Assembly (NCBI GenBank): GCA_024742285.1 | Contig: JANSYR010000021.1 | Coordinates: 1 to 64,000, forward strand | Origin: a bacterium | GTDB lineage: Bacteria; Myxococcota_A; UBA9160; UBA4427 | Reading direction: 5' to 3' | Length of the DNA stretch: 64,000 nucleotides | Shown here: positions 1 through 64,000 of the stretch, one piece after another | How positions within the stretch are numbered: position 1 is the first letter of the stretch | Layout: each line of letters opens with the position of its first letter | The notes under the pieces: model-generated | The model's input: only the letters and a program-made list of their open reading frames with translations | The model's database searches: none | What the model was told of the DNA's origin: nothing | Position numbers and translations under genes: made by a program

Positions 1-803
1 GCCAGGACCGAGATGCCCGCCTGCTGGAGCACCTGGTTCCGGGTCAGCTCCGCCGTCTCACTCGCGAAGTCCACGTCGCGGATCCGCGATTCCGCGGCCG
101 ACGTGTTCTCCTGCGCGACCGCCAGCGACCGGATCGACGACTCGAGCCGATTCTGCACCGTACCGAAGCTCGCCCGAAGCGAGGCGACCTGGGAGATCGC
201 CGAGTCGATCAACGAGAGCGCGGCCTGCGCACTCGCGACCGAGCTGATCGTGGCGAAGTTGAAGCCCGAGACGCTGGATACGGTCCCGAGACCGATCGTC
301 GATGCGCGCGCATCGACGGCGTTGATCGTGATCCGATCGTTGCTCGTTGCATCGACGCCGATCTGGAACGTCACGCCCGCTCCGCTCTCGAGAATCGTCG
401 CGCCGTTGAACGACGTGACGGCAGCGATCCGGTCGATCTCCGAGATCAGGTCCTGGAACTCGTCGTTCAGCGTGTCGCGCTCGGCGTCGCCGAGGGTCCC
501 GTTGGCCGCCTGAATCGCCAGCTCACGCTGACGGATCAGGATCGAGCTCACCTCGTTGAGTGCGCCTTCACCGACCTGCAGCAGCGAGATGCCGTCGTTG
601 GCGTTCCGCCGCGCCTGCGCGATCGAGCGGATGTCGGCTCGGAACCCTTCCGAGATCGCGAGGCCTGCCGCGTCGTCCGCCGCCCGCGTGATGCGGAGAC
701 CGGAAGACAGCCGCTGAAGGCTCTTCTGGAGATTCCCGGTCGAGTTGACCAGGTTTCGCTGGGCGTTGATCGACGCCACGTTCGAATTGACTCGAAGTCC
801 CAT
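1..803 (-). CDS. fliC: Flagellin, paralogue 1 (3' end cut by window edge)
   Basis: Filament subunit secreted by the flagellar type III system. The protein starts MGLRVNSNVASINAQRN. It carries the usual N-terminal D0/D1 helices (LQKSLQRLSSGLRI, DDAAGLAISEGF, NANDGISLLQ) and the C-terminal D1/D0 helix (ESRIRDVDFASETAELTRNQ). About eight C-terminal codons lie off the left edge, judged from the complete paralogue next door. The central part is short, so this is a compact flagellin of about 273 residues with little surface domain. The start at 803 is chosen because AAGGAG lies just upstream. It follows the second flagellin on the same strand after a 116-bp gap without a recognisable promoter, so cotranscription or a CsrA-controlled leader is likely. 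The last 110 visible bases are almost identical to the paralogue. Confidence 0.95.
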   Translation of the reverse strand, partial: MGLRVNSNVASINAQRNLVNSTGNLQKSLQRLSSGLRITRAADDAAGLAISEGFRADIRSIAQARRNANDGISLLQVGEGALNEVSSILIRQRELAIQAANGTLGDAERDTLNDEFQDLISEIDRIAAVTSFNGATILESGAGVTFQIGVDATSNDRITINAVDARASTIGLGTVSSVSGFNFATISSVASAQAALSLIDSAISQVASLRASFGTVQNRLESSIRSLAVAQENTSAAESRIRDVDFASETAELTRNQVLQQAGISVL

Positions 804-919
804 CCTGGGATCTCCTTCACAATATTCCGTACGAAATCGCTATCCGCTTCCGTACGTCTTCTGACCAACGGCCGCCTCGACCCATCCTTGCGTCGCCGGC
901 GACCGTCCTGGGTCCACGA
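804..919 (-). promoter_or_regulatory. Leader of flagellin 1 with four ANGGA (CsrA-type) motifs
   Basis: Read on the minus strand, the 116-nt gap holds AAGGA (885-889), ACGGA (849-853), ACGGA (826-830) and AAGGA (813-817). The last one overlaps the ribosome binding site. CsrA binds ANGGA, usually in hairpin loops. csrA and its antagonist gene fliW lie about 5 kb away. CsrA control of this leader is an inference. No -24/-12 or -35/-10 promoter was found here. Confidence 0.5.
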
Positions 920-1741
920 CTATCCGAGCAGCGAGAGCGCGCTCTGCGTGGAGACGTTCGCCTGAGCCAGGACGGAGATGCCCGCCTGCTGGAGCACCTG
1001 GTTCCGGGTCAGCTCCGCCGTCTCGCTCGCGAAGTCCACGTCGCGAATCCGCGATTCCGCGGCCGACGTGTTCTCGACGGCGACGGCGATCGATCGGATC
1101 GCGGACTCGAGCCGGTTCTGCACCGTACCGAAGCCGGCGCGGAGCGAAGCGACGTTCGAGATCGCCGCGTCCAGGATCGTGAGCGCCGACTGCGCCGCCG
1201 TCACGGTCGAGACGCTGAGGGCACTGATGCCGATGTTGCTGCCGTTGGCGAGCACACCGGTCACGTCGATCCGGTTGTCGGCGGAGTTCTCGGTTCCGAC
1301 CTGGAACGAGATCGTCGCGGTGCTCGAGAGCACGAGCGTGCCGTTGAACGAGGTGACCGAAGCGATCCGGTCGATCTCGTCGGAGAGATCGCTGACCTCG
1401 TTGTTCAGGGTCGTGCGCTCCGAAGAGCCGAGCGTGCCGTTGGCCGACTGGATCGCCAGCTCACGCTGACGAATCAGTATCGAGCTCACCTCGTTGAGTG
1501 CGCCTTCTGCCACCTGAAGAAGCGAGATGCCGTCGTTGGCGTTCCGCTGGGCCTGACCGAGGCTGCGGATGTCGGCGCGAAAGCCCTCCGAGATGGCAAG
1601 GCCCGCGGCGTCATCGGCCGCGCGCGTGATCCGAAGACCCGAAGAGAGTCGCTGCAGACTCTTCTGCAGACTGACCGTCGTGTTCGCGAGATTTCTCTGC
1701 GCGTTGATCGAAGCGGTGTTCGCGTTTACGCGAAGTCCCAT
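920..1741 (-). CDS. fliC: Flagellin, paralogue 2
   Basis: Complete 273-residue filament protein, same family as the neighbouring flagellin. The N-terminus (MGLRVNANTASINAQRN, QKSLQRLSSGLRITRAADDA) and C-terminus (ESRIRDVDFASETAEL, ending LSLLG) form the conserved D0/D1 rod. Residues of roughly 140-190 are a short variable part. The ATG at 1741 has a strong AAGGAGG site. A good sigma-54 promoter lies about 110 bp upstream, with a hairpin and three ANGGA motifs in the leader. The gene is upstream of, and in line with, the other flagellin and divergent from the acetyltransferase gene. The function is certain. Which paralogue dominates the filament cannot be told. Confidence 0.97.
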   Translation of the reverse strand: MGLRVNANTASINAQRNLANTTVSLQKSLQRLSSGLRITRAADDAAGLAISEGFRADIRSLGQAQRNANDGISLLQVAEGALNEVSSILIRQRELAIQSANGTLGSSERTTLNNEVSDLSDEIDRIASVTSFNGTLVLSSTATISFQVGTENSADNRIDVTGVLANGSNIGISALSVSTVTAAQSALTILDAAISNVASLRAGFGTVQNRLESAIRSIAVAVENTSAAESRIRDVDFASETAELTRNQVLQQAGISVLAQANVSTQSALSLLG

Positions 1742-1850
1742 GGTTACGTTTCCTCCTTGACGTCGAGCTCGTCATCCGTGACGCGCCCGGCCCGGTCCAT
1801 GGCGACACTGCATCGCCGTGGACGAAGGGCCCACTGACGCACGGGGCTAG

Positions 1851-1866
1851 TGCAATGGCGGTGCCA
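1851..1866 (-). promoter_or_regulatory. Sigma-54 (-24/-12) promoter of flagellin 2
   Basis: Minus strand reads TGGCAC-CGCCA-TTGCA, a full match to the sigma-54 consensus TGGCAC-N5-TTGCW with correct spacing between the GG and GC elements. Transcription should begin near 1841 and give a leader of about 100 nt before the ATG at 1741. The NtrC-type regulator at 23.3-24.7 kb is the likely activator. Confidence 0.85.
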
Positions 1867-2056
1867 GCCTGCGCGGTGCGCACCCTACATGCAGCACTCG
1901 TTCACGCATGGGCAACTCGGATTCCAAGTGCGCGATCGGCGCTCGGGGGTCGCCCTGCCCGTCACGAGCGCCTTGCAAGATCCCGTTTCAAGTCGGAGTA
2001 CCGGATCCCGCTTCGTTTCAGATTGCGCGACGGAAGGCGCGCGTACGCCGAGGGAA

Positions 2057-2082
2057 GGCCCTTCACGCCGACGTGAAGGGTC
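2057..2082. other. Perfect intergenic stem-loop
   Basis: CCCTTCACG (2059-2067), loop CCGA, then CGTGAAGGG (2072-2080). G-T and G-C closing pairs extend it to 11 bp. It sits between two divergently transcribed genes, where a terminator is not expected. It has no clear T-run. It could be an operator or a leader hairpin of the acetyltransferase mRNA. Confidence 0.5.
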
Positions 2083-2174
2083 CGAGCGACCGGTATCGAT
2101 CTTGCTTTTCCGGAGGATGGATTCGTGTCTCGATGGGCGCGGCAGCGTCCGCAAGTATCGAGAGAAGGAAGACC

Positions 2175-3404
2175 GTGGCGACGACGCGAAAGAACGCACA
2201 GCCCGCGCCCCCCGACACCCCGCTGGATCAGGGGGGTTGGATCGCGTTGCGTGCGGATCCAGAAGAACGGATCACGGTCGGGTTCTCTTCGATCCAGGAG
2301 CGTCGGCACGTGCTCGACTGGCTGAACGAAGGCCTTCGGGACGGGCGTCCCGGAAGGCTGGTGAGCGAGTATCCGCTTCTCTTCGAGCGGAACGCGTCGG
2401 CCATCCCCGTGACGCTCTGGTCGCACACGACGCCGATCGCGTTCTGCATGCTCTGGGCCGTCACGTTCCGGGTCGGCGTGCACCGTCTGCGAACGGGCAT
2501 GATCTCCCTCGTCTACACGGACCCCGGATTCCGCGGTCGTGGACATGCGAGCGACGTGGTGCAGGCCGCCATCGACGAGGCCACCGCCCTCGAGCTGGGA
2601 CTCCTTCTTCTCTGGAGCGACGTCGAGGCCCTCTATTCCGGTCTTGACTTCGTGGAGGCAGGCCACGAATCGCTCCTCGTCATCGACGCTGCGACCGTCG
2701 AGCGCGCACTCCTCACCGAGCGCCCCGCGCCGAGTCTCGAGATCGGCTGCGCCACGCCGAGCGACTGGCTGGAGATCGAGCGGTTGCGGGGCTACCGGAC
2801 GTGCCAGCTCGAGTTCGACCCGGGCGAGCTGGCTCGCTCGCGATCGATCCCGGATCTCGAGGTCCGGGTGGCCTCCGACGCGACGGGCCTCCGTGGCTTC
2901 GCCATGCGGGGACGCGGGGACGACCTCGTCGAGGTCGTACACGAATGGGGTGGCGATGCCGATGCGGCGCTTCTCTGTTGCCAGGCGCTCCTCGAGGCCA
3001 ACGAGCCCTGGAACGAGCTCTTCCTGATGACGCCGCCCGCGCAGGACGCATTGTCGTGGTCGCTTCGTCAGGCAGGCGCGCATCGGGTCCGGAAGCGTCT
3101 CGCGTGGATGCGGGTCGCGTCGCCTTCGGCGCTGGCAGCGGATCTCTCGTCGATGCTCCCCGGCGTGAGCGGCCTCGCGATCGAGGTCGAGCCCACCGCA
3201 GGCGCAACGCCCGTCCGGATCCGACTCCGAAGCGCGCATGGCGAGACGCGCCTCGACCCCCGGTCCCTCTTCGACGCGCTCTTCGGGTGCGCCGGCCCGG
3301 AGGATCCGACCGAGCTCGCCCGCGCCCTCGAGCCCTGCCTCGGCCGAGCGGCCCTCGCGCACCTGCCGATTCCGCTGTTCGTCTGGGGCCTGGAGTCGAT
3401 CTGA
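2175..3404 (+). CDS. Two-domain GNAT acetyltransferase (Eis-like layout)
   Basis: Predicted acetyl-CoA-dependent N-acetyltransferase of about 409 residues. The first GNAT domain (about residues 30-170) has the acetyl-CoA loop in TDPGFRGRGHASDVV. A second, degenerate GNAT-like domain (about 190-315) and a C-terminal 90-residue segment follow. This order resembles the Eis/enhanced-intracellular-survival family (GNAT-GNAT-SCP2), but the similarity was judged by eye. The GTG at 2175 is chosen because AAGGAAG lies just upstream; an in-frame ATG at 2133 is the alternative. It is 4 bp upstream of flbD and motA on the same strand, so it is probably the first gene of that operon. Its place beside the flagellins suggests protein or sugar acetylation in flagellar assembly, which is inference. 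Confidence 0.7.
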   Translation: MATTRKNAQPAPPDTPLDQGGWIALRADPEERITVGFSSIQERRHVLDWLNEGLRDGRPGRLVSEYPLLFERNASAIPVTLWSHTTPIAFCMLWAVTFRVGVHRLRTGMISLVYTDPGFRGRGHASDVVQAAIDEATALELGLLLLWSDVEALYSGLDFVEAGHESLLVIDAATVERALLTERPAPSLEIGCATPSDWLEIERLRGYRTCQLEFDPGELARSRSIPDLEVRVASDATGLRGFAMRGRGDDLVEVVHEWGGDADAALLCCQALLEANEPWNELFLMTPPAQDALSWSLRQAGAHRVRKRLAWMRVASPSALAADLSSMLPGVSGLAIEVEPTAGATPVRIRLRSAHGETRLDPRSLFDALFGCAGPEDPTELARALEPCLGRAALAHLPIPLFVWGLESI

Positions 3405-3408
3405 ACCG

Positions 3409-3627
3409 ATGATCTGGGTGACCCGACTCGATGGCGATCGCGTGCTGCTCAACGACGACCAGGTGCTCTACGTCGAGGCGACCCACGACACTCTTCTCGT
3501 GATGGCGACCGGTGAACGCCTGCGCATCCTCGAGAGCCCGGAAGAGCTCGTCGAGCGCGTCGCCGCCTGGCGTCAGCGCATCATGGGCCTCTCTCTCGTC
3601 CACGAATTCGAGCCGGATCCGGAATAG
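3409..3627 (+). CDS. flbD: FlbD-family small flagellar protein
   Basis: 72-residue protein starting MIWVTRLDGDRVLLNDDQVLYVE, then a TGERLRILESPEELVERV segment. This matches the small FlbD family (I-x-V-T-R-L-N-G at the start, ES-x-E-E at the end), found in flagellar operons just before motA. It is not the Caulobacter sigma-54 activator of the same name. The exact role is not settled; members are thought to act near the motor or export gate. The ATG lies 4 bp after the acetyltransferase stop, and motA follows after 11 bp. Its acidic C-terminus (EFEPDPE) is a little longer than usual. Confidence 0.85.
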   Translation: MIWVTRLDGDRVLLNDDQVLYVEATHDTLLVMATGERLRILESPEELVERVAAWRQRIMGLSLVHEFEPDPE

Positions 3628-3638
3628 AAAGAAGCAGC

Positions 3639-4394
3639 ATGGATCGACTCGTCCTCACCGGCCTGCTCCTCGGCGCAGGCGCCCTGTTCGGCACGCAGAT
3701 CCTCGAAGGGGGACATCCGGCCGCGCTCGCCCAGGGGCCCGCCGCCGTCATCGTCGGCCTCGGCACCCTCGGCGCGACGCTGCTCTCCACGACCCACGAC
3801 GCCCTCGCGGCGGCACGCCGCGAGCTTCGGCTCGTCCTCGTCCGCCCGAGCGATCACCGTGGCGTCCTTCCGACCCGATTCCGGGACCTCGCGCTGGTCG
3901 CGCGCAAGGAGGGCCTGATCGCGCTCGAGCGGCAGCTCGCTCAGCAGCCGACCCCGTTCATGCGTCGCGCCCTGCGACACGTGATCGACGGCTGCGACGA
4001 GCTCCAGCTGCGCGCCGTCCTTCGCTCCGACGTCGAGGGGCGCGAACGCAATCGCCTGACGGGCGCCTCGGTCTTCGAGACCGCGGGCGGATACGCACCG
4101 ACGATGGGCATCCTCGGCGCCGTCCTCGGTCTGGTGCGTGCGATGGAGGCGCTCTCGGACCCCGATGCACTCGGGCAGGGAATCGCGGTCGCCTTCATCG
4201 CGACGATCTACGGCGTGGGCCTGGCCAACCTGGTGCTGCTGCCGGTCGCCACCCGGATCCGAGGCCAGGTCGAGGCCCGCTCGGCGGAGGACGAGATGGT
4301 GATCGAGGGCGCGCTCGCCCTGCAGGCGGGCCTGCCCCCGCGCGCGATCGAAAGGCTCCTCCGCGCCCACCTGACGGACGAGGTGTCCTCGTGA
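3639..4394 (+). CDS. motA: Flagellar motor stator protein MotA (stator set 1)
   Basis: Inner-membrane stator subunit that forms the ion channel with MotB. The protein has 251 residues, with N-terminal membrane segments, a cytoplasmic loop containing the conserved RKEGLIALE motif, then the paired C-terminal membrane helices (YAPTMGILGAVLGLVRAM and VAFIATIYGVGLANLVLLP). The threonine and proline of AYPTMG-like motif are present (YAPTMG). It lies downstream of flbD and 28 bp before its motB partner. The N-terminal half is unusually Ala/Leu/Arg rich. A second, more PomA-like motA occurs at 27.1-27.9 kb. Confidence 0.9.
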   Translation: MDRLVLTGLLLGAGALFGTQILEGGHPAALAQGPAAVIVGLGTLGATLLSTTHDALAAARRELRLVLVRPSDHRGVLPTRFRDLALVARKEGLIALERQLAQQPTPFMRRALRHVIDGCDELQLRAVLRSDVEGRERNRLTGASVFETAGGYAPTMGILGAVLGLVRAMEALSDPDALGQGIAVAFIATIYGVGLANLVLLPVATRIRGQVEARSAEDEMVIEGALALQAGLPPRAIERLLRAHLTDEVSS

Positions 4395-4422
4395 CCTCGG
4401 CTCCGCGCGAGCACGTCCTTCC

Positions 4423-5313
4423 GTGATGAGAGGGGAGCACCGTCGAAGGGAGCTCGCCCCGAGCAGCGAGGGTACGAGCGGTCGCGACCGCTGGCTGCTC
4501 TCGTACGCGGACTTCATGACGCTCCTCCTCGCGCTCTTCGTCGTGCTCTATGCGAGCGCACGAGCGGAGGAGGACCGCGACGCCAGCCTCTTCGAGGGCC
4601 TGCAGGCCGCCTTCGTCTTCGACCAGGACTCGCCGTCCCCCGTCCCGACGAGCGGCCAGGCCCCCGGCGCCGAAGCGGCGAATGCGGAAGCTCTCGCCCC
4701 GGTTCCCGTCCTGATGCAGCTCGAGGAGGACCTCGTCGACGTCGTCGAGCGGACCCCCCGCGAGCCCGGGGACGAGCCCGGCGTCTCGCTCCACCGGACG
4801 GAACGGGGCCTGATCATCCGCCTCGCTTCGACCGAGTTCTTCCCAGCCGGCGGCGTCGAGATTCCAGCCGCCCGCCGGTCCGCGCTCGGGGCCATGGCGC
4901 CCGTCCTCGCCTCGACGACGGCTTCGCTGCAGTTCGAGGGTCACTCCGACGACCAGCCCGTCGCCGACGGCCCCTTCCCCTCCAACTGGGAGCTCTCCGC
5001 GGCGCGGGCGGCCGCCGTCGCGCGCCTCTTCATCGACGACCACGCCATCGCGCCGGGGCGGATCAGCGTGGTCGGACACGCGGCCCAGCGACCGATCGCC
5101 GACAATGCCGATCCCGCCAATCGCGCCCGCAACCGTCGCGTCGACATCGTCGTCCTCGAAGACGGCGAGCTCATCGCGAGCGGCGAAGCGGACGGCACCC
5201 GCGACGCCCTCGACGAGTTGCTCGAGGAACTCCCGCCGCTTCCGGACGAAGCGGACCAGACGCTCCGGCCGGCGCCCGCCGGGCCGCCGCCGGAAGACAT
5301 CCCGCTCCCCTGA
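4423..5313 (+). CDS. motB: Flagellar motor stator protein MotB (stator set 1)
   Basis: 296-residue stator subunit. One membrane helix near residues 27-45 carries the ion-binding aspartate in SYADFMTLLLALFVVLY, the pattern of proton-type MotB/MotD proteins. A plug/linker follows, then a C-terminal OmpA-like peptidoglycan-binding domain (FEGHSDDQP, NWELSAARAAAVARLF, NRARNRRVDIVVL). The acidic, proline-rich tail of about 45 residues is extra. ATGATG at 4423-4428 gives two possible starts. The gene converges on fliW with a 24-bp gap. Confidence 0.92.
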   Translation: MMRGEHRRRELAPSSEGTSGRDRWLLSYADFMTLLLALFVVLYASARAEEDRDASLFEGLQAAFVFDQDSPSPVPTSGQAPGAEAANAEALAPVPVLMQLEEDLVDVVERTPREPGDEPGVSLHRTERGLIIRLASTEFFPAGGVEIPAARRSALGAMAPVLASTTASLQFEGHSDDQPVADGPFPSNWELSAARAAAVARLFIDDHAIAPGRISVVGHAAQRPIADNADPANRARNRRVDIVVLEDGELIASGEADGTRDALDELLEELPPLPDEADQTLRPAPAGPPPEDIPLP

Positions 5314-5337
5314 TCCCGCTCCCTCGCGACCTCGCGA

Positions 5338-5841
5338 TCAGCGCGCGGGCGGAGCCTGGGAAGACGCGCTCACCTCGTTCGCGCCGTCGGCATTCGCCTC
5401 GGACTCCACCGGACGCAGCTCGGGGAGCGGCGCGCGGGTCGTGTACCGGGGATCGTCGCTCACGACCTGTGTTCCCTTGCGGGTCGCGCCGTTGACCAGC
5501 AGCGGCGCCGCCAGGTTGAGGAAGATCTCCTTGTTGGAGAGCGTCACGATGCAGAGCAGCTCGACGTCGTCCCGGCGTTCGATGCCGAGCATCGCGAGGT
5601 GCTCGCGTTCGACCGGCGGATCGTACTGCGGGAAGAACGTCCACGGAGACGTCACGACGAAGGCCAGGTCCGGATCCTCGAGGCTGACCAGCCAGGCCAA
5701 CGCAGAATCCGGCGCGTGCTCCATCAGGATGTAGCGGGTCTTTCCGGGGAACCCGGGCAGCGGCTCGAACGTCAGGACGTCCGCCTCCGGCACCTCGACG
5801 AGTCCAACCCTTCGACTCTCGAAACGGATCACGTCACTCAT
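5338..5841 (-). CDS. fliW: Flagellar assembly factor FliW
   Basis: 167-residue cytoplasmic protein that binds flagellin and antagonises CsrA, so that flagellin translation follows secretion. The sequence has the family signature PLPGFPGKTRYILMEH, FVVTSPWTFFPQY and VTLSNKEIFLNLAAPLLVN. The C-terminal 35 residues (SEANADGANEVSASS) are a low-complexity extension. Its start overlaps the csrA stop by 8 bp, so the pair is translationally coupled. It ends the flgN-flgJ...csrA-fliW operon read leftward. Confidence 0.95.
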   Translation of the reverse strand: MSDVIRFESRRVGLVEVPEADVLTFEPLPGFPGKTRYILMEHAPDSALAWLVSLEDPDLAFVVTSPWTFFPQYDPPVEREHLAMLGIERRDDVELLCIVTLSNKEIFLNLAAPLLVNGATRKGTQVVSDDPRYTTRAPLPELRPVESEANADGANEVSASSQAPPAR

Positions 5842-6094
5842 CGGTCGCTCCTTCCCAGTCCATCGCCCGCGCGGCCTCGCCCTTGGGCAGCTCGTCGAGC
5901 ATCGCCTTGCTCATCGACGCGGCTTCGACGTTCGCCGACGCCACGCGTTCGAAGATCTCCTCGCGGAAGATCCCGACTTCTTCGGGGGCATCGATCGCGA
6001 TGCGGACCTGCCCTCCGTTCGAAGCCACAACGGTCACGCGCACGTCCGGACCGATCCGAACGCTCTCGCCGTGCCTTCTCGTGAGTACCAGCAT
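5834..6094 (-). CDS. csrA: Carbon storage regulator CsrA
   Basis: RNA-binding translational regulator of 86 residues. It begins MLVLTRRHGESVRIG and continues VTVVASNGGQVRIAIDAPEEVGIFREEIFERV, the classic CsrA beta-barrel with the RNA-contacting L4 and R44-type positions. The last 25 residues go beyond the usual length. AGGAGG precedes the ATG. It lies between flgL and fliW, the standard FliW-CsrA partner arrangement. Likely targets in this window are the flagellin leaders, which contain several ANGGA motifs. Confidence 0.96.
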   Translation of the reverse strand: MLVLTRRHGESVRIGPDVRVTVVASNGGQVRIAIDAPEEVGIFREEIFERVASANVEAASMSKAMLDELPKGEAARAMDWEGATDE

Positions 6095-6135
6095 GAGAAC
6101 CTCCTCGATTCTCGTGGGTTGTCGTCCAGTACGGA

Positions 6136-7044
6136 CTAGATGTAGTCGAGCAGCGTCGGCTGCAGCAGTCGGGCGTTCACCTGGAGCGCCGCCTGCAGCG
6201 CCGTCTCCTGCGCAGTCAGGCTCGAGTAGACCTCGAAGGCGTCGGCGTCCTCGAGGAAAGACACCTGCGTCGCGATGTTCTGCTCCTGGAGCCTCAAACG
6301 TTCTTCGAAGGAATCGGCTTTCGAGTCCGAGCCACCGAGCACGGTTCGCTCCTGAGTCAGGTGTTCGCGAGCCGATTCGATGTCCGTGATCGCACCACGG
6401 ATCTCGTCCACGTCCCCCTCGTCGATTCCCGTCCAGAGTCGAGACAGCGCCGCGAAGGCATCGTTCGCCCCCTGGAACGCGGCCTGTCCGTCACGGGTGA
6501 CTTCGATCAGGACGCCGTCGTCGATCTCGACCTCGATCGCACTCGCCTCGCCGGTGAAGGTCACCGTCGGGGTCACGCCCGGTCCGAAATCGCCGGCCCG
6601 CGTGAAGGCCGGAGAGGCCGAGTCCAGACCCGAGAAGACGTAACCGCCACCGGGCGCCCGCACGTTCGCGTAGCTCAATACTTCGTCGAAGAGCTGCGCG
6701 ACCTCCGTCTTGAGCGCCGCCGCGGCACCGGGATTCTGATTCGTCGAGCTGGCGGCGCCCACGGCCAGGGCCCCCGCGCGGCTCATCACTTCTTCGGCAC
6801 CGTCGAGCGCCGACTCGGTCGCGCGCAGGCGGACCCTCGCCAGGTCGATGCTCCGGAGGTAGGTCGAGGTCTGGCTCGACGCATCCTTCAGGAAGAGGAC
6901 CTTGCGATAGTCGACGGGATCGTCGGACGGACGGTTGATGCGAAGACCCGTCGCGGCCTGCTCCTGCGTGCGCGCGAGTCGGCTCCGCTGATCGTTCAGC
7001 TGAGCGAGCCCGAGTCGGGCGAGCGTCGATTGAGTGATTCGCAT
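6136..7044 (-). CDS. flgL: Hook-filament junction protein FlgL (HAP3)
   Basis: 302-residue junction protein joining hook to filament. The N-terminus (MRITQSTLARLGLAQLNDQRSRLARTQEQ, GLRINRPSDDPVDY) and the flagellin-like C-terminus (LEDADAFEVYSSLTAQETALQAALQ) are typical. It ends LLDYI. It follows flgK by 29 bp and precedes csrA by 41 bp in one operon. Confidence 0.95.
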   Translation of the reverse strand: MRITQSTLARLGLAQLNDQRSRLARTQEQAATGLRINRPSDDPVDYRKVLFLKDASSQTSTYLRSIDLARVRLRATESALDGAEEVMSRAGALAVGAASSTNQNPGAAAALKTEVAQLFDEVLSYANVRAPGGGYVFSGLDSASPAFTRAGDFGPGVTPTVTFTGEASAIEVEIDDGVLIEVTRDGQAAFQGANDAFAALSRLWTGIDEGDVDEIRGAITDIESAREHLTQERTVLGGSDSKADSFEERLRLQEQNIATQVSFLEDADAFEVYSSLTAQETALQAALQVNARLLQPTLLDYI

Positions 7045-7073
7045 GCCGAAGGCTCCGTTCGGTCGGGCCGCGT

Positions 7074-8579
7074 TTAGATAACGTCGAAGAGGTCCTGGAT
7101 CATCTCGCTGACCGTCCGCACGACGCGCGCGTTGGCCTGGAAGTTCGACTGCAGCTTGACGAGCTGAGCGACCTCCTCGTCGATCGAGACGCTCGAGATC
7201 GAGTCGCGCCGGTCCTGCACGGACTGGAGGAGCGCTTCCTGCTGTTCGAGGGCACGATTCGCGGTACGGGCCCGCTGTCCGATCTCGCCGGTCAGGTTGA
7301 TCAGATTCGCCGCGATGCCCGCCGAGCTGCCCGTCGGCGCGCCCGGAACGTCGCCCGCGAGATAGCCGGTCACGCGCTCGTTCCTGATTCCACCCAGCTC
7401 GCGCGCCCAGCTCGCGTCGCCGATTCGCCCCCGAAGCGGCGGATCGAGCGGATCGATGTTCGCGCGGTCACCGGCAGCGATGTTGTCCGTCGAACCGCCC
7501 CGATCGGGATCGATCGCGTCCGAGATCCGGAGATCCCGTGCGGCCCCGTCGATGGTCGGGCGCGCGCTCATGTCCTGGAAGAAGTCGTTCCGCGTGTCGT
7601 CGACCAGCCCCACGCCGTCCTGATGCACAGCGTTGAATCGATCGACCAGCGTATAGACGAACGCATCGAGCTCCGCGATCGCGCCGGCGATCACCTGCTC
7701 CCGGGCGTTGATGGCCGAGCCGAGCTCGCCGCCGCTGATCTGGTTCGTCACGTCGAAGCTGCTGCCGGCCCCGGTGTAGTAGACCTGCGAGTACGTCGAA
7801 TCGAGCGGATTCGGATTCGTGGGGTCGACGACGGCTTCGAGCTGCCCCGCGACCCGCCGGTCCACCAGGGAGAGGCCACCCGCCAGTCGGATGGAGACCG
7901 ACCCGTCTTCGGTAGCGATCGTCTTGATCTCGATCTTCTCTGCGAGCTGGAGGACCAACGCGTCCTGTCGGTCCCGCAGGTCGTTCGCGGGCGCGAGGGT
8001 CTCCGCCTCGGCGATCCGTCCGTTCAACTCCGCGATCTCGCTCGCGAGGGAATTGATCTCGGGGATCAGACCGACGATGCCCCGGTCCGTGTCCCGCTGG
8101 AGCGTTCGCAGCTGGCTGTCCCAGCGATGGACCGTGTCGACGAAGGACTCGGCCGACGCCAGGACCTGGCCGCGAGCGACCTGCTGCCCCTCCTCGATCG
8201 CACCCTCGAGGCCGGCCATGGAGTCGAAGAACGACGCCAGCTCGTCACTCAGGCCTTCCGTCAGCTGATCGTTGACGATCGCTTCGATCTCGCGATACAG
8301 GGACGCGTCCGCGTCGGTCTCGGCGTACCGGGACGTCTCGCTGATGAGCCGTGTGTTGACGAACTGATCGACGATCCGCTCTACCGTGAGCTGCTCGACG
8401 CCGGAGCCGATCGCTCCGGCCGCGTCGGGCTGCGGCGTACCTGCCACCAGAACGGATCGCTGTCGCGAGTAGCCCGGCGTGTTGACGTTCGCGATGTTGT
8501 GACCGGTCGTCGCCATGCTTCGCTGGACGACGGTGATCCCACGGGTCGCGGTCTCGAGTGCGTCGAAGAGTCCTGCCAT
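7074..8579 (-). CDS. flgK: Hook-filament junction protein FlgK (HAP1)
   Basis: 501-residue junction protein. The start MAGLFDALETATRGITVVQRSM and the motif NIANVNTPGYSRQR are diagnostic of the flagellar rod/hook family. The C-terminus (VSIDEEVAQLVKLQSNFQANARVVRTVSEM) is the standard D0 helix. Length is normal for FlgK without added domains. The gene lies 10 bp after flgN and 29 bp before flgL, inside the operon that starts with flgF. Confidence 0.97.
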   Translation of the reverse strand: MAGLFDALETATRGITVVQRSMATTGHNIANVNTPGYSRQRSVLVAGTPQPDAAGAIGSGVEQLTVERIVDQFVNTRLISETSRYAETDADASLYREIEAIVNDQLTEGLSDELASFFDSMAGLEGAIEEGQQVARGQVLASAESFVDTVHRWDSQLRTLQRDTDRGIVGLIPEINSLASEIAELNGRIAEAETLAPANDLRDRQDALVLQLAEKIEIKTIATEDGSVSIRLAGGLSLVDRRVAGQLEAVVDPTNPNPLDSTYSQVYYTGAGSSFDVTNQISGGELGSAINAREQVIAGAIAELDAFVYTLVDRFNAVHQDGVGLVDDTRNDFFQDMSARPTIDGAARDLRISDAIDPDRGGSTDNIAAGDRANIDPLDPPLRGRIGDASWARELGGIRNERVTGYLAGDVPGAPTGSSAGIAANLINLTGEIGQRARTANRALEQQEALLQSVQDRRDSISSVSIDEEVAQLVKLQSNFQANARVVRTVSEMIQDLFDVI

Positions 8580-8589
8580 CGATCGTCCC

Positions 8590-9129
8590 TCAGATCGCCG
8601 CGCGAACGAGGCGTCCGCGACCGGCGGACGATTCCGAGGATCGGCCGGGGCCGTAGCCCTCGGCTTCGGGGATCGCCTGACCGAGCATGCGCAGCGTGTC
8701 CTGCACGCGACCCAGGGTCCGGTTCGCGAAGTCCTCGTTCGCGGCGAGGAGCGCGCGCGTCGAATCCATCAGTGCGCGCAGCCGCGCCTGGCGATCCACC
8801 AGCCCGTTCGCCACGTCCCCCAGCTTCGGCAAGAGCTCGGAGAGGCGCGCTTCCGCGGGCGTCTCCCCGAGGACGCTCGCCAGGGCGCGGGTCAGCTCCA
8901 CCCGGGATTCCCCGTGCAGCCGGGCCTCCGCTCCGAGCGCCTCCTTCTCGGCCGTGGTCCGCTCGAGGTCGCGGGGGTCGAGCGTGATCAGCTCGTCCTC
9001 TTCACGACGCAGGACCTGCTTGAACCGGCGATAGGTCTCCTCTTCCGCCTCGACGACGACCTCGAGTCGCGTCACCAGCTCGCGAATCGAGCTCGCCGTC
9101 CGATCGTCGGGCTTCGACACCGAGCTCAT
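8590..9129 (-). CDS. flgN: FlgN-like export chaperone for FlgK/FlgL
   Basis: 179-residue, largely alpha-helical acidic protein (LVTRLEVVVEAEEETYRRFKQ, a DELITLDPRDLE segment, then KEALGAEARLHGESR). This is the layout of FlgN, the cytoplasmic chaperone that keeps FlgK and FlgL export-ready. Identification rests on the helical pattern, size and location between flgJ and flgK. The Arg/Ser/Gly C-terminus may be disordered. Its start overlaps the flgJ stop by 4 bp (ATGA). Confidence 0.82.
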   Translation of the reverse strand: MSSVSKPDDRTASSIRELVTRLEVVVEAEEETYRRFKQVLRREEDELITLDPRDLERTTAEKEALGAEARLHGESRVELTRALASVLGETPAEARLSELLPKLGDVANGLVDRQARLRALMDSTRALLAANEDFANRTLGRVQDTLRMLGQAIPEAEGYGPGRSSESSAGRGRLVRAAI

Positions 9130-9461
9130 CGCGCCGCCTCCTCCGTCGTGCCGTCCTCGTCCGGATCGGCGGCGTCTTCCCGCGCGTCGGTGAGCTGGCC
9201 TTCGAGCTGCTCTGCGAGACCGAATCGACCGTCCTCGGCGATCAGCCGCGCGTATTCCTGATAGAGATGGTCCTGGTACATGCGGCCGGCCTGCCCGCCG
9301 TCGAAGAGTCCCCCCTCGCTCTTCGGCGCGGCGCGGCGGAGCATCTCCCCCACGATGTACGCCTCGAAGGACTTGAGCGCGGTCTTCTCGTCCATCTTTC
9401 CCGCCGGCGTCTTGCCGAGGCTGTTCACCGTCGGCAGCGGCGGCGCCGTGATTCCGTCCAT
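9126..9461 (-). CDS. flgJ: Rod-binding protein FlgJ, N-terminal domain only
   Basis: 111-residue protein matching the N-terminal rod-cap domain of FlgJ (EKTALKSFEAYIVGEMLRRA, GGLFDGGQAGRMYQDHLYQEYA). The C-terminal muramidase domain of enteric FlgJ is absent, as in many other phyla, so peptidoglycan cutting must be done by another enzyme. The ATG at 9461 is preferred with GAGAGGG upstream; a GTG one codon earlier is possible. It overlaps flgN by 4 bp. The acidic tail (DAADPDEDGTTEE) is unusual. Confidence 0.88.
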   Translation of the reverse strand: MDGITAPPLPTVNSLGKTPAGKMDEKTALKSFEAYIVGEMLRRAAPKSEGGLFDGGQAGRMYQDHLYQEYARLIAEDGRFGLAEQLEGQLTDAREDAADPDEDGTTEEAAR

Positions 9462-9498
9462 CACGCGACCCTCTCGTTCGTTTCGATTGCGCGAAACT

Positions 9499-10629
9499 TC
9501 ACATCATCTCCACGTCGGCGGCGAGCGCGCCGCTCGCCTTGATCGCCTGGATGATCGAGATCAGATCCGTGGGCGTCGTGCCCATCGCGTTCAGGGCGCG
9601 GACGAGCTCGCCGATCGTGACCGTGTCTTCGATCACGCTCAGCTGTGCCTGCTCCTCGAAGGCCTCGATCTCGGTGTTCTGGAGTCGGGTCGTCTCGCCG
9701 CGGCCGAAGGGCGCGGGCTGGGACACCTGATTGGTCCGGTTCACGATCACCGTCAGGTTGCCGTGGGAGACCGCGACGGTGGAGACGCGTACGCGATCGC
9801 CCATCACGATGGTGCCGGTCCGCTCGTTCAGGATGATGCGTGCCGCCTTGTCCGGGACCACGTCGAGGGTCTCGACCCGTGCGAGGAAGCCCACCACGTC
9901 GTCGCGGTACGCAGTCGGAATCGTGAGGTCGAGCGTCCCCGAGTCGCGCGCTGCGGCCACCCGGGCGTCGAACGCCTCGTTGATGCGACTCGCCGTCCTG
10001 CGCGCCGTCGTGAAGTCCGGATTATGGAGCGAGATCTCGAACTGCTCGCGGCCTACGAGGCTGTACGCCACCTCCCGCTCGACGGTCGCGCCCCCCACGA
10101 GGGTGCCCACCGTCGGATGGTTCTGGGAGACGGCCGCGCCACCCCCTTCGACCGAGAAGCCGCCCACCGCCACGGCACCCTGGGCGATCGCATAGATCTC
10201 GCCGTCGTTGCCGAGGAGCGGGGTCATCAGGAGCATCCCACCCTCGAGGCTCTGCGCATCGCCAATCGAGGAGACGACCGCGTCGATCTCGGTCCCGGTC
10301 CGCGCGAAGGGCGGGAGGTCGGCGGTCACCATGACCGCCGCGACGTTCGCCACGCGGATCGCGTTCGGGTCGAGGGCGATGCCCATCTTCGAGAGCAGGC
10401 TGCGGAGGGACTGGGTCGTGAAGCGCGCGCCGGCCTTGTCTCCGGTGCCGCGCAGGCCGACGACGAGGCCGTAGCCGATGATCTGGTTCGATCGCACGCC
10501 CTTGACCGAAGCCATGTCCTTGAGCCGCGCTGCGTCGGCGGTCGGGGTTCCCAGAGCGAAGAGCACGACCAGCGCGAGGATCACCCGCAGGCCGCGACGA
10601 ATCCGGTCCTCTACACGACAGACGCGCAT
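9499..10629 (-). CDS. flgI: Flagellar P-ring protein FlgI
   Basis: 376-residue periplasmic P-ring subunit. It has a Sec signal peptide (VILALVVLFALGTPTADA), then the highly conserved start of the mature protein (KDMASVKGVRSNQIIGYGLVVGLRGTGDK) and the C-terminal GTTPTDLISIIQAIKASGALAADVEM. Full length. Its ATG overlaps the flgH stop (ATGA). Presence of FlgI and FlgH shows a Gram-negative flagellum crossing an outer membrane. Confidence 0.98.
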   Translation of the reverse strand: MRVCRVEDRIRRGLRVILALVVLFALGTPTADAARLKDMASVKGVRSNQIIGYGLVVGLRGTGDKAGARFTTQSLRSLLSKMGIALDPNAIRVANVAAVMVTADLPPFARTGTEIDAVVSSIGDAQSLEGGMLLMTPLLGNDGEIYAIAQGAVAVGGFSVEGGGAAVSQNHPTVGTLVGGATVEREVAYSLVGREQFEISLHNPDFTTARRTASRINEAFDARVAAARDSGTLDLTIPTAYRDDVVGFLARVETLDVVPDKAARIILNERTGTIVMGDRVRVSTVAVSHGNLTVIVNRTNQVSQPAPFGRGETTRLQNTEIEAFEEQAQLSVIEDTVTIGELVRALNAMGTTPTDLISIIQAIKASGALAADVEMM

Positions 10630-11393
10630 CAGAACGGGTACGCCCAGTCGAGGAAACGGGTCATGAATCCAGGACGCTGCTTGTCGTCGAGGACGCCCAT
10701 TCCGTCGTAGGAGAGGCGCATCTCGGCGACCGAGTTGCTGAGCACGCTGTTCTCGATCGTGAGGTCTTCCCGGCGAACGAGGCCCTCGAGCGAGATGTAC
10801 TGCGCCTCGTGATTCACCACGACGGATCGCCGACCGCGGATGTGAAGGATGCCGTTCGGGAGCACACCGATCACCCGACAGGTGATGACGCCGGTAAAGG
10901 TTCCTCGGCGACTCGTGAGCGCCTCCCCGGTGAACTCGGTCTGCATCTGACTGTTCACGACGTTGAGCTGGCTCCCCTGGTCGACACCGGTCCCCTCGTC
11001 GTCGAATCCGAAGATCCGCAGCAGTCCCTGGATGGGGCTCGCAACGAGCTTCTGGAAACCGACGTCGGAGGAGAGACCGACGTTCGCGAGCCGGTTGGCG
11101 TCCGTTTCCGTCCGGGCATCCCCTTGTGCCTCCGTCGCCTCGACGATCACCACCGTGACGAGATCGCCGACAGTGGCGGCTTTCTCGTCGAAGAACAGGA
11201 ACGACCCGGACTGGGTCGCCCCCGTCCAGATCGAACCGTCGGTCGTGGGGCGCGCAGGCGGCGTCGGAAGCGCCTCGTAGTCCATCGGCTCACGCGCCTC
11301 GCGCAGCGACGTCTCGACGCAGCCGACGGAGAGCGCGACGAATGCGACGGCGACGACGCCGAGAGCGCGGCTTCCGCGATCAGAACGCGACAT
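10629..11393 (-). CDS. flgH: Flagellar L-ring lipoprotein FlgH
   Basis: Outer-membrane L-ring subunit of about 254 residues. It has a lipoprotein signal (VVAVAFVALSVGCVETS, lipid-modified Cys), the SGSFLFFDEKAATVGDLVTVVI block, and ends SYDGMGVLDDKQRPGFMTRFLDW. The ATG at 11393 has GGAGGGG at good spacing and overlaps the flgA stop by 14 bp; longer upstream starts lack this site. Same operon as flgI. Confidence 0.96.
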   Translation of the reverse strand: MSRSDRGSRALGVVAVAFVALSVGCVETSLREAREPMDYEALPTPPARPTTDGSIWTGATQSGSFLFFDEKAATVGDLVTVVIVEATEAQGDARTETDANRLANVGLSSDVGFQKLVASPIQGLLRIFGFDDEGTGVDQGSQLNVVNSQMQTEFTGEALTSRRGTFTGVITCRVIGVLPNGILHIRGRRSVVVNHEAQYISLEGLVRREDLTIENSVLSNSVAEMRLSYDGMGVLDDKQRPGFMTRFLDWAYPF

Positions 11394-12141
11394 GGACCCG
11401 CCCCTCCGCATCGATACGGCCCGAGAGCTCACGCTTCGAGTCGACGTTCAGGACCCGGATCCAGTCGCCGAGTGCCCCCGCCTCCTGAGCGCGCCCCATC
11501 GCGCTCACGCGCAGCGGTCCCGCCTGGAGGACGAGCTGGACGCGATCCCCCCGTTCGACCAGAGGAACGCCCTCGACCTGCGAGGCGCGGAACACCCGGT
11601 CCTTGCGCAGCGAACGCTTCGCGCGCAGCCCGATCACCTCCGCCACTTCGCGGACGACGTCACGCGGCAGGCGATTGGCGTCGCGATCGACGACAGTGAA
11701 ATCGGAGGCGTCGAGAATCATCCCCCGTTGGATGTCACGGACAGGAACGACCACTCTCTCGGTCCGTCGGACGTAGGGCGAGACGACGGCGCGACGGACG
11801 AGGCGATCGCCCGCGTAGAGCGAGATGGCGAGCGGCACCCGGCCGCGCAGCGGCTCGGCCGCGCGGGTCGAGATTTCCGTTCGGAGCGTCCCGGGATACC
11901 GGTCCCGGTCCACGGTGAAGCTGCCGAGCGGCGGGATGTCGATCGACGTACGGGCACCTTCCGCCTCCGAACGCGCGATCCGCGCCCGGACGAAGCGCTC
12001 GATGTCGGTGCGGACGCGCTTCTCGCCGGCGTCGGCCTGCGCCGACGCGACGACGAGCGCCTGCCCCGTGATCGCCACGAGGAGCAGACATGCGATCGTC
12101 CACGAACGCCCCGCCGCAATTCGGTTTCCCCACCTTCGCAA
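11380..12141 (-). CDS. flgA: Flagellar P-ring assembly chaperone FlgA
   Basis: 253-residue periplasmic chaperone for FlgI. A signal peptide (IACLLLVAITGQALVVASAQA) is followed by a divergent N-terminal part and a well-conserved SAF domain at about residues 125-190 (VVVPVRDIQRGMILDASDF, then VIGLRAKRSLRKDRVFRASQV) and the C-terminal GDRVQLVLQAGPLRVSAMG. It starts with TTG, supported by GGAGGAAGG upstream. It lies between flgG and flgH. Confidence 0.93.
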   Translation of the reverse strand: MRRWGNRIAAGRSWTIACLLLVAITGQALVVASAQADAGEKRVRTDIERFVRARIARSEAEGARTSIDIPPLGSFTVDRDRYPGTLRTEISTRAAEPLRGRVPLAISLYAGDRLVRRAVVSPYVRRTERVVVPVRDIQRGMILDASDFTVVDRDANRLPRDVVREVAEVIGLRAKRSLRKDRVFRASQVEGVPLVERGDRVQLVLQAGPLRVSAMGRAQEAGALGDWIRVLNVDSKRELSGRIDAEGRVHVAF

Positions 12142-12205
12142 CTTGCCTTCCTCCGGTATCTGCGCGCCGACGCGCGCGTCAGCCGCCTACCACGGCGGCA
12201 GTCGC

Positions 12206-12991
12206 CTACTGCGAGAGCTGGGACGCGATGCGGAGCATCTCGTCGCCGGCCTGGATCACTCGGGAGCTGACCTCGAAAGCCCGCTGGGCGAGGATCATCT
12301 GGACGAGCTCCTCGGCGACCTCGACGTTCGAGCCCTCGAGGAAGCCTGCCGCGATCCCGCCGAAGCCGTTCTGCTCGGGCAGCCCCGTCTCCGGGTCGCC
12401 CGAGGCATTGGTCGCCTCGAACTGGTTTCCGCCGACCATTCGCAGACCTGCCGGGTTGGCGAAGCGCGCGAGCTGGATCTGGCCGAGGTTGAGAGGCTGG
12501 GAGTTCCCCGCCTGGGCTGCGTTCACGGTTCCGTCGGGAAGCACCGTCACGGAGATGGCGTCCGGCGGGACGGTGATGTTCGGAATCACCTGGTAGCCCT
12601 GGGCGGTCACCACGTTGCCGTCGCCATCGAGCTTGAACGTGCCGTCTCGAGTGAAGACGAGGTCGCCGTTCGGGCGCTGGACCTGGAAGAAGCCCAGGCC
12701 GTCGATGGCCATGTCGAGCTGATTCCCCGTGTTCAGACGATCGCCCGCGCTGAAGATCTGGTTGATCGCGCCGAGCTGGACGCCGTGACCGACCTGGACA
12801 CCCGTCGGCAGCACGGAGCCGTCGTCACTCGACGCGCCCGGAGCTCGCAGAGTCTCGTAGAAGAGATCCTGGAACTCGGCCCGGGACTTCTTGAAGCCCG
12901 TGGTCCCGACGTTCGCGATGTTGTTCGCGATCGTGTCGATCTGTGCCTGCTGGGCCTCCATGCCGGTGGCCGCGGTGAATAGAGCTCGCAT
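12206..12991 (-). CDS. flgG: Flagellar distal rod protein FlgG
   Basis: 261-residue distal rod protein. It starts MRALFTAATGMEAQQAQIDTIANN and has NVGTTGFKKSRAEFQDL and the C-terminal VEVAEELVQMILAQRAFEVSSRVIQAGDEML, diagnostic of FlgG. Normal length. Its ATG overlaps the flgF stop by one base. Cotranscribed with flgF from the sigma-54 site at 13.8 kb. Confidence 0.98.
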   Translation of the reverse strand: MRALFTAATGMEAQQAQIDTIANNIANVGTTGFKKSRAEFQDLFYETLRAPGASSDDGSVLPTGVQVGHGVQLGAINQIFSAGDRLNTGNQLDMAIDGLGFFQVQRPNGDLVFTRDGTFKLDGDGNVVTAQGYQVIPNITVPPDAISVTVLPDGTVNAAQAGNSQPLNLGQIQLARFANPAGLRMVGGNQFEATNASGDPETGLPEQNGFGGIAAGFLEGSNVEVAEELVQMILAQRAFEVSSRVIQAGDEMLRIASQLSQ

Positions 12992-13728
12992 CAGCGGATT
13001 CCTTCGATCAGTCTCTGGGTGGTTTCATCGTCGACCTGCATCGCACGCACGTTCGTCTCGAAGGCGCGCTGGAGCATGACCATCGTGGCCAGCTCCCTCG
13101 ATGCATCGACGTTCGAGCCCTCGATCGAGCCCGGGATGAACTGGTTTCTCTCGAGGACGCGGAGCCCCGCGTCCTCCGGCGCGCTGAAGACGCTCTGTCC
13201 CTCGCGCTTCAAGGCCTGGGGGTCGTCGAAGTCGGCCACCTTGAGGCGACCGATCACGTTTCCGGTCGAGTCGACGATCGCGCCGGTCTGATCGATCCGC
13301 GCGGCGCTGTCCCGGACCTCGATCGAACCGCCCTCGCCCTGCACGGGGTAGCCGGACGGCGTCGCGAGCTCTCCCTCGCGATTCAGCATGAAGTTGCCGG
13401 CGCGCGTGTAGCGCGTGCCCTGGGGCGTCAGGATCTCGAAGAAGCCCGGGCCGTCGATCATCGTGTGGAGCGGCGACCCCGTTCGTTCGACCGAGCCGCG
13501 CTCGAAGTTCGAGCCGACCTCGTCCGTGGAGACGAAGCTCGTCGCCGGCGCGCCGTTCACCGCCTGCCCCGAAGCCGCCCGGAGCGACGACTCGAGGACG
13601 GCGCGAAAGATCGACTCCGAGCGCTTGTACCCCGGCGTTCCGACGTTCGACAGGTTGTTCGACACGACATCGAGATCGCGCAGCTGCGCCGATGCCCCTG
13701 ATGCCGAGATGTAGGATTCGCTGCCCAT
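12991..13728 (-). CDS. flgF: Flagellar proximal rod protein FlgF
   Basis: 245-residue rod protein. It begins MGSESYISASGASAQLRDLDVVSNNL with NVGTPGYKRSESIF and ends with ATMVMLQRAFETNVRAMQVDDETTQRLIEGIR, the rod-family termini. The start at 13728 is selected over an upstream in-frame ATG because AGAGGAAG lies just before it and the sigma-54 promoter at 13795-13810 would fall inside the longer version. First gene of the flgFGAHIJNKL-csrA-fliW operon. Confidence 0.95.
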   Translation of the reverse strand: MGSESYISASGASAQLRDLDVVSNNLSNVGTPGYKRSESIFRAVLESSLRAASGQAVNGAPATSFVSTDEVGSNFERGSVERTGSPLHTMIDGPGFFEILTPQGTRYTRAGNFMLNREGELATPSGYPVQGEGGSIEVRDSAARIDQTGAIVDSTGNVIGRLKVADFDDPQALKREGQSVFSAPEDAGLRVLERNQFIPGSIEGSNVDASRELATMVMLQRAFETNVRAMQVDDETTQRLIEGIR

Positions 13729-13794
13729 GCCTTCCTCTTGCCCACCGCTCCGTACGTCGAACGCACTCCGGGTGGCATTCCTGGGGAGGGCATT

Positions 13795-13810
13795 CGCAAG
13801 CCCCGTGCCA
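13795..13810 (-). promoter_or_regulatory. Sigma-54 (-24/-12) promoter of the flgF operon
   Basis: Minus strand reads TGGCAC-GGGGC-TTGCG: perfect -24 box, -12 GC at the right distance, only the last base off consensus. Transcription should start near 13784, about 55 bp before the flgF ATG. It separates the rod-ring-hook-junction operon from the upstream flhG end. Confidence 0.8.
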
Positions 13811-13958
13811 CGCGCCGCGCAGGACCGGGAAGACTGCAACCCCTCGGATCCAGTCGTCTTTTTCGGAAGACGCCCGAAGGTGGCCGGCAAGATCTGCCCA
13901 CCTCGGCCCGCGGATTGAAAGCCTTCGTTTCAGGCTGGAAGGCGCGCAGGGCCCCGGA

Positions 13959-14828
13959 CTACGCCGTCGCTCCGGCGAGCTCCTCGCCGATCGAGTCGGC
14001 GAGCAGCCTGATCCGGCGCGAGATCGGCGCGCGGGGCGCGTCGTCGAAGAGCGGGACCTGTCGTGCGACGGCGGTGCGTGCGGCGGGGTCGTCGGGCAGG
14101 ACCGCGCGCAGCGGCAGCGGTCGATCGAGGAAGCGTCGGGTCATGCGCTCGAGGGCGAGATGGGTGCGCGCGCCCTCTTCCGCGTCTCGCGCCCGGTTCA
14201 CGACGAGCTCGAGATCGACCTCCGGCCGTCGCTCCACGAGCCGACGCGCCATCGTGTAGGCATCGGCGAGGCTCGTAGGCTCCGGTGTCGCAACGAGCCA
14301 GACCCGATCGCAGGCACAGGCGACCTCCACCACCGAGGCGCCGATCCCCGCCCCGAGGTCGAAGACCGTGAGGTCGTGCTCCGCGAAGCGAGCCGCGAAG
14401 GGATCGTCCGGTCGCCCGGCCGCCAGACGGGCGATCAGGTTCGCGCCGGGCTCCGAAGATCCGCTCACGAGCAGGTCGAGCCGGTCCGTCCCGCGCGTGA
14501 GGAGCCGGTCGAACCCGACCCTCCCTTCGATCCAGTCGCTCAGCGTGAAGGACGGGATCCAACCCAGCAGGAGGTCTGCGTTCGCAAGTCCCGCGTCTCC
14601 GTCGACGAGCAGGACCCGTCGCCGCTCCGCGAAGCGAGCCATCGCCAGCGAGAGATTCACGGCGAGCAGGCTCTTGCCGACGCCGCCCTTGCCACTCACG
14701 ATCGCCAGGCTGCGAGGCGGGCGCTCCACGTCCAGTCCGCCGGTTGCCGGCGTACGCGAACGCCGACGGGCGGAGAGCCCGGTCGCCTGCCCATCCCGTG
14801 CCCGCTGCCCGGGTGCGTCCACGATCAT
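13959..14828 (-). CDS. flhG: MinD/ParA-family flagellar number regulator FlhG
   Basis: 289-residue ATPase that limits flagellar number, usually acting on FlhF and on the flagellar master regulator. The deviant Walker A motif KGGVGKSLLAVNLS and the following VLLVDGDAGLANADLLLG are clear; the ATPase core fills most of the protein. The start at 14828 overlaps the flhF stop (ATGA). The FlhF-FlhG pair suggests polar flagella with controlled copy number. The C-terminal amphipathic helix is not obvious by eye. Confidence 0.93.
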   Translation of the reverse strand: MIVDAPGQRARDGQATGLSARRRSRTPATGGLDVERPPRSLAIVSGKGGVGKSLLAVNLSLAMARFAERRRVLLVDGDAGLANADLLLGWIPSFTLSDWIEGRVGFDRLLTRGTDRLDLLVSGSSEPGANLIARLAAGRPDDPFAARFAEHDLTVFDLGAGIGASVVEVACACDRVWLVATPEPTSLADAYTMARRLVERRPEVDLELVVNRARDAEEGARTHLALERMTRRFLDRPLPLRAVLPDDPAARTAVARQVPLFDDAPRAPISRRIRLLADSIGEELAGATA

Positions 14829-16009
14829 GCCGCGGCCCCGAAGAGCGATCGGACCATCGGACCCGATTCGGCGGGCTCGAAGTCCTCGGGGACCCGCTGC
14901 CCCGTTCCCAGCCAGGAGGCCGGGGGGCAGTGCGGATCGAGCAGGAGGTCGACGACGGGGCGCAGACTCTCGCATTCGTCGGTCCGCGTGAACACGATGC
15001 GATCCGGTCGGAGCGACGCGAACCGGTCGAGCTGGGCTCGGAGGATCTCCGGGCGGGCCGTCGCGTCGACGACGAGCTCGACGCGCAGCGCCGCTCCCAG
15101 GCGATCACGGAGCGGCTCGAGCGAGACGAGTCGGCTCTCGTCCTCGCGCCCCCGCCCCGCGGTGTCGACCAGCACCTCGTGCCCGGCGCGGCGCGCCGGC
15201 AATCGCGCGATCTCCGTCGCGGAGCTCGCCTCGACGAAGGGCGATTCGAGGAGCGCCGCGTAGCGCCGCAAGGGATCGGACGCGCCCACCCGGTAGTGAT
15301 CGAGCGACACGAGCGTCACGTCCCGCTCTCCTTCTTCGTTGCGTGCCGCGAGCTTCGCCAGCGTCGTCGTCTTGCCGACCCCCGGCGCGCCCACGAGCAT
15401 CCGCACCTGGCCCGGCTCGAGGGGACGCGGTGGCGCGAGCCGGGACTCGATCGACGTGCGCACGAAGCGTTCGAGCCCCACGCCTGGCGTGTCCTCACAC
15501 GCGTGCTGGAAGCCCGAGATCAGATGTTCCCGGGTCGACGGCGCGAGCCCCGCGATCTCGAGCCGACGCCGCGCGAGATCGAGGCCCGCTTCGTCGGTGG
15601 GCGAGAGCGCGCCGCGCTCGGATGGACCCAGCGCGCGACCGAGCGCTTCGATGGCGCGGTGGACGGACCGGAGCTCGCTGCGCATCTCGGCCTCGAAGCG
15701 GGCGAGCCGATCGTTCGTCACGGCGACGGACGCGGCCCTCTCCGCCTCGGACCTCGCCTCCCCAGGCTCGACGAGCGCGCGCAGATCGGGCGCCACCGGA
15801 GCGGAGTCCAGCGGTGTCTCGAGGGGCCTGGCGTCCCCCCGTTCCCGCGCGGCCTGGACCTCGACCACGCTCCGCGAGAGCAACCCGAACCGATCCCAGC
15901 CCCGATGGATCGTGCGTGAGCCGAGAATCAGCGCGTCCGGCCCCAGCTCGGCCCGCACCTGGGCGAGCGCTTCCGGGAGGCTCGGTGCCTCAAACCGTTT
16001 GATGTGCAT
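14825..16009 (-). CDS. flhF: Flagellar GTPase FlhF
   Basis: 394-residue SRP-type GTPase that sets the site of flagellar assembly. The N-terminal B domain starts MHIKRFEAPSLPEALAQVRAELGPDA. The NG domain holds the P-loop VGAPGVGKTTTLAKLAA, the DTAGRGREDES switch and VFTRTDE (G4-like). Its start overlaps the flhA stop by 20 bp. Between flhA and flhG, the standard order. Confidence 0.95.
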   Translation of the reverse strand: MHIKRFEAPSLPEALAQVRAELGPDALILGSRTIHRGWDRFGLLSRSVVEVQAARERGDARPLETPLDSAPVAPDLRALVEPGEARSEAERAASVAVTNDRLARFEAEMRSELRSVHRAIEALGRALGPSERGALSPTDEAGLDLARRRLEIAGLAPSTREHLISGFQHACEDTPGVGLERFVRTSIESRLAPPRPLEPGQVRMLVGAPGVGKTTTLAKLAARNEEGERDVTLVSLDHYRVGASDPLRRYAALLESPFVEASSATEIARLPARRAGHEVLVDTAGRGREDESRLVSLEPLRDRLGAALRVELVVDATARPEILRAQLDRFASLRPDRIVFTRTDECESLRPVVDLLLDPHCPPASWLGTGQRVPEDFEPAESGPMVRSLFGAAA

Positions 16010-18065
16010 CGGCCTCGAGCCTCACGGTCTCCATCGCCACGACCTGCACGCCACCGGGCAGCTCGCCGTGAGACATCACCGCCATGCGCGGCAGGAACCG
16101 CGCGATGATCTGCCGCAGCGGCGAGCGGATGCTCTGGGTCGCCAGCAGGACCGGCCCGAGTTCGTCGCCTCCGAGCCCCAGGCGATCGACGGCCCCCTGC
16201 ACGCCACGGACGAGGCCATCGAGCGTCATGGGATCGACTGCCAGGAAGGACCCGCTCTCGGAACGTTGCACCACACTCCTCAGGTGCTCCTCGAGGTCCG
16301 TCCCGAGCGTGATCACCGGCAGTCGACCATCGTCCTGGAGATAGGGGCGCGTGATCGAGCGCCCGAGCCGCTCGCGGACGAGGTCCGTGAGCAGGTCGGG
16401 GTCCTGGATCTTCCCCGCGTGCTCGGCCAGGGTGTCGAGGATCGTTCCGAGGTCCCGGATCGAGACGCGCTCCGAGAGCAGTGAACGCATCGTGCGATGG
16501 AGCAGTGAGAGCGGCACCACCGCCGGGACGAGCTCCTCGACGACCTTGGGAGAACCTTCGGCGAACTGGTCCAGCAGATCCTGTACCCGCTGGCGCGTGA
16601 GCAGCTCCGGCGCGTGGTTCCGCACCACCTCGGCGAGATGCGTGGAGAGCGCCGTCGAAGCGTCCACGACGGCATAACCCGCCGCGCTCGCGCGATCCCG
16701 GTCGCGCTCTTCGATCCAGCGCGCAGGCAGGTCGAAGGCCGGATCCCGGGTCTGGAGCCCGGGGATCTCCTCGGCGTCTTCCCCCGGCGCGATCGCGAGG
16801 GAGCGTCCCTGCGGAATCTCCGCGCCGGCGACCTCTTCGCCGCGCACGCGGATCGAGTAGCCGCCCTCGGCGAGGTCGAGGTTGTCGCGGATGTGGATGA
16901 GTGGGACGATGAAGCCGAGCTCCGAGGCTAGCTGTCTCCGCGTCGCGCGGATCCGGGAGAGCAGCTCCCCTCCCCGGCTCTCGTCGACCATCGGGATCAG
17001 GCCGTAGCCGATCTCGAGCTCGAGATCGTCGAGGACGAGGGCCTCGCGAATCTGCTCTTCCTCCGTGGGGGCCGGGATCTCCGTCGTCTGAGGCAGGACC
17101 TCCGGCTCCGGCTCCTCGGGCTTCGCGAAGAGCGCCACACCCGCCGCCGCAGCAGCGAGCACCGCGAAGGGCGCGAAGGGCAGGCCCGGCACCACGGCCA
17201 TCACCCCGAGCATCGCGGCGGTCATTCCCATCGCCTTCGGCTGGAGCACGACCTGATCGCGCAGCTCGGCCGAGAGCGAATCCCCCGCACCCGCCCGGCT
17301 GACCACCACACCCGCCGCCGCCGAGACGACGAGGGCCGGCACCTGGCTCACGAGCCCGTCGCCCACCGTCAACGTCGTATAGGTCTGCGCCGCTTCCAGG
17401 ATGGGCATGCCCTCCTGGAACACGCCGACGGCGAGCCCACCGACCAGATTGATCAGCATGATGACGATGCCCGCGATGGCATCGCCCTTCACGAACTTGC
17501 TGGCACCGTCCATCGCGCCGTAGAAGTCCGACTCCCGCTGGACCTCGATCCGTCGTTTGCGCGCCTCCGCATCGTCGATCACCCCCTGGTTCAGGTCGGC
17601 GTCGATCGCCATCTGCTTGCCGGGCATCGCGTCGAGGGTGAAGCGCGCGGCGACTTCGGCGATCCGACCCGCGCCCTTCGTGATCACGACCATGTTGATG
17701 ATCACGAAGATCAGGAAGATCACGATACCGATCGCGTAGTTGCCCCCGACGGTGAACTCACCGAAGGCGCGAATCACGTTGCCCGCCGCGTCGGATCCTT
17801 CGTTGCCATGAAGCAGGATGAGGCGCGTACTGCCCACATTCAGCCCCAGCCGCATCAGCGTCATCATCAGCAGGAGCGACGGGAAGACGGAGAAGTCCAG
17901 CGGACGTTCGACGAAGAGCGCCAGCAGCAGGACGATCAGGCCGAGCGTCAGCGAGAGCGACAGGAAGAGGTCGAGCACCGCCGCAGGGAGCGGAACGACG
18001 AGGAGCGCCAGGATGAAGAAGAACGAGCCGCCCAGAACGAGCTGACTGACCGGGAGCTTCGGCAT
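15990..18065 (-). CDS. flhA: Flagellar export gate protein FlhA
   Basis: 691-residue inner-membrane export gate subunit. The N-terminal half has about eight membrane segments with the FHIPEP-like motif region (DAMPGKQMAIDADLNQG). The C-terminal cytoplasmic ring domain docks chaperone-substrate pairs (GYSIRVRGEEVAG, ITLGTDLEEHL, LATQSIRSPLRQII). Full length. Its ATG overlaps the flhB stop. Confidence 0.98.
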   Translation of the reverse strand: MPKLPVSQLVLGGSFFFILALLVVPLPAAVLDLFLSLSLTLGLIVLLLALFVERPLDFSVFPSLLLMMTLMRLGLNVGSTRLILLHGNEGSDAAGNVIRAFGEFTVGGNYAIGIVIFLIFVIINMVVITKGAGRIAEVAARFTLDAMPGKQMAIDADLNQGVIDDAEARKRRIEVQRESDFYGAMDGASKFVKGDAIAGIVIMLINLVGGLAVGVFQEGMPILEAAQTYTTLTVGDGLVSQVPALVVSAAAGVVVSRAGAGDSLSAELRDQVVLQPKAMGMTAAMLGVMAVVPGLPFAPFAVLAAAAAGVALFAKPEEPEPEVLPQTTEIPAPTEEEQIREALVLDDLELEIGYGLIPMVDESRGGELLSRIRATRRQLASELGFIVPLIHIRDNLDLAEGGYSIRVRGEEVAGAEIPQGRSLAIAPGEDAEEIPGLQTRDPAFDLPARWIEERDRDRASAAGYAVVDASTALSTHLAEVVRNHAPELLTRQRVQDLLDQFAEGSPKVVEELVPAVVPLSLLHRTMRSLLSERVSIRDLGTILDTLAEHAGKIQDPDLLTDLVRERLGRSITRPYLQDDGRLPVITLGTDLEEHLRSVVQRSESGSFLAVDPMTLDGLVRGVQGAVDRLGLGGDELGPVLLATQSIRSPLRQIIARFLPRMAVMSHGELPGGVQVVAMETVRLEADAHQTV

Positions 18066-19147
18066 CAGGCGGCCCTCCAGCCGTTCGCCCGGGTCGGATC
18101 GAGCTTGTAGACGTAGGCGAGGACTTCAGCGACGACCTGATAGAGATCTTCCGGGATCTCCTGATCGATCTTCGCCGTGCGGTAGAGCAGCTGGGCGACC
18201 GGCTTGTTCTCGACGACCGGGATCCCGAGCTCCTCCGCGCGACGACGGATCCGGAGCGCGACGTGGTTGCGGCCCTTCGCCAGGACCTTGGGCGAGGACT
18301 GCTCCGGCGGCCGATACTGGAGCGCCACGGCGTAGTGGGTCGGGTTCACGACCACGACGTCGGCATCGGCGATGGCTTCGAACATGCGGCGCTGGGCGAC
18401 CTCGCGCTGGATCTGACGAATCCGGCTCTTGACCTTCGGATCGCCTTCCCGCTGCTTCGCCTCGTCACGCACCTCCTGCTTCGTCATGCGGAGCTTCTTC
18501 TCGTGCTGGTAGCGCTGCCACACGTAGTCGACGATGGCGAAGACCGCGAAGACGGCCAGGATGGTCCAGATCGTCCGTTCGAGGAGCTCGCCCCCGAGGA
18601 GCGCGATCGAGACCGGCGACGCGCCGATGTGCGTGAGCACCGCGGGAAGACTCGGCGCGAGGAGCCAGACGAGGATCAGCACCACGACGATCAGCCGGAG
18701 GATCGACTTCGCGAGCTCGTAGAGTTTGTCGAGACTCACCATCCGTTTGAGGCCCGAGAGCGGGTTCAGCTTCTCCAACTTCGGCTGGAGCGCCTCCGGC
18801 GAGAGCATCCAGCCGACCTGAACGATGTTGCCCGCCACCCCCACGACCAGGAAGAGGATTGCAAGGGGCGCGAGCGACGCCATCACGACGAGCGAGAGCT
18901 TCATGAAGATCGCGTGATAGTCGGAGACCGAGTCCGGCACGATCCAGATGCCGCCCCATACGGTCCGGGCGGTCTCGTGCACCGTCGCGGCGAGTCGCTC
19001 GCCCAGGGGCGAGGACAGCGCCAGCGCACCGGCGACCAGCAGCACGACCGTGGACACGTCGCGACTCTGCGCGACCTGCCCCTTCTTCCGGGCGTCCTCC
19101 TTCTTCTTCGGAGTCGCCGCCTCGGTCTTTTCGGCGTCATCCGCCAA
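18065..19147 (-). CDS. flhB: Flagellar export switch protein FlhB
   Basis: 360-residue membrane protein controlling substrate switching. Starts ADDAEKTEAATPKKKEDARKKG, has four membrane segments, and carries the autocleavage motif NPTHYAVAL in the cytoplasmic domain. The start is TTG at 19147 with GGAGGG at 7-nt spacing; it overlaps fliR by 11 bp. Full-length for the family. Confidence 0.97.
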   Translation of the reverse strand: MADDAEKTEAATPKKKEDARKKGQVAQSRDVSTVVLLVAGALALSSPLGERLAATVHETARTVWGGIWIVPDSVSDYHAIFMKLSLVVMASLAPLAILFLVVGVAGNIVQVGWMLSPEALQPKLEKLNPLSGLKRMVSLDKLYELAKSILRLIVVVLILVWLLAPSLPAVLTHIGASPVSIALLGGELLERTIWTILAVFAVFAIVDYVWQRYQHEKKLRMTKQEVRDEAKQREGDPKVKSRIRQIQREVAQRRMFEAIADADVVVVNPTHYAVALQYRPPEQSSPKVLAKGRNHVALRIRRRAEELGIPVVENKPVAQLLYRTAKIDQEIPEDLYQVVAEVLAYVYKLDPTRANGWRAA

Positions 19148-19922
19148 GGGAGCCCTCCATCAGGATCGCGAAGACGCGGCTCGGCCACGTCTCGAGCACG
19201 TCCTTGAAGGCGTGCACGAACTCCCCCGCCCCGAAGCCGACGAAGAAGAGAAGCATGCCGACATGCAGGGGCAGGTTCACGAGGAGCAGGTTCAGCTGCG
19301 GCATCGCCCGCGCGAGCACCCCCGTCGCCATGTTCTGGACGAAGATCGCCACCGAGATCGGCGCGGCGAGCTGGAAGGCGAGCTCCCAGATCACGCTGCC
19401 GAGCGCCGCGATCTCCCGATAGACCCCCTGGCCCGGCAGGTCGCCGCCGATCGGCAGCGAATCGAAGGACGCGACGATCCCGCGGATCAGCTCGTGGTGT
19501 CCTCCGATGATCAGGAAGATCAGCATCGCGAACGTGTTGAACGCCGTACCGATCGCCACGGAAGAGGCCCCACTCGTCGGATCGAGGCTGCGCGCCGCGC
19601 CGAGACCGCCCTGGATCGCGACGAACTCGCCGAGCTGCAGGATGCCCGCAAAGACGAGGCCGGACCCGATCCCCACGATGACGCCGATCATCACTTCGAC
19701 GAGCACCGCCCCGGCCAGCGTCGCCATGTCCCATTGGGACGCCGCGAGCTCGGGTGTGCCCACGGGCGAAGCCACCCATGCAATCATGAGCGCCGACATC
19801 ATCCGGATCCGCATCGAGAGCGCCGGATGGCTGAAGACCGGCCCCGCGATCATCATCGTGAAGACCCGGACGCTGCCGAGCAGCGCCCAGAGAACGGGCA
19901 TCAAGCCGACCTCGAACGTCAC
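19137..19922 (-). CDS. fliR: Flagellar export protein FliR
   Basis: 261-residue inner-membrane export gate component with about six hydrophobic helices (VLWALLGSVRVFTMMIAGPVFS near the start, GMLLFFVGFGAGEFVHAF near the end). Size and place between fliQ and flhB fit FliR. The start is GTG at 19922. A 63-bp gap separates it from fliQ. Confidence 0.95.
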   Translation of the reverse strand: MTFEVGLMPVLWALLGSVRVFTMMIAGPVFSHPALSMRIRMMSALMIAWVASPVGTPELAASQWDMATLAGAVLVEVMIGVIVGIGSGLVFAGILQLGEFVAIQGGLGAARSLDPTSGASSVAIGTAFNTFAMLIFLIIGGHHELIRGIVASFDSLPIGGDLPGQGVYREIAALGSVIWELAFQLAAPISVAIFVQNMATGVLARAMPQLNLLLVNLPLHVGMLLFFVGFGAGEFVHAFKDVLETWPSRVFAILMEGSLGG

Positions 19923-19985
19923 GCCGGATCGTCCTTCCCCGCGTGGGAATCGATCACGCGAAGCATCCCTCCCTGTCCACGAAGA

Positions 19986-20258
19986 TCACGGTCCACCGTT
20001 GGCCGCCACGATCTGCATGACGCGGCCGGAGAACTCCATCATCAGCTGCATCATCCAGGGAAAGAGACCCGCGAAGACCGCGAAGACCGCGACGATCTTC
20101 GGCACGAAGGTGAGCGTCTGCTCGTTGATCTGCGTCGCCGCCTGGAAGACGGCGATGATCAGACCGACGACGAGGCTCGCGAGGAGCGCCGGCGCCGAAA
20201 CCATCAGCGTCGTCATCATCATGTCCTGGATCACGGTTCCCAGTTGTTCGAGGGACAT
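19986..20258 (-). CDS. fliQ: Flagellar export protein FliQ
   Basis: 90-residue protein with two membrane helices (MVSAPALLASLVVGLIIAVF and IVAVFAVFAGLFPWMMQLM), separated by the conserved QAATQINEQTLTFVPK loop. This is the exact FliQ pattern. It forms the export gate core with FliP and FliR. It follows fliP by 27 bp. Confidence 0.97.
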   Translation of the reverse strand: MSLEQLGTVIQDMMMTTLMVSAPALLASLVVGLIIAVFQAATQINEQTLTFVPKIVAVFAVFAGLFPWMMQLMMEFSGRVMQIVAANGGP

Positions 20259-20285
20259 CGTCCTCTCCCCTGCGCCCGTTCGCGC

Positions 20286-21368
20286 CTATTGCAGTCCGCT
20301 CACGAGCGCGGTCAGGGTCAGATTCCAGCCGTCGACCAGAACGAAGAGCATCAGCTTGAACGGCAAGGCGATCATCACCGGCGGGAGCATGATCATGCCG
20401 AGGGAAATCAGCATCGAAGCGATCACGAGGTCCACCACGAGGAAGGGCAGATAGATCATGAAGCCGATCTCGAAGGCCGTGCGCAGCTCGCTGATCATGA
20501 AGGCCGGCATCAGCACCGAAATCGACACGTCCTCCGCCGCCTCGGGAATCGCCTCCCCCTTCATCTCGACGAAGAGGAGCAGATCATTCTCGCGTGTGTG
20601 CGCCAGCAGGTAGTCCTGCACCGGCGCGAGCCCGCGTTCGATCGCGACGTCGCCGCCGATCTCCTCCGCCATGTAGGGCTTGAGGGCATCCTCGTAGACC
20701 ACCTCGCCGACCGGCGTCATCACGTAGACCGTCGTCATCAGCGCCAGCCCGACCAGCACCTGATTGGGCGGCAATGTCGCCGTCCCGAGGGCCTGTCGAA
20801 GCAGGGCGAGCACGATCAGGATCCTCGTGAAGCACGTCGCCATCAGCAGGATCGAGGGCGCGATCGAGATCGCCGTCAGGACGAGGACGATCTTGAGCGT
20901 GTCAGAGAGCTTGTCCGGCGCCGTCGCGCCGTCGATCGAGACGGAGAACGTGGGCGATGCCTCCGCCACGTCCTGTGCCGCCGCTTCGGGCGCCGAGACC
21001 GCGAGCAGCGCGAACGCGAACAGGGGCAGCCAACCGCTCCACGCGCTCAGCACGCTCGTCAAACGCGGCTTGCGCCGCGCCCCGGGTGCCTCGTCGACCT
21101 CCGGGATCGTGGCTTCGCGCGCCGCCGCTTCATCGGGCAGCCGCGCCAGCCTCGCGATGCCCTGCTCGCTCGCGCCGAGCAGCAGTCGTCTTCCGTCTAC
21201 TTCCACGAGATGGAGGCGCTGCTTGGGACCGAGCGGGACGGACTCCACGACCTGGATCGACCTCGGCGCGCGTCCTCCGCCCGGAGCGAGCCCGAAGCGC
21301 ACGAGTGCCCCTCGCAGGAGCACGATGGCTCCCAGCACGACGCAGAGTGCGGCGACGGTCTCGAGCAT
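20286..21368 (-). CDS. fliP: FliO-FliP fusion, flagellar export gate
   Basis: 360-residue protein. Residues 1-80 look like FliO: one membrane helix (LCVVLGAIVLLRGALVRF) and the small SIQVVESVPLGPKQRLHLVEVDGR domain. After a 25-residue linker comes the FliP part. It keeps what looks like its own signal sequence (GWLPLFAFALLAVSAPEAAA, about 112-131), followed by LKIVLVLTAISIAPSILLM and the FliP signatures FTRILIVLALLRQALGT and MISELRTAFEIGFMIYLPF. No stop codon or internal start with a good ribosome site separates the halves. FliP is normally about 250 residues. The start at 21368 has GGAGGG upstream. FliO helps FliP assemble, so a fusion makes sense. Confidence 0.9.
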   Translation of the reverse strand: MLETVAALCVVLGAIVLLRGALVRFGLAPGGGRAPRSIQVVESVPLGPKQRLHLVEVDGRRLLLGASEQGIARLARLPDEAAAREATIPEVDEAPGARRKPRLTSVLSAWSGWLPLFAFALLAVSAPEAAAQDVAEASPTFSVSIDGATAPDKLSDTLKIVLVLTAISIAPSILLMATCFTRILIVLALLRQALGTATLPPNQVLVGLALMTTVYVMTPVGEVVYEDALKPYMAEEIGGDVAIERGLAPVQDYLLAHTRENDLLLFVEMKGEAIPEAAEDVSISVLMPAFMISELRTAFEIGFMIYLPFLVVDLVIASMLISLGMIMLPPVMIALPFKLMLFVLVDGWNLTLTALVSGLQ

Positions 21369-21405
21369 GGTTCCCTCCGAACCCGATCCAGCCAGACGAG
21401 CGGTT

Positions 21406-21759
21406 TCAGCTCGCCGCGGCGGCGGTGGTTGCGATGAGTTCGGTGATGCGGATCGCCACGCGGTCGTCTTCGCTCGAAATCTCACCGCGCGCGATCAGCC
21501 GGTCGTTCACATAGATGTCCGCGGGCTCGCCGCTTCCTCGGTCGAGCTCGACGATCGACCCCTTCGAGAGGGCAAGGACGTCTCGAACCGGTAGATGCGC
21601 GCTGCCCACCTCGACACTCAGACGAAGCGGGACCTCCATGATCAGACCGAGGTCCGGCGGAGCGCCGCCCGCGGTCGCCTCGACCTCTTCCGGCTTCTCG
21701 CTCTCACCCGCGACGACTTCCTCGTCGATCTCCGGGAGCTCTTCGCTCTCGTCGCTCAT
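21406..21759 (-). CDS. fliN: Flagellar motor switch protein FliN
   Basis: 117-residue C-ring protein. An acidic N-terminus (SDESEELPEIDEEVV) precedes the SpoA domain (IMEVPLRLSVEVGSAHLPVRDVL, DIYVNDRLIARGEI). It ends with an alanine run. It lies 6 bp after fliM and works with FliM and FliG in rotation switching and export. Confidence 0.95.
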   Translation of the reverse strand: MSDESEELPEIDEEVVAGESEKPEEVEATAGGAPPDLGLIMEVPLRLSVEVGSAHLPVRDVLALSKGSIVELDRGSGEPADIYVNDRLIARGEISSEDDRVAIRITELIATTAAAAS

Positions 21760-21765
21760 CGTCCC

Positions 21766-22695
21766 CTACTCCACACTATCTACGCGATCCCCGAGCTGGA
21801 CGGCGCGCTTGCCGCCCTGCGTTCCGGCGATCGCCCTGAACTTGTCCTGACTGCCGATTCGAACCGTGAGTGCACCGTCCGAGGGCACATCGAGCGGGAT
21901 CACCGATCCCGGCTCGAGCCTGCCGACCTCGGCGAGGGAGAGCTCCGCGGTCCCGACCTGCGCCCGAAGCCGGATCGGCACTTCCATGACCGAGACCCCG
22001 AGCGAGCTGCCGAGTCCCGGCGAAGCAGTCGCCGCCACGGCCTCCTTGGCGCCGAACGCGCTCGCGGGAATCGCGATCCGGACCCGGCACGCCTCCGAGA
22101 AGCCCTTCACGTCGAAGGTCGCGAGGACCGCGAAGCCGCCGAGGCTGTCGGCGACGCTCGCTCGGCTGATCAGCCCTTCGAACGAGAGCTGGGTGGCCGC
22201 GATCTTGTTCCAGGCGCGCTCGATGTGAGCGAGCATCTCGGTCGCGGAGCGGGCGTAGAATCGGCGCTCGATCCGGGAGTACTCCCGCGTCGGCGGCCGC
22301 GTCGGCTTGAGCGTCGGTCCCGACCCGAAGCTCATGCTGAGCATCTGGAAGAAGAAGGGGCGCGACATGAGCAGGTAGCCCTCGAGACCCTTTGGAAGGA
22401 TCTGGTAGGCCGCGACCAGGTCGGTCGGCAACATCAGCTCCGCGAGCTCCGACATGTCGATCTCGCGATGGCCGATCAGCGAGAAGCCGATGACCCGCTG
22501 GTACTGATTGGACAGGGCGAGGCCCTGCTCGAACGCGAAGTCCTCGTTCGCGCGCTGCAGGTCCATCTCGGCGTAGCGAGGGCGATGCGAATCGATGTCC
22601 GCATCGCGCTCCGCGACGACCTTCGGAATCTCCTCGAGGAGCGCATCGAGCTCCTCGCGCGAGAGAACCGCTTCTTCCGCCCCGTTCGACTTCAC
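21766..22695 (-). CDS. fliM: Flagellar motor switch protein FliM
   Basis: 309-residue C-ring protein. The N-terminal CheY-P-binding motif LSREELDALLEEIP is present, followed by the CheC-like middle domain (FFQMLSMSFGSG, ERRFYARSATEMLAHIERAW) and the C-terminal SpoA domain (VMEVPIRLRAQVGTAELSLAEVG). The motif implies that a chemotaxis CheY acts on this motor. The GTG start overlaps the fliL stop (GTGA). Confidence 0.97.
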   Translation of the reverse strand: MKSNGAEEAVLSREELDALLEEIPKVVAERDADIDSHRPRYAEMDLQRANEDFAFEQGLALSNQYQRVIGFSLIGHREIDMSELAELMLPTDLVAAYQILPKGLEGYLLMSRPFFFQMLSMSFGSGPTLKPTRPPTREYSRIERRFYARSATEMLAHIERAWNKIAATQLSFEGLISRASVADSLGGFAVLATFDVKGFSEACRVRIAIPASAFGAKEAVAATASPGLGSSLGVSVMEVPIRLRAQVGTAELSLAEVGRLEPGSVIPLDVPSDGALTVRIGSQDKFRAIAGTQGGKRAVQLGDRVDSVE

Positions 22696-23243
22696 TGAAC
22701 CACGAACTCCGTGAACAGGATCGAGCGGATCTGCCCCGAATCGAGGAGATCGTTCACGCGCTCGAGCATGTCTTCCTTGAGAAGTGCCTTGCCCTCGAAG
22801 TCCGTGATGTCCGAGAGCTGCTTGCTCGAGAGGAGTACGATCAGCGCGTCCCGCACCTGCGGCAGGCGGGCGTCGATCTCCTCTTTGACGTCACTGTCCG
22901 TCGTCTCGAGCTCGACCCGCAGCTTGAGGAAGCGGTTGTACCCGTCGCCGGTCACGTTGACCACGAAGGGGTCGAGCCCGTAGAGCCGCTCCTTGAAGTC
23001 CTCGGTCAGCGCTCGCTGCTTCGCGGCCGCTTTCTCGGCGGCGAGCTCGGCCTCGATCGACTGCTGTGCGGTCGGCGGCGGCGGAGGCTGCTGCTGACTC
23101 GCGAAGAAGAAGGCGCCGCCGGCACCCAGCCCGAGCGAGATCAGCGCGGCGGCGATGATCATCACCAGTCCTCCCTTGCCCCCACCGGACGAGCTCTCCT
23201 GGGTCTCCTCGGCTTCCGTCTCGTTGTCCTTGTCCTTGGCCAT
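22692..23243 (-). CDS. fliL: Stator-associated protein FliL
   Basis: 183-residue single-pass membrane protein around the stator. A charged N-tail (KDKDNETEAEETQ) is followed by one helix (GLVMIIAAALISLGLGAGGAFFF) and a periplasmic domain (VVNVTGDGYNRFLKLRVELE, VLLSSKQLSDITDFEGKALL) ending ILFTEFVVQ, all typical. First gene of the fliL-fliM-fliN-fliOP-fliQ-fliR-flhB-flhA-flhF-flhG run. No sigma-54 site was found upstream; a 20-bp palindrome lies 18 bp before its start. Confidence 0.95.
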   Translation of the reverse strand: MAKDKDNETEAEETQESSSGGGKGGLVMIIAAALISLGLGAGGAFFFASQQQPPPPPTAQQSIEAELAAEKAAAKQRALTEDFKERLYGLDPFVVNVTGDGYNRFLKLRVELETTDSDVKEEIDARLPQVRDALIVLLSSKQLSDITDFEGKALLKEDMLERVNDLLDSGQIRSILFTEFVVQ

Positions 23244-23260
23244 CCATCTGCTCCGTACGT

Positions 23261-23280
23261 GGGATCCCGATCGGGATCCC
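23261..23280. repeat. Perfect 20-bp palindrome upstream of fliL
   Basis: GGGATCCCGATCGGGATCCC is its own reverse complement. It lies in the 89-bp gap between the NtrC-type regulator and fliL, 18 bp before the fliL ATG. No T-run follows on either strand, so it is more likely an operator or mRNA hairpin than an intrinsic terminator. Confidence 0.7.
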
Positions 23281-23332
23281 GTGATTGCTCAGTCGCGCGC
23301 CATCCGCGCGCGGGATCGAATCGGGTCTGCGA

Positions 23333-24724
23333 TCAGCGGCTCACCGAGGGAATGCTCGCGGGCCGGCGCGATCCGTCGGTCTCGATTCCGAAGTCCTTCA
23401 GACGTCGCCACAGGGTCGTCGTCGAGATCTGGAGGAGCGCCGCCGCGCGCTTGCGGTTCCAGTTCACCTGCTCGAGGGTATTGAGGATGTGAGAGCGCTC
23501 CATCACCTGGAGGCTGTGGATCGTCTCGCCTTCGCGGACGAGAGACTCCTCCTTGAGGCGAACCGGCAGATCCTCGACGAGGATCTCTTCCCCCTGGCAC
23601 AGCGCGACCCCACGCTCGATCGAGTTCTCGAGCTGGCGCACGTTGCCCGGCCACGCGTAGCCGGCGAGAAGCTCCATCGCGTCGGTCGAGATACGCTCGA
23701 CGGGCTTGCCCGCGCGCTCGGCGAAGCGGCGCAGGAAGTGGTTCGAGAGGGCGCGGACGTCTTCCGGCCGTTCCCTGAGCGGCGGCACGTGGATCGGAAT
23801 CACCGCAAGGCGGTAGTAGAGATCCTCGCGAAAACTCCCCTCCGCGACCTCGCGCTCGAGATTCTTGTTGGTCGCCGCGACGAGCCGGACGTCGACGTAG
23901 CGAGTCGTCTCGTCGCCGACGGGCCGCACTTCGCCGGTCTGCAGAAAGCGCAGGAGCTTGACCTGCATCGACAGGGGCATCTCCGCCGCCTCGTCGAGGA
24001 AGACCGTCCCTTCGTGGGCGAACTCGAAGAGACCCTTCTTGTTCGCGGTCGCACCGGTGAAGGCGCCGCGTCGATGCCCGAAGAGCTCGCTCTCGAGGAG
24101 CGTCTCGGGGAAGGCGGCGGAGTTGACCGCGCAGAAGACGCGGTCCGAGCGGCGGGAGAGCCGGTGGATCGCCCGGCCGATCAGCTCCTTGCCGACGCCG
24201 GTCTCGCCGGTGATCAGGACCGAGCTGTCCGTGTCGGCCACCTTCTCGACCAGGCGCAGGAGGTCCTCCATCGCGCGGGACGTCCCGACGATGCCGGTGA
24301 GCGCCGACAGATCCTCGTTCTCGGATTCGGCCGCAGAGATCTCCGCGCGAGGCGAAGACGCTTGCGCCTTGGCGAGGCCGTCCTCCACGATGGAGACGAG
24401 ATCGTCGCGGTCGATGGGCTTGCGCAGGTAGTTGAGGGCGCCACGCTGGATCGCCTCGACCGCGCTCTCGATGCTGCCCTGGCTGGTCGTCACGATCACG
24501 CCGCAACCGAAGCCGCCCGCCTTGATGCGGTCGACGAGCTCGAATCCACCGCCGCCCTCGAGCTGCAGGTCCGCGAGCACCAGCTGCGGCGCGTGGTTCG
24601 CGGCCACCCGCATGGCCTCCTCGAGCGTCTGGCAATTCGACACCTCGTGACCGTTCAGGTGGAGCGTCGCCGCCGCCTGCCGAACGAAATTCTCTTCCCC
24701 ATCCGCGATCAAGATCCTGGCCAC
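23333..24724 (-). CDS. Sigma-54-dependent response regulator (FlrC/FleR-like)
   Basis: NtrC-family activator of about 463 residues. The receiver domain (ARILIADGEEN; phospho-acceptor Asp in LVLADLQ; Lys in YLRKPID) is followed by the AAA+ domain with Walker A GETGVGKELIGRAIH, the sigma-54-contacting GAFTGA loop, FLDEAAEMP and the R-finger region. A Fis-type helix-turn-helix closes it (VNWNRKRAAALLQISTTTLWRRLKDFG). The GTG at 24724 fits the receiver start; in-frame ATGs at 24742 and 24751 are alternatives. It probably drives the two sigma-54 promoters seen in this island. No normal histidine kinase accompanies it, only the odd receiver protein upstream. Confidence 0.93.
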   Translation of the reverse strand: MARILIADGEENFVRQAAATLHLNGHEVSNCQTLEEAMRVAANHAPQLVLADLQLEGGGGFELVDRIKAGGFGCGVIVTTSQGSIESAVEAIQRGALNYLRKPIDRDDLVSIVEDGLAKAQASSPRAEISAAESENEDLSALTGIVGTSRAMEDLLRLVEKVADTDSSVLITGETGVGKELIGRAIHRLSRRSDRVFCAVNSAAFPETLLESELFGHRRGAFTGATANKKGLFEFAHEGTVFLDEAAEMPLSMQVKLLRFLQTGEVRPVGDETTRYVDVRLVAATNKNLEREVAEGSFREDLYYRLAVIPIHVPPLRERPEDVRALSNHFLRRFAERAGKPVERISTDAMELLAGYAWPGNVRQLENSIERGVALCQGEEILVEDLPVRLKEESLVREGETIHSLQVMERSHILNTLEQVNWNRKRAAALLQISTTTLWRRLKDFGIETDGSRRPASIPSVSR

Positions 24725-24783
24725 TTTCCGTATTTCCCCCATCCAAGGCATCGCCGGCCGGGGCCGGCGCGAATCGACCGGTG

Positions 24784-26007
24784 TCAGCCGGCCGGCGTAT
24801 CCGCGTGGAGCGGCGTCTCGAGCATCTCCCCCTCGAGATGCTCGACGACGCGCACGACACGCTCAGATTCCGAAGAGACGCGCTCCACCCACTCTGCAGG
24901 TAGACCCGCGCGCTCGGCTTCCCCCCGCAGCCGGTCGACCGCATGGGTCAACGCGCCGACCGGTGTCCGAAGCTCTTCCGAGACGCGTCGAGCGAGATCC
25001 CGCGCCGCGACCCCGCGCACTCGCGCGTCGCGGGTCCGTTGCACGGCGAACTGCAGCCCACCGGTCAGCTCTCTCAGGACTCCCAGGCACGTCCCCGCAT
25101 CCGAGGTCTTCGTCCAGACGAGACCCGTCCAGACGCGTCGATCGCCGACGCGCAGACCGAAGCCCAGGCAGGCCTCGGCGGTCCCCGGCGACGCGTCCGC
25201 CGAGGGCGCCGCGTCGAGCCGCGAGACCCGGACGTTGCGTCGGGCTCGGGCCAGGGAGTCGAGATCGGAGTCCGGGAGCGCATCCAGCTCGATGGCTTCC
25301 TCGAGGGCCCAGTCCCCGGCGAGGCGGATCGCGACGAGTCGGGTCTCGTCGATCCAGAGCCACCGCAGAGCGCCGAAAGCCCCGGCGAACTCCGAGCGGA
25401 GCAGCTCGAAGATCTCGCTCTCGGTCGAGCACGAATTCAGCCCCGCCAGGAGCCCTCGCAACAGCACTTCGTGCCGCGCGAGCCCCTCGACCGGCATGCG
25501 CGGGGGCACGTGGTGGGCAGGCTGACGCGGCGTCTCGCGGTGGCTCCAGCCGGCGTACTCGGTGTTCGTGCCGAAGAGTTCGCGGAGCGTTTGGCGAAGC
25601 CCATCGAAGCTCCAGGGCTTGGGCAGGAGGAAGATCAAGCCGGCGCGCTCGATGGCCGTCCGCTTCCACTCGAAGCCGGACTCCGCGCTGACCAGCGCGC
25701 GCGCGGTCTCGGGGTATCGACGCCGGACCTCCGCGAGGAACTCGAGCCCATCGACGGCTCCGAGCGCTTCGTCGGCAATCAGCAACGCGTAGTCGGTTCG
25801 CCCGAGGTGTCGGAACGCCTCGTCCGCGCTGGCGCACGCGTCCACCACGAAACCAGGCTGCGACGCCGCGCGGACGAGCGAGAAGCGGGAGCCGAGGACG
25901 GCGTCGACGACGAGGATCTTCACGGCATCCTCGGCCGCGCGATCGCGGTCCGAATCCCTGCGCGTTCGGTCCGCCCGGAACTTCTTGCCGACTTCGTCGT
26001 TCAACAC
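24784..26007 (-). CDS. Receiver-GAF-like protein with histidine-less kinase remnant
   Basis: About 407 residues. An N-terminal receiver domain (residues 29-145) has Asp79 (LLIADEA) and Lys130 (LLPKPW). A GAF-like middle (about 180-325) follows. The C-terminal 75 residues resemble a kinase dimerisation domain (LARRVSEELRTPVGALTH), but the phospho-acceptor His is Glu344 and no ATPase domain follows. It therefore cannot act as a standard histidine kinase. It lies 59 bp upstream of the NtrC-type regulator, where FlrB-like kinases usually sit. It may be a scaffold or phosphate sink for that pathway, which is inference. The GTG at 26007 has a strong AAGGGAGG site; a later GTG at 25923 is possible. 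Confidence 0.75.
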   Translation of the reverse strand: MLNDEVGKKFRADRTRRDSDRDRAAEDAVKILVVDAVLGSRFSLVRAASQPGFVVDACASADEAFRHLGRTDYALLIADEALGAVDGLEFLAEVRRRYPETARALVSAESGFEWKRTAIERAGLIFLLPKPWSFDGLRQTLRELFGTNTEYAGWSHRETPRQPAHHVPPRMPVEGLARHEVLLRGLLAGLNSCSTESEIFELLRSEFAGAFGALRWLWIDETRLVAIRLAGDWALEEAIELDALPDSDLDSLARARRNVRVSRLDAAPSADASPGTAEACLGFGLRVGDRRVWTGLVWTKTSDAGTCLGVLRELTGGLQFAVQRTRDARVRGVAARDLARRVSEELRTPVGALTHAVDRLRGEAERAGLPAEWVERVSSESERVVRVVEHLEGEMLETPLHADTPAG

Positions 26008-26264
26008 GGCGGCCTCCCTTCCGCAATGCAATCCGTGTTGCCACGAACATTTCAACGATCGGTCCTGGGGAGGTCGTCTTGAGCGTTATTCGTGCAATTT
26101 TGCAGCAGGAGTGAACGCGCATTCCAAGTCCGAAGTCGCAGGTCGAAAACCTGGGGAGAACTCCGGGTGCGCTCTCACGGAAAGGACCGGGAGGAGGCGC
26201 GGGAAGACACGAGCGGCGTTCCTGGCGAAGGGGGAGCCGCGCGAGACGCGGTCTCGAGCGGCGC
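26008..26264. other. Intergenic region between motB and receiver gene
   Basis: 257 bp, locally AT-richer around 26075-26110. It holds a TGGCAA...TTGCA near-match to a sigma-54 site whose element spacing is one base too long, so it is not called as a promoter. No gene or clear terminator was seen. Confidence 0.4.
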
Positions 26265-27092
26265 CTATCGGCCGCCGACGTCGGCGCGCGCTTCGGCGCG
26301 ACGGACGCGACGCTGGGCACGGGTCGCGCGATCCGCGACGGGATCGCGCTTGTAGACGAACTCGACTCGCCGGTTCACGGCGCGGTTCTCCGGAGAATCG
26401 TTCGGCACCAGCGGACGGGTCGACCCGTATCCCGAGGCCGCGACGCGACTGGCGTCGATGTCGCCGGCGTCGATCATGTAGCGAAGGACGGCGATCGATC
26501 GAGCCGCGGCCAGGTGCCAGTTGGTCGGAAAGCGCGGTGTCGCGATCGGGGAATCGTCGGTGTGTCCCTCGATCGAGAGTTCGTAGGGAAACTCCTCGGT
26601 GATCCGGATGACCTCGTCGAGAAAGACGAAGGAGACCGGAAGGAGCTTGTCCGAGCCGGGCTTGAAGAGCGCCCCGCCCTTCACGCGAACGATCACGCCC
26701 CGCTCCGACGATTCGGCCTCGACGATCCGCGACAGATTGCTCTCCGCGATTGCCTGCTGCACCTCCTGCATGATCTTCTGATCCATCGTCGGAGCCTGCT
26801 CCGACGAGTCGACCTGGACGACGTCCAGGAAGGGCGTCGACTTGTCTTCCGACCACTCGATGAGGGAGGTGCTCTTGAGCTCGAATTGACCGGGGTTGTC
26901 CTCGATCACGCCGAGCGCGTTCTGGATCGAGCCCATGGCCTGCAGGAAGAGCTGCTTGTCCGTGTTCGCGAAGGAGAGCATGAGCACGAAGAAGACGAGG
27001 AGCAGACTCATGAGGTCGCCCATCGTGGCGAGCCAGGCAGGCGCGCCCTCTTCGCATACGTGGTCTTCGGCTTCGCTCGGATCGAGTCCCAC
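26265..27092 (-). CDS. motB: Flagellar stator protein, PomB/MotB type (stator set 2)
   Basis: 275-residue stator subunit. The N-terminal helix GAPAWLATMGDLMSLLLVFF with LMLSFANTD closely follows PomB of Na+-driven motors (WL-x-T-x-x-DLMSLL-x-x-FFVL-x-LSF), including the ion-binding Asp. A long linker leads to the OmpA-like domain (LSIEGHTDDSPI, NWHLAAARSIAVLRYM, NRAVNRRVEFVYK). The basic tail (RATRAQRRVRRAEAR) is extra. The GTG start lies 40 bp after motA. This differs clearly from the MotB at 4.4 kb. Confidence 0.93.
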   Translation of the reverse strand: MGLDPSEAEDHVCEEGAPAWLATMGDLMSLLLVFFVLMLSFANTDKQLFLQAMGSIQNALGVIEDNPGQFELKSTSLIEWSEDKSTPFLDVVQVDSSEQAPTMDQKIMQEVQQAIAESNLSRIVEAESSERGVIVRVKGGALFKPGSDKLLPVSFVFLDEVIRITEEFPYELSIEGHTDDSPIATPRFPTNWHLAAARSIAVLRYMIDAGDIDASRVAASGYGSTRPLVPNDSPENRAVNRRVEFVYKRDPVADRATRAQRRVRRAEARADVGGR

Positions 27093-27132
27093 GGTCTAGA
27101 CCCCTTCCGGTTCCTGCGACGCACGCACCCGT

Positions 27133-27897
27133 CTAGTCCCCTGCCCCGAGCCCCTCTCGCTCTTCGGGCGAGAGGAAGGACTCGAGCTTCGACTGGATGA
27201 CCATCGAGTTGTCGCCCTTGAGGATCGACTCGACGCCAGCGATCGCGAGCTTCTTGGCCGCGACCTCTTCGGCCGTCCGATTCTCGAGCTTCGAGCCGAT
27301 CGGCCCGTACACGACGAAGGCGAGGATCGCGCCGTAGAGGGTCGTGAGGAGCGCGACCGCCATCGCCGGGCCGATCGAGTCGGGATCGTCGAGGTTCTGG
27401 AGCATCTGCACCAGACCGATGATCGTACCGATCAGCCCCATCGAAGGCGCCGTCGCGCTCATGAACTTGAAGATCTGCTGCGCCCGCTCGTGGCGTTCCT
27501 TCATCGCCGAGAGTTCGCCCTTCAGGGTTTCGGTGATGAGCTCGGGCGAGAGGCCGTCGACGCCGAGACGCACGCCGCGCGCCATGAAGGGATCCGCGAT
27601 TTCCTCGCCCTCGAGGGCGACGAGCCCTTCCTTGCGGGCCTTGCCGGCGAGGTCGATGATGAGGGGAACGAGGTCGGCCTTGGGGCTCGACTTGTCGAAG
27701 AATGCCTGGACCGCCGACTTCAGCCCGCTGATCACGTAGGGCATCTTCTGGTTCGTGAGCGTCGCGGCAAGCGTGCCGAAGACCACGATCAGTGCACTCT
27801 GGGCGTCGACGAAGGGCATGACGCCGCCGCCGAGCATCATGGCGGCGATGATCAGGCCGAATCCGAGCCCGAGTCCGAGAATGGTTCCGAGATCCAT
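27133..27897 (-). CDS. motA: Flagellar stator protein, PomA/MotA type (stator set 2)
   Basis: 254 residues, the same size as PomA. Four membrane segments are visible: ILGLGLGFGLIIAAMML, SALIVVFGTLAATL, PSMGLIGTIIGLVQML and VALLTTLYGAILAFVVYGPI. The cytoplasmic loop has ARKEGLVALEGE. It is the partner of the PomB-like gene just downstream. A TCCGATAA sequence at 27955-27962 resembles a sigma-28 -10 box but has no matching -35. Confidence 0.94.
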   Translation of the reverse strand: MDLGTILGLGLGFGLIIAAMMLGGGVMPFVDAQSALIVVFGTLAATLTNQKMPYVISGLKSAVQAFFDKSSPKADLVPLIIDLAGKARKEGLVALEGEEIADPFMARGVRLGVDGLSPELITETLKGELSAMKERHERAQQIFKFMSATAPSMGLIGTIIGLVQMLQNLDDPDSIGPAMAVALLTTLYGAILAFVVYGPIGSKLENRTAEEVAAKKLAIAGVESILKGDNSMVIQSKLESFLSPEEREGLGAGD

Positions 27898-28057
27898 CGT
27901 TGCGAGGCCTCCGGTCGCACCGCTCGCGCCAGGCGGCGGTGTCCCGTGACCCGCTTATCGGATGGCGCGGGGGGCGGCTCCATCCGACCTAATCCCGACT
28001 CTCGCTTCGGGGGATCGCCCGAGGGCCCGGGCGGCTCGCGCCGCGACCACGGCCCGC

Positions 28058-28813
28058 CTAGTGCGAGTGCGCGAAGGCCTCGGAGCGATCCCGGACCGTG
28101 TACTCGAGATCTTCGGAGAAGACCTTGATCGGGACCCAATCGCTCATCTCGGACATGCGCGGCATGCCGAGGGTCATCGCGCCGGTCGGGTCGATCACCC
28201 AGGGATCCCCGGCGTCCTCGAACCAGAGCGTCACCATGTGGTGCTGCCCGTCGGAGGGGCGGACGACGATCGCGCGATAGACCTCGCTGTCGGCGAAGCC
28301 GAGGTCGCGCAGGGCATGGAACGCGAGCAGCTCGAGGCCGTCGCAGTCGTCACCGCCACGCGCCAGCGTCTCTTCGAGGGTGGCCCAGTGGTCGACGGCC
28401 CCGTCCTCGCGGTAGTGGACCTTGGCTTCCGCCTGGATCCAGTCGGCGACCTCGCGCGCGAGGGCCCGCTTGCGGTCCGCGCGGAAGGCGAAGTACTTGG
28501 CCCGAAGGCCCGACTCGTCGGTCTGGTCCTCGGGAAGGGCCTCGTTCGCAGCGCTGTAGCCCGCGGATTCGACGGCCGGACCGGTCTCGAGGGGCGCGAT
28601 CAGCGCCGCATCGAAGCGCTCGCGACGCTGCCAGCCCTCGATCTTCGGGCTCCAGACGTCGTCGGCCCGCGGCGACTGGAAGTAGTCGAGTCCCTGAGGA
28701 ATGGGCGGGGCCAGGGAGGTCCCCGCGCAGCCGAGCCCCAGCATCAGGACGGCGCTCGCGAAGAGCGCCGGGCGAATGCGGCTCCAGGGTCTGTGGACGA
28801 ACCGGAGGGTCAT
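28058..28813 (-). CDS. LapG-like transglutaminase-type cysteine protease, lipoprotein
   Basis: 251 residues. A lipoprotein signal (ALFASAVLMLGLGCAGTS) anchors it to the envelope. The C-terminal half fits bacterial transglutaminase-like cysteine proteinases: catalytic Cys in GGDDCDGLELL, His in GQHHMVTLWFE and Asp in PWVIDPTG. LapG of this superfamily cleaves a large surface adhesin to release biofilms, but no LapA or LapD gene is visible here, so the substrate is unknown. It stands alone downstream of a small membrane-protein gene and 160 bp from the stator genes. Start ATG 28813 has only a weak ribosome site. Confidence 0.8.
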   Translation of the reverse strand: MTLRFVHRPWSRIRPALFASAVLMLGLGCAGTSLAPPIPQGLDYFQSPRADDVWSPKIEGWQRRERFDAALIAPLETGPAVESAGYSAANEALPEDQTDESGLRAKYFAFRADRKRALAREVADWIQAEAKVHYREDGAVDHWATLEETLARGGDDCDGLELLAFHALRDLGFADSEVYRAIVVRPSDGQHHMVTLWFEDAGDPWVIDPTGAMTLGMPRMSEMSDWVPIKVFSEDLEYTVRDRSEAFAHSH

Positions 28814-29030
28814 GCATCCGGTATCGGTCCGCTCCGAGCGTAGATTGAGGCGCCAGCGCTCTGCCGGGGGATTCGCAGCTCAGCTGCCGATCCTTCCCCC
28901 CAGACGACGACACCGCGACCCCATCAAGGATCGCGGTGTCGCAGAACATCGGAATCGGACCGGCAACGAGCGCTCTCGACCTACCCGACCCGCCGGAAGT
29001 CCGGGTTCAGGGGAAAGCGCCTGCGGCCCA

Positions 29031-29059
29031 GGCCTGGCCGGCCTCCGGCCGGTCAGGCC
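29031..29059 (-). terminator. GC-rich hairpin spanning the stop of the 58-residue gene
   Basis: Arms GGCCTGGCCGGCC (29031-29043) and GGCCGGTCAGGCC (29047-29059) pair over 13 positions with one mismatch or wobble and a 3-nt loop. The stop codon of the small gene (29053-29055) lies inside. No T-run follows, so termination strength is uncertain. The core CCTCCGGCCGGTCAGG recurs in the leuA terminator. Confidence 0.5.
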
Positions 29060-29229
29060 GGAAAAAGAATGTTCCGCCCGTCGCACGCCCCGGTCAGCCC
29101 GAAGAGCAGAACGAAGAAGAGGATCATCGCCGGGATTCCGCCCAGGACGTAGAGCCAGCTACCGAGGTCCCCGTTGATGCCCGGGCCGTCCTCGTTGAAA
29201 TCGTCGTCGTTCTGGTTCTCGTCGGACAT
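29053..29229 (-). CDS. Small single-pass membrane protein
   Basis: 58 residues: an acidic soluble N-terminus (DENQNDDDFNEDGPG), one membrane helix (WLYVLGGIPAMILFFVLLFGL) and a short tail with a Cys. The ATG at 29229 is preferred because CAGGAG lies upstream. A longer reading frame to 29367 lacks this. Function unknown. The gene end lies inside a strong hairpin. Confidence 0.6.
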   Translation of the reverse strand: MSDENQNDDDFNEDGPGINGDLGSWLYVLGGIPAMILFFVLLFGLTGACDGRNILFPA

Positions 29230-29372
29230 CCCGTGCGTCTCCTGACTGGCTGACTGGATGATTGGATTCGGTGGGCGCTCGTCGCCGCCGCCCGGTCGAC
29301 GGGCGGCCCCCTCCGGGGCGAAAGCGGCGGCAATATAGCCACTGCCGGCCGCCTCGCCATGCAACAATCGGT

Positions 29373-29996
29373 CTAGTTGTAGTAGGGCGAGTCGGGCAGA
29401 CGCTTGCCCAGCGGAACCTTGCGGTCATCGCGCCAATCCACCGGAACCCCGGCCAGATCCGCTTCGATTCGGAGGTCTCGAAGGTTTCGCTCGGCCTCCT
29501 CGAGGCTCTCGCGATTCCGCAGGATCTCCTGACGGAGCTTGAAGGAGAGGGGCGAATCGGTGGGACTGCCCCCTCCCCCGCCGGCGCCCGGAGGTGCGAC
29601 GGCCCACTGGCTCGAGCCGCTGCCGTCGGCCGCGTTGTCGAGGGCCCCCTTGGTCTCGTCGAGGGCCGCCTGGGCCTTCTGCAGGCGATCGTGGGCCCGT
29701 GCGAACCGCCGTCGCCACTCGTCTTCCCCGGCCCCGCCGACCGTTCGGCCCTTCGGCTGGAGGTAGTCCTTCGGCAGGCTGAGCAGCGCGTCGAGGCCGG
29801 GCGCGCTCTCCGCGCCGGTTCCCTTCGGCACGCTGGGCACCACGAGGCCCGGATCCGACTCGTCCGGCCCCTCCTGGGCCTGCACCGGCAGCCCGAGCAC
29901 GAACCCCAGGATCAGGACGAGGCTTTTTACCGTCACTCCGATCCCAGGAGCGCGTTGCTCCGTCTCCCCACCGCTCTTCTGTCCGGTTCGCAGCAC
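29373..29996 (-). CDS. Secreted hypothetical protein
   Basis: 207 residues. A signal peptide (SLVLILGFVLGLPVQA) is followed by a Gly/Pro-rich stretch and a charged helical region (FARAHDRLQKAQAALDE, ILRNRESLEEAERNLRDL) that may form a coiled coil. It ends with LGKRLPDSPYYN. The GTG at 29996 is chosen for the strong AGGAGG upstream, although it gives a long N-region of 22 residues before the hydrophobic core. No family recognised. It is divergent from pilT. Confidence 0.65.
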   Translation of the reverse strand: MLRTGQKSGGETEQRAPGIGVTVKSLVLILGFVLGLPVQAQEGPDESDPGLVVPSVPKGTGAESAPGLDALLSLPKDYLQPKGRTVGGAGEDEWRRRFARAHDRLQKAQAALDETKGALDNAADGSGSSQWAVAPPGAGGGGGSPTDSPLSFKLRQEILRNRESLEEAERNLRDLRIEADLAGVPVDWRDDRKVPLGKRLPDSPYYN

Positions 29997-30230
29997 ACCG
30001 GCCTCCTGGCTGCCCTCGGTCGAGGACCCCGGGAACGATAGCGGACGCAGAGCGATCCTCCGGCGGTCCCGGGACCTCGGAATCCGGGGTCAAGGGCCGT
30101 CACCGAAGGCCGATACGTCTCCCATGTGCGCGGCTGCGCGTGCAGACCGGCACGTCGTCGATTCGAGCCCCTCGTGGGCGGGCCCCGCGGCCATCGGCGA
30201 CCGGATCCGCCGGAGCCATGAGGAGCGTTG

Positions 30231-31376
30231 ATGGAACGGGAAAAGCTGTACCGGCTTCTCCGCCTGGGTCTCGAGAAGGGCGCGAGCGACATCCACTTCC
30301 AGGTGGGTTACCTGCCGCTCTATCGCTTTCACGGCGAGCTCGTCGAGCTCCGCTACAAGGTCCTCACGCCCCAGGACACGGAAGAGATCGTTCGCATCCT
30401 GATCGAGAACGATCCCCTCGGCCAGGACCTCGACTTCAACGAGCGCGATCTCGCGTTCGAGCTGCCCGGCGAAGGACGCTTCCGCGTCAACATCTCCCGC
30501 CAGCGCCGCTACTTCAACATCGTGCTGCGGGTCATCCCGCTCCAGATCAAGACCTTCGCCGACCTCAACCTGCCGAGCGTGCTCGGCGACATCGCGAACG
30601 TGCGCCGCGGCTACGTCCTCGTGACCGGGCCGACCGGCATGGGCAAGTCGACGACGCTCGCGACCATGCTCAATGAGGTGAACGCGCGCCGGAAGAGCAA
30701 GATCGTGACGGTCGAGGACCCGATCGAGTTCGTGTTCACCCACGACAAGAGCATCATCACCCAGCGCGAGATCGGGACCGACACCGACTCCTTCCCGGAC
30801 GCCCTGCGCGCCGCCCTCCGCCAGGATCCCGACGTGATCATGGTCGGCGAGATGCGCGACCTCGAGACGGTGGATACGTCGCTCAAGGCAGCGGAGACCG
30901 GGCACCTCGTCTTCTCGACGATCCACACGGCAGACGTCGCCTCGACGATCAACCGGCTCGTGTCGTTCTTCCCGAGCGAAGAACACATGCAGGTGCGCGC
31001 CCGCCTCGCGGACAACCTCAAGGCCGTCGTCTCGCTCCGACTGCTCGTCAACAAGAAGCAGAACGGCCGGGTACCGGCGGTCGAAGTCATGCGCTCGACC
31101 CGCTCCATCCAGGAGTGCATCAAGGACCCGACGCGGACCCACGAGATCACCGAGTTCATCGCCCGCGGCCGCGCCGAGAAGATGCAGACCTTCGACCAGC
31201 ATCTCCTCGACCTGCTCAAGGCGAACAAGATCACCATGGAAGGCGCGCTCAACGCCGCTTCGAACCCGACGGACTTCCAGACGAAGCTCGAGCTGGAAGG
31301 CCTGATCCACGACGACGACCAGGTCGACGTGAAGCCGGAAGAGCCCTTCGACATCGAACCCGACGAGCGGTTCTAG
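30231..31376 (+). CDS. pilT: PilT-like type IV pilus retraction ATPase
   Basis: 381-residue secretion ATPase that retracts type IV pili. Residues 1-100 form the N-terminal PAS-like domain (GASDIHFQVGYLPLYRFHGEL). The ATPase core has Walker A GPTGMGKSTT (133-142), the Asp box VEDPIEF, Walker B DPDVIMVGEMRD and the His box STIHTADVASTI. About 35 C-terminal residues (DDDQVDVKPEEPFDIEPDE) are an acidic extension. The ATG at 30231 has GAGGAG upstream. No other pilus gene is in the window. The next gene, 7 bp downstream, is a kinase-like protein, suggesting joint regulation of surface motility. Confidence 0.93.
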   Translation: MEREKLYRLLRLGLEKGASDIHFQVGYLPLYRFHGELVELRYKVLTPQDTEEIVRILIENDPLGQDLDFNERDLAFELPGEGRFRVNISRQRRYFNIVLRVIPLQIKTFADLNLPSVLGDIANVRRGYVLVTGPTGMGKSTTLATMLNEVNARRKSKIVTVEDPIEFVFTHDKSIITQREIGTDTDSFPDALRAALRQDPDVIMVGEMRDLETVDTSLKAAETGHLVFSTIHTADVASTINRLVSFFPSEEHMQVRARLADNLKAVVSLRLLVNKKQNGRVPAVEVMRSTRSIQECIKDPTRTHEITEFIARGRAEKMQTFDQHLLDLLKANKITMEGALNAASNPTDFQTKLELEGLIHDDDQVDVKPEEPFDIEPDERF

Positions 31377-31383
31377 CGGGGGC

Positions 31384-32661
31384 GTGACGATGAGCATGAC
31401 CCCGACCGGAAACGCCGACGAGCGCACGACCCGCGCCCTCCGCATCACCGCCAGCCAGGCCGCCGGCCTGATCGGCGGCGGCGCGAGTCTCGTCTACACC
31501 CACACCGAGGGCGACGCCACGAGCGGCCGCCTCCGCGCCGCGGCCGGCTTCGCCAACGCGGACGAGGCCCGCGCGACCGCCGCCGCCCTCGAGAGCTTCG
31601 TCCACGCGATCGTCGACGCGGCCGAGCCGCAGAGCGGTCCCGTCGTGGCACCGCTCTCGGAGCGGCTGCCCGGCACGACGATGCATGGCCTTCCCCTCGT
31701 CGCACGCGAAGGCTGCGTCGGCGCCCTCGTCGTCGTCCCGACGGCGGAGCTCCCTGCAGAGACGAGCGCCAACCTCGAAGTCCTCGCGTGGGGTGCGGCC
31801 GCGCAGATCGATCACCCTGCCCTCGCCCACAAGTACGCCTCGCTCTCGGCCGAGTCCGAGAAGCACCTCGAGGCGGCGGACGAGAAGAACGACGAGCTGC
31901 TCAAGCTGAGCGAAGAGCTCTTCGCCCAGGACATCGAGCTGCTCCGCAACAACGAGAAGCTCGGCAAGATCGAGAAGCTCAAGAACGACTTCATCGAGAA
32001 GATGTCCCGCGAGCTGCGCACGCCGCTCAACAGCATCATCGAGGCGACGATCACCGTCCTCTCGAGCGAGGTCGAGACCCTCTCCGCGAGCTCGCAGCAG
32101 ACGCTCCGCAACGCCCTCGACGAGGGCACCGCGTTCCAGCGCACCCTGCAGAACATCCTCGATCTCTGGCGCATCAAGCAGGACGAGCTGCCGATCGAGA
32201 TCCAGGAGCTCTCGGTTCCGGACGTGATCGACGAGACGATCTTCAGTGTCCAGGACACCCTCGGCGACAAGCCGGTCGAGATCGAGAAGGAGATCCCCGC
32301 GCCGATTCCGAAGATCCGCGGCGACCTGGGCAAGATCAACCAGATCCTCTTCCTGCTCCTCGACAATGCCGCCAAGTTCACCGAGCACGGCACGATCAAG
32401 ATCGGCGCGCGCTTCGCAGGCGACCGGCTCCACTGCTGGATCCACGACACCGGCATCGGGATCTGCCCCGACGACCAGAAGTACATCTGGGGCGAGTTCT
32501 ACCAGGTCGACGATCAGGCGAGCGCGAAGTACCGCGGCGCGGGCCTCGGTCTCACCCTGGTCCATGACCTGCTGGTCCTGCTCGACGGCGACTCGCTCCT
32601 CCAGAGCGAGGCCGGCGTCGGCACCCGGGTCGAGTTCAGCGTGCCGGTCGTCCTCGCCTGA
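31384..32661 (+). CDS. GAF-domain histidine-kinase-like protein lacking the phospho-acceptor His
   Basis: 425 residues. A GAF-like domain (about 15-145), a coiled coil (150-200), a dimerisation domain and a complete ATPase domain are visible: N-box Asn328 (LLLDNAAKF), G1 DTGIGI (355-360) and G2 YRGAGLGL (383-390). The phospho-acceptor position, normally SHELRTP, reads MSRELRTP, so His is Arg209. With intact ATP-binding motifs but no acceptor, it may phosphorylate another protein's histidine, act as a dimer partner, or be a pseudokinase. It has no membrane segment. Starts GTG 31384, 7 bp after pilT; a hairpin terminator follows. Confidence 0.88.
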   Translation: MTMSMTPTGNADERTTRALRITASQAAGLIGGGASLVYTHTEGDATSGRLRAAAGFANADEARATAAALESFVHAIVDAAEPQSGPVVAPLSERLPGTTMHGLPLVAREGCVGALVVVPTAELPAETSANLEVLAWGAAAQIDHPALAHKYASLSAESEKHLEAADEKNDELLKLSEELFAQDIELLRNNEKLGKIEKLKNDFIEKMSRELRTPLNSIIEATITVLSSEVETLSASSQQTLRNALDEGTAFQRTLQNILDLWRIKQDELPIEIQELSVPDVIDETIFSVQDTLGDKPVEIEKEIPAPIPKIRGDLGKINQILFLLLDNAAKFTEHGTIKIGARFAGDRLHCWIHDTGIGICPDDQKYIWGEFYQVDDQASAKYRGAGLGLTLVHDLLVLLDGDSLLQSEAGVGTRVEFSVPVVLA

Positions 32662-32696
32662 CCGGGTCCGGTCCACGGGACTCCTGAAACACGAAC

Positions 32697-32718
32697 GCCG
32701 CTCCCAGTCGGGAGCGGC
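32697..32718. terminator. Bidirectional terminator between kinase gene and rpoZ
   Basis: GCCGCTCCC-AGTC-GGGAGCGGC: a perfect 9-bp stem with a 4-nt loop between convergent genes. CTTCGTCGTTTC follows on the plus strand and GTTCGTGTTTC on the minus strand. Confidence 0.75.
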
Positions 32719-32746
32719 CTTCGTCGTTTCGGTCGGAGTGGAGGGC

Positions 32747-33067
32747 TCAGCCTTCCGGCGTGGGCTCCTCGACCGGGGCCTCGGCCTCGGGAGCGGCTTC
32801 TTCGGCCGGCGCTTCTTCGCCCGAGGCGGCGGGCGCCGGGTCGAACGCGGCAGCATCGTACTCGGGCGCCGGCGGAACCTCGGCATCGCCCGGCTGGACG
32901 AGTCCGGCGGCGATCTCGCGGAGGCTCGTCACGACTTCCTTGTTCGTCTGCTCGAGGAGCGGACGCGCGCCCTTCTTCAGCTGCTTCGCGCGGATCGACG
33001 CCATGCGGACGAGTTCGAAGCGGTTCGGGACCTGCTCCATGCAGTCTTCGATGGTGATGCGGGCCAA
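32747..33067 (-). CDS. rpoZ: RNA polymerase omega subunit with long acidic tail
   Basis: 106 residues. The first 60 are the omega fold ([51 protein letters not shown]). The last 45 are an Ala/Pro/Glu tail ([19 protein letters not shown]) not present in E. coli omega. Omega helps assemble RNA polymerase and takes part in ppGpp binding in proteobacteria. Starts TTG at 33067 with GGAGG at good spacing. No gmk or spoT neighbour is present. Confidence 0.92.
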
Positions 33068-33264
33068 TGTCGGGCCTCCAGAGCCATCGGCGAGCGAGCG
33101 ACGCGCGCCGATCAGAGTGGGGACGAGAGCCGGATCCGGGTGGATGGGGAAAATGCCCCGCCGGGACCTCGGACGCCGCGGGAGCCTATCTCAGGCCCCG
33201 GAAGAAGGAAACCCCGGCCAGGTCCCCCCGTTGCCGGGGGTCCCAGAGCCGGGGTCCCTCGAAA

Positions 33265-33285
33265 GCCTTCCAAAAATCGGAAGGC
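33265..33285 (-). terminator. Terminator of the histone-like gene
   Basis: On the minus strand: GCCTTCC, loop GATTTTT, GGAAGGC, then TTTC. The 7-bp stem lies 17 bp past the stop codon of the lysine-rich protein gene. Confidence 0.6.
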
Positions 33286-33301
33286 CGTTCACTGCAGACG
33301 C

Positions 33302-33586
33302 TTAGCGCTTGCGGCGAGCAGCCTTCTTCTTCTTGGCAGCCTTCTTCTTCTTGGCGGCCTTCTTCTTCTTGGCGGCCTTCTTCTTGGTCGCCTTCTTCTT
33401 GGTCGCCTTCTTCTTGGCGGCCTTCTTCTTCGTGGCCTTCCGCTTGGCGGCCTTCTTCTTGGTCGCCTTCTTCTTGGCCTTCTTCTTGGCGGCCTTCTTC
33501 TTGGTCGCCTTCTTCTTCGTGGCCTTGCGCTTGGTGGCCTTCTTCTTGGTCGCCTTGCGCTTCGTGGCCTTCTTTCGAGCTGCCAT
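33302..33586 (-). CDS. Lysine-rich histone H1-like protein (KKA repeats)
   Basis: 94 residues made almost only of Lys, Ala, Thr and Arg: MAARKKATKRKATKKKATKR at the start, then KKAAKK, KKATKK and KKKAAKKKK units to the end. This matches bacterial histone H1 C-terminal-like proteins, which bind and compact DNA. The coding DNA is an array of near-identical 12-15-bp units (cttcttcttggcggc and variants), so copy number could change by slippage or recombination. It has its own terminator, and a long AT-rich region lies upstream. Confidence 0.88.
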   Translation of the reverse strand: MAARKKATKRKATKKKATKRKATKKKATKKKAAKKKAKKKATKKKAAKRKATKKKAAKKKATKKKATKKKAAKKKKAAKKKKAAKKKKAARRKR

Positions 33587-34071
33587 TCTTGGGATTCCCC
33601 CTTTTCAATCGCTCGTGGTGTGGCCTGTGAGGACACGATGATCAGTAAAGACCGGGGCCTTCGGTGATCGTTCGTCCCCTGGATCCTCGAGAGGAACCCG
33701 GCTCCGCCTTCGGCTACGAGAGCTTCATTCGGAAAATCCGGGAGTTCACAGACCTAACTGCGAGTGCCTATCTATCGGCTTCGTGGACCCACGACTTGAA
33801 GGCGCATAGACACCTTCGCGTCTCAAACCGCACCCATAGAGCGTTTGTTGCGCCCGAGGAAACACCAGCAACAGATGGGCGTCAAGAGAATTCGTTAAAA
33901 AAATCAGAGGGATGTGGCATCGAATTGCGATCGACGAAACAGGTTTGCGACGAAGTTTTCGAGGCATGCTCGCCACACAATGGCGACGTCGATACCTCAC
34001 GATCGAACGTGCTCGACACGCCGACCGGCGTGCAGAGCGAAGACGGAATCCGCGACACGGAGCCCTGAACG
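33587..34071. other. AT-richer region upstream of the histone-like gene
   Basis: About 485 bp with clearly lower GC than its surroundings (runs such as cgttaaaaaaatcagag at 33893-33909). An open frame at 33664-34068 (+) would give 134 residues, but its third codon positions are not GC-rich like real genes here and it has no recognised domain, so it is not called as a gene. It may be the control region of the histone-like gene or a fragment of transferred DNA. Confidence 0.45.
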
Positions 34072-34119
34072 AAAAAAAGCCGTGCTCACACGCGCCTTTT
34101 CGGCCCGCGGAGTACGGCT
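34072..34119 (-). terminator. Terminator of the AURKAIP1-type mini-gene
   Basis: Minus strand: AGCCGTACTCCGCG, loop GGCCGAAAAGG, CGCGTGTGAGCACGGCT, then TTTTTTT. AGCCGT/ACGGCT, CTC/GAG and CGCG/CGCG pair with small bulges. It lies about 55 bp past the mini-gene stop. Confidence 0.75.
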
Positions 34120-34175
34120 CCTGCTGTGATCGGTCCGCGGCGCTCGCCTCGTGGCAATCGCGCCGCACCGGTCGA

Positions 34176-34262
34176 CTACTTCTTGTGTCGCTGCCGCTTC
34201 AGAAGCTTGCGCTGCTTGTGCTTCCGCATCTTCTTTCGGCGCTTCTTGATCACGCTGCCCAC
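34176..34262 (-). CDS. AURKAIP1/COX24-domain mini-protein
   Basis: 28-residue, highly basic protein: MGSVIKKRRKKMRKHKQRKL then LKRQRHKK. The KKRR-KM-KHK-KKL-K-R pattern is that of the AURKAIP1/COX24 domain, related to small ribosomal proteins of mitochondria and some bacteria (the bS22/mS38 type). A ribosomal role is established knowledge for relatives, inference here. The GTG at 34262 is supported by GAGGAG at 7-nt spacing. It has its own terminator. The gene is below the size limit of most annotation pipelines. Confidence 0.85.
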   Translation of the reverse strand: MGSVIKKRRKKMRKHKQRKLLKRQRHKK

Positions 34263-34435
34263 GCTGATTCTCCTCTCGCTTCGTCTCTTCCCGCTCACGG
34301 GGCGCGCCTCGGGCTTCCTCGTGGATCGCACCGGATTCGCGCGTCAAGCCGCGAAGCGGGCCTCTTTTTAGGGAGTCCCTCGGCCGCTGTCAAGCAACCG
34401 ACGCGCCCCCTCCCCTCCCTCTGGCGCCGAACGCC

Positions 34436-34948
34436 TCAGGCGCGAGAGAAGGCGCCGAGCATCCTGCTCCGGGCGTTTCCCAGGGCGCGGTTCACCGGAT
34501 GACGCCGCGGCAGGAAGGGCACGATCGGCAGGCGGCGCTGACCGAGCGAGTCGATGGTCCGGCGGATCGACTCGTGGCCGGGGTCGATCATCTGACCACG
34601 GCGGAGATACCGGAGCGCCTCGGAGCGACGATCGAATCGGAGGTAGACCTTCGCGAGGTTCAGGTAGAGATCCGGGTTGAAGAACTCCTGGCGGGCGGCC
34701 TCTTCACAGAGGGTGCGCGCCTCGCGGAAGTCTCCGCCGGCCCGCGCGACCGCGAGGCCCAGATAGGACCGGATGCGGGCGTGGTCGGGTGCCTGATCGT
34801 ATGCGGCGCGAAGGCGCTCGCTCGCCTCCGAGACACGCCCCTCGTCGAGCGCCTTCAGTCCCTGCTCGAAGAGGTCGCGGGTCTCGTCGCCGAGGACCTG
34901 GCGTGCTGCCTGTCCCGACGCTTCCTGCACTTCGACTTCGCCGTTCAT
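34436..34948 (-). CDS. TPR-repeat protein
   Basis: 170 residues. Three tetratricopeptide repeats cover about residues 20-130 (FEQGLKALDEGRVSEASERL, SYLGLAVARAGGDFREARTL, YLNLAKVYLRFDRRSEALRYL). The C-terminus is basic (RRLPIVPFLPRRHPVNRALG). It likely mediates protein contacts; the partner is unknown. The start at 34948 is chosen for GGAGG upstream. It has no signal peptide. Confidence 0.75.
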   Translation of the reverse strand: MNGEVEVQEASGQAARQVLGDETRDLFEQGLKALDEGRVSEASERLRAAYDQAPDHARIRSYLGLAVARAGGDFREARTLCEEAARQEFFNPDLYLNLAKVYLRFDRRSEALRYLRRGQMIDPGHESIRRTIDSLGQRRLPIVPFLPRRHPVNRALGNARSRMLGAFSRA

Positions 34949-35128
34949 CGCCGCTGGCCTCCGATCCGATCGTGAAGCCGGACTCGCGGTCCGGCCCAGC
35001 CGATCTATCGGAATGAACGGCTTCCGACCGAAGTCGAAAAACGAACCTGCACACCGCAACGAGGCGGCAGAGGGTGCGCAGGTGATCCCGGCGTAGCGCC
35101 GCGCGCTCGAGCGCGGCGTGAAGACCCG

Positions 35129-35362
35129 TCAGTACTCGATGATCTCGAGGATGTACCGCTTCTTCTCTTTGCCACTCGCCGCGGCCATCAGGGTCCGGAT
35201 CGCCGAGGCATGCGCCCCGCCCTTCCCGATCACCTTGCCGAGGTCGTCCTTCGAGACGCGCAGCTCGAGCACGTGCGCGTGGTCACCGACGACCTCCTTG
35301 ATCTGCACCTCTTCCGGGCGATCCACCAGGGCCTTCACGATGTCCTCGATCAGCTGCTTCAT
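35129..35362 (-). CDS. khpA: KH-domain RNA-binding protein KhpA
   Basis: 77 residues: MKQLIEDIVKALVDRPEEV, then VLELRVSKDDLGKVIGKGG and ASAIRTLMAAASGKEKKRY. The VIGKGG loop is the RNA-binding GxxG of KH domains. Size and sequence match KhpA (YlqC family). In many bacteria the gene sits between rpsP and rimM; here it stands alone. Confidence 0.92.
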   Translation of the reverse strand: MKQLIEDIVKALVDRPEEVQIKEVVGDHAHVLELRVSKDDLGKVIGKGGAHASAIRTLMAAASGKEKKRYILEIIEY

Positions 35363-35653
35363 CGTTCCAACACCCCTTCGTCATCGTGACCCGCATTCAG
35401 AGATCCGTCGTCGCGCGCGCCTCCCCGAGTCCGTCGACCTCCCCTCCGTGGTCCGATGGAATCGGCTTCGATGACCGATCGTACCGCGGGCAGGCGGGAG
35501 AGTGCAGACGGGTCCCGAGGGGACCGCTCCAGTCAACCTTCCTTCCAGGGGCGGCGCAACAGGTGAAGCCCCCCCAGCGGGTCTTTTTGTGCCCCGAGGT
35601 GGGTTCGACCCGGCCTTTCCGTGACGTTCCGGGAATGGATGTCGGATGCGCGA
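35363..35653. other. Intergenic region between HprK-like gene and khpA
   Basis: 291 bp. It contains a GGTCCC-GAG-GGGACC hairpin near 35514-35529 and a plus-strand GC-rich run followed by TTTTT near 35570-35590. No gene or known RNA was recognised. Confidence 0.35.
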
Positions 35654-36550
35654 TCAGCTCCGGGCGGCAGCGAGGTTCACGCCGGCCTCTGCCCACCCGG
35701 GTTCGCGCACCGGCGCGTCCGACTCCTCACGCTCGGCGACGCCGCGCTCGATCACGCAGGCGGACTGCGCGATGCGCTGCGCGTTGCGCATAACGCGATC
35801 GAGGAAGGCCTCGTCGGAGAGCGGCACGATCGCATGGGTCACGAGCAGGTCCGCCGCATCGGCGGGGTCGAGGCGTTCCGTCCAGGGCACCTCTGCACTG
35901 GTCGCACGCTCGAGCGCGTGCACGCGCACCTCGAAGGGCAGTCGCGGATCGATCGACTCGCTCCAGGGCGCACGGAACAGACGCAGGTGCTCGCGCTCTT
36001 CGCGGACGAGCAGCGCACTCCGCCCGAGAAGCGAAGGGGTCGGGACGGTCCAGCGGTGGGCCGGCACCGCGGGCCCTCCGCCCAGGTGGAGGATCGCGCC
36101 GCCCTCTCGCGGCGAGGCGCTCGCGTTCAGGCAGAGGCCCCCGCGCGCAACCGTACGGTGGAGCACGATCCACTCGTCGAAGGGACAACGCAGTGGATAG
36201 GCTCGCGACTTCGCGGTCTCGGCGGAGACGATGATCTCGCCGGCGCCGAACGCCCGATCGAAGCGAGCGAGCTTCTCGCGACGCCCGCGTCGGGACAGGC
36301 CCATCACCCAGTCGCCATCGGAGAGCCGGGCGACTTCGAAGGTCCACGCACCGACCGAATAACGCTCGCCGCCGAGGTCGGCCTGATCGGGCGCATCGAC
36401 GCGCACGCCGACGTTCACCTCGGGATCGCGCGGTAGACACTGGAATTCGGAAACCGGTGAATCGGGCCACGCCCACTCGTAGACCTCCGGTACCTCGATC
36501 CCGATCTGGATCCCCCCGACCGAAATTCCACGGAGTCGTGTCCTCGCCAT
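35654..36550 (-). CDS. HprK-like (PEP-carboxykinase-fold) protein with degenerate P-loop
   Basis: 298 residues. The C-terminal half follows the layout of HPr-kinase-related proteins: VLHRTVARGGLCLNASAS, GGAILHLGGGPAVPAHRW where a GxxGAGKST P-loop is expected, then SALLVREEREHLRLFRAPWS and FEVRVHALERA. The lysine and serine/threonine of the P-loop are missing, so ATP use is doubtful. Residues 1-120 are a separate beta-rich domain. HprK-like proteins often sit in peptide-modification (PqqD-type) loci, but none is visible here. The ATG at 36550 has AGGGGA upstream. Family call made by eye. Confidence 0.5.
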   Translation of the reverse strand: MARTRLRGISVGGIQIGIEVPEVYEWAWPDSPVSEFQCLPRDPEVNVGVRVDAPDQADLGGERYSVGAWTFEVARLSDGDWVMGLSRRGRREKLARFDRAFGAGEIIVSAETAKSRAYPLRCPFDEWIVLHRTVARGGLCLNASASPREGGAILHLGGGPAVPAHRWTVPTPSLLGRSALLVREEREHLRLFRAPWSESIDPRLPFEVRVHALERATSAEVPWTERLDPADAADLLVTHAIVPLSDEAFLDRVMRNAQRIAQSACVIERGVAEREESDAPVREPGWAEAGVNLAAARS

Positions 36551-36904
36551 CGTTTCCCCTACTCCCCGCCCCGGAACTTCTGATCTTCGACGTGGAGGTT
36601 TCGAACCCTCTCCCTTCCTGGATCGGCAATTCACCGGCAACCTTGAGCGATGGCAGCCGAAGGCTCCTCGGACACGCGAATCTCCGGCGGGCCCCGGGCG
36701 TGTCCGACCGAAGAAGCCCCGGAGCGAGCCCGGGGAGAAGGCCAGGCCCGGCGCGGAGATCGCCCGGGGTAGAAGCGCCCCCGGTTCTGGGGTACCCATG
36801 GCGCCGCGAGGCGCCCTCGCCCGGCGGACCCGAGGCCGAGCGAACCCCGCCGACCCGTGCCAGGACTTCCCGGTGCGCCGAACGGACGACGAGGAGGAAC
36901 AGGC
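36551..36904. other. Structured intergenic region upstream of mgtE
   Basis: 354 bp between divergent genes. A perfect 10-bp inverted repeat TCGGACACGC (36668-36677) / GCGTGTCCGA (36698-36707) is followed by CCCCGG-AGCGAGC-CCGGGG (36717-36735) and GGCGCC-GCGA-GGCGCC (36800-36815). These could fold as three hairpins in the mgtE leader. No M-box or ykoK-type core was recognised by eye. Confidence 0.5.
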
Positions 36905-38260
36905 ATGGCCCAGCCCGTCGTCACGACCCGCATCCTCCGTCGGCTCCTCAAGACCGGTGCCCATTTCCGCGCGGAGAAGATGCTCGAGCGGATCCACCCC
37001 GCGGATCTCGGGCCCCTGCTCGCCGACCTGACCCCCGACGAGATCCGGATCGTCGTCGACCTGCTCTTCAAGCACCGCCTTGCGGCGATCATGTTGATGG
37101 AGCTTCCTCACGACATGCTCCCGGAGATCCTCGACGCGATCTCCGACCAGCGCATGGCCGAGGTCCTCGACCGGCTCGAGCTCGACGACATGCTCGAGCT
37201 CGTCGAGGCGATCCCCGAAGAGCGCCGCGGAAGCGTGCTGAAGCAGCTGCCCGTCGCCCGACGCGAGGAGCTGCGTCACGCGGAGCTCTATCCCCCGCGC
37301 AGCGCCGGGCGCGCGATGACCACCAACTTCTCCGCCCTCGACGAGAAGATGACCGCACAGGAGGCGATCGACTCGCTCCGCGCCGCCGGTCTCGAAGCGA
37401 GCGAGGCGATCCTCTACCTCTACGTCGTCGACGATCTCCAGCGCCTGACGGGCGTCGTTCCGATCCGGCGCCTCGTCACCGCCCAGCCGGACACCCCGGT
37501 CCGCGACCTCGCGATTCGCGAGATGCTCTCGACGGGGCCCGATGCGGACCAGGAGGAAGTGGCGCAGCTGGTCGCGCGCTACGACCTGCTCGCGATCCCG
37601 GTCACGGACGTCGACGGAACGATGCTCGGCGTGATCACCGTCGACGACGTGATCGACGTGATCACCGAGGAAGCCACCCAGGACATCTACAACCTGGCCG
37701 GCCTCTCCGAGGAGGACCGCGTCTTCACGTCGGCGCGGGTCTCGATCCGCAAGCGTCTGCCGTGGATGATGATCAACCTCGTCACGGCCTTCGCCGCGGG
37801 CGGGATCGTCGGTCTCTTCGAGGGCACCCTCGAGCAGATGGTCGGCCTCGCGATCTTCCTGCCCGTCGTCGCCGGAATCGGCGGAAACGGCGGGATCCAG
37901 ACCCTCACCGTCATCACGCGCGCGATCGCCCTCGGCGAGATCGAGTTCTCGAGTGGCCTTCGCGCGGTCGGCAAGGAGATGGCGGTCGGGCTCGTGATCG
38001 GCAGCGCCGCCGGCGCGGTTTCGGGCGGGATCGCCTGGGGCCTGCACGGCAACGTCTGGATGGGATTCGTCCTGTTCGCCTCGATGGTCGTCACGATGGT
38101 GACGGCGAGCCTCGTCGGCGCCGCGGTGCCCCTCGCCCTGAAAGCGCTGAAGCAGGACCCGGCGCTCGGATCGGGTGTCCTCGTGACCTTCGCGGTCGAT
38201 GCCCTCGGGTTCTTCTCGTTCCTCGGGATCGCGACGCTGCTGATGGATCGGATGGTCTGA
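36905..38260 (+). CDS. mgtE: Magnesium transporter MgtE
   Basis: 451-residue Mg2+ channel. The cytoplasmic N domain (HPADLGPLLADL, LELDDMLELVEAIPEE) is followed by two CBS domains (AILYLYVVDDLQRLTGVVPIRRL, IPVTDVDGTMLGVITVDDVID) and five membrane helices (LPWMMINLVTAFAAGGIVGLFE, the GNGGIQTLTVITRAIALGEI pore loop). All standard parts are present. The ATG at 36905 has GAGGAGG at proper spacing. A hairpin-rich leader precedes it. Confidence 0.96.
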   Translation: MAQPVVTTRILRRLLKTGAHFRAEKMLERIHPADLGPLLADLTPDEIRIVVDLLFKHRLAAIMLMELPHDMLPEILDAISDQRMAEVLDRLELDDMLELVEAIPEERRGSVLKQLPVARREELRHAELYPPRSAGRAMTTNFSALDEKMTAQEAIDSLRAAGLEASEAILYLYVVDDLQRLTGVVPIRRLVTAQPDTPVRDLAIREMLSTGPDADQEEVAQLVARYDLLAIPVTDVDGTMLGVITVDDVIDVITEEATQDIYNLAGLSEEDRVFTSARVSIRKRLPWMMINLVTAFAAGGIVGLFEGTLEQMVGLAIFLPVVAGIGGNGGIQTLTVITRAIALGEIEFSSGLRAVGKEMAVGLVIGSAAGAVSGGIAWGLHGNVWMGFVLFASMVVTMVTASLVGAAVPLALKALKQDPALGSGVLVTFAVDALGFFSFLGIATLLMDRMV

Positions 38261-38293
38261 GCGGCGAGCCGCTCGGCCGAATTCGGAATCGCG

Positions 38294-38986
38294 TCAGGCC
38301 GCGTAGGTCTCGTCGAGATACGCCAGGATGTCGGCGCTCTCGAACATCTCGACCCCGGTATTCGGGTCGACGAGATACGGCACCTGCATCTTTCCCGAAC
38401 GCCGCGTGAAGGATTCGCGGGCGGCGGAGCCCCGGGCGACGTTGTGCAGGTGGTAGGGCAGCTCGAGCTCGCAGAGGCGCTCGCGAACCAGGCGACAGAA
38501 CGGACTCGCTTCGAAGCTGTAGAGCTCGAGCGGCCGCTCGGGAGCCTTCGACGCGCGTACGAAGGATCCCGCCGGACCGCGGCCGAGCCCGGAGAGCGCG
38601 ACGGCGAAGGTCGCGGGCGCGCTCCCGCCGAGCATCACCGGGGCCGGGCCGCTTCCGTACTCGCGGTACAGATAGTCGACGATGTCGGCGGACTCGTACA
38701 TCTCGGCGCCGGTATTCGGATCGACCAGATAGGGAAACTGCGCCTTGCCCCCGCGCTCCATCAGCTCGTCGCGGAAGCGGTGGCCGCGCTTGGGACAGGG
38801 GCGGATCTCCGCCTCGAGGTCGAGGATCGAAAGGGCCTCCCGTGCCTTCCGGCAGAAGGGACACCCCTCGAATTCGTAGAGGATCAGCGTCTTCTCGGGA
38901 CGCGCCCCGACCGCGCCGGTCTTCAGTCCCAGCCCGCCGCGCAGGATCGTCGTCGCCGTCGCCGTCGCCACGTCGAAGATGCCCAT
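38294..38986 (-). CDS. Tandem glutaredoxin/GST-N-domain protein
   Basis: 230 residues with two copies of a thioredoxin-fold glutathione S-transferase N-domain and no GST C-domain. Copy 1 (about 40-115) has the redox motif GCPFCRKA and FPYLVDPNTGAEMYESADIVDYL; copy 2 (about 150-228) has ASPFCRLV and VPYLVDPNTGVEMFESADILAYL. Only copy 1 has both active-site cysteines. A short N-terminal stretch may target membranes. Similar tandem proteins occur in plants and cyanobacteria. Role probably in thiol redox. The start at 38986 has AGGAGGAG upstream. Convergent with mgtE. Confidence 0.82.
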   Translation of the reverse strand: MGIFDVATATATTILRGGLGLKTGAVGARPEKTLILYEFEGCPFCRKAREALSILDLEAEIRPCPKRGHRFRDELMERGGKAQFPYLVDPNTGAEMYESADIVDYLYREYGSGPAPVMLGGSAPATFAVALSGLGRGPAGSFVRASKAPERPLELYSFEASPFCRLVRERLCELELPYHLHNVARGSAARESFTRRSGKMQVPYLVDPNTGVEMFESADILAYLDETYAA

Positions 38987-39023
38987 GCCGCTCTCCTCCT
39001 CTTCGCCTCGGCGCCCGAGGGTC

Positions 39024-41870
39024 TCAGTCGTTGACCGCCACGCGAGTCGTCGGCTCGTCGACGGCGAGCCCGACACGCTCCCACTGACCTTCGTTCCGGC
39101 GCAGCTCGTAGGTCGGCCAATACTCGAGGTCGAGCTTGAGCGTGATCACGTCCGGCTTCCCATCGAGATCGAGCGTCTCGAGCCGAACGGCCTCGCGGTC
39201 GCCCTTTCCCGAGACGGCGGCGAGGAACGCGTCGAGATCCGCGACCGGCGTCCCGTCCACCTCGACGATCCGGCTCGTGGCCTCGAGCCCGTAGCGCGTC
39301 GAGGGCGAGCCGAACCAATGGCGCGAGACGTAGACGCCGCCCCGCGGAATGCCGTACTGGCTCGCGAGCGCCGGATGCGCCGGCTGGAGCAGCGCGCCGC
39401 CCCACAGCACCGCCCGCGTCGTTCCCTCGCCCGACAGCAGCGCCGGCTCGACGTCCAGGGTCACGACCTCGCCTTCGCGCAGCACGGCGATCTCGACTCG
39501 TCCGCCTCGGGTCACGCCGTAGAGGTCGCGCACGCGCGAAACCGGCTTGCCGCCGATCGAGAGGATCAGGTCGCCCTCGGCGAAGAGCTCGAACCCCGGC
39601 AGGCCGCGACTGCGGCGGACGACCGAGAGGACGCGCTTGGTTCTCGGCGCGTGCTTCTCGATCCGCCGCGCCTGGGCCTCCGGAAGGCCCCGATCCCGCG
39701 CTGCGGCCAGGGTCAGCGGCTCGAGCTCGATTCCGAGCGAATGCCAGGCGACGGGCCCGCCCTCCGAGAGCGGCTCCACCATTCTCGATACGTGATAGGC
39801 GGGGATCGCGCCGAAGAAGCCTTCCGCCGCCCCGCTCCCCATCGAGAACGACGCCCAGAACGAGAGCACCCGCCCGAAACGATCCGCCAGTACGCCCCCT
39901 ACGGTCTGCGCGGGATCCTCGACGCTCGCGACCTCCAGGTTCGCCTCCCGGAAGCGCGGCGGATGGGTCATCGAGAGCTGTACGGGCTCGCTCCGCGCGA
40001 TCCGCGTCCATCGCGACACGACTCGCTCCGTCGACGTGAGCCCGACGAGCCAGACGTCGTCCCCCGCCTCGAGGTCGGCGTCCCGGAGCTTCGCCGCGCG
40101 GACGGGTGTGTCGCCGAGCAGGGTCGGGTCGTAGCGAACGACCGCCAGATTCCGCTCGGGGTGGAGATAGACGAGCTCCCCGGGCACCTCGACGGCGCCC
40201 CCGAACGTCAGGCGGATGTCGGCGAGCGCGATCGGCACCGTCTCCCGATCGACGACGACGAGCCCCTGCTCCGCGTCGACCACCAGCCCGGCACCGTGGA
40301 ATTGATCGCCGTGGACGCCGTCGAGGCGATAGGCGATCGAGGTCGAGACCATCACGAGAGACGAAGCCACACGACGCACCGCGTAGGGCCCGTCGACCTC
40401 GAGATCCGTCTCGCCTCCTCGAACGGCCTCCATCGGCGGCGCCGGCGGGGACTCGACGCAGGGCCACCGCCCGGTCGAGTCGTCGCGGCGACAGTGTCGC
40501 ATGGAGAACCAGCGACGATCGTTCCGCAGCAGCCCCACCAGCGGCGAACGCGGTTGCCCGAGCTGGAAGAAGCGAACGAGCATCTTCGAATCGTGGGGTT
40601 GCGCGGCGACGACCTCTTCGAAGCGTTCGAGGGTCGGCGTCGGCTCGCCGGCCACCTCGGTGATCACGGAACGGCGCGTGATCCCGGCGGAGCCGAGCGC
40701 GTAGCCGCCGGCGGCGACGTAGACGCCTTCGACCGGCACGGCTGCGTTGCGGGCCATGTGATACGAGAGCGGGTTCAGCACGCCGCCTCCGAACTCCAGG
40801 TAGTGGTCCGGCGTGATCGCGTGGAGATCCCCCACTTCGAGCTCGACCCGAAGCGCCTCGCCCCCGCGCTCGACATCCAGGGAGACGGTGCCCCCGACCC
40901 GCGCGTCGAGCGCCGACTCGATCGGCAGGAAGGCATTGACGGGCCGGCCTTCGACGCCCACGAGCACGTCCCCGGCCCGGAGCACGCCGTCTCCGGGCCC
41001 GCCCGGGACGACCTCACGCACGACGATCATCCCGGTCCCGTCCGGGAAGGCCGCGCGAATCCGCGCCTCCGTCTGCCCGTCGAGCCCGAGCCGTCGCACC
41101 ACGTCGAAGGGCAGATGGGCGAAGACCGTCTGCAGCGTGCCGCGGGGCACCGGACGCCCGGCGCGGAGCAGATCGACCGCTCGCTTCACCCGATCGAGAG
41201 GCAGGTAGAAGCTCGAGGCCGCCGAGCGCTGTCCCGCCGCGTTGAGCGCGACGACGCGTCCGTCGATGTCGATCACCGGCGAGCCGGACGACCCCCCGGA
41301 CGTGCCAGAGGCGGCCTGAATGTAGAACGTGTTGAAGTCGTTGAACGAGGCACGCCCGTATTCGGGGGCGTCGCGATCGAGCCGCGCGATCGTGCCCTGG
41401 AGGATCGAGAGCTTCTCCCCCGCATCGTTGCCGACGACGCGGATCTCGGTGCCGACGCGGGCGCGTTCGGGCGAGAGCGAGAGCTCGCCGGTCTCGATGA
41501 AGCGGACGGCGGCCGGGTCGTAGCGGAAGAGGCCGAAGTCGTGGACCGGGTCGCGGTAGACCGCCTGGACGTCGACCTCCTCGTTGTTCAGGAAGACCGC
41601 CTCGGCGACCACGGGCCCCGGGGTCACCACGTGGCGATTCGTCAGGATCAGCCCCTGTTCGGCATCGACGACGAAGCCCGTCGCGGTCGCCGTTCCCGCC
41701 GTACCGTCATCGAAGGCGCGAGGGGACGAGACACGCAGGACGACCACCGCGTTCGCGACGCGATCGAGGGTCTCCTCCCAGGCGCGGGCCTCGGTCACGG
41801 CTCGGGCTGCGGGAGCGAATCCCGACCCGACGACGAGCACGGCAATCAAGCCGGCGAGAACGCTCCTCAA
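39024..41870 (-). CDS. Nma111/DegP7-like double-domain serine protease with PDZ domains
   Basis: 948 residues, secreted (signal peptide to about residue 24, GFAPAARA). The first trypsin-like domain has His80 (LTNRHVVTPG), Asp111 (DPVHDFGLFRY) and Ser195 (SGGSSGSPVI). A PDZ domain follows (GGPGDGVLRAGDVLVGVEG). A second protease-like domain begins near residue 480 but its His position is Glu (VVVDRETV), so it looks inactive, and more PDZ-like segments follow (GDLILSIGGKPVSRV, RYGLEATSRIVEVDG). This order is that of fungal Nma111p and plant DegP7. Bacterial relatives are less studied; a periplasmic quality-control role is inferred. Starts TTG with GGGGGAG upstream. Confidence 0.85.
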   Translation of the reverse strand: MRSVLAGLIAVLVVGSGFAPAARAVTEARAWEETLDRVANAVVVLRVSSPRAFDDGTAGTATATGFVVDAEQGLILTNRHVVTPGPVVAEAVFLNNEEVDVQAVYRDPVHDFGLFRYDPAAVRFIETGELSLSPERARVGTEIRVVGNDAGEKLSILQGTIARLDRDAPEYGRASFNDFNTFYIQAASGTSGGSSGSPVIDIDGRVVALNAAGQRSAASSFYLPLDRVKRAVDLLRAGRPVPRGTLQTVFAHLPFDVVRRLGLDGQTEARIRAAFPDGTGMIVVREVVPGGPGDGVLRAGDVLVGVEGRPVNAFLPIESALDARVGGTVSLDVERGGEALRVELEVGDLHAITPDHYLEFGGGVLNPLSYHMARNAAVPVEGVYVAAGGYALGSAGITRRSVITEVAGEPTPTLERFEEVVAAQPHDSKMLVRFFQLGQPRSPLVGLLRNDRRWFSMRHCRRDDSTGRWPCVESPPAPPMEAVRGGETDLEVDGPYAVRRVASSLVMVSTSIAYRLDGVHGDQFHGAGLVVDAEQGLVVVDRETVPIALADIRLTFGGAVEVPGELVYLHPERNLAVVRYDPTLLGDTPVRAAKLRDADLEAGDDVWLVGLTSTERVVSRWTRIARSEPVQLSMTHPPRFREANLEVASVEDPAQTVGGVLADRFGRVLSFWASFSMGSGAAEGFFGAIPAYHVSRMVEPLSEGGPVAWHSLGIELEPLTLAAARDRGLPEAQARRIEKHAPRTKRVLSVVRRSRGLPGFELFAEGDLILSIGGKPVSRVRDLYGVTRGGRVEIAVLREGEVVTLDVEPALLSGEGTTRAVLWGGALLQPAHPALASQYGIPRGGVYVSRHWFGSPSTRYGLEATSRIVEVDGTPVADLDAFLAAVSGKGDREAVRLETLDLDGKPDVITLKLDLEYWPTYELRRNEGQWERVGLAVDEPTTRVAVND

Positions 41871-41895
41871 GACTCCCCCTGCGAATCCGCGACGC

Positions 41896-42522
41896 CTAGC
41901 GCGCCGTCGCCACCATGCCCGGCAGCACGCGATCGAGATACTGCTTCACGTACTTGCCGAACACGTCGACCTCGAGATTGACCGGGTCGCCCGGCGTGAG
42001 CTCGGACAGGGTCGTGACCTCGAGGGTGTGCGGAATGAGTGCGACGTGGAAGCCGTCTTCGACGACCTTCACGACCGTGAGGGACACCCCGTCGATCGTG
42101 ACGGATCCCTTGTCGACGAGCTGGCCGGCGAGCTCGGGGTCGCACTCGATGTGGAGCTCGACGTCGTTGCCCCCCGTGCCCTCCCGGTCGAAGCGGCGCA
42201 CGCGCCCGGTGCCGTCGACGTGCCCCTGGACGATGTGACCGTCGAAGCGGGCGCCGACGCCCATCGCGCGCTCGAGGTTCACGCCATCGCCCTCGGCGAA
42301 GCCGCCCACGCGGGTCTTGTCGCGGGTCTCCTGGATCGCCTCGAAGCCGAAGCGGGTCCCGTCGATCTTCGTCACGGTCAGGCAGCAGCCTGCGACGGCG
42401 ATCGAGTCCCCGAGCCCGACCCCTTTCGAGATCGGGCCGAGATCGATCACGAACCGGGACAGGTCCGGCAGAGTCTCGACGGATTCGATGCGGCCGACGT
42501 GCTCGACGATTCCGGTGAACAT
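41896..42522 (-). CDS. ribE: Riboflavin synthase alpha subunit
   Basis: 208 residues. Makes riboflavin from two molecules of 6,7-dimethyl-8-ribityllumazine. It starts MFTGIVEHVGRIESVE and has two lumazine-binding domains: GDSIAVAGCCLTVTKID with GHIVQGHVDGTGRV in the first, KGSVTIDGVSLTVVKV and IPHTLEVTTLSELTPGD in the second. The second carries DVFGKYVKQYLD. It lies between the thrC end and the protease gene; other rib genes are not in the window. Confidence 0.96.
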   Translation of the reverse strand: MFTGIVEHVGRIESVETLPDLSRFVIDLGPISKGVGLGDSIAVAGCCLTVTKIDGTRFGFEAIQETRDKTRVGGFAEGDGVNLERAMGVGARFDGHIVQGHVDGTGRVRRFDREGTGGNDVELHIECDPELAGQLVDKGSVTIDGVSLTVVKVVEDGFHVALIPHTLEVTTLSELTPGDPVNLEVDVFGKYVKQYLDRVLPGMVATAR

Positions 42523-42601
42523 GGTGAGCGGACTCTAGCGCCCTCCCGGCGACCGGACGTCACGAGCGGACCGGAATCGGCCCACCCGGGAGACGCCGCA
42601 G

Positions 42602-43963
42602 TCAGCGCCCGAACCGCGCGTCGATCTCGCGCAGCATCTGATCCCGAACGGTCCCGTAGTCCGCGTCGAGCTCGATCGGCGGATTCGGATGCTCGGCGAC
42701 GATCCCTTCGAGCTCCATCGAGTGATACGCGAGCTTCGAGTCCACGAACTTGAGCCCGTGGGCCGTCGACACGACGACCACCTGGTCGCTCGACTCGACG
42801 AGGCCGCGTGCCTGGAGCTTCCGGAGCGCGACGAGCGCGACGCCCGTGTGCGGACAGTTGAAGAGCCCGGTCCGATCCGCCTTCGCGCACTCCTCCAGGA
42901 TCTCGGACTCCGTCGCCTGCTCGACGACGCCGTCGTAGCGCTTGAGCGCGTCGACCGCCTTGAGATAGGAAACGGGGTTCCCGATCTGGATCGCCGAGGC
43001 CACGGTCTTGCGCGCCGCGATCGGCTCGAAGACCTCGAAGTCCTTCTGGTAGGCCAGATAGAGCGGGTTCGCGGCTTCGGCCTGCCCCACGCAGATCCGC
43101 GGGCGCTTCGACACGAGGCCGAGCTCGAAGAGCATGTCGAGGCCCTTCGCGAGGGCCGACACGTTGCCGAGGTTGCCGCCCGGGATCACGAGCCAGTCCG
43201 GCACCTGCCAGTCGAGCTGCTGCACGATCTCGAGCCCGACGGTCTTCTGGCCCTCGACGCGGAGACTGTTCATCGAGTTCGCGAGATAGACCCCGTCGTT
43301 GGCCGAGACCTGCTTCACGATCTCCATGCAACCGTCGAAGTCCGTGTCGAGGGCGAAGACGATCGCCCCGTTCGCGACGGGCTGGATCAGCTGGGCGAGG
43401 GAGATCTTGCCGCGCGGCAGGAACACGATCGCCGGGATGCCGGCGGCGGCGGCGTAGGCGGAGAGCGCCGCCGAGGTATCCCCCGTGGAGGCGCAAGCGA
43501 CGGCGGGGATGTCCGCCCCGTTCGCGATCATCTGCTTCACCTGGGACACGAGCACCGTCATCCCGAGGTCCTTGAAGGAGCCGGTGTGGCTGTTGCCGCA
43601 GAGCTTGAGCCAGAGGTCGTCGAGCCCGATCTCCCGGCCGTAGCGCTCCGCCCAGAAGAGGTTCGTGTGGCCCTCGTACATCGAGACGACGTTCTCGTTG
43701 TCGATGTCCGGGAGGACCCAGTCCTTCTTGCCCCAGACGCCCGAGCCATAGGGCCACTCGTTCTTGCGCGCGCGTCGCTCGAAGCGATCCTTCCATTCCG
43801 CACCGGAGGTCTTCGCGAGCTCCTCCATGTCGTGCACGACCTGCAGGAGCCCGCCGTTCGAGTCGGTATAGACCACCTCGTCGAGGCCATAGCGCTCTTC
43901 GGGGTCGGCCAGCGACTCGAACCAGGCGCGCGGCTGCGGCTTCGCGGACGCGTCCTCGGACAT
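42602..43963 (-). CDS. thrC: Threonine synthase
   Basis: 453-residue PLP enzyme converting O-phosphohomoserine to threonine. The PLP lysine is in [16 protein letters not shown], and the phosphate-binding glycine loop is in [14 protein letters not shown]. The N-terminus ([21 protein letters not shown]) is the long form of the enzyme. The ATG at 43963 lies 2 bp after the hom stop, so they are coupled. With hom and alaC it forms a threonine branch operon. Confidence 0.95.
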
Positions 43964-43965
43964 GA

Positions 43966-45303
43966 CTAGACCTCCTCCTCGATCCGGATCACCCGCGGCG
44001 ACTCCGTGACCTCGGCGAGCTGCTCGATCTTCGCGAGGGCGGCGTTGAGGGCTGCTTCGCTGGCGGTGTGGGTCAGGACGATGACCGGGACGGTCGCCGA
44101 TCCGGATCCGCTCTCGCGCTGGACGACCGACGCGATCCCGACGCCTTCCGCTCCGAGCGCGCCGGTGATCTTGCTGAGCACGCCCGGCTCGTCCTTCGCG
44201 GTGAAACGAAGGTAGGCGCGGCCCAGGACCTCGCTGTCCGGGACCGTCTCCTTGGCGACGATGTGCTGGGGCAGATAGCTGAGCGGCGCGACCGGGCCGG
44301 CCTCGCCGCGCTTGATCTCGCGGGCGATCTCGATCAGGTCCCCGACCACCGCGCTCGCCGTCGGCATCTCGCCCGCCCCGGCGCCGTAGTAGAGCGTCGG
44401 GCCGACGGCGTTGCCGATCACCTCGACGGCGTTCATCGCGCCATCGACGTTCGCCAGCATGCTCGTCTTCGGAACCATCGTCGGCTGGACCCGCGACTCG
44501 ATCCGCTCCGTCCCGTCGTCGGCCCGGTGACACTTCGCGACGCCGAGGAGCTTGATCTTGTAGCCGAAGTCGTCCGCCAGCTCGAAGTCCAGGGGCAGGA
44601 GACCGCGGATGCCTTCGGTCGGAATCTCCTCGAACACGACCTCGGCGCCGTAGGCCATCGTCGTGAGGAGCGCGAGCTTGTGCGCTGCGTCGATCCCCTC
44701 GACATCGAAGGTCGGGTCCGCCTCGGCGTAGCCGAGCTCCTGGGCGCGCTTGAGGACGACGTCGAAGTCCTCCCCCGTCGACTCCATCTCGGTCAGCACG
44801 TAGTTCGTCGTGCCGTTCAGGATCCCGAGCACGGTCTCGATCTGGTTCGCCGCCAGGCCCTCGCGCAGCGAGCGCAGGATCGGGATCCCGCCGCCGACCG
44901 CCGCCTCGAAGGCGATGTCGAGGCCCTTCTCGGAGGCGGCGCCGAAGATTTCGCGGCCGTACATCGCAAGCAGCGCCTTGTTCGCGGTCACGACGTGCTT
45001 GCCCGCCTCGAAGGCTTCGAGGATGAACTTCTTGGGCACGTCGTAGCCGCCGACGAGCTCGATCACGATATGGACGTTCGGGTCGGCGATCAGCGCGCTG
45101 GCGTCCGCATCGAAGTGGATCCCCGTGAGGTCGACGCCCCGGTCCGTGTCCTGGTCGAGATCGGCGATCCGAACCATGCGCAGCGGGAAGCCGAGGCGCT
45201 GTTCGATCTCCGCGGCATTGTCCGCGAGCACCTTGACCACGCCCGTTCCGATCGTGCCGAAGCCGATCAGCCCGACGCCGATGCCATCCTGATTGCCGCT
45301 CAT
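43966..45303 (-). CDS. hom: Homoserine dehydrogenase
   Basis: 445 residues. NAD(P)-dependent reduction of aspartate semialdehyde to homoserine. Rossmann start [18 protein letters not shown], catalytic region [39 protein letters not shown] and [20 protein letters not shown]-type motif ([13 protein letters not shown]). A C-terminal ACT domain ([20 protein letters not shown]) gives threonine feedback control. Start ATG 45303. It lies between alaC and thrC. Confidence 0.96.
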
Positions 45304-45341
45304 CTCGTTCTCCTCGGTGTCCGGCTTCGGCCGGACCGTTG

Positions 45342-46547
<1,206 letters not shown>

Positions 46548-47099
46548 GTCGGTCTTCTCGTTTCGAGGGTCCGGAGCGCTCGACGATTCGCCGACTCGTT
46601 CGCGTTCCACTTCGCGTTCCCGCCCGACGCGCCGAGGCCACCCTCATCGAAGGGATCGGCCCGGTTCGTGTCGGACGTTTCGGTCGCTCTCTCGGGGGAA
46701 TGCCCTGGACCCTGGGAATGGCCGCTGCATGAGACCCGCCTCGGAGCCGACCCGTTCGGGTTGCTGCGCCGCTTCCGGAGAGGGAGGAGGTTCCGCCTCC
46801 TGCCGCACCCGGAGCAGGCAGCGCCCTGCCCGTCCGTCGCCCGCCCACCGTTTCCTGGATCGATCCCTTCGGATCCCCCGGCCCCGGCGGGCTAGCGAGC
46901 CGCCCCCGTCGTCGCGCGCGTCGCCGCGGCGCATCCGCCCGGGGCTCGGGCGGCGGTCTCGGCGGTGGCGCAAGCGTGCAGGTGGCGATCGATCATCCCG
47001 TTGGGACCCCTTCGAATCGCCCGATCTTACTGGAGAAATCACCTCCCAGGTACCGGCGGTGGGCGATTCGGCGCGCCTTCCCGGGACGTCGCGGGATCC
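46548..47099. other. Long leader region upstream of alaC
   Basis: 552 bp without a confident gene. It holds a perfect 10-bp inverted repeat CGAATCGCCC (47013-47022) / GGGCGATTCG (47061-47070) with a nested weaker hairpin, then an open frame of 34 residues (46892-46996, minus) that is rich in Ala and Thr (ATAETAARAPGG, AAATRATTGAAR) with AAGGGG upstream. A leader peptide for the threonine operon is possible but unproven; no clear terminator follows it. Confidence 0.4.
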
Positions 47100-48500
47100 T
47101 CACACCCCGGGCGCTGGCGGGGCCCCCTCCGCGCCGCCGCGAGGCCACACGAAGACGCCGTAGACCAGCAGCCCGCCGGCAAGGAGCGCCACGGTGACCG
47201 CGGCCTCCCCGGGCCGGGAGAGGGCGATCGCCGCGCCGATCGCGAGATTCACCGCCAGGTAGAGCGCCGGGATCCAGGGATAGCCCCACGCCCGGTACGG
47301 GCGGGGGCGCTCCGGCTGCCTGAGGCGGAGGGCGAAGAGCGCGAGCGTGTCCGCGGACGTCGCCAGGACGATGCCGAAGACGGTGAAATCGAGGGCACGC
47401 GGGAAGCTCTCCAGGAAGACCACGAGCGCGATCGAGACGACCGCCTGAACTCCGATCGCGGCGCTCGGGGTCTGGAACCCGTCGTGCACCCGGTCCGCCC
47501 GTCGCAGGAACATGCCGTCGAGAGCCATCGCGTAGACGATCCGCGGTCCGACGAGCACGGTTGCGTTCAGGGTCCCGAGCACCGAGACCAGGACGAAGGC
47601 CGAGACCCATGCCGCCCCGACGGGCCCGAAGAGCGAGCGCGCCGCCGCCTCGCCGGCATCCACCGTATCCCGCAGCTCCGCCGGGGTGAGCGCGTAGAAG
47701 TACACGACGTTGACCGCCACGTAGAGCGCGCTGCAGATCCCGAGCCCGAGAAAGAGCGAGCGCGGCAGATTCCGCGTCGGTTCCTCGATCTCGCTGGCCA
47801 CGTAGACGCACGCGTTCCACCCGAGATAGGAGAAGAGGATCGGCGAGAGCGCCTGCCCGAAGGCGAACCAGCCGCCCCGCGCGGCGTCCCCGCGCGCGGC
47901 GATCGCTTCCGGCGACCAGGGCGCGAAGGTGCCGTCGCCGAGTATGGGGGCCACGAGCACGAAGACCGCCAGGGCGCCGATCTTGGCGCCGGAGGTGAAG
48001 TTGTTGAGCGAGGCGCCCCAGCGCGTCCCGCGCAGATTGAGAAGAGAGCAGACCCCGATCGCCATCGACGCGAGACCGATGATCCCCGGCCGCTCCAGGC
48101 CGAGCGAGGGCGCCAGGGACTCGGCGAAGACGACCGCCAGCGCGGCGATCGTGCCGGTGTAGATCGCGAAGAACGAGAGCCAGCCGACCAGGAAGCCCGC
48201 CGCCGGGTGGAGCCCTTCGCGGAGATAGACGTAGTCGCCCCCGGCGCGCGGGAACATCGCACCGAGCTCCGCGTTCGCGAAGGCGCCCGCCAACGAGATC
48301 AGCGCCCCCACGATCCAGGCCGCCAGGATCCATCCCGCCCCCGGCAGCAGCCCCGCCACCTGCGCCGGCGTGAAGAAGATGCCGCTCCCCACGACCGACG
48401 CGACGATCAGCATCGACGCGTCCCGGAGCCCGAGCACGCGCGGCAGGCGGTCGCGCGGATGAGACGCCGGCGCGTCGGCTCCCCCGCTCGACGCGCTCAA
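47100..48500 (-). CDS. APC-family amino acid permease
   Basis: 466-residue transporter with about 12 membrane helices. The first has the APC signature VASVVGSGIFFTPAQVAG; later GWNACVYVASEIEEPTRNLPRSL is the helix 6-7 region. It resembles L-type or amino acid-polyamine exchangers; substrate unknown. The TTG at 48500 overlaps the sbcC stop (TTGA), so it may be coupled to sbcC; this start is inferred. Ends with a low-complexity GGAEGAPPAPG tail. Confidence 0.85.
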   Translation of the reverse strand: MSASSGGADAPASHPRDRLPRVLGLRDASMLIVASVVGSGIFFTPAQVAGLLPGAGWILAAWIVGALISLAGAFANAELGAMFPRAGGDYVYLREGLHPAAGFLVGWLSFFAIYTGTIAALAVVFAESLAPSLGLERPGIIGLASMAIGVCSLLNLRGTRWGASLNNFTSGAKIGALAVFVLVAPILGDGTFAPWSPEAIAARGDAARGGWFAFGQALSPILFSYLGWNACVYVASEIEEPTRNLPRSLFLGLGICSALYVAVNVVYFYALTPAELRDTVDAGEAAARSLFGPVGAAWVSAFVLVSVLGTLNATVLVGPRIVYAMALDGMFLRRADRVHDGFQTPSAAIGVQAVVSIALVVFLESFPRALDFTVFGIVLATSADTLALFALRLRQPERPRPYRAWGYPWIPALYLAVNLAIGAAIALSRPGEAAVTVALLAGGLLVYGVFVWPRGGAEGAPPAPGV

Positions 48501-51500
48501 GGCCGAGTCACCGACAGGGAGCTCCCGCCTCGACCGGGCTGGACGGCGATCCGCGTGTCGATCCGCTCCTGCAGCTCGGGGACGTGGGAGATCAGACCGA
48601 CCATGCGCCCGCCGGACTGCAGCTCGACGAGGGTCGCCAGTGCGAGCTCGAGACTCTCCGGATCCAGGGAACCGAAGCCTTCGTCCACGAAGATCGCATC
48701 GAGTCGCGTCCCACCGCTGTGGCGCTGGACGACGTCCGCGAGCCCGAGGGCGAGCGCGAGGGCGGCGCAGAACGACTCGCCCCCGGAGAGCGTCGCCACC
48801 GGGCGCTCCTGGCCCGTGTGCGCATCCCAGACCGCGAGATCGAGCCCGGCGCGACGACGCCGGTCGCCCAGCTCGGTCACGCGCTGCAGGGCGTAGCGCC
48901 CCTTGCTCATCCGCCGGAGCGAGACCGTCGCCAGGGCGAGCACTTCGTCGAGGAACGCCGCGAGTACGAAGCGCTGGAAGGACACCCGCTCCGGATTCTC
49001 GCCGCCGGCCACGTTCGCGAGCCCGCCGATCCGCTCGTAGCGCGCCACCAGCGTCCCGTTCTCTTCGATCAGCTTCTCGAGCGACGCCGCCAGTCGTGCC
49101 CACCCCGCGGCCCGCTCCTCGAGGCGCCCGACCGCATCCTGCCGCGCCGACCGGTCGCGGTTCGCCGCTTCGAACGCGGTCGCGAGCGCCTCCACGTCGA
49201 CGACGCTCGCGCCCTCCGCCGCCGCGATCGCCGTCTCCTCGACCCGCCGCGCGGATTCGAGATCCCGATCGAAGGCGTCGACCCGCCCCTGCAGCTCGGC
49301 GCGCGCGGCCTCGTCGAGATACGCGGCGCGCAGCGCCCGCTCGTCCTCGAAGCCGGCGCGCGCTCTGGCCTGGTCGGCGGCCTGCTCGGCTTCGGCGACC
49401 GACGCCCTCGTGCGCTGATGTTCCTCCACGACCGCGACCCGCGTCGCCTCCCGCTCCGCGCGTACGCGGACGGCGTCCCCCACCGCGGCGGCCGTCGCCT
49501 CGATCCGCTCGGCCAGGGCCGACCGCCGCGTCTCGGAGGCCGAGAGGGCCTCGGCGAGCGCCTCCGGCGTCCTCGCCTCCGCGGGAAGCGCGGCCGCCTG
49601 CGTCGCGAGGTTCTGCGCCGACGTCTCGATCGCGGCTTCTCCGCCCGCGTGCTCGCGACGAAGGTCTTCGAGGGGCGCGCGCAGACGCTCGAACCCGGCG
49701 CGTCGCTCCGCGAGCGCCTCGCTCGCCTGCGTCGCCGTCGCGAGCGCGGCCTGGGCGTCCTCGATCGCGCGGTCGGCCTCGGCGAGCGCGACGTCGAGCG
49801 ACGCAAGATCATCGTGCTCGTCGGCCCGGTCCTCCGAGGACTCGCCGTCTCCTCGGAGGGCGTCGAGGGCACGCGTCTCGGAGGCCTGCTCGCCCGCCAG
49901 CCCCGCGCGCTCCGCCACCTGTGGCTCGAGGTGCGCGCGAAGACGCGCCACCCGGTCTTCGAGCGCCTCGATCTCGACCTCGCCCCCCGCCTCTCCGGGC
50001 GCCCGATCGGTCGCCGCCTCCGAGGCCTTCGCGGGATGTTCGGTGGAGCCGCAGACCGGGCAGGACTCCCCGGCGACGAGGGTCGCCGCCAGGCGATGCG
50101 CCGCGGCCGCCCGGTCCTGCGCCTGAGCCTCGCGAAGCGCGGCTTCCGCGAGGGCCAGCTCCGCGCGTTCGGCGTCGATCCCGGCGTCGAGTCGCGTGAG
50201 CCGCTCCGCCCGTCGCGCCAGTGCCGTCTCGAGCGCCGCACGCCGTCGGGCTCGCTCGAGACGCGCGGCCAGCGCGGATCGCGCCTCGGTCCGTGTCCGC
50301 TGGGCCTCGAGCAAGGCGGCATGCCGCTCCGCCTGCTCCTCGAGCGTCGCCAGCGCCCGCTGCGCCTCGGTCGCGAGCGCCGCCTCGCGCTCGAGGCGCT
50401 GCGCGAGCGCCGCCTGGGCCGTGACCCGCTCCGCGTGTTCCGCCCGCAGCGTCTCGAGACGGGCGACCGCCTCACTCGATGCGCGCAACCGAGCGACCGT
50501 CTCCTCGAGTCCCCGGAGCTCGGGGGTCCGCTCTCGCGCAGCGAATTCGTCGTTGCGTGCCCCTTCGAGGGCCTCGTCCGCCGCGCGGACCGCTGCCGTG
50601 GCCCCCTCCAGCCGCCGTGCCGCCTCCTCCGAGGCCCGACGTGCGTTGGCCCAGGCGTCGAAACGCAGCACGACCGGCTCCGCACGCACGGCGTCTCGCA
50701 GCCGGTCCCGCTCGTGCTCGAACTCGGGCTTCCGCGCAGCGAGCGACGCGTGCTGCTTCACCGCGGTCTCCCGCGCCTGCAGCCGCTCCCGATCCACCCG
50801 TCCCCGCTCGAGCGCGTCCCGGGCGACACGTTCCGTCTCGACCGAGGCCTCGAGGGCCGTCCGCGCCTCGTCGATCTCGGCGCCGAGCGCCTTCCGCCGA
50901 AGCGCGAACGCTTCCTCGTTCTCGGCCTCCGCCTGCCCGAGCAGCGTCGCCCGACGCTCCTCGACCCGCCCGAGCTCGTTGCGGAGCTGATCCGCGGCGC
51001 CCTTCAGGCGGCGCTCGAGATCGGCGTAGCGGTCGATGTCGAAGAGCCGCGAGAGGATTTCCTGGCGCTCCTTGCTCGACGCTTCGAGCAGGCGCCGGAA
51101 CTCGCCCTGCGGCAGCAGGATCACCTGCCGGAACTGGGATCGATCGAGACCGAGCAGGTTCCGCACCGCGGCGTCGACATCGCTCTGCTTCGTCGCGAGG
51201 GGCTCCCCCGGCCCGTCCTCTGGCATGCCGGGCTTGAAGCGTTCGATCAGCGCCGTCCCGCGCTCTTCGACGAAGCCCTCGCCCCGACGTTTCGGACGGA
51301 GCTGGCGGGGCGTTCGCTCGATCCGGTAGCGCACGTCGCCGAGCGCGAACCAGAGCGTGACGCGGGTGAGACGCTCCGGGTCGGCGTGCTGACTCCGCAG
51401 GTGGGGCGCCGACGCGTCCGCGCCCGCGGGCGTTCCGTAGAGCGCGAAGCAGATCGCTTCGAGGATCGTGGACTTCCCCGCGCCGGTCGGCCCGTGGATC

Positions 51501-51595
51501 AGGAAGAGGCGATCGGATCCGAGCGCCTCGAAGTCGACCCGCTGTCGATCCGCGAAGGAGCCGAACGCCTCGATCTCGACGCGCAGCGGCTTCAC
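48497..51595 (-). CDS. sbcC: Exonuclease subunit SbcC (Rad50-like)
   Basis: 1032-residue SMC-like ATPase that opens DNA ends and hairpins with SbcD. Walker A is in LIHGPTGAGKSTILEAICFALYG-like start (about residues 33-55), long Ala/Glu/Arg-rich coiled coils follow with a zinc hook ESCPVCGSTEHP near the middle, then the signature LSGGESFCAALALALGLADV and the Walker B IFVDEGFGSLD. Starts GTG overlapping the sbcD stop. High Glu/Ala/Arg content is normal for coiled coils. Confidence 0.95.
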   Translation of the reverse strand: MKPLRVEIEAFGSFADRQRVDFEALGSDRLFLIHGPTGAGKSTILEAICFALYGTPAGADASAPHLRSQHADPERLTRVTLWFALGDVRYRIERTPRQLRPKRRGEGFVEERGTALIERFKPGMPEDGPGEPLATKQSDVDAAVRNLLGLDRSQFRQVILLPQGEFRRLLEASSKERQEILSRLFDIDRYADLERRLKGAADQLRNELGRVEERRATLLGQAEAENEEAFALRRKALGAEIDEARTALEASVETERVARDALERGRVDRERLQARETAVKQHASLAARKPEFEHERDRLRDAVRAEPVVLRFDAWANARRASEEAARRLEGATAAVRAADEALEGARNDEFAARERTPELRGLEETVARLRASSEAVARLETLRAEHAERVTAQAALAQRLEREAALATEAQRALATLEEQAERHAALLEAQRTRTEARSALAARLERARRRAALETALARRAERLTRLDAGIDAERAELALAEAALREAQAQDRAAAAHRLAATLVAGESCPVCGSTEHPAKASEAATDRAPGEAGGEVEIEALEDRVARLRAHLEPQVAERAGLAGEQASETRALDALRGDGESSEDRADEHDDLASLDVALAEADRAIEDAQAALATATQASEALAERRAGFERLRAPLEDLRREHAGGEAAIETSAQNLATQAAALPAEARTPEALAEALSASETRRSALAERIEATAAAVGDAVRVRAEREATRVAVVEEHQRTRASVAEAEQAADQARARAGFEDERALRAAYLDEAARAELQGRVDAFDRDLESARRVEETAIAAAEGASVVDVEALATAFEAANRDRSARQDAVGRLEERAAGWARLAASLEKLIEENGTLVARYERIGGLANVAGGENPERVSFQRFVLAAFLDEVLALATVSLRRMSKGRYALQRVTELGDRRRRAGLDLAVWDAHTGQERPVATLSGGESFCAALALALGLADVVQRHSGGTRLDAIFVDEGFGSLDPESLELALATLVELQSGGRMVGLISHVPELQERIDTRIAVQPGRGGSSLSVTRP

Positions 51596-52752
51596 GGCGT
51601 CGCCTCCGAGCCACCCGCTCCCGGAATCGGCGCCTCGAGCTCCGCGAGGGCGGCGCGCTCTCCTTCGTCCATCTCGCGGTCCATGACGGCCTCGAAGAAG
51701 TCCGCGAAGAGATCCTCGGGCGTCCGCGGAGCCAGGGACTGTGCGGCCACCGCGCCGCCGCTCGCGGCCCGCTCGAGCGCGGGCCGCTCGATCTGGAGCA
51801 CGTTCGGGTAGCGCTCGCGAAGGCGCGCCATCGGATGGAAGAGCGCGCCGGGATCAGTCAGTCGGACGAGCAGGTAGTCCTCGTTCGAGACGCCTTCCGG
51901 TGTCCGATCGAGCAGCTCGGCGAGCCGCCCCTCGACGACCCGAACCGCGCGTCGCGGCGAGAGCGGGACCGCCTCGATCGCGACCGCGCCGTCGCTTCCG
52001 ACCTCCACGATCGACACGCTCTTCTCGTGGGCCGCTTCGCCGAAGCTGTAGGGCATCAACGATCCCGAATACCGGATGGCGTCCCGGGAGACGCGCTGGG
52101 GGCGGTGGAGGTGGCCGAGCGCCACGTAGTCGAAGCCTTCGAAGTGCGCGGCGGCGACGTGCCCGCCCCCCCCGACGACCAGCGGGCGCTCGGACTCGCT
52201 GTCCGAAGCGCCGGCCACGAAGGCGTGGGCCACGCAGATCCGACGTCGGCCCGGGCGAAGCGACGCGCGCGCCCGGGCGAGGAGCGCCGCGTTGCAGGCG
52301 TCGTGATCGCGGAGCCCGGCGTCGTCGAGGGTCGCCCGGGCGTGGGGCGGATCGACGAAGGGCAGCGCCACCACGTCGAGGGGACCGTGCGCGTCCGTGA
52401 ATTCGATCGTCTTCGGATCGGCCTCGAGGCGACCCCGGACGTGGAGCCCGCCCTCGGCGAGCAGACGCGCGCCGAAGCCGAGTCGATCCGCGCTGTCGTG
52501 GTTGCCGGCGATCACGACGACGGGAACCCCCTGCTCCCCGGCGACGCGCGCCAGGAAGGCATCGAAGAGGGTCACCGCATCCGGCGGCGGTACGGCCCGG
52601 TCGTAGACGTCACCCGCGATCAGCACGGCGTCGATCGCCGACTCGGCGATCAGGCGGGCGAGCTCGTCGAGGAGGCGGGCCTGATCGTCGACCAGGGAGA
52701 CGCCGTGGAAGAGTCGCCCCAGATGCCAATCCGCCGTGTGCAGCAGGCGCAA
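51592..52752 (-). CDS. sbcD: Exonuclease subunit SbcD (Mre11-like)
   Basis: About 386 residues. Metallophosphoesterase nuclease partner of SbcC. All metal-binding motifs are present: LLHTADWHLGRLF, LIAGDVYDRAVPP, VIAGNHDSADRLG, and GHLHRPQRV. The TTG at 52752 gives the typical start RLLHTADWHLG and has GGAGG and AAGG upstream; a GTG at 52788 is also open. Overlaps sbcC by 4 bp. Confidence 0.94.
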   Translation of the reverse strand: MRLLHTADWHLGRLFHGVSLVDDQARLLDELARLIAESAIDAVLIAGDVYDRAVPPPDAVTLFDAFLARVAGEQGVPVVVIAGNHDSADRLGFGARLLAEGGLHVRGRLEADPKTIEFTDAHGPLDVVALPFVDPPHARATLDDAGLRDHDACNAALLARARASLRPGRRRICVAHAFVAGASDSESERPLVVGGGGHVAAAHFEGFDYVALGHLHRPQRVSRDAIRYSGSLMPYSFGEAAHEKSVSIVEVGSDGAVAIEAVPLSPRRAVRVVEGRLAELLDRTPEGVSNEDYLLVRLTDPGALFHPMARLRERYPNVLQIERPALERAASGGAVAAQSLAPRTPEDLFADFFEAVMDREMDEGERAALAELEAPIPGAGGSEATP

Positions 52753-52887
52753 CGCCCTTCCCCCTCCGCTCGAGCCCGCTTCCGGCACCCTCCGCCCGGA
52801 GGAACGTCGCCGGGGCGCGTGACGGAAGCGGTCACACCGAGGGTAGCGCCGGGGCGAGGGCCCGAAGACCCCCGCCCCGGTCGATGC

Positions 52888-54678
52888 TCAGTCCGGATCG
52901 GTCCCGGTCCGAACCTCGTCGACGCCCGCCGGAACCTCGACCCAACCGAGCGCGACCGCCCGCGCGACCGCGGACAGGACGGCCTGGAACGAGGCATCGA
53001 CGATGCTCGCCGCGCGCCCCGCGCCGAAGAGTCTACGATTCGCGCCGAAGACGACCTCGACGTAGGCCACCGCCGTAGCCCCGGCTCCGGCACCGAGGGC
53101 ATGCTCGTGGTAGTCGCCGATACGGAGCGGAACGCCGATCGCATCGCCGAGTCCCGCGACGAACGCGTCGATCGGGCCCGCGCCTTCCGCCTGGACCGGG
53201 ATCCGTCCCCGGCCCCAGCCGAGGGTCGCCGAGACGACGTCCTTCGCGCCGTCCCCGCTCGAGATCGTGCGATTCCCGACGAGCCTCGGCCCGCCTTCGA
53301 CGTCGAGGTAGGTGCGTTCGAAGAGCGTCTTCACGCGCTCGCTGACCAGCTCCTCCTCGTTCGCGTCGGCCCAGGCCTGCACGATCTTCGAGAAGTCGAT
53401 CTGCATCCGGCGCGGCAGCGCGTAGCCGTGCTCGGTCTCGAGCACGTACGCGACCCCGCCCTTCCCCGACTGGGAGTTGATCCGGATCACGGCCTCGTAG
53501 TTGCGTCCGACGTCTGCGGGATCGACCGGCAGGTAGGGCACCTCCCAGTGCGGAACCGACTCCGCGTCGAGGGCGGCCAGGCCCTTCCGGATCGCGTCCT
53601 GATGGGATCCCGAGAACGCCGTGTAGACCAGCTCCCCGGCATAGGGATGGCGCGGATGCACCGGCAGGCGATTCGCGTGCTCGACCTTCCGGACCAGCGC
53701 CGGCAGGTCGCGGAAGTCCAGCTCCGGATCCACGCCCTGACTCATCAGATTGAGGGCCAGCGTCACGACGTCGACGTTTCCCGTGCGCTCTCCGTTCCCG
53801 AAGAGCGTCCCCTCGACCCGATCCGCCCCGGCGAGCAGTCCGAGCTCCGCCGCCGCGACGGCACAGCCGCGATCGTTGTGCGGATGGACGCTGACGATCG
53901 CCGCCTCGCGCACGCGCAGGCTCCGGCAGAAGAGCTCGATCGAGTCGGCGTAGACGTTGGGCGTCGCGACCTCCACCGTCGCCGGCAGGTTCAGGATCAC
54001 CGGATTCGCCGCGTCGGGCTCGAGCACGTCCATGACCGCCTCGCTGATCTCGACCGCGTACTCGAGCTCCGTCGTCGAGTAGCTCTCCGGGGAGTACTCG
54101 AAGCGGATCGATTCGGAAGGTCGCGCGGCCGCCGCCTTCTTCACGCGCTTCGCCGCGTCGACTGCGATCTCCGTGATCCCCGGTCGGTCCTGCTGGAACA
54201 CGACCCGGCGCTGGATCGGCGACGTCGAGTTGTAGAAGTGCACGATCGCGCTCGGCGCGCCTTCGATCGCCTCGAAGGTGCGTTCGATCAGATCCTCGCG
54301 GCACTGCACGAGGACCTGGATCGTCACGTCGTCGGGGATGCGCTCCTCGTCGATGATCCTGCGCACGAAGTCGAAGTCCGTCTGCGAGGCCGCCGGGAAG
54401 CCGACCTCGATCTCGCGGAAGCCGATCGCGACGAGGGACTCGAAGAGACGGATCTTCCGATCCCATCCCATCGGCTCGACGAGGGCCTGGTTCCCGTCGC
54501 GAAGATCGACGCTGCACCAGCGCGGCGCGTGGTCGAGCACGCGATCGGGCCATGTGCGATCCGGAAGCTCGAAGCGCACGAAAGGCCGATAGCGGTCGTG
54601 GGGCATCGTATCCGGCCGATTCCCGGCCGGACGAACCCCGTCTCCTCGTTCCCTGTCTCGTTCGGAATGCGAATCCAT
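52888..54678 (-). CDS. leuA: 2-isopropylmalate synthase
   Basis: 596 residues. First committed enzyme of leucine biosynthesis (acetyl-CoA plus 2-oxoisovalerate). DLRDGNQALVEPM holds the catalytic region, and the metal site is in VSVHPHNDRGCAV and LFGNGERTGNVD. It belongs to the long LeuA class found in actinobacteria and some others (residues PFVRFELPDRTWPDRVLD). The C-terminal regulatory domain (RTISSGDGAKDVVSATLG...) is complete. The ATG at 54678 has GGAGAG upstream; a second ATG in frame (about residue 25, PHDRYRPF) also fits. It is preceded by a leucine leader peptide and terminator. Confidence 0.95.
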   Translation of the reverse strand: MDSHSERDRERGDGVRPAGNRPDTMPHDRYRPFVRFELPDRTWPDRVLDHAPRWCSVDLRDGNQALVEPMGWDRKIRLFESLVAIGFREIEVGFPAASQTDFDFVRRIIDEERIPDDVTIQVLVQCREDLIERTFEAIEGAPSAIVHFYNSTSPIQRRVVFQQDRPGITEIAVDAAKRVKKAAAARPSESIRFEYSPESYSTTELEYAVEISEAVMDVLEPDAANPVILNLPATVEVATPNVYADSIELFCRSLRVREAAIVSVHPHNDRGCAVAAAELGLLAGADRVEGTLFGNGERTGNVDVVTLALNLMSQGVDPELDFRDLPALVRKVEHANRLPVHPRHPYAGELVYTAFSGSHQDAIRKGLAALDAESVPHWEVPYLPVDPADVGRNYEAVIRINSQSGKGGVAYVLETEHGYALPRRMQIDFSKIVQAWADANEEELVSERVKTLFERTYLDVEGGPRLVGNRTISSGDGAKDVVSATLGWGRGRIPVQAEGAGPIDAFVAGLGDAIGVPLRIGDYHEHALGAGAGATAVAYVEVVFGANRRLFGAGRAASIVDASFQAVLSAVARAVALGWVEVPAGVDEVRTGTDPD

Positions 54679-54780
54679 CGTTCTCTCCGTGCCCCGCCCG
54701 CGAGACCGATTGGAGAGGTGCCCGACGCGACGGGCCGGCGCGTCTGCCGGCCTGTCATCGCGCCCGTCAATGGGGCGCGA

Positions 54781-54818
54781 AAGCAAAAGCCCCTCCGGCC
54801 GGTCAGGCGGGAAGGGCT
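54781..54818 (-). terminator. Intrinsic terminator (attenuator) in the leuA leader
   Basis: Minus strand: AGCCCTTCC, loop CGCCTGACCGGCC, GGAGGGGCT, then TTTGCTTT. The arms pair over 9 bp with one G-U. It lies 34 bp after the leader peptide stop and about 100 bp before the leuA ATG, so it can stop transcription before leuA. Confidence 0.8.
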
Positions 54819-54851
54819 TCGTCGTTCGTGAACCGTTTCTCAGTCCAGACG

Positions 54852-54938
54852 CTAGGCAGCCCCGCCCGCCCCGATAAGGAGCAGGAGCGCGAGAAGCCCG
54901 AGAAGGGTCCGGCTGGCGTGGTTCGTGAACTCGTTCAT
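54852..54938 (-). CDS. leuL: Leucine leader peptide (leuA attenuation)
   Basis: 28 codons: MNEFTNHASRT then LLGLLALLLLIGAGGAA. Eight of ten residues in the run are Leu, coded by CTT/CTC/CTG. It stops with TAG 34 bp before an intrinsic terminator that lies upstream of leuA. When leucyl-tRNA is scarce, a ribosome stalled in the Leu run would be expected to free an antiterminator, as in enteric leu operons. The sequence GTTCACGAAC occurs both near the peptide start and just before the terminator, which could supply alternative pairing. The ribosome site is weak. The alternative reading as a mini membrane protein is less likely given the context. Confidence 0.8.
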   Translation of the reverse strand: MNEFTNHASRTLLGLLALLLLIGAGGAA

Positions 54939-54971
54939 GGCATCGGGTAGTAGGGAACGGTGGGACGGGCG

Positions 54972-55601
54972 TCAAGCTTGAGCCCGTGTCGCGGCCACTG
55001 CGTGCCCCTCGTCCGCCGCCCAGGCGTCGAAGACGTCGACGAGGACCGACTTCGCCTCGGCCAGTGCGGCCCGGTCGAAGGGGCGGATCCGCAGGAGCGC
55101 GACGTCGCCGAACACGGGGTGCTCGAAGCGTCGGGTCACGACGAATCCGAGCCACTCGAAGAACCCCACGAGCGACGCATGGCAGTCGATCTCGACCACC
55201 TCGAGCTGCTCCGCGAGGGCGAACCGATAGGCCTCGATCGCGAGGGCGAGCCCTGCCCCCCCACGTCCACCTCGCGCGTCCTGCGCCGTGACCAGCCGCG
55301 AGACGACACCGGTCCGCGGCCCCTCGGACGACAGGATCGCGGGGTGGAACTCGGCGAAGGCTTCGAGATCCCCCCGACCGGGCACGTGGATCCGCAACGC
55401 ACCGATCAGCCTCGGCTCGCCGTCCGCGTCGCGCTCAAAGGCCCCTACGTGGATCGTTCCGCGATCCAGCGGTTCCGCCAGCCGCCGGGTCTGCGGATCT
55501 GCTTCGGGGTGGAGCCGTCCCATCTCCTCGACGAGGACCGCGTAGCGGAGCGCCTGGACCTCCTGGAGGTCGGCGGGATGGACGATTTCGCGGCAATACA
55601 C
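54972..55601 (-). CDS. GNAT-fold acyltransferase, autoinducer-synthase-like
   Basis: 209 residues. The sequence fits the N-acyl-amino-acid / autoinducer-synthase-like GNAT group: YCREIVHPADLQEVQALRYAVLVEEMGRL at the N-terminus (the R-x-x-x-F/L-x-E-x-G pattern), RTGVVSRLVTAQDARGG (acyl-CoA pocket), then DCHASLVGFFEWLGF. Such proteins include LuxI-like and exosortase-associated acyltransferases; the substrate is not known. The GTG at 55601 has a weak ribosome site. It is upstream of the leucine leader on the same strand, and its own start region holds an inverted repeat. Confidence 0.6.
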   Translation of the reverse strand: MYCREIVHPADLQEVQALRYAVLVEEMGRLHPEADPQTRRLAEPLDRGTIHVGAFERDADGEPRLIGALRIHVPGRGDLEAFAEFHPAILSSEGPRTGVVSRLVTAQDARGGRGGAGLALAIEAYRFALAEQLEVVEIDCHASLVGFFEWLGFVVTRRFEHPVFGDVALLRIRPFDRAALAEAKSVLVDVFDAWAADEGHAVAATRAQA

Positions 55602-55646
55602 GGGGGCTGTTCCGAGTCTATTTCACCCCAACATAATGCGAAACTC

Positions 55647-55668
55647 GGAGAAATCGACACATTTCTCC
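55647..55668. promoter_or_regulatory. Operator-like inverted repeat upstream of the acyltransferase
   Basis: GGAGAAAT-CGACAC-ATTTCTCC: perfect 8-bp arms and a 6-bp spacer, inside a short AT-rich stretch 46 bp before the acyltransferase start. The size fits a dimeric repressor site. No regulator gene lies next to it. Confidence 0.55.
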
Positions 55669-55680
55669 CACGATCGGCCC

Positions 55681-55704
55681 GAAAAAGAAGCGCGGGGCGC
55701 CGCG
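55681..55704 (-). terminator. Terminator after recG
   Basis: Minus strand: CGCGG-CGCC-CCGCG followed by CTTCTTTTTC, about 10 bp past the recG stop. The stem is short but GC-rich. Confidence 0.55.
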
Positions 55705-55713
55705 AGCGTGGCT

Positions 55714-58185
55714 TCATCCCACCCCGGACAGGTCGATCCGGCTGCCCCAACGCGCACGAACCGCGCGCCGGGTGGCTGGCACGTGCTGGAGGGTCGGATC
55801 CGCGTCCACCTCGCGTCGGGCGATGTTCCGCGCCGCCGCGACGAGGAGCGTGTCGCGCAGCAGATCGGCGATCCGCAGCTCCGGGAGGTGTCCGCTCTGG
55901 CGGGTGCCCAGAAAGTCGCCGGGGCCGCGAATGTCGAGGTCGGCGTCCGCGATCTTGAATCCGTCCGTCGTCCGGGTCATCGCACGCAGCCGCTGCTCGC
56001 TCTTCTCGCTGCTCCCGCGCGCGACGAGCACGCACGATCCCTTCGCACCGCCGCGCCCCACCCGGCCGCGAAGCTGATGGAGCTGCGCGAGGCCGAAGCG
56101 CTCCGCGTGCTCGATCACCATGAGCGTCGCCTCGGGCACGTCGACGCCGACCTCGATCACCGTCGTCGCGACCAGGATCGACGAAGCGCCGGTCGCGAAG
56201 CGCTCCATCGCCGCCTGGCGATCCGCCGCGTCGAGGCGCCCGTGCACGAGATCGACCCGATGATCCGGGAAGGCGCGGCCGATCGACTCGGCGGAGTCGA
56301 TCGCCGAGCGCAGGTCCATCTTCTCGCTCTCTTCGACGAGGGGGTAGACGACGTAGACGCGCTCGTTCCGCTCGAGGGTGTCGCGGATCAGCTCCATCAC
56401 GCGCTGGCCCTCGCCGGAGCGGAGCAGGATCGTCTCGATCGGCTTTCGCCCCGGCGGCAGCTCGTCGATCACGGACAGGTCGAGCTCGCCGTAGAGGGTC
56501 ATCGCGAGGCTGCGAGGGATCGGCGTCGCGGTCATGACCATGCGGTGCGGGTAGCGCCCGTCCGGACGCGGCGCGCTGAGTGCCGCGCGCTGCATCACGC
56601 CGAAGCGGTGCTGCTCGTCGACGATCGAGAGGACGAGGTCCTTGAAGGTGATCTCGCCGGCCACGAGCGCGTGGGTGCCCACGACGAGATCGATCTCGCC
56701 CATCGCCAGCAGCCCGCGCACCTGCTTGATCTCCGCCCGCGGCAGCGACGCCGTCAGGAGCCCTACGCGAAGCGGGATCGCGTCGCCGCCGCTCTCGACC
56801 ATCTTCGTGAGCGTCCGGTAGTGCTGCTCCGCGAGGAGCTCGGTCGGGGCCATTAGCGCCGTCTGCCCGCCGCACGCGGCGACCGCCACCGCCGAGAGCA
56901 TCGCCACCGCCGTCTTCCCACTCCCGACGTCGCCCTGTACGAGCCGGTTCATCGGATGGGGCCGCGCGAGGTCGCCCAGGATCTCGCCGATCACCCGGCG
57001 CTGCGCCCCGGTCAGCTTCCACGGCAGCGCCTTCGCCGCGGTCCGCGATTCGGGCCGCGTCGAATCGATCGCGACCCCCGGCCGCTGGCTGGTCTTCGCG
57101 CGTCGCATCGCGAGACCGAGCTCCAGCAGGTAGAGCTCCTCGAGCACGAGCCGCTCGTGGGCAGGGGAGGCGAAGGTCGCGTACTGCTCGACGTCGACGT
57201 CCGCCTCGGGCCGGTGAAGCGCTCGAAGCGCGACCGAGACGCTCGGAAGCCCGCGCTGCGAGACGACGTCCGCCGGGAGATGCCCCACGACCAGGTCGCT
57301 GTAGGCCTCGACCGCCTGACCGATCAGCCGCCGGAGCGTACGCGGGTTCATGCCCTCCGGCGCGGTATAGACGGGAACGACGCGACCGAGCTCGGCGTCG
57401 TCCTTCGAGACGCGCGGCGCCGGCTTCGGCTCGGCCGTTTCGCCGCCCTCGCCGTCCTCGCCCTCCTCCGACTTCGGCGCGCGCAGCACCTCCACGTCCG
57501 GGTGGATCAGCTCCTTCGAGAAGCGGTAGCGCTTGACCTCTCCGCTCACGAGGACCTGCCGTCCCTTCTGCAGGCTCTTGGCGATCGCGTCCCCGCCGCG
57601 GAACCACTTGAGGGTCACGATCGAGTCGTCGTCGCCGACCACCGCCTGGAAGATCTTCCCGAAGCGCCCGCCCCGGCGCGTCGGCACCCAGTCGACGACC
57701 TTCACCTCGCCCACGAAGGTCGCCGTCGCCCCGACCTTCAGCTCGCCGACCGTCAGGACCTGGCGGCGATCCTCGTAGCGCGCGGGCAGCCAGAAGAGCA
57801 GATCGCTCACCCGCTCGAAGCCGCGACGCGCGAAGCCTTCCGCCTTCTTGGGTCCGACCCCGGGAAGCGCCGCCAGCGACTTGGCGAGCAGCTCGTCGGG
57901 CCAGCCCGCCCGCCCGAGCGGGTCGATCAGCTCGAGGATCTCGCGACCGACGTCCCGCCGCGGAGCCTCGGGTTTCCGCGCGCCGAGCCGCTTCTCGACC
58001 TTCTGGAGGCGCGCGCGCAGCTCCTTCGGAAGCGGCCGCCCCAGCAGCTGCCCGAGGCGCTTCGCCGCCTGCTCTTCGGCGGCCGCCGGCGCCCTCTTCT
58101 CGGGATCCCCGGACTCCTCCGCCCGCCCGAGCGCCACGACGGCCCCGTGCAACGCAGCAACCTGATCGTGGAGAGTCTCGGCCAT
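55714..58185 (-). CDS. recG: ATP-dependent DNA helicase RecG
   Basis: 823 residues, longer than E. coli RecG (693) by an N-terminal helical region of about 110 residues. The wedge/OB part (LLFWLPARYEDRRQVLTVGELKVGATATFVG) is followed by the helicase core with Walker A QGDVGSGKTAVAMLSA, DEQHRFGVMQR, MTATPIPRSLAM and HGRLDAADRQAAMERFATG. It processes stalled replication forks. The start at 58185 is an ATG. Confidence 0.96.
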   Translation of the reverse strand: MAETLHDQVAALHGAVVALGRAEESGDPEKRAPAAAEEQAAKRLGQLLGRPLPKELRARLQKVEKRLGARKPEAPRRDVGREILELIDPLGRAGWPDELLAKSLAALPGVGPKKAEGFARRGFERVSDLLFWLPARYEDRRQVLTVGELKVGATATFVGEVKVVDWVPTRRGGRFGKIFQAVVGDDDSIVTLKWFRGGDAIAKSLQKGRQVLVSGEVKRYRFSKELIHPDVEVLRAPKSEEGEDGEGGETAEPKPAPRVSKDDAELGRVVPVYTAPEGMNPRTLRRLIGQAVEAYSDLVVGHLPADVVSQRGLPSVSVALRALHRPEADVDVEQYATFASPAHERLVLEELYLLELGLAMRRAKTSQRPGVAIDSTRPESRTAAKALPWKLTGAQRRVIGEILGDLARPHPMNRLVQGDVGSGKTAVAMLSAVAVAACGGQTALMAPTELLAEQHYRTLTKMVESGGDAIPLRVGLLTASLPRAEIKQVRGLLAMGEIDLVVGTHALVAGEITFKDLVLSIVDEQHRFGVMQRAALSAPRPDGRYPHRMVMTATPIPRSLAMTLYGELDLSVIDELPPGRKPIETILLRSGEGQRVMELIRDTLERNERVYVVYPLVEESEKMDLRSAIDSAESIGRAFPDHRVDLVHGRLDAADRQAAMERFATGASSILVATTVIEVGVDVPEATLMVIEHAERFGLAQLHQLRGRVGRGGAKGSCVLVARGSSEKSEQRLRAMTRTTDGFKIADADLDIRGPGDFLGTRQSGHLPELRIADLLRDTLLVAAARNIARREVDADPTLQHVPATRRAVRARWGSRIDLSGVG

Positions 58186-58384
58186 CCGAATCGCGGCCCC
58201 CGCCTAGAGAACCCGCTCAGAGTAAAGCAAGGCGAACAAAAAGCGAACTCCCGCACCCAACCTGAGGGCGTCGAGAGTGCGTCAGATCCGCGATCCGCGG
58301 AGCGGAGCGCCCGCAGGCGTACTCCCGCACGCCGAGGACAGCGCAGCGAGCAGATCGCGGAGATGGCGTGCTATCGGCGGCCGA

Positions 58385-61615
<3,231 letters not shown>

Positions 61616-61685
61616 TGTGGGACTCCGGAACCCTGAGTCGTCAGGGCGGAAGCAGGGGCGGGACGGGACGTCCCGGAAACTTGGA

Positions 61686-62924
61686 TCAGGCGGACTTCCC
61701 GCCGCCGCAGATCTGGGCGCCGGTCACGCGTTCGCCCGCCGCGGACCGCTCGACCATCTCGCGGAAGCGCGAGAAGAAGTACTGAGCGTCGTGCGGGCCA
61801 GGCGAGGCCTCGGGGTGGTACTGGACCGAGAAGAGGGGCTTCGCTTCGTGGGCGATCCCCTCGACGGTCTCGTCGTTCAGATTGATGTGGGTGATCTCGA
61901 CGGGCTCTCCCGCGGCGCGGAGGCTTTCCGCCTCGACGGCGTAGCCGTGGTTCTCGGCGCAGATCGCGACCTTCCCGGTCGCGAGGTCCTTGCCCGGCTG
62001 ATTGCCCCCGTGATGACCGAACTTGAGCTTCCGGGTCCGGCCACCGAGGGCCAGACCGAGGATCTGATGGCCGAGGCAGATCCCGAACACGGGCTTCTCC
62101 TGGACGAGCTCGCGAACGATCGGCTGGACCCCTTCGACCGCCTCCGGATCCCCGGGACCGTTCGAGAGGAAGATCCCGTCCGGGTTCATCGCGAGGGTCT
62201 CGCTCGCCGGCGTCGTCGCCGGCACGACCGTCACGTCGAAGCCCTGCTCGACGAGCAGCCGCAGGATGTTCTTCTTCACGCCGAAGTCGTACGCGACGAT
62301 CTTGAGCCGCTGACCCGGACGCGCGGCGCGGGGCAGCTGCCCGTCGACGCCGGCCCAGACGCCTTCGTCGAAGTCGTATTTCGAAGACGTGGTCACGTTC
62401 GCCACCCAATCGACCCCGTCGAGCCCAGGCGCCTGGCGAGCGCGCTCGACGAGCTCGTCCGTATCCTGGACGCCGGGATCCGTCGACAGGACACCGACCT
62501 GCGCGCCGCCGTCGCGGATTCGTCGCACCAGCGCGCGCGTATCGATCCCGGCGAGGCCCGGAATCCCGGCCGCCGCGAGCTTCGCGTCGAGGTCGCCCTC
62601 GGAGCGATAGTTCGAGGGCGTGTCGAAGAGCTCCTTCACGACGAAGCCAGAAAGGAACGGCTTCCGCGACTCGTCGTCCATCACATTGACGCCGACGTTG
62701 CCGATCTGCGTATACGTCATCGTCACGATCTGCCCCGCGTAGGACGGGTCCGTCGCGATCTCCTGGTAGCCGGTCAGGCTCGTGTTGAATACGACCTCCC
62801 CGCTCTGGACCGCGCGCGCGCCGAACGCGCGCCCCCGGTAGATCGTGCCATCCGCCAGGGCGAGGGCCGCCGGGGCCGTCTCCCGTCCCAGCAGTTCGTC
62901 GACCGTCATCGAGGTCTTGCTCAT
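61686..62924 (-). CDS. carA: Carbamoyl-phosphate synthase small subunit
   Basis: 412-residue glutamine amidotransferase subunit. The triad cysteine is in [15 protein letters not shown] and the His/Glu pair in [16 protein letters not shown]. The N-terminal domain ([32 protein letters not shown]) supports CarB. It lies after pyrC and before carB, a normal pyrimidine cluster order. Confidence 0.97.
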
Positions 62925-63009
62925 CGAATCATTGCTCCGCGATCGGGGTGGAGGTTCAGGAAGATCTGGAGGCCGATGCGGCCATCGAGAGGTTTCGAGG
63001 ACGCGGCGC

Positions 63010-64000
63010 TCATCGGATGAGCACGCCGCGATCGACGTCGTAGACGAGCCGACCGTCGACGATCGTCGCCTTGACGCGGCCCGTGAAGGTCTCTCCCGCC
63101 CACGGAGAGTTCCGGCTCTTCGAGAAGCCCTGGGCCGGGTCGTAGGTCCATTCGCGAGCGGGATCGATCAGGGCGACGTCACCGGGCCCGCCCTCGCGCA
63201 GCGAGCCGCCCTCGAGACCGAGGATCCGGGCGCCCTCGGTCGAGAGGCGGCGGACGAGCTCGAGGGGCGTGAGCGTCTCGTCGCGGACCAGGTCGAGGCA
63301 GACCGCGACCGCCGTCTCGAGGCCGATCATGCCGGGGGGCGCCTCGGTGAACTCGACTTCCTTCTCGTGGCTCGCATGGGGGGCATGGTCCGTCGCGATC
63401 GCGTCGATCACCCCTTCGGCCAGCGCGGCGCGCAGCGCGTCGACGTCCGCCCGGGAACGCAGCGGCGGCGCGACGCGGGTATTCGTGTCGAAGCCCATCG
63501 TCGCTTCGTCGGTCAGCGTGAGGTGGTGCGGCGTGACCTCGGCCGTCACGCGGATCCCGGCCTCCCGGGCCTTGCGGATGATGTGGACGGCCCCCGCGGT
63601 CGACACGTGGGCCACGTGGAGGTGGGCGCCGGTGAGCGAGGCGAGCCGCACGTCCCGGGCGACCATGACCTCTTCCGCCGCGGCGGGGTTGCCCGGCAGA
63701 CCGAGCCGCGTCGCGACCGGCCCCTCGTTCACGACCCCGCCCCCTCGGAGCGCGCAGTCCTCGGCGTGCACGACGACCGGCGCATCGGCCATCTTCGAGT
63801 ACTCGAGCACCCGGCGCATCGCGCCGGCGTCCGTGATCGTCGCGCCGTCGTCGCTGAAGGCGACGGCCCCCGCCTCGCGAAGCGCCATCATCTCGGTCAT
63901 GACCTCGCCGCGCAGCCCGCGGGTCGCCGCCGCGATCACGCGCACCTTGGCGGGCGACTCCTTCTCGGCGCGATCGAGGATGTACTTCGTGACCGACGGA
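63010..64000 (-). CDS. pyrC: Dihydroorotase (5' end cut by window edge)
   Basis: C-terminal part of a type I dihydroorotase, 330 residues visible. The metal-binding and catalytic motifs present are [42 protein letters not shown]-like ([10 protein letters not shown]) and the catalytic [13 protein letters not shown]. The N-terminal D-x-H-x-H site lies off the right edge. It ends with [14 protein letters not shown], the amidohydrolase tail. Likely part of a pyrB-pyrC-carA-carB operon reading leftward. Confidence 0.94.

Follow-up and report, generated by a model that had tools for sequence, protein, structure and literature searches.

The window analysed here is the whole 64,000-nucleotide stretch, and the gene of interest, P0001, occupies the position directly before a flagellar sigma54 activator, which we call the slot. 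The genes and features around it, in the order in which they are read on the reverse strand, are:

27133..27897, (-), motA
26265..27092, (-), motB, upstream of P0001
26093..26104, (-), palindrome TGCAAAATTGCA, just upstream of the P0001 promoter motif
26058..26083, (-), sigma28-type motif CTCAAG-N14-ACCGAT, upstream of P0001
24784..26007, (-), P0001, the slot protein gene (GTG start, 407 aa), made up of a receiver (residues 31-141), a middle part (residues 173-326) and a His-less DHp hairpin (residues 327-396) with E344 at the His position
23333..24751, (-), P0003, an NtrC/FlrC-type sigma54 activator with a receiver, an AAA+ domain with GAFTGA and a Fis-type HTH; the presumed target of P0001
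22692..23243, (-), fliL, the first gene past the activator, followed by fliM, fliN, fliO-fliP, fliQ, fliR, flhB and flhA

The activator gene starts 32 nt downstream of P0001, which is therefore correctly placed directly before an NtrC-type activator, as the earlier note on this DNA had it. The names fliM and fliN were assigned by order and size; Pfam gives FliMN_C for both. FliO and FliP are fused, with both matches falling in one 399-aa open frame (20286-21485, (-)).

The earlier note, made from the letters alone, had read P0001 as a receiver and a GAF-like domain, with E344 instead of the His in SEELRTP and with no ATPase domain, and all of this except the GAF-like domain is borne out. Pfam places a Response_reg domain at residues 31-141 (6.7e-11), the phospho-Asp and Lys of the receiver fold (Asp79 and Lys130) being kept in the window protein and in those of genomes G060, G061 and G059. 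The H box reads S343-E344-E345-L346-R347-T348-P349, and HATPase_c has no Pfam match in P0001 at E ≤ 1. HisKA is matched at residues 336-391 with an E-value of 2.7e-4 and 21.4 bits, which is under the Pfam cut-off of 26.9; HisKA matches of 3.2e-5 to 3.0e-4 occur in P0004, P0005 and P0010. For the middle part, Pfam finds no GAF domain, a profile has no PDB match at E ≤ 10, and the same profile does not align with the middle of P0002, a kinase homologue elsewhere in the window. GAF is hinted at only by a GAF_2 match below threshold (E 0.01) in the relative from G041. An AlphaFold2 prediction of P0001 from two sequences gave a mean pLDDT of 46.6 and a pTM of 0.33, and the helical hairpin region alone reached 60-78.

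Of 79 genomes of the order searched for the slot protein (E ≤ 1e-15), six have it, namely five of the window's genus (the window itself, G057, G059, G060 and G061) and G041 of its family. A wider search of genome contigs matched a single record, which carries the G060 orthologue. In the genus, the residue at the His position is Glu, Gln, Glu, Glu and Glu (window, G060, G061, G059 and G057), so that the loss of His holds in all five, whereas a strict conservation of E344, which the earlier note had put forward for checking, does not. The following residue, at an acidic position specific to the kinase reaction, is E, D, E, E and Q in the same order. T348, the phosphatase-specific Thr four residues past the His position, is invariant in the five hairpins together with P349. 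H355, which lies three helix turns below E344, is also invariant in them and is replaced by Asn in the kinase of G009 described below.

No part of P0001 is better conserved than the hairpin. Its identity to the window sequence is 83% in G060, 69% in G061, 80% in G059 and 80% in G057, compared with 72%, 42% and 47% for the receivers of G060, G061 and G059 and 37-65% for the middle part. Between the window and G061, dN is 0.228 in the hairpin, 0.564 in the receiver and 0.546 in the middle, at a dS of 1.0-1.5, and dN is far under dS in all pairs tested. Because identity is highest and dN lowest in the hairpin, the comparison indicates that this His-less segment is under purifying selection. We note that the slot gene of G059 is split over two frames and that of G057 is cut by a contig end. 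In a sixth member of the genus, G058, the slot gene is broken, with two receiver pieces remaining in different frames. The activator is intact in both G058 and G059 (loci L094 and L095), and the breaks in their slot genes may reflect either errors in MAG assembly or dispensability.

A general background of His-less kinases in the window genome (an assembly 95.3% complete and 4.15% contaminated) was considered and rejected: a home-made DHp profile found His in all 28 detectable H boxes of the other kinases. This survey drew on loci for 30 of the 49 HATPase_c matches in the genome, of which 28 gave an H box and two none, the other 19 being without a locus. The profile replaced an earlier, narrow regular expression, which had found the H box in 9 of the 30, all with His.

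Orthologues of the activator occur in 24 of the 79 genomes of the order (E ≤ 1e-110), and a search of 90 genomes of the class at E ≤ 1e-115 gave none outside the order, all 24 genomes with a match lying within it. The AAA+ cores of the 24 activators form one clade with support 100/99. In two of these genomes, G008 and G009, an intact FlrB-type kinase stands directly before the activator, although that of G009 is cut by the contig end. The gene order in G008 is motA-motB-kinase-activator, matching the window slot (motA and motB of G008 were named by their likeness to those of the window). MotB of G058, like the slot gene of that genome, looks frame-shifted. Six of the 24 genomes belong to the window's genus. 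In five others, of family f1, the slot holds a receiver with a weak GAF match (G041), a receiver with a further part (G034), or a receiver only (G035, G036 and G042); the last three show that the hairpin is not required throughout the family. No slot gene was seen in the remaining 11 with the ORF filter used.

A profile of the genus hairpins (n = 5) matches the kinases of G009 (1.3e-8) and G008 (6.7e-4), while the best match among kinases of the window genome itself is 0.08 (30 of 49 loci). The profile's preference for the G009 and G008 kinases over those of the window genome makes descent from a former slot kinase the best reading of the hairpin. The idea that P0001 sits in the kinase's place is thus upheld both by the gene order in G008 and by the kinship of the hairpin. 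P0001 shares with FlrB/FleS the slot before an FlrC-type activator, as seen in G008; however, FlrB/FleS consist of HisKA and HATPase_c, whereas P0001 is without the phospho-accepting His and the ATPase domain and has a receiver added in front.

The P0001 receiver has the NosR receiver as its best NCBIfam match (5.8e-13) and HupR1 (2jk1) as its best PDB match (9.9e-8). A tree was made of 68 receivers, comprising nine f1 slot proteins, 23 activators and 36 rows from the window genome; the activator of G076 is absent, its receiver being unmatched. In this tree, one clade with support 100/99 unites the nine slot receivers with those at the N-termini of six activators from families f9 and f10 (G029, G070, G065, G064, G073 and G066). 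A profile of the five slot receivers outside the genus gives 119-81 bits for five of the six f9/f10 activators and 73 for the sixth, G070, the best other match being 75. A profile of the genus's four receivers separates less well: the six score 58-46 bits, while the G009 activator reaches 52.5 and the best receiver of the window genome 50. The tree and profiles thus show that the type of receiver found by itself ahead of the activator in the window's family is fused to that same activator in f9 and f10. This fusion is the best evidence that P0001 acts on the activator. The arrangement in f9 and f10 resembles that of HupR, in which a related receiver is likewise fused to an AAA+ domain; the window genome differs in that this receiver belongs to a protein apart from the activator, which carries an NtrC-type receiver of its own. 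HupR is active in the unphosphorylated state.

The activator's own receiver keeps the acidic site, Asp, Thr and Lys in all six members of the genus. Elsewhere in the order, the activator receivers of G013, G010, G012, G011 and G076 (loci L104, L105, L108, L112 and L113, respectively) have lost both the Asp and the Lys column, in an alignment that is loose here and with an Asp retained nearby in G010. Because these receivers are degenerate around Asp and Lys, the activators of G010-G013 and G076 probably work unphosphorylated.

The earlier note had suggested that the flagellar sigma54 pathway may be driven differently in this bacterium, and had named an intact kinase close by as the observation that would speak against it. 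Such a kinase was sought and rejected for the 87.9-kb contig (C21) that carries the window, where the sole HATPase_c match is P0002, which itself is without His. The G009 kinase fragment has 42 matches in the window genome at E ≤ 1e-10, none of them on C21; the best is 38% identical and lies on contig C15, beside another activator. The suggestion gains from the f9/f10 fusions, from the decay of activator receivers elsewhere and from the sigma28-type motifs described below. It is weakened in that the activator receiver of the genus keeps its phosphorylation residues and that a distant orphan kinase is possible. Going by titles, literature searches combining pseudo-histidine kinase with flagellar, and on His-lacking kinases, flagellar kinases, and FliA with sigma54 activators, did not return a description of this arrangement.

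The stretch upstream of P0001 is nearly invariant in all five congeners and holds TGCAARATTGCA and CTCAAG-N14-(G/A)CCGAT. The sigma28 consensus has been given as TAAAGTTT-n11-GCCGATAA (PMC2859248), and the P0001 upstream motif fits it in both elements and spacing. Of 22 genomes compared, 20 have a sigma28-type motif scoring at least 11/12 in the 330 nt ahead of the slot gene or the activator, G009 and G057 having too little contig for this test. The two that fall short are the kinase-bearing G008 (7/12) and G029 (9/12). In controls, 11/12 was reached by 2 of 440 shuffled upstream regions and by 19 of 1750 windows of 330 nt from the window genome. No sigma54 promoter was found upstream of the slot gene, the two matches in the window falling elsewhere. 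The frequency of the motif ahead of the slot or activator gene suggests that the operon of the sigma54 activator is under sigma28 control. In Vibrio, flrB and flrC are reported to be early genes dependent on FlrA and RpoN, with the FliA-dependent genes coming last (PMC3930126). Two FliA/WhiG-type sigma factors of the window genome score over the curated cut-off (C13:162744-163421 and C6:245585-246259), one of which might serve pili or another regulon. The palindrome TGCAAAATTGCA is perfect and is kept in all five congeners and in none of 17 other genomes tested; it is perhaps an operator.

We tentatively propose, at a confidence somewhat short of even, that P0001 is a reduced FlrB-type kinase turned into a receiver-gated off-switch, which docks on the activator and probably dephosphorylates it. 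An FlrB-type ancestor would have shed its entire ATPase domain along with the His that accepts phosphate, retaining the dimerisation hairpin, and a NosR/HupR-type receiver would serve as the input. When phosphorylated, or when bound by some partner, this receiver would reposition the hairpin; the dimeric hairpin would then bind the activator's receiver and speed its loss of phosphate, with T348 as the predicted phosphatase residue. The on-signal would come from a distant kinase or acetyl phosphate, together with sigma28-dependent expression of the operon. We favour an off-switch that works by docking or phosphatase action because the parts specific to the kinase reaction are gone or drifting, while the phosphatase residue is invariant. 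The HisKA phosphatases CrdS, EnvZ and RcsC present their Thr in an H-x-x-x-T context, and P0001 keeps this Thr. RcsC of P. aeruginosa PA14 is reported to act mainly as a phosphatase, an activity that is removed by T506A (PMC3842833). However, these three proteins keep His and the ATPase domain, and P0001, for which phosphatase activity is predicted from sequence, has neither. The reported evidence on HisKA proteins is that His improves phosphatase activity and the ATPase domain helps (PMC3510030, PMC7005713), although phosphatase activity at pH 8 has been reported for a form of HK853 without the ATPase domain (PMC7005713). Thus the absence of both His and the ATPase domain from P0001, together with the small number of hairpins (n = 5), counts against a phosphatase. 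P0001 may moreover be dispensable, since G058 keeps the activator with a broken slot gene.

A close rival, which we regard as a realistic possibility, is that P0001 is a non-enzymatic allosteric partner, whose dimeric hairpin on the activator's receiver or AAA+ ring would block or permit assembly according to the state of its own receiver, with no phosphate chemistry on the activator. Precedent comes from DivL of Caulobacter, which is reported to bind DivK~P while being neither a kinase nor a phosphatase, and whose CA domain is dispensable (PMC4211667). Both DivL and P0001 replace His and keep the hairpin, the loss of His extending across the P0001 orthologues; P0001 differs in being without the CA domain and PAS, and in its partner and pathway. 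A second precedent is Caulobacter FlbD, reported to have no cognate kinase and to be governed by FliX (PMC3930126, PMC7064773), which is a flagellar sigma54 activator under a non-kinase partner, as proposed here; unlike P0001, FliX is not described as a kinase derivative in the accounts cited. The lack of His and CA in P0001 fits such a role, as do the f9/f10 fusions, which show that this type of receiver can act on an AAA+ domain directly. What this reading leaves unexplained is the invariant, phosphatase-only Thr of the five hairpins, although Thr-Pro may be structural. Ordinary two-component control, in which the activator would receive its phosphate from an orphan kinase elsewhere and P0001 would add an auxiliary input, is compatible with the proposed off-switch, which needs a source of phosphate. 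It would explain why the activator receiver keeps its phosphorylation residues, and the 49 HATPase_c and 42 G009-fragment matches offer candidates, but with just the His-less P0002 on the contig and the best G009-kinase match beside another activator, we consider it decidedly unlikely as a rival explanation.

P0001 might instead be a functionless, decaying remnant of FlrB, the activator working without it. The broken slot gene of G058 and the frame-split one of G059, both next to intact activators, would fit, as would the shorter slot proteins elsewhere in the family. Against this, the hairpin is the most conserved part of the protein, its dN remains far below dS, the upstream region is conserved too, and the two breaks may be assembly errors; decay is therefore unlikely in our view. 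The invariance of H355 in the five hairpins, where the G009 kinase has Asn, raises the thought of a moved phospho-acceptor, with P0001 acting like Spo0B in phosphotransfer between its own receiver and that of the activator. We take the corresponding position of EnvZ to be a partner-specificity site, a role that would be enough for the conservation of H355, and we know of no HisKA protein that uses the equivalent position as acceptor; we give this reading very little weight, the least of all.

The kinase homologue P0002 lies in a second group of features, on the forward strand:

30089..30114, (+), sigma28-type motif GTCAAG-N14-GCCGAT, upstream of pilT-P0002
30228..31376, (+), pilT, directly before P0002
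31384..32661, (+), P0002, a kinase homologue whose ATP-site boxes are intact and whose His position is taken by Arg209

P0002 has the N, G1, F and G2 boxes. In orthologous loci of the order, the residue at the His position is Arg in 54, Leu in two, Cys in three and His in none (n = 59, these being the loci that cover the site out of 60 fetched), and in the sister family f12 (n = 9) it is His in four, Tyr in four and Cys in one; the loci of the comparison are L063-L092 and L158-L196. The P0002 orthologue adjoins pilT in all of them but L182, L184, L185 and L196, which lie at contig ends. P0002 is thus a candidate for an order-wide, DivL-like pseudokinase, and is closer to DivL than P0001 is, with its His replaced and its ATP-site boxes kept. 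It may use a phospho-Arg acceptor, though Leu in two genomes counts against this. Because both P0001 and P0002 are without His, they cannot phosphorylate each other in the canonical way. Our literature search found no published description of a PilT-linked pseudokinase. Among 57 pilT upstream regions, the sigma28-type motif scores 11/12 in 44, 10 in 12 and 9 in one, and at least 10 was reached by 17 of 285 shuffled regions. As matching motifs precede pilT-P0002 and P0001-activator and are kept in most relatives, a single sigma factor may serve both pili and the flagellar activator.

Taken together, and as a broad picture that we hold to be doubtful, the sigma54 activator of this order may largely have left His-Asp control: its operon would be switched on by sigma28, which inverts the customary hierarchy, its kinase would in the window's genus be pared down to a hairpin that docks or dephosphorylates under the control of a receiver, the same receiver would replace the activator's own in two other families, and P0002 would be an order-wide pseudokinase tying pili to the sigma28 programme. 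A checkpoint in flagellar assembly that is usually read by FlrB, FleS or FlgS would then operate here with no cognate kinase to read it. Kinase-less control (FlbD-FliX), pseudokinases (DivL) and HisKA phosphatases are already known, and the first two precedents limit the surprise. The presence of kinase, docking-protein and domain-fusion states within one order makes the route from kinase to pseudokinase testable.

One further sigma28-type motif in the window, an exact match, lies at 36622-36647 (-), about 75 nt before an open frame that starts near 36552 (-).

Follow-up and report, generated by a model that had tools for sequence, protein, structure and literature searches.

The leuA locus and its leader ORF

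The window analyzed here, that is, the entire stretch of 64,000 nucleotides, carries on its minus strand a leuA gene for 2-isopropylmalate synthase (52888..54678) that is preceded by a hairpin resembling an intrinsic terminator (54781..54820) and, farther upstream, by a short open reading frame (ORF) of 28 codons plus a TAG stop (54852..54938), which encodes MNEFTNHASRTLLGLLALLLLIGAGGAA. The synthase belongs to NCBIfam TIGR00970 (score 761 bits; cut-off 697), consists of the Pfam domains HMGL-like, IPMS_D2, and LeuA_dimer, and carries the LeuA allosteric domain; its homology begins at 54606, and judging from the Shine-Dalgarno-like GGAGAG (54683-54688) that precedes the ATG at 54678, the latter is probably the start codon. 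The short ORF contains eight leucines among the ten residues LLGLLALLLL, specified by the codons CTT CTC GGG CTT CTC GCG CTC CTG CTC CTT (54876..54905). An earlier note on this DNA, made from the sequence alone, had described the 28-codon frame with its eight leucines and had placed leuA behind it and the hairpin, and both parts of this description are borne out. Among the ORFs of 15-60 amino acids on either strand of the window, this leader ORF alone reaches at least 8 leucines per 12 residues, and 40 dinucleotide-preserving shuffles of the window yielded no ORF of that size with such a density.

To place the leader in a comparative context, leuA was taken from 61 related genomes, which provided 37 loci with upstream sequence. 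In all 37, a Leu-run ORF, a complementary segment, and a terminator hairpin follow each other in the same order, so that the conservation of the Leu run, which the earlier note had proposed to check, is clear. The peptides of the relatives, measured from the start nearest the promoter, are 21-47 amino acids long, with 4-9 leucines per 11 residues. When the 37 leaders are compared with the leuA genes at the same loci, the Leu run proves to be enriched in rare codons: CTT accounts for 27.5% of the Leu codons in the leaders vs 3.5% in leuA, CTA for 11.5% vs 0.2%, and TTA for 4.5% vs 0.1% (chi-square p ~3e-87, with the codons taken as independent). The final Leu codon, CTT in the studied genome, is CTT in 30 of the 37 leaders, and the only two differences between one pair of loci with identical leader peptides (L001 and L002) both fall on third positions of Leu codons.

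Taken by itself, the peptide (MNEF...LLLLIGAGGAA) resembles a hydrophobic helix, and the upstream ORF ends close by, at 54972, such that the short ORF could encode an expressed small membrane protein or a signal-like peptide, with the hairpin merely terminating the upstream gene. We consider this most unlikely because the Leu run is kept while the N-terminal part of the peptide varies freely among the relatives, as do the spacer that precedes the terminator and the gene upstream, the Leu codons are the rare ones, the stop-proximal codons follow RNA pairing, and a promoter lies directly 5' of the ATG.

Promoter and leader start

This promoter, recognized by pattern comparison with the relatives, consists of a -35 element TTGACG (54970..54975) and a -10 element TACTAC (54947..54952; TAAWCC or TACACA in relatives) on the minus strand, separated by a 17-nt spacer. 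The general pattern, TTGAC followed after 16-18 nt by TA...., was matched in 33 of the 37 relatives. The leader ATG sits 8 nt past the -10 element, and the corresponding gap is 6-11 nt in the relatives in which a promoter could be paired with a start. In Streptomyces lividans, where the leuA leader is leaderless, the distance from the -10 element to the transcription start averages 6.3 nt, with a range of 4-9 (PMC8079986). Set against that distance, the gaps observed here imply a 5' untranslated region of probably 0 to about 5 nt, and with the start codon so close behind the -10 element, the leader ORF itself is probably leaderless. The -35 element shares bases with the stop codon of the acyltransferase-like ORF located upstream (54972-55601), for which no Pfam match was found; in six relatives (L003-L008), the end of a recG-like coding region occupies this place.

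Alternative RNA helices in the leader region

The GC-rich, terminator-like hairpin, whose 5' arm starts at 54820, has the structure GAAGCCCTTCC-C-GCC-TGACC-GGC-C-GGAGGGGCTTT, with 11 base pairs, one mismatch, and 3 more pairs (-25.5 kcal/mol). The hairpin itself had been correctly noticed in the initial inspection, which gave it a 9-bp stem and a T-rich tail; the stem is longer than that, and the tail, TTTTGCTTT, which runs to 54781, is a weak, short U-tract at which a simple terminator scan raised no flag. A hairpin with T-rich sequence behind it occurs in every one of the relatives. In an alignment of 31 leaders from 31 species, on which helix covariation was scored, 96.6% of the cells of the terminator helix are paired, with changes on both sides at 7 pairs. 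Another hairpin, P1 (54870..54885; CCTGCT-CCTT-ATCGGG), lies over the last Leu codons; 80% of its cells are paired, both-side changes occur in 4 of its 6 pairs, and in the studied genome one pair is broken by a mismatch. Jointly, the terminator and P1 are 92.1% paired, with double changes at 11 pairs.

The 3' end of the leader ORF contains a segment, GGCGGGCGGGG (54860..54870; hereafter segment 2), that is complementary to segment 3, CCCTTCCCGCC (54806..54816), which is the 5' arm of the terminator. Across the 31 aligned leaders, this part of the ORF (GGCGGGnGnGG) and the arm form a helix: 96.5% of the cells of the antiterminator helix are paired, compared with 59-67% when the register is slid by 1-3 columns, and double-changed cells number 13 vs 3.7 in column shuffles, which ignore kinship. 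The studied genome has a C-U mismatch at one of the antiterminator pairs. The antiterminator and the terminator have one strand in common and are mutually exclusive, and both covary. The clearest case is alignment column 186, which pairs with column 38 in one state (A-U 15, G-C 11, G-U 5) and has column 212 as its partner in the other (C-G 11, U-A 11, U-G 9), remaining paired throughout. Thus, the search for alternative helices and for covariation in relatives that the earlier note had suggested yields both.

The energies point the same way. Species-matched segments 2 and 3 pair at -26.8 kcal/mol vs -25.4 kcal/mol when swapped between species (p=1e-4), with decoys at -6.1 kcal/mol; at 27 further loci outside the alignment, which are not fully independent because they were found with a model and the best position was picked by energy, the same pairing is seen (-28.5 vs -6.7 kcal/mol). 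Segment 2 also folds onto the Leu-codon region, in 35 of 35 cases more stably than after synonymous recoding, which fits the expected 1:2 helix.

A different strand had originally been suggested for the antiterminator, namely, the near-palindrome GTTCACGAAC, which occurs in two exact copies 97 bp apart (54921-54930 and 54824-54833). This suggestion does not survive the comparison: the exact pair is unique to the studied genome among the relatives compared, a 5-bp GAACC/GGTTC remnant is seen in the nearest relatives only, GTTCACGAAC is absent in L003-L008, and the strand that covaries is GGCGGGCGGGG. The two exact copies could, alternatively, be operator sites for a repressor acting at initiation, a notion that we regard as scarcely plausible given the same restriction to one genome and the high frequency of this word in the window (13 near-copies with at most one mismatch vs 3.2 expected).

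Proposed attenuation mechanism

Together, these comparisons with relatives strongly support the proposal, already made in the earlier note, of a leucine attenuator ahead of leuA in a lineage different from the enterobacteria. We put the probability that the element subjects leuA to leucine-responsive, ribosome-mediated transcription attenuation at roughly 0.9, on the strength of comparative sequence evidence. Under this scenario, transcription would begin at the leader ATG or a few bases off, and a ribosome loading at the 5' terminus of the growing transcript would trail the polymerase. With ample charged leucyl-tRNA, the ribosome would pass the Leu codons, reach the stop codon (54852-54854), and cover segment 2, leaving segment 3 free, so that the terminator would form and transcription would stop short of leuA. 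Under a shortage of leucyl-tRNA, the ribosome would be expected to stall in the Leu run, freeing segment 2 to pair with segment 3; this pairing would block the terminator and allow leuA to be transcribed. Without translation, segment 2 would tend to fold on the Leu codons (1:2), favoring the terminator.

Distribution of the element and the linked synthases

The element accompanies isopropylmalate synthase genes, with an upstream gene that differs from genome to genome. A full covariance model of the element (R1) matched 68 of the 80 genomes representing the order (E<=0.01) and 69 of the 91 representing the class (E<=1e-5). In a sample of 379 genomes from the phylum, every match at E<=1e-6 fell within the class. 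In the studied genome, the leuA copy described here is the sole strong R1 match, the next ones, two of which were inspected, being terminator-only or weak. A core model (R2) gave a match at 19216-19289 of the window (E 0.0055), apparently inside a coding region, which we took as chance. Searches against Rfam, with its families of Leu leaders, T-box, and riboswitches, produced no match for the whole window at the gathering score and nothing credible for the leader region at E<=10. The studied genome also encodes a second, canonical LeuA (TIGR00973) that adjoins ilvC and pssA, and R1 found no match at that gene.

In many relatives, the same Leu leader is found ahead of a short synthase, about 385 amino acids long, that combines HMGL-like and HCS_D2 domains and lacks LeuA_dimer (L125, L126, L129, L130, L140, and others; three, L125, L129, and L140, were tested with Pfam and five with NCBIfam, and further ones were recognized by motif). 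Both the long and the short synthases are found behind the leader within each of four families (f1, f4, f7, and f12); in f7, for example, the long form is present in G064, G066, and G070, and the short form in G063 and G057. This distribution implies that, probably more than once, the synthase was exchanged or differentially lost under the same leader.

The same attenuator layout was observed with Trp-containing leader peptides (..AWTVWKWKVGGG.., ..LSWWKRAAGEEW.., ..DWCWQRFF..) at four loci, L139 (G063:C153), L150 (G054:C322), L152 (G050:C42), and L154 (G019:C24), where the leaders stand before genes for MFS-type permeases (Pfam MFS_1 shown for L139), making this arrangement a candidate for transporter attenuation by Trp.

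Relationship to other leucine leaders

The leu operon of enterobacteria, leuL-leuABCD, is controlled by an attenuator, and the principle proposed here is the textbook one: in its parts and in their logic, the element matches classical leu attenuation. Like enterobacterial leuL, the leader described here encodes a Leu-rich peptide with rare Leu codons and is followed by a mutually exclusive antiterminator and terminator ahead of isopropylmalate synthase. Unlike leuL, it is apparently leaderless, has segment 2 within the end of the leader ORF, favors the codons CUU, CUC, and CUA (for the codon theory of leader attenuation, see PMC1183508), precedes a leuA of the TIGR00970 rather than the TIGR00973 type, and has no match in Rfam.

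The leader also resembles the actinobacterial LEU element, or leuL1 (PMC1262725, PMC8079986). There, too, a short Leu-run leader that is leaderless in Streptomyces stands before leuA, the peptide ends in LLLLSCRGEGL compared with LLLLSRAGEV in relatives of the studied genome, and the terminal Leu codon is often CTT, followed by A. The LEU element has been described as lacking a typical terminator and forming a pseudoknot with the ribosome-binding site of leuA, and leader mutations in Streptomyces coelicolor leuA were reported to be at odds with classical attenuation (reviewed in PMC1262725); for that reason, a Leu leader alone is insufficient proof of attenuation. By analogy, the element could be translational or protein-bound, with the Leu codons (CUCCUU) pairing to the ribosome-binding site of leuA and no termination at the hairpin, and the complementarity of CUCCUU to AGGAG-type sites, the weak U-tract, and the similarity to the leaderless S. 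lividans leader (LLLLSCRGEGL; PMC8079986) would all be compatible with such a switch. It appears improbable, however, given that a translational switch requires neither a terminator nor an antiterminator, whereas here both covary, with the hairpin and the T-rich sequence after it retained in all relatives, in contrast to the Streptomyces leader, which reportedly is without a typical terminator. The R2 search matched no actinobacterial leader.

Leu-run leaders before TIGR00970-type leuA, with a terminal CTT-A, also occur in alpha- and gammaproteobacteria, where the downstream sequence and hairpins differ from those found here. The characterization of the element as a separate occurrence in the earlier note has to be qualified in view of such leaders in Actinobacteria and in alpha- and gammaproteobacteria. 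Outside the class, too, leuA is widely preceded by Leu-run leaders. Among the candidates there, the final Leu codon is CTT in 32 of 51, compared with 5% CTT in the leuA genes, and A follows the final CTT in 26 of these 32, vs 17%; this large excess of terminal CTT-A over leuA codon usage was noted among L031-L110, in Actinobacteria and Proteobacteria. The pattern is a lead only, because the candidates include false ORFs and related species, and we are inclined to doubt that the leuA leaders of several phyla share one undescribed rule, whereby the Leu run ends in CUU, in most cases with A as the next base. If true, the rule could reflect one ancient leader that travelled with leuA and was put to use again ahead of a different synthase or, alternatively, a common requirement for stalling or slippage at CUU-A. 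R2 found no match at leuA in 80 loci outside the class, and the weak R1 matches before leuA in an acidimicrobial genome (E 3e-4) and a gammaproteobacterial genome (E 1e-3) are attributed mainly to the terminator, so that common ancestry across phyla is unproven. Several actinobacterial genomes with records named Acidimicrobiaceae, Actinomycetota, or Actinomycetes (L034, L041, L043, L051, L052, and L057) contain very short Leu leaders before leuA, such as MTLSSSLLLLM, with a GC hairpin and a T-tract in between; unlike the terminator-less LEU element, these are possibly attenuators with terminators.

Implications

The findings reported here delineate a well-defined, class-wide family of probable attenuators without an Rfam model; in the open-access literature searched, leaving aside the 2004 survey of proteobacterial attenuators, no leuA attenuator has been described for a lineage of this kind. 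This clade combines leader peptides similar to those of Actinobacteria with a covarying terminator and so provides a clean point of comparison in the debate on the mechanism of the Streptomyces leuA leader. Furthermore, the presence of one leader before two isopropylmalate synthases suggests that the regulatory RNA persists longer than the enzyme under its control, and since one of these synthases lacks the LeuA allosteric domain, leucine may, in the genomes concerned, control that enzyme mainly through the leader.
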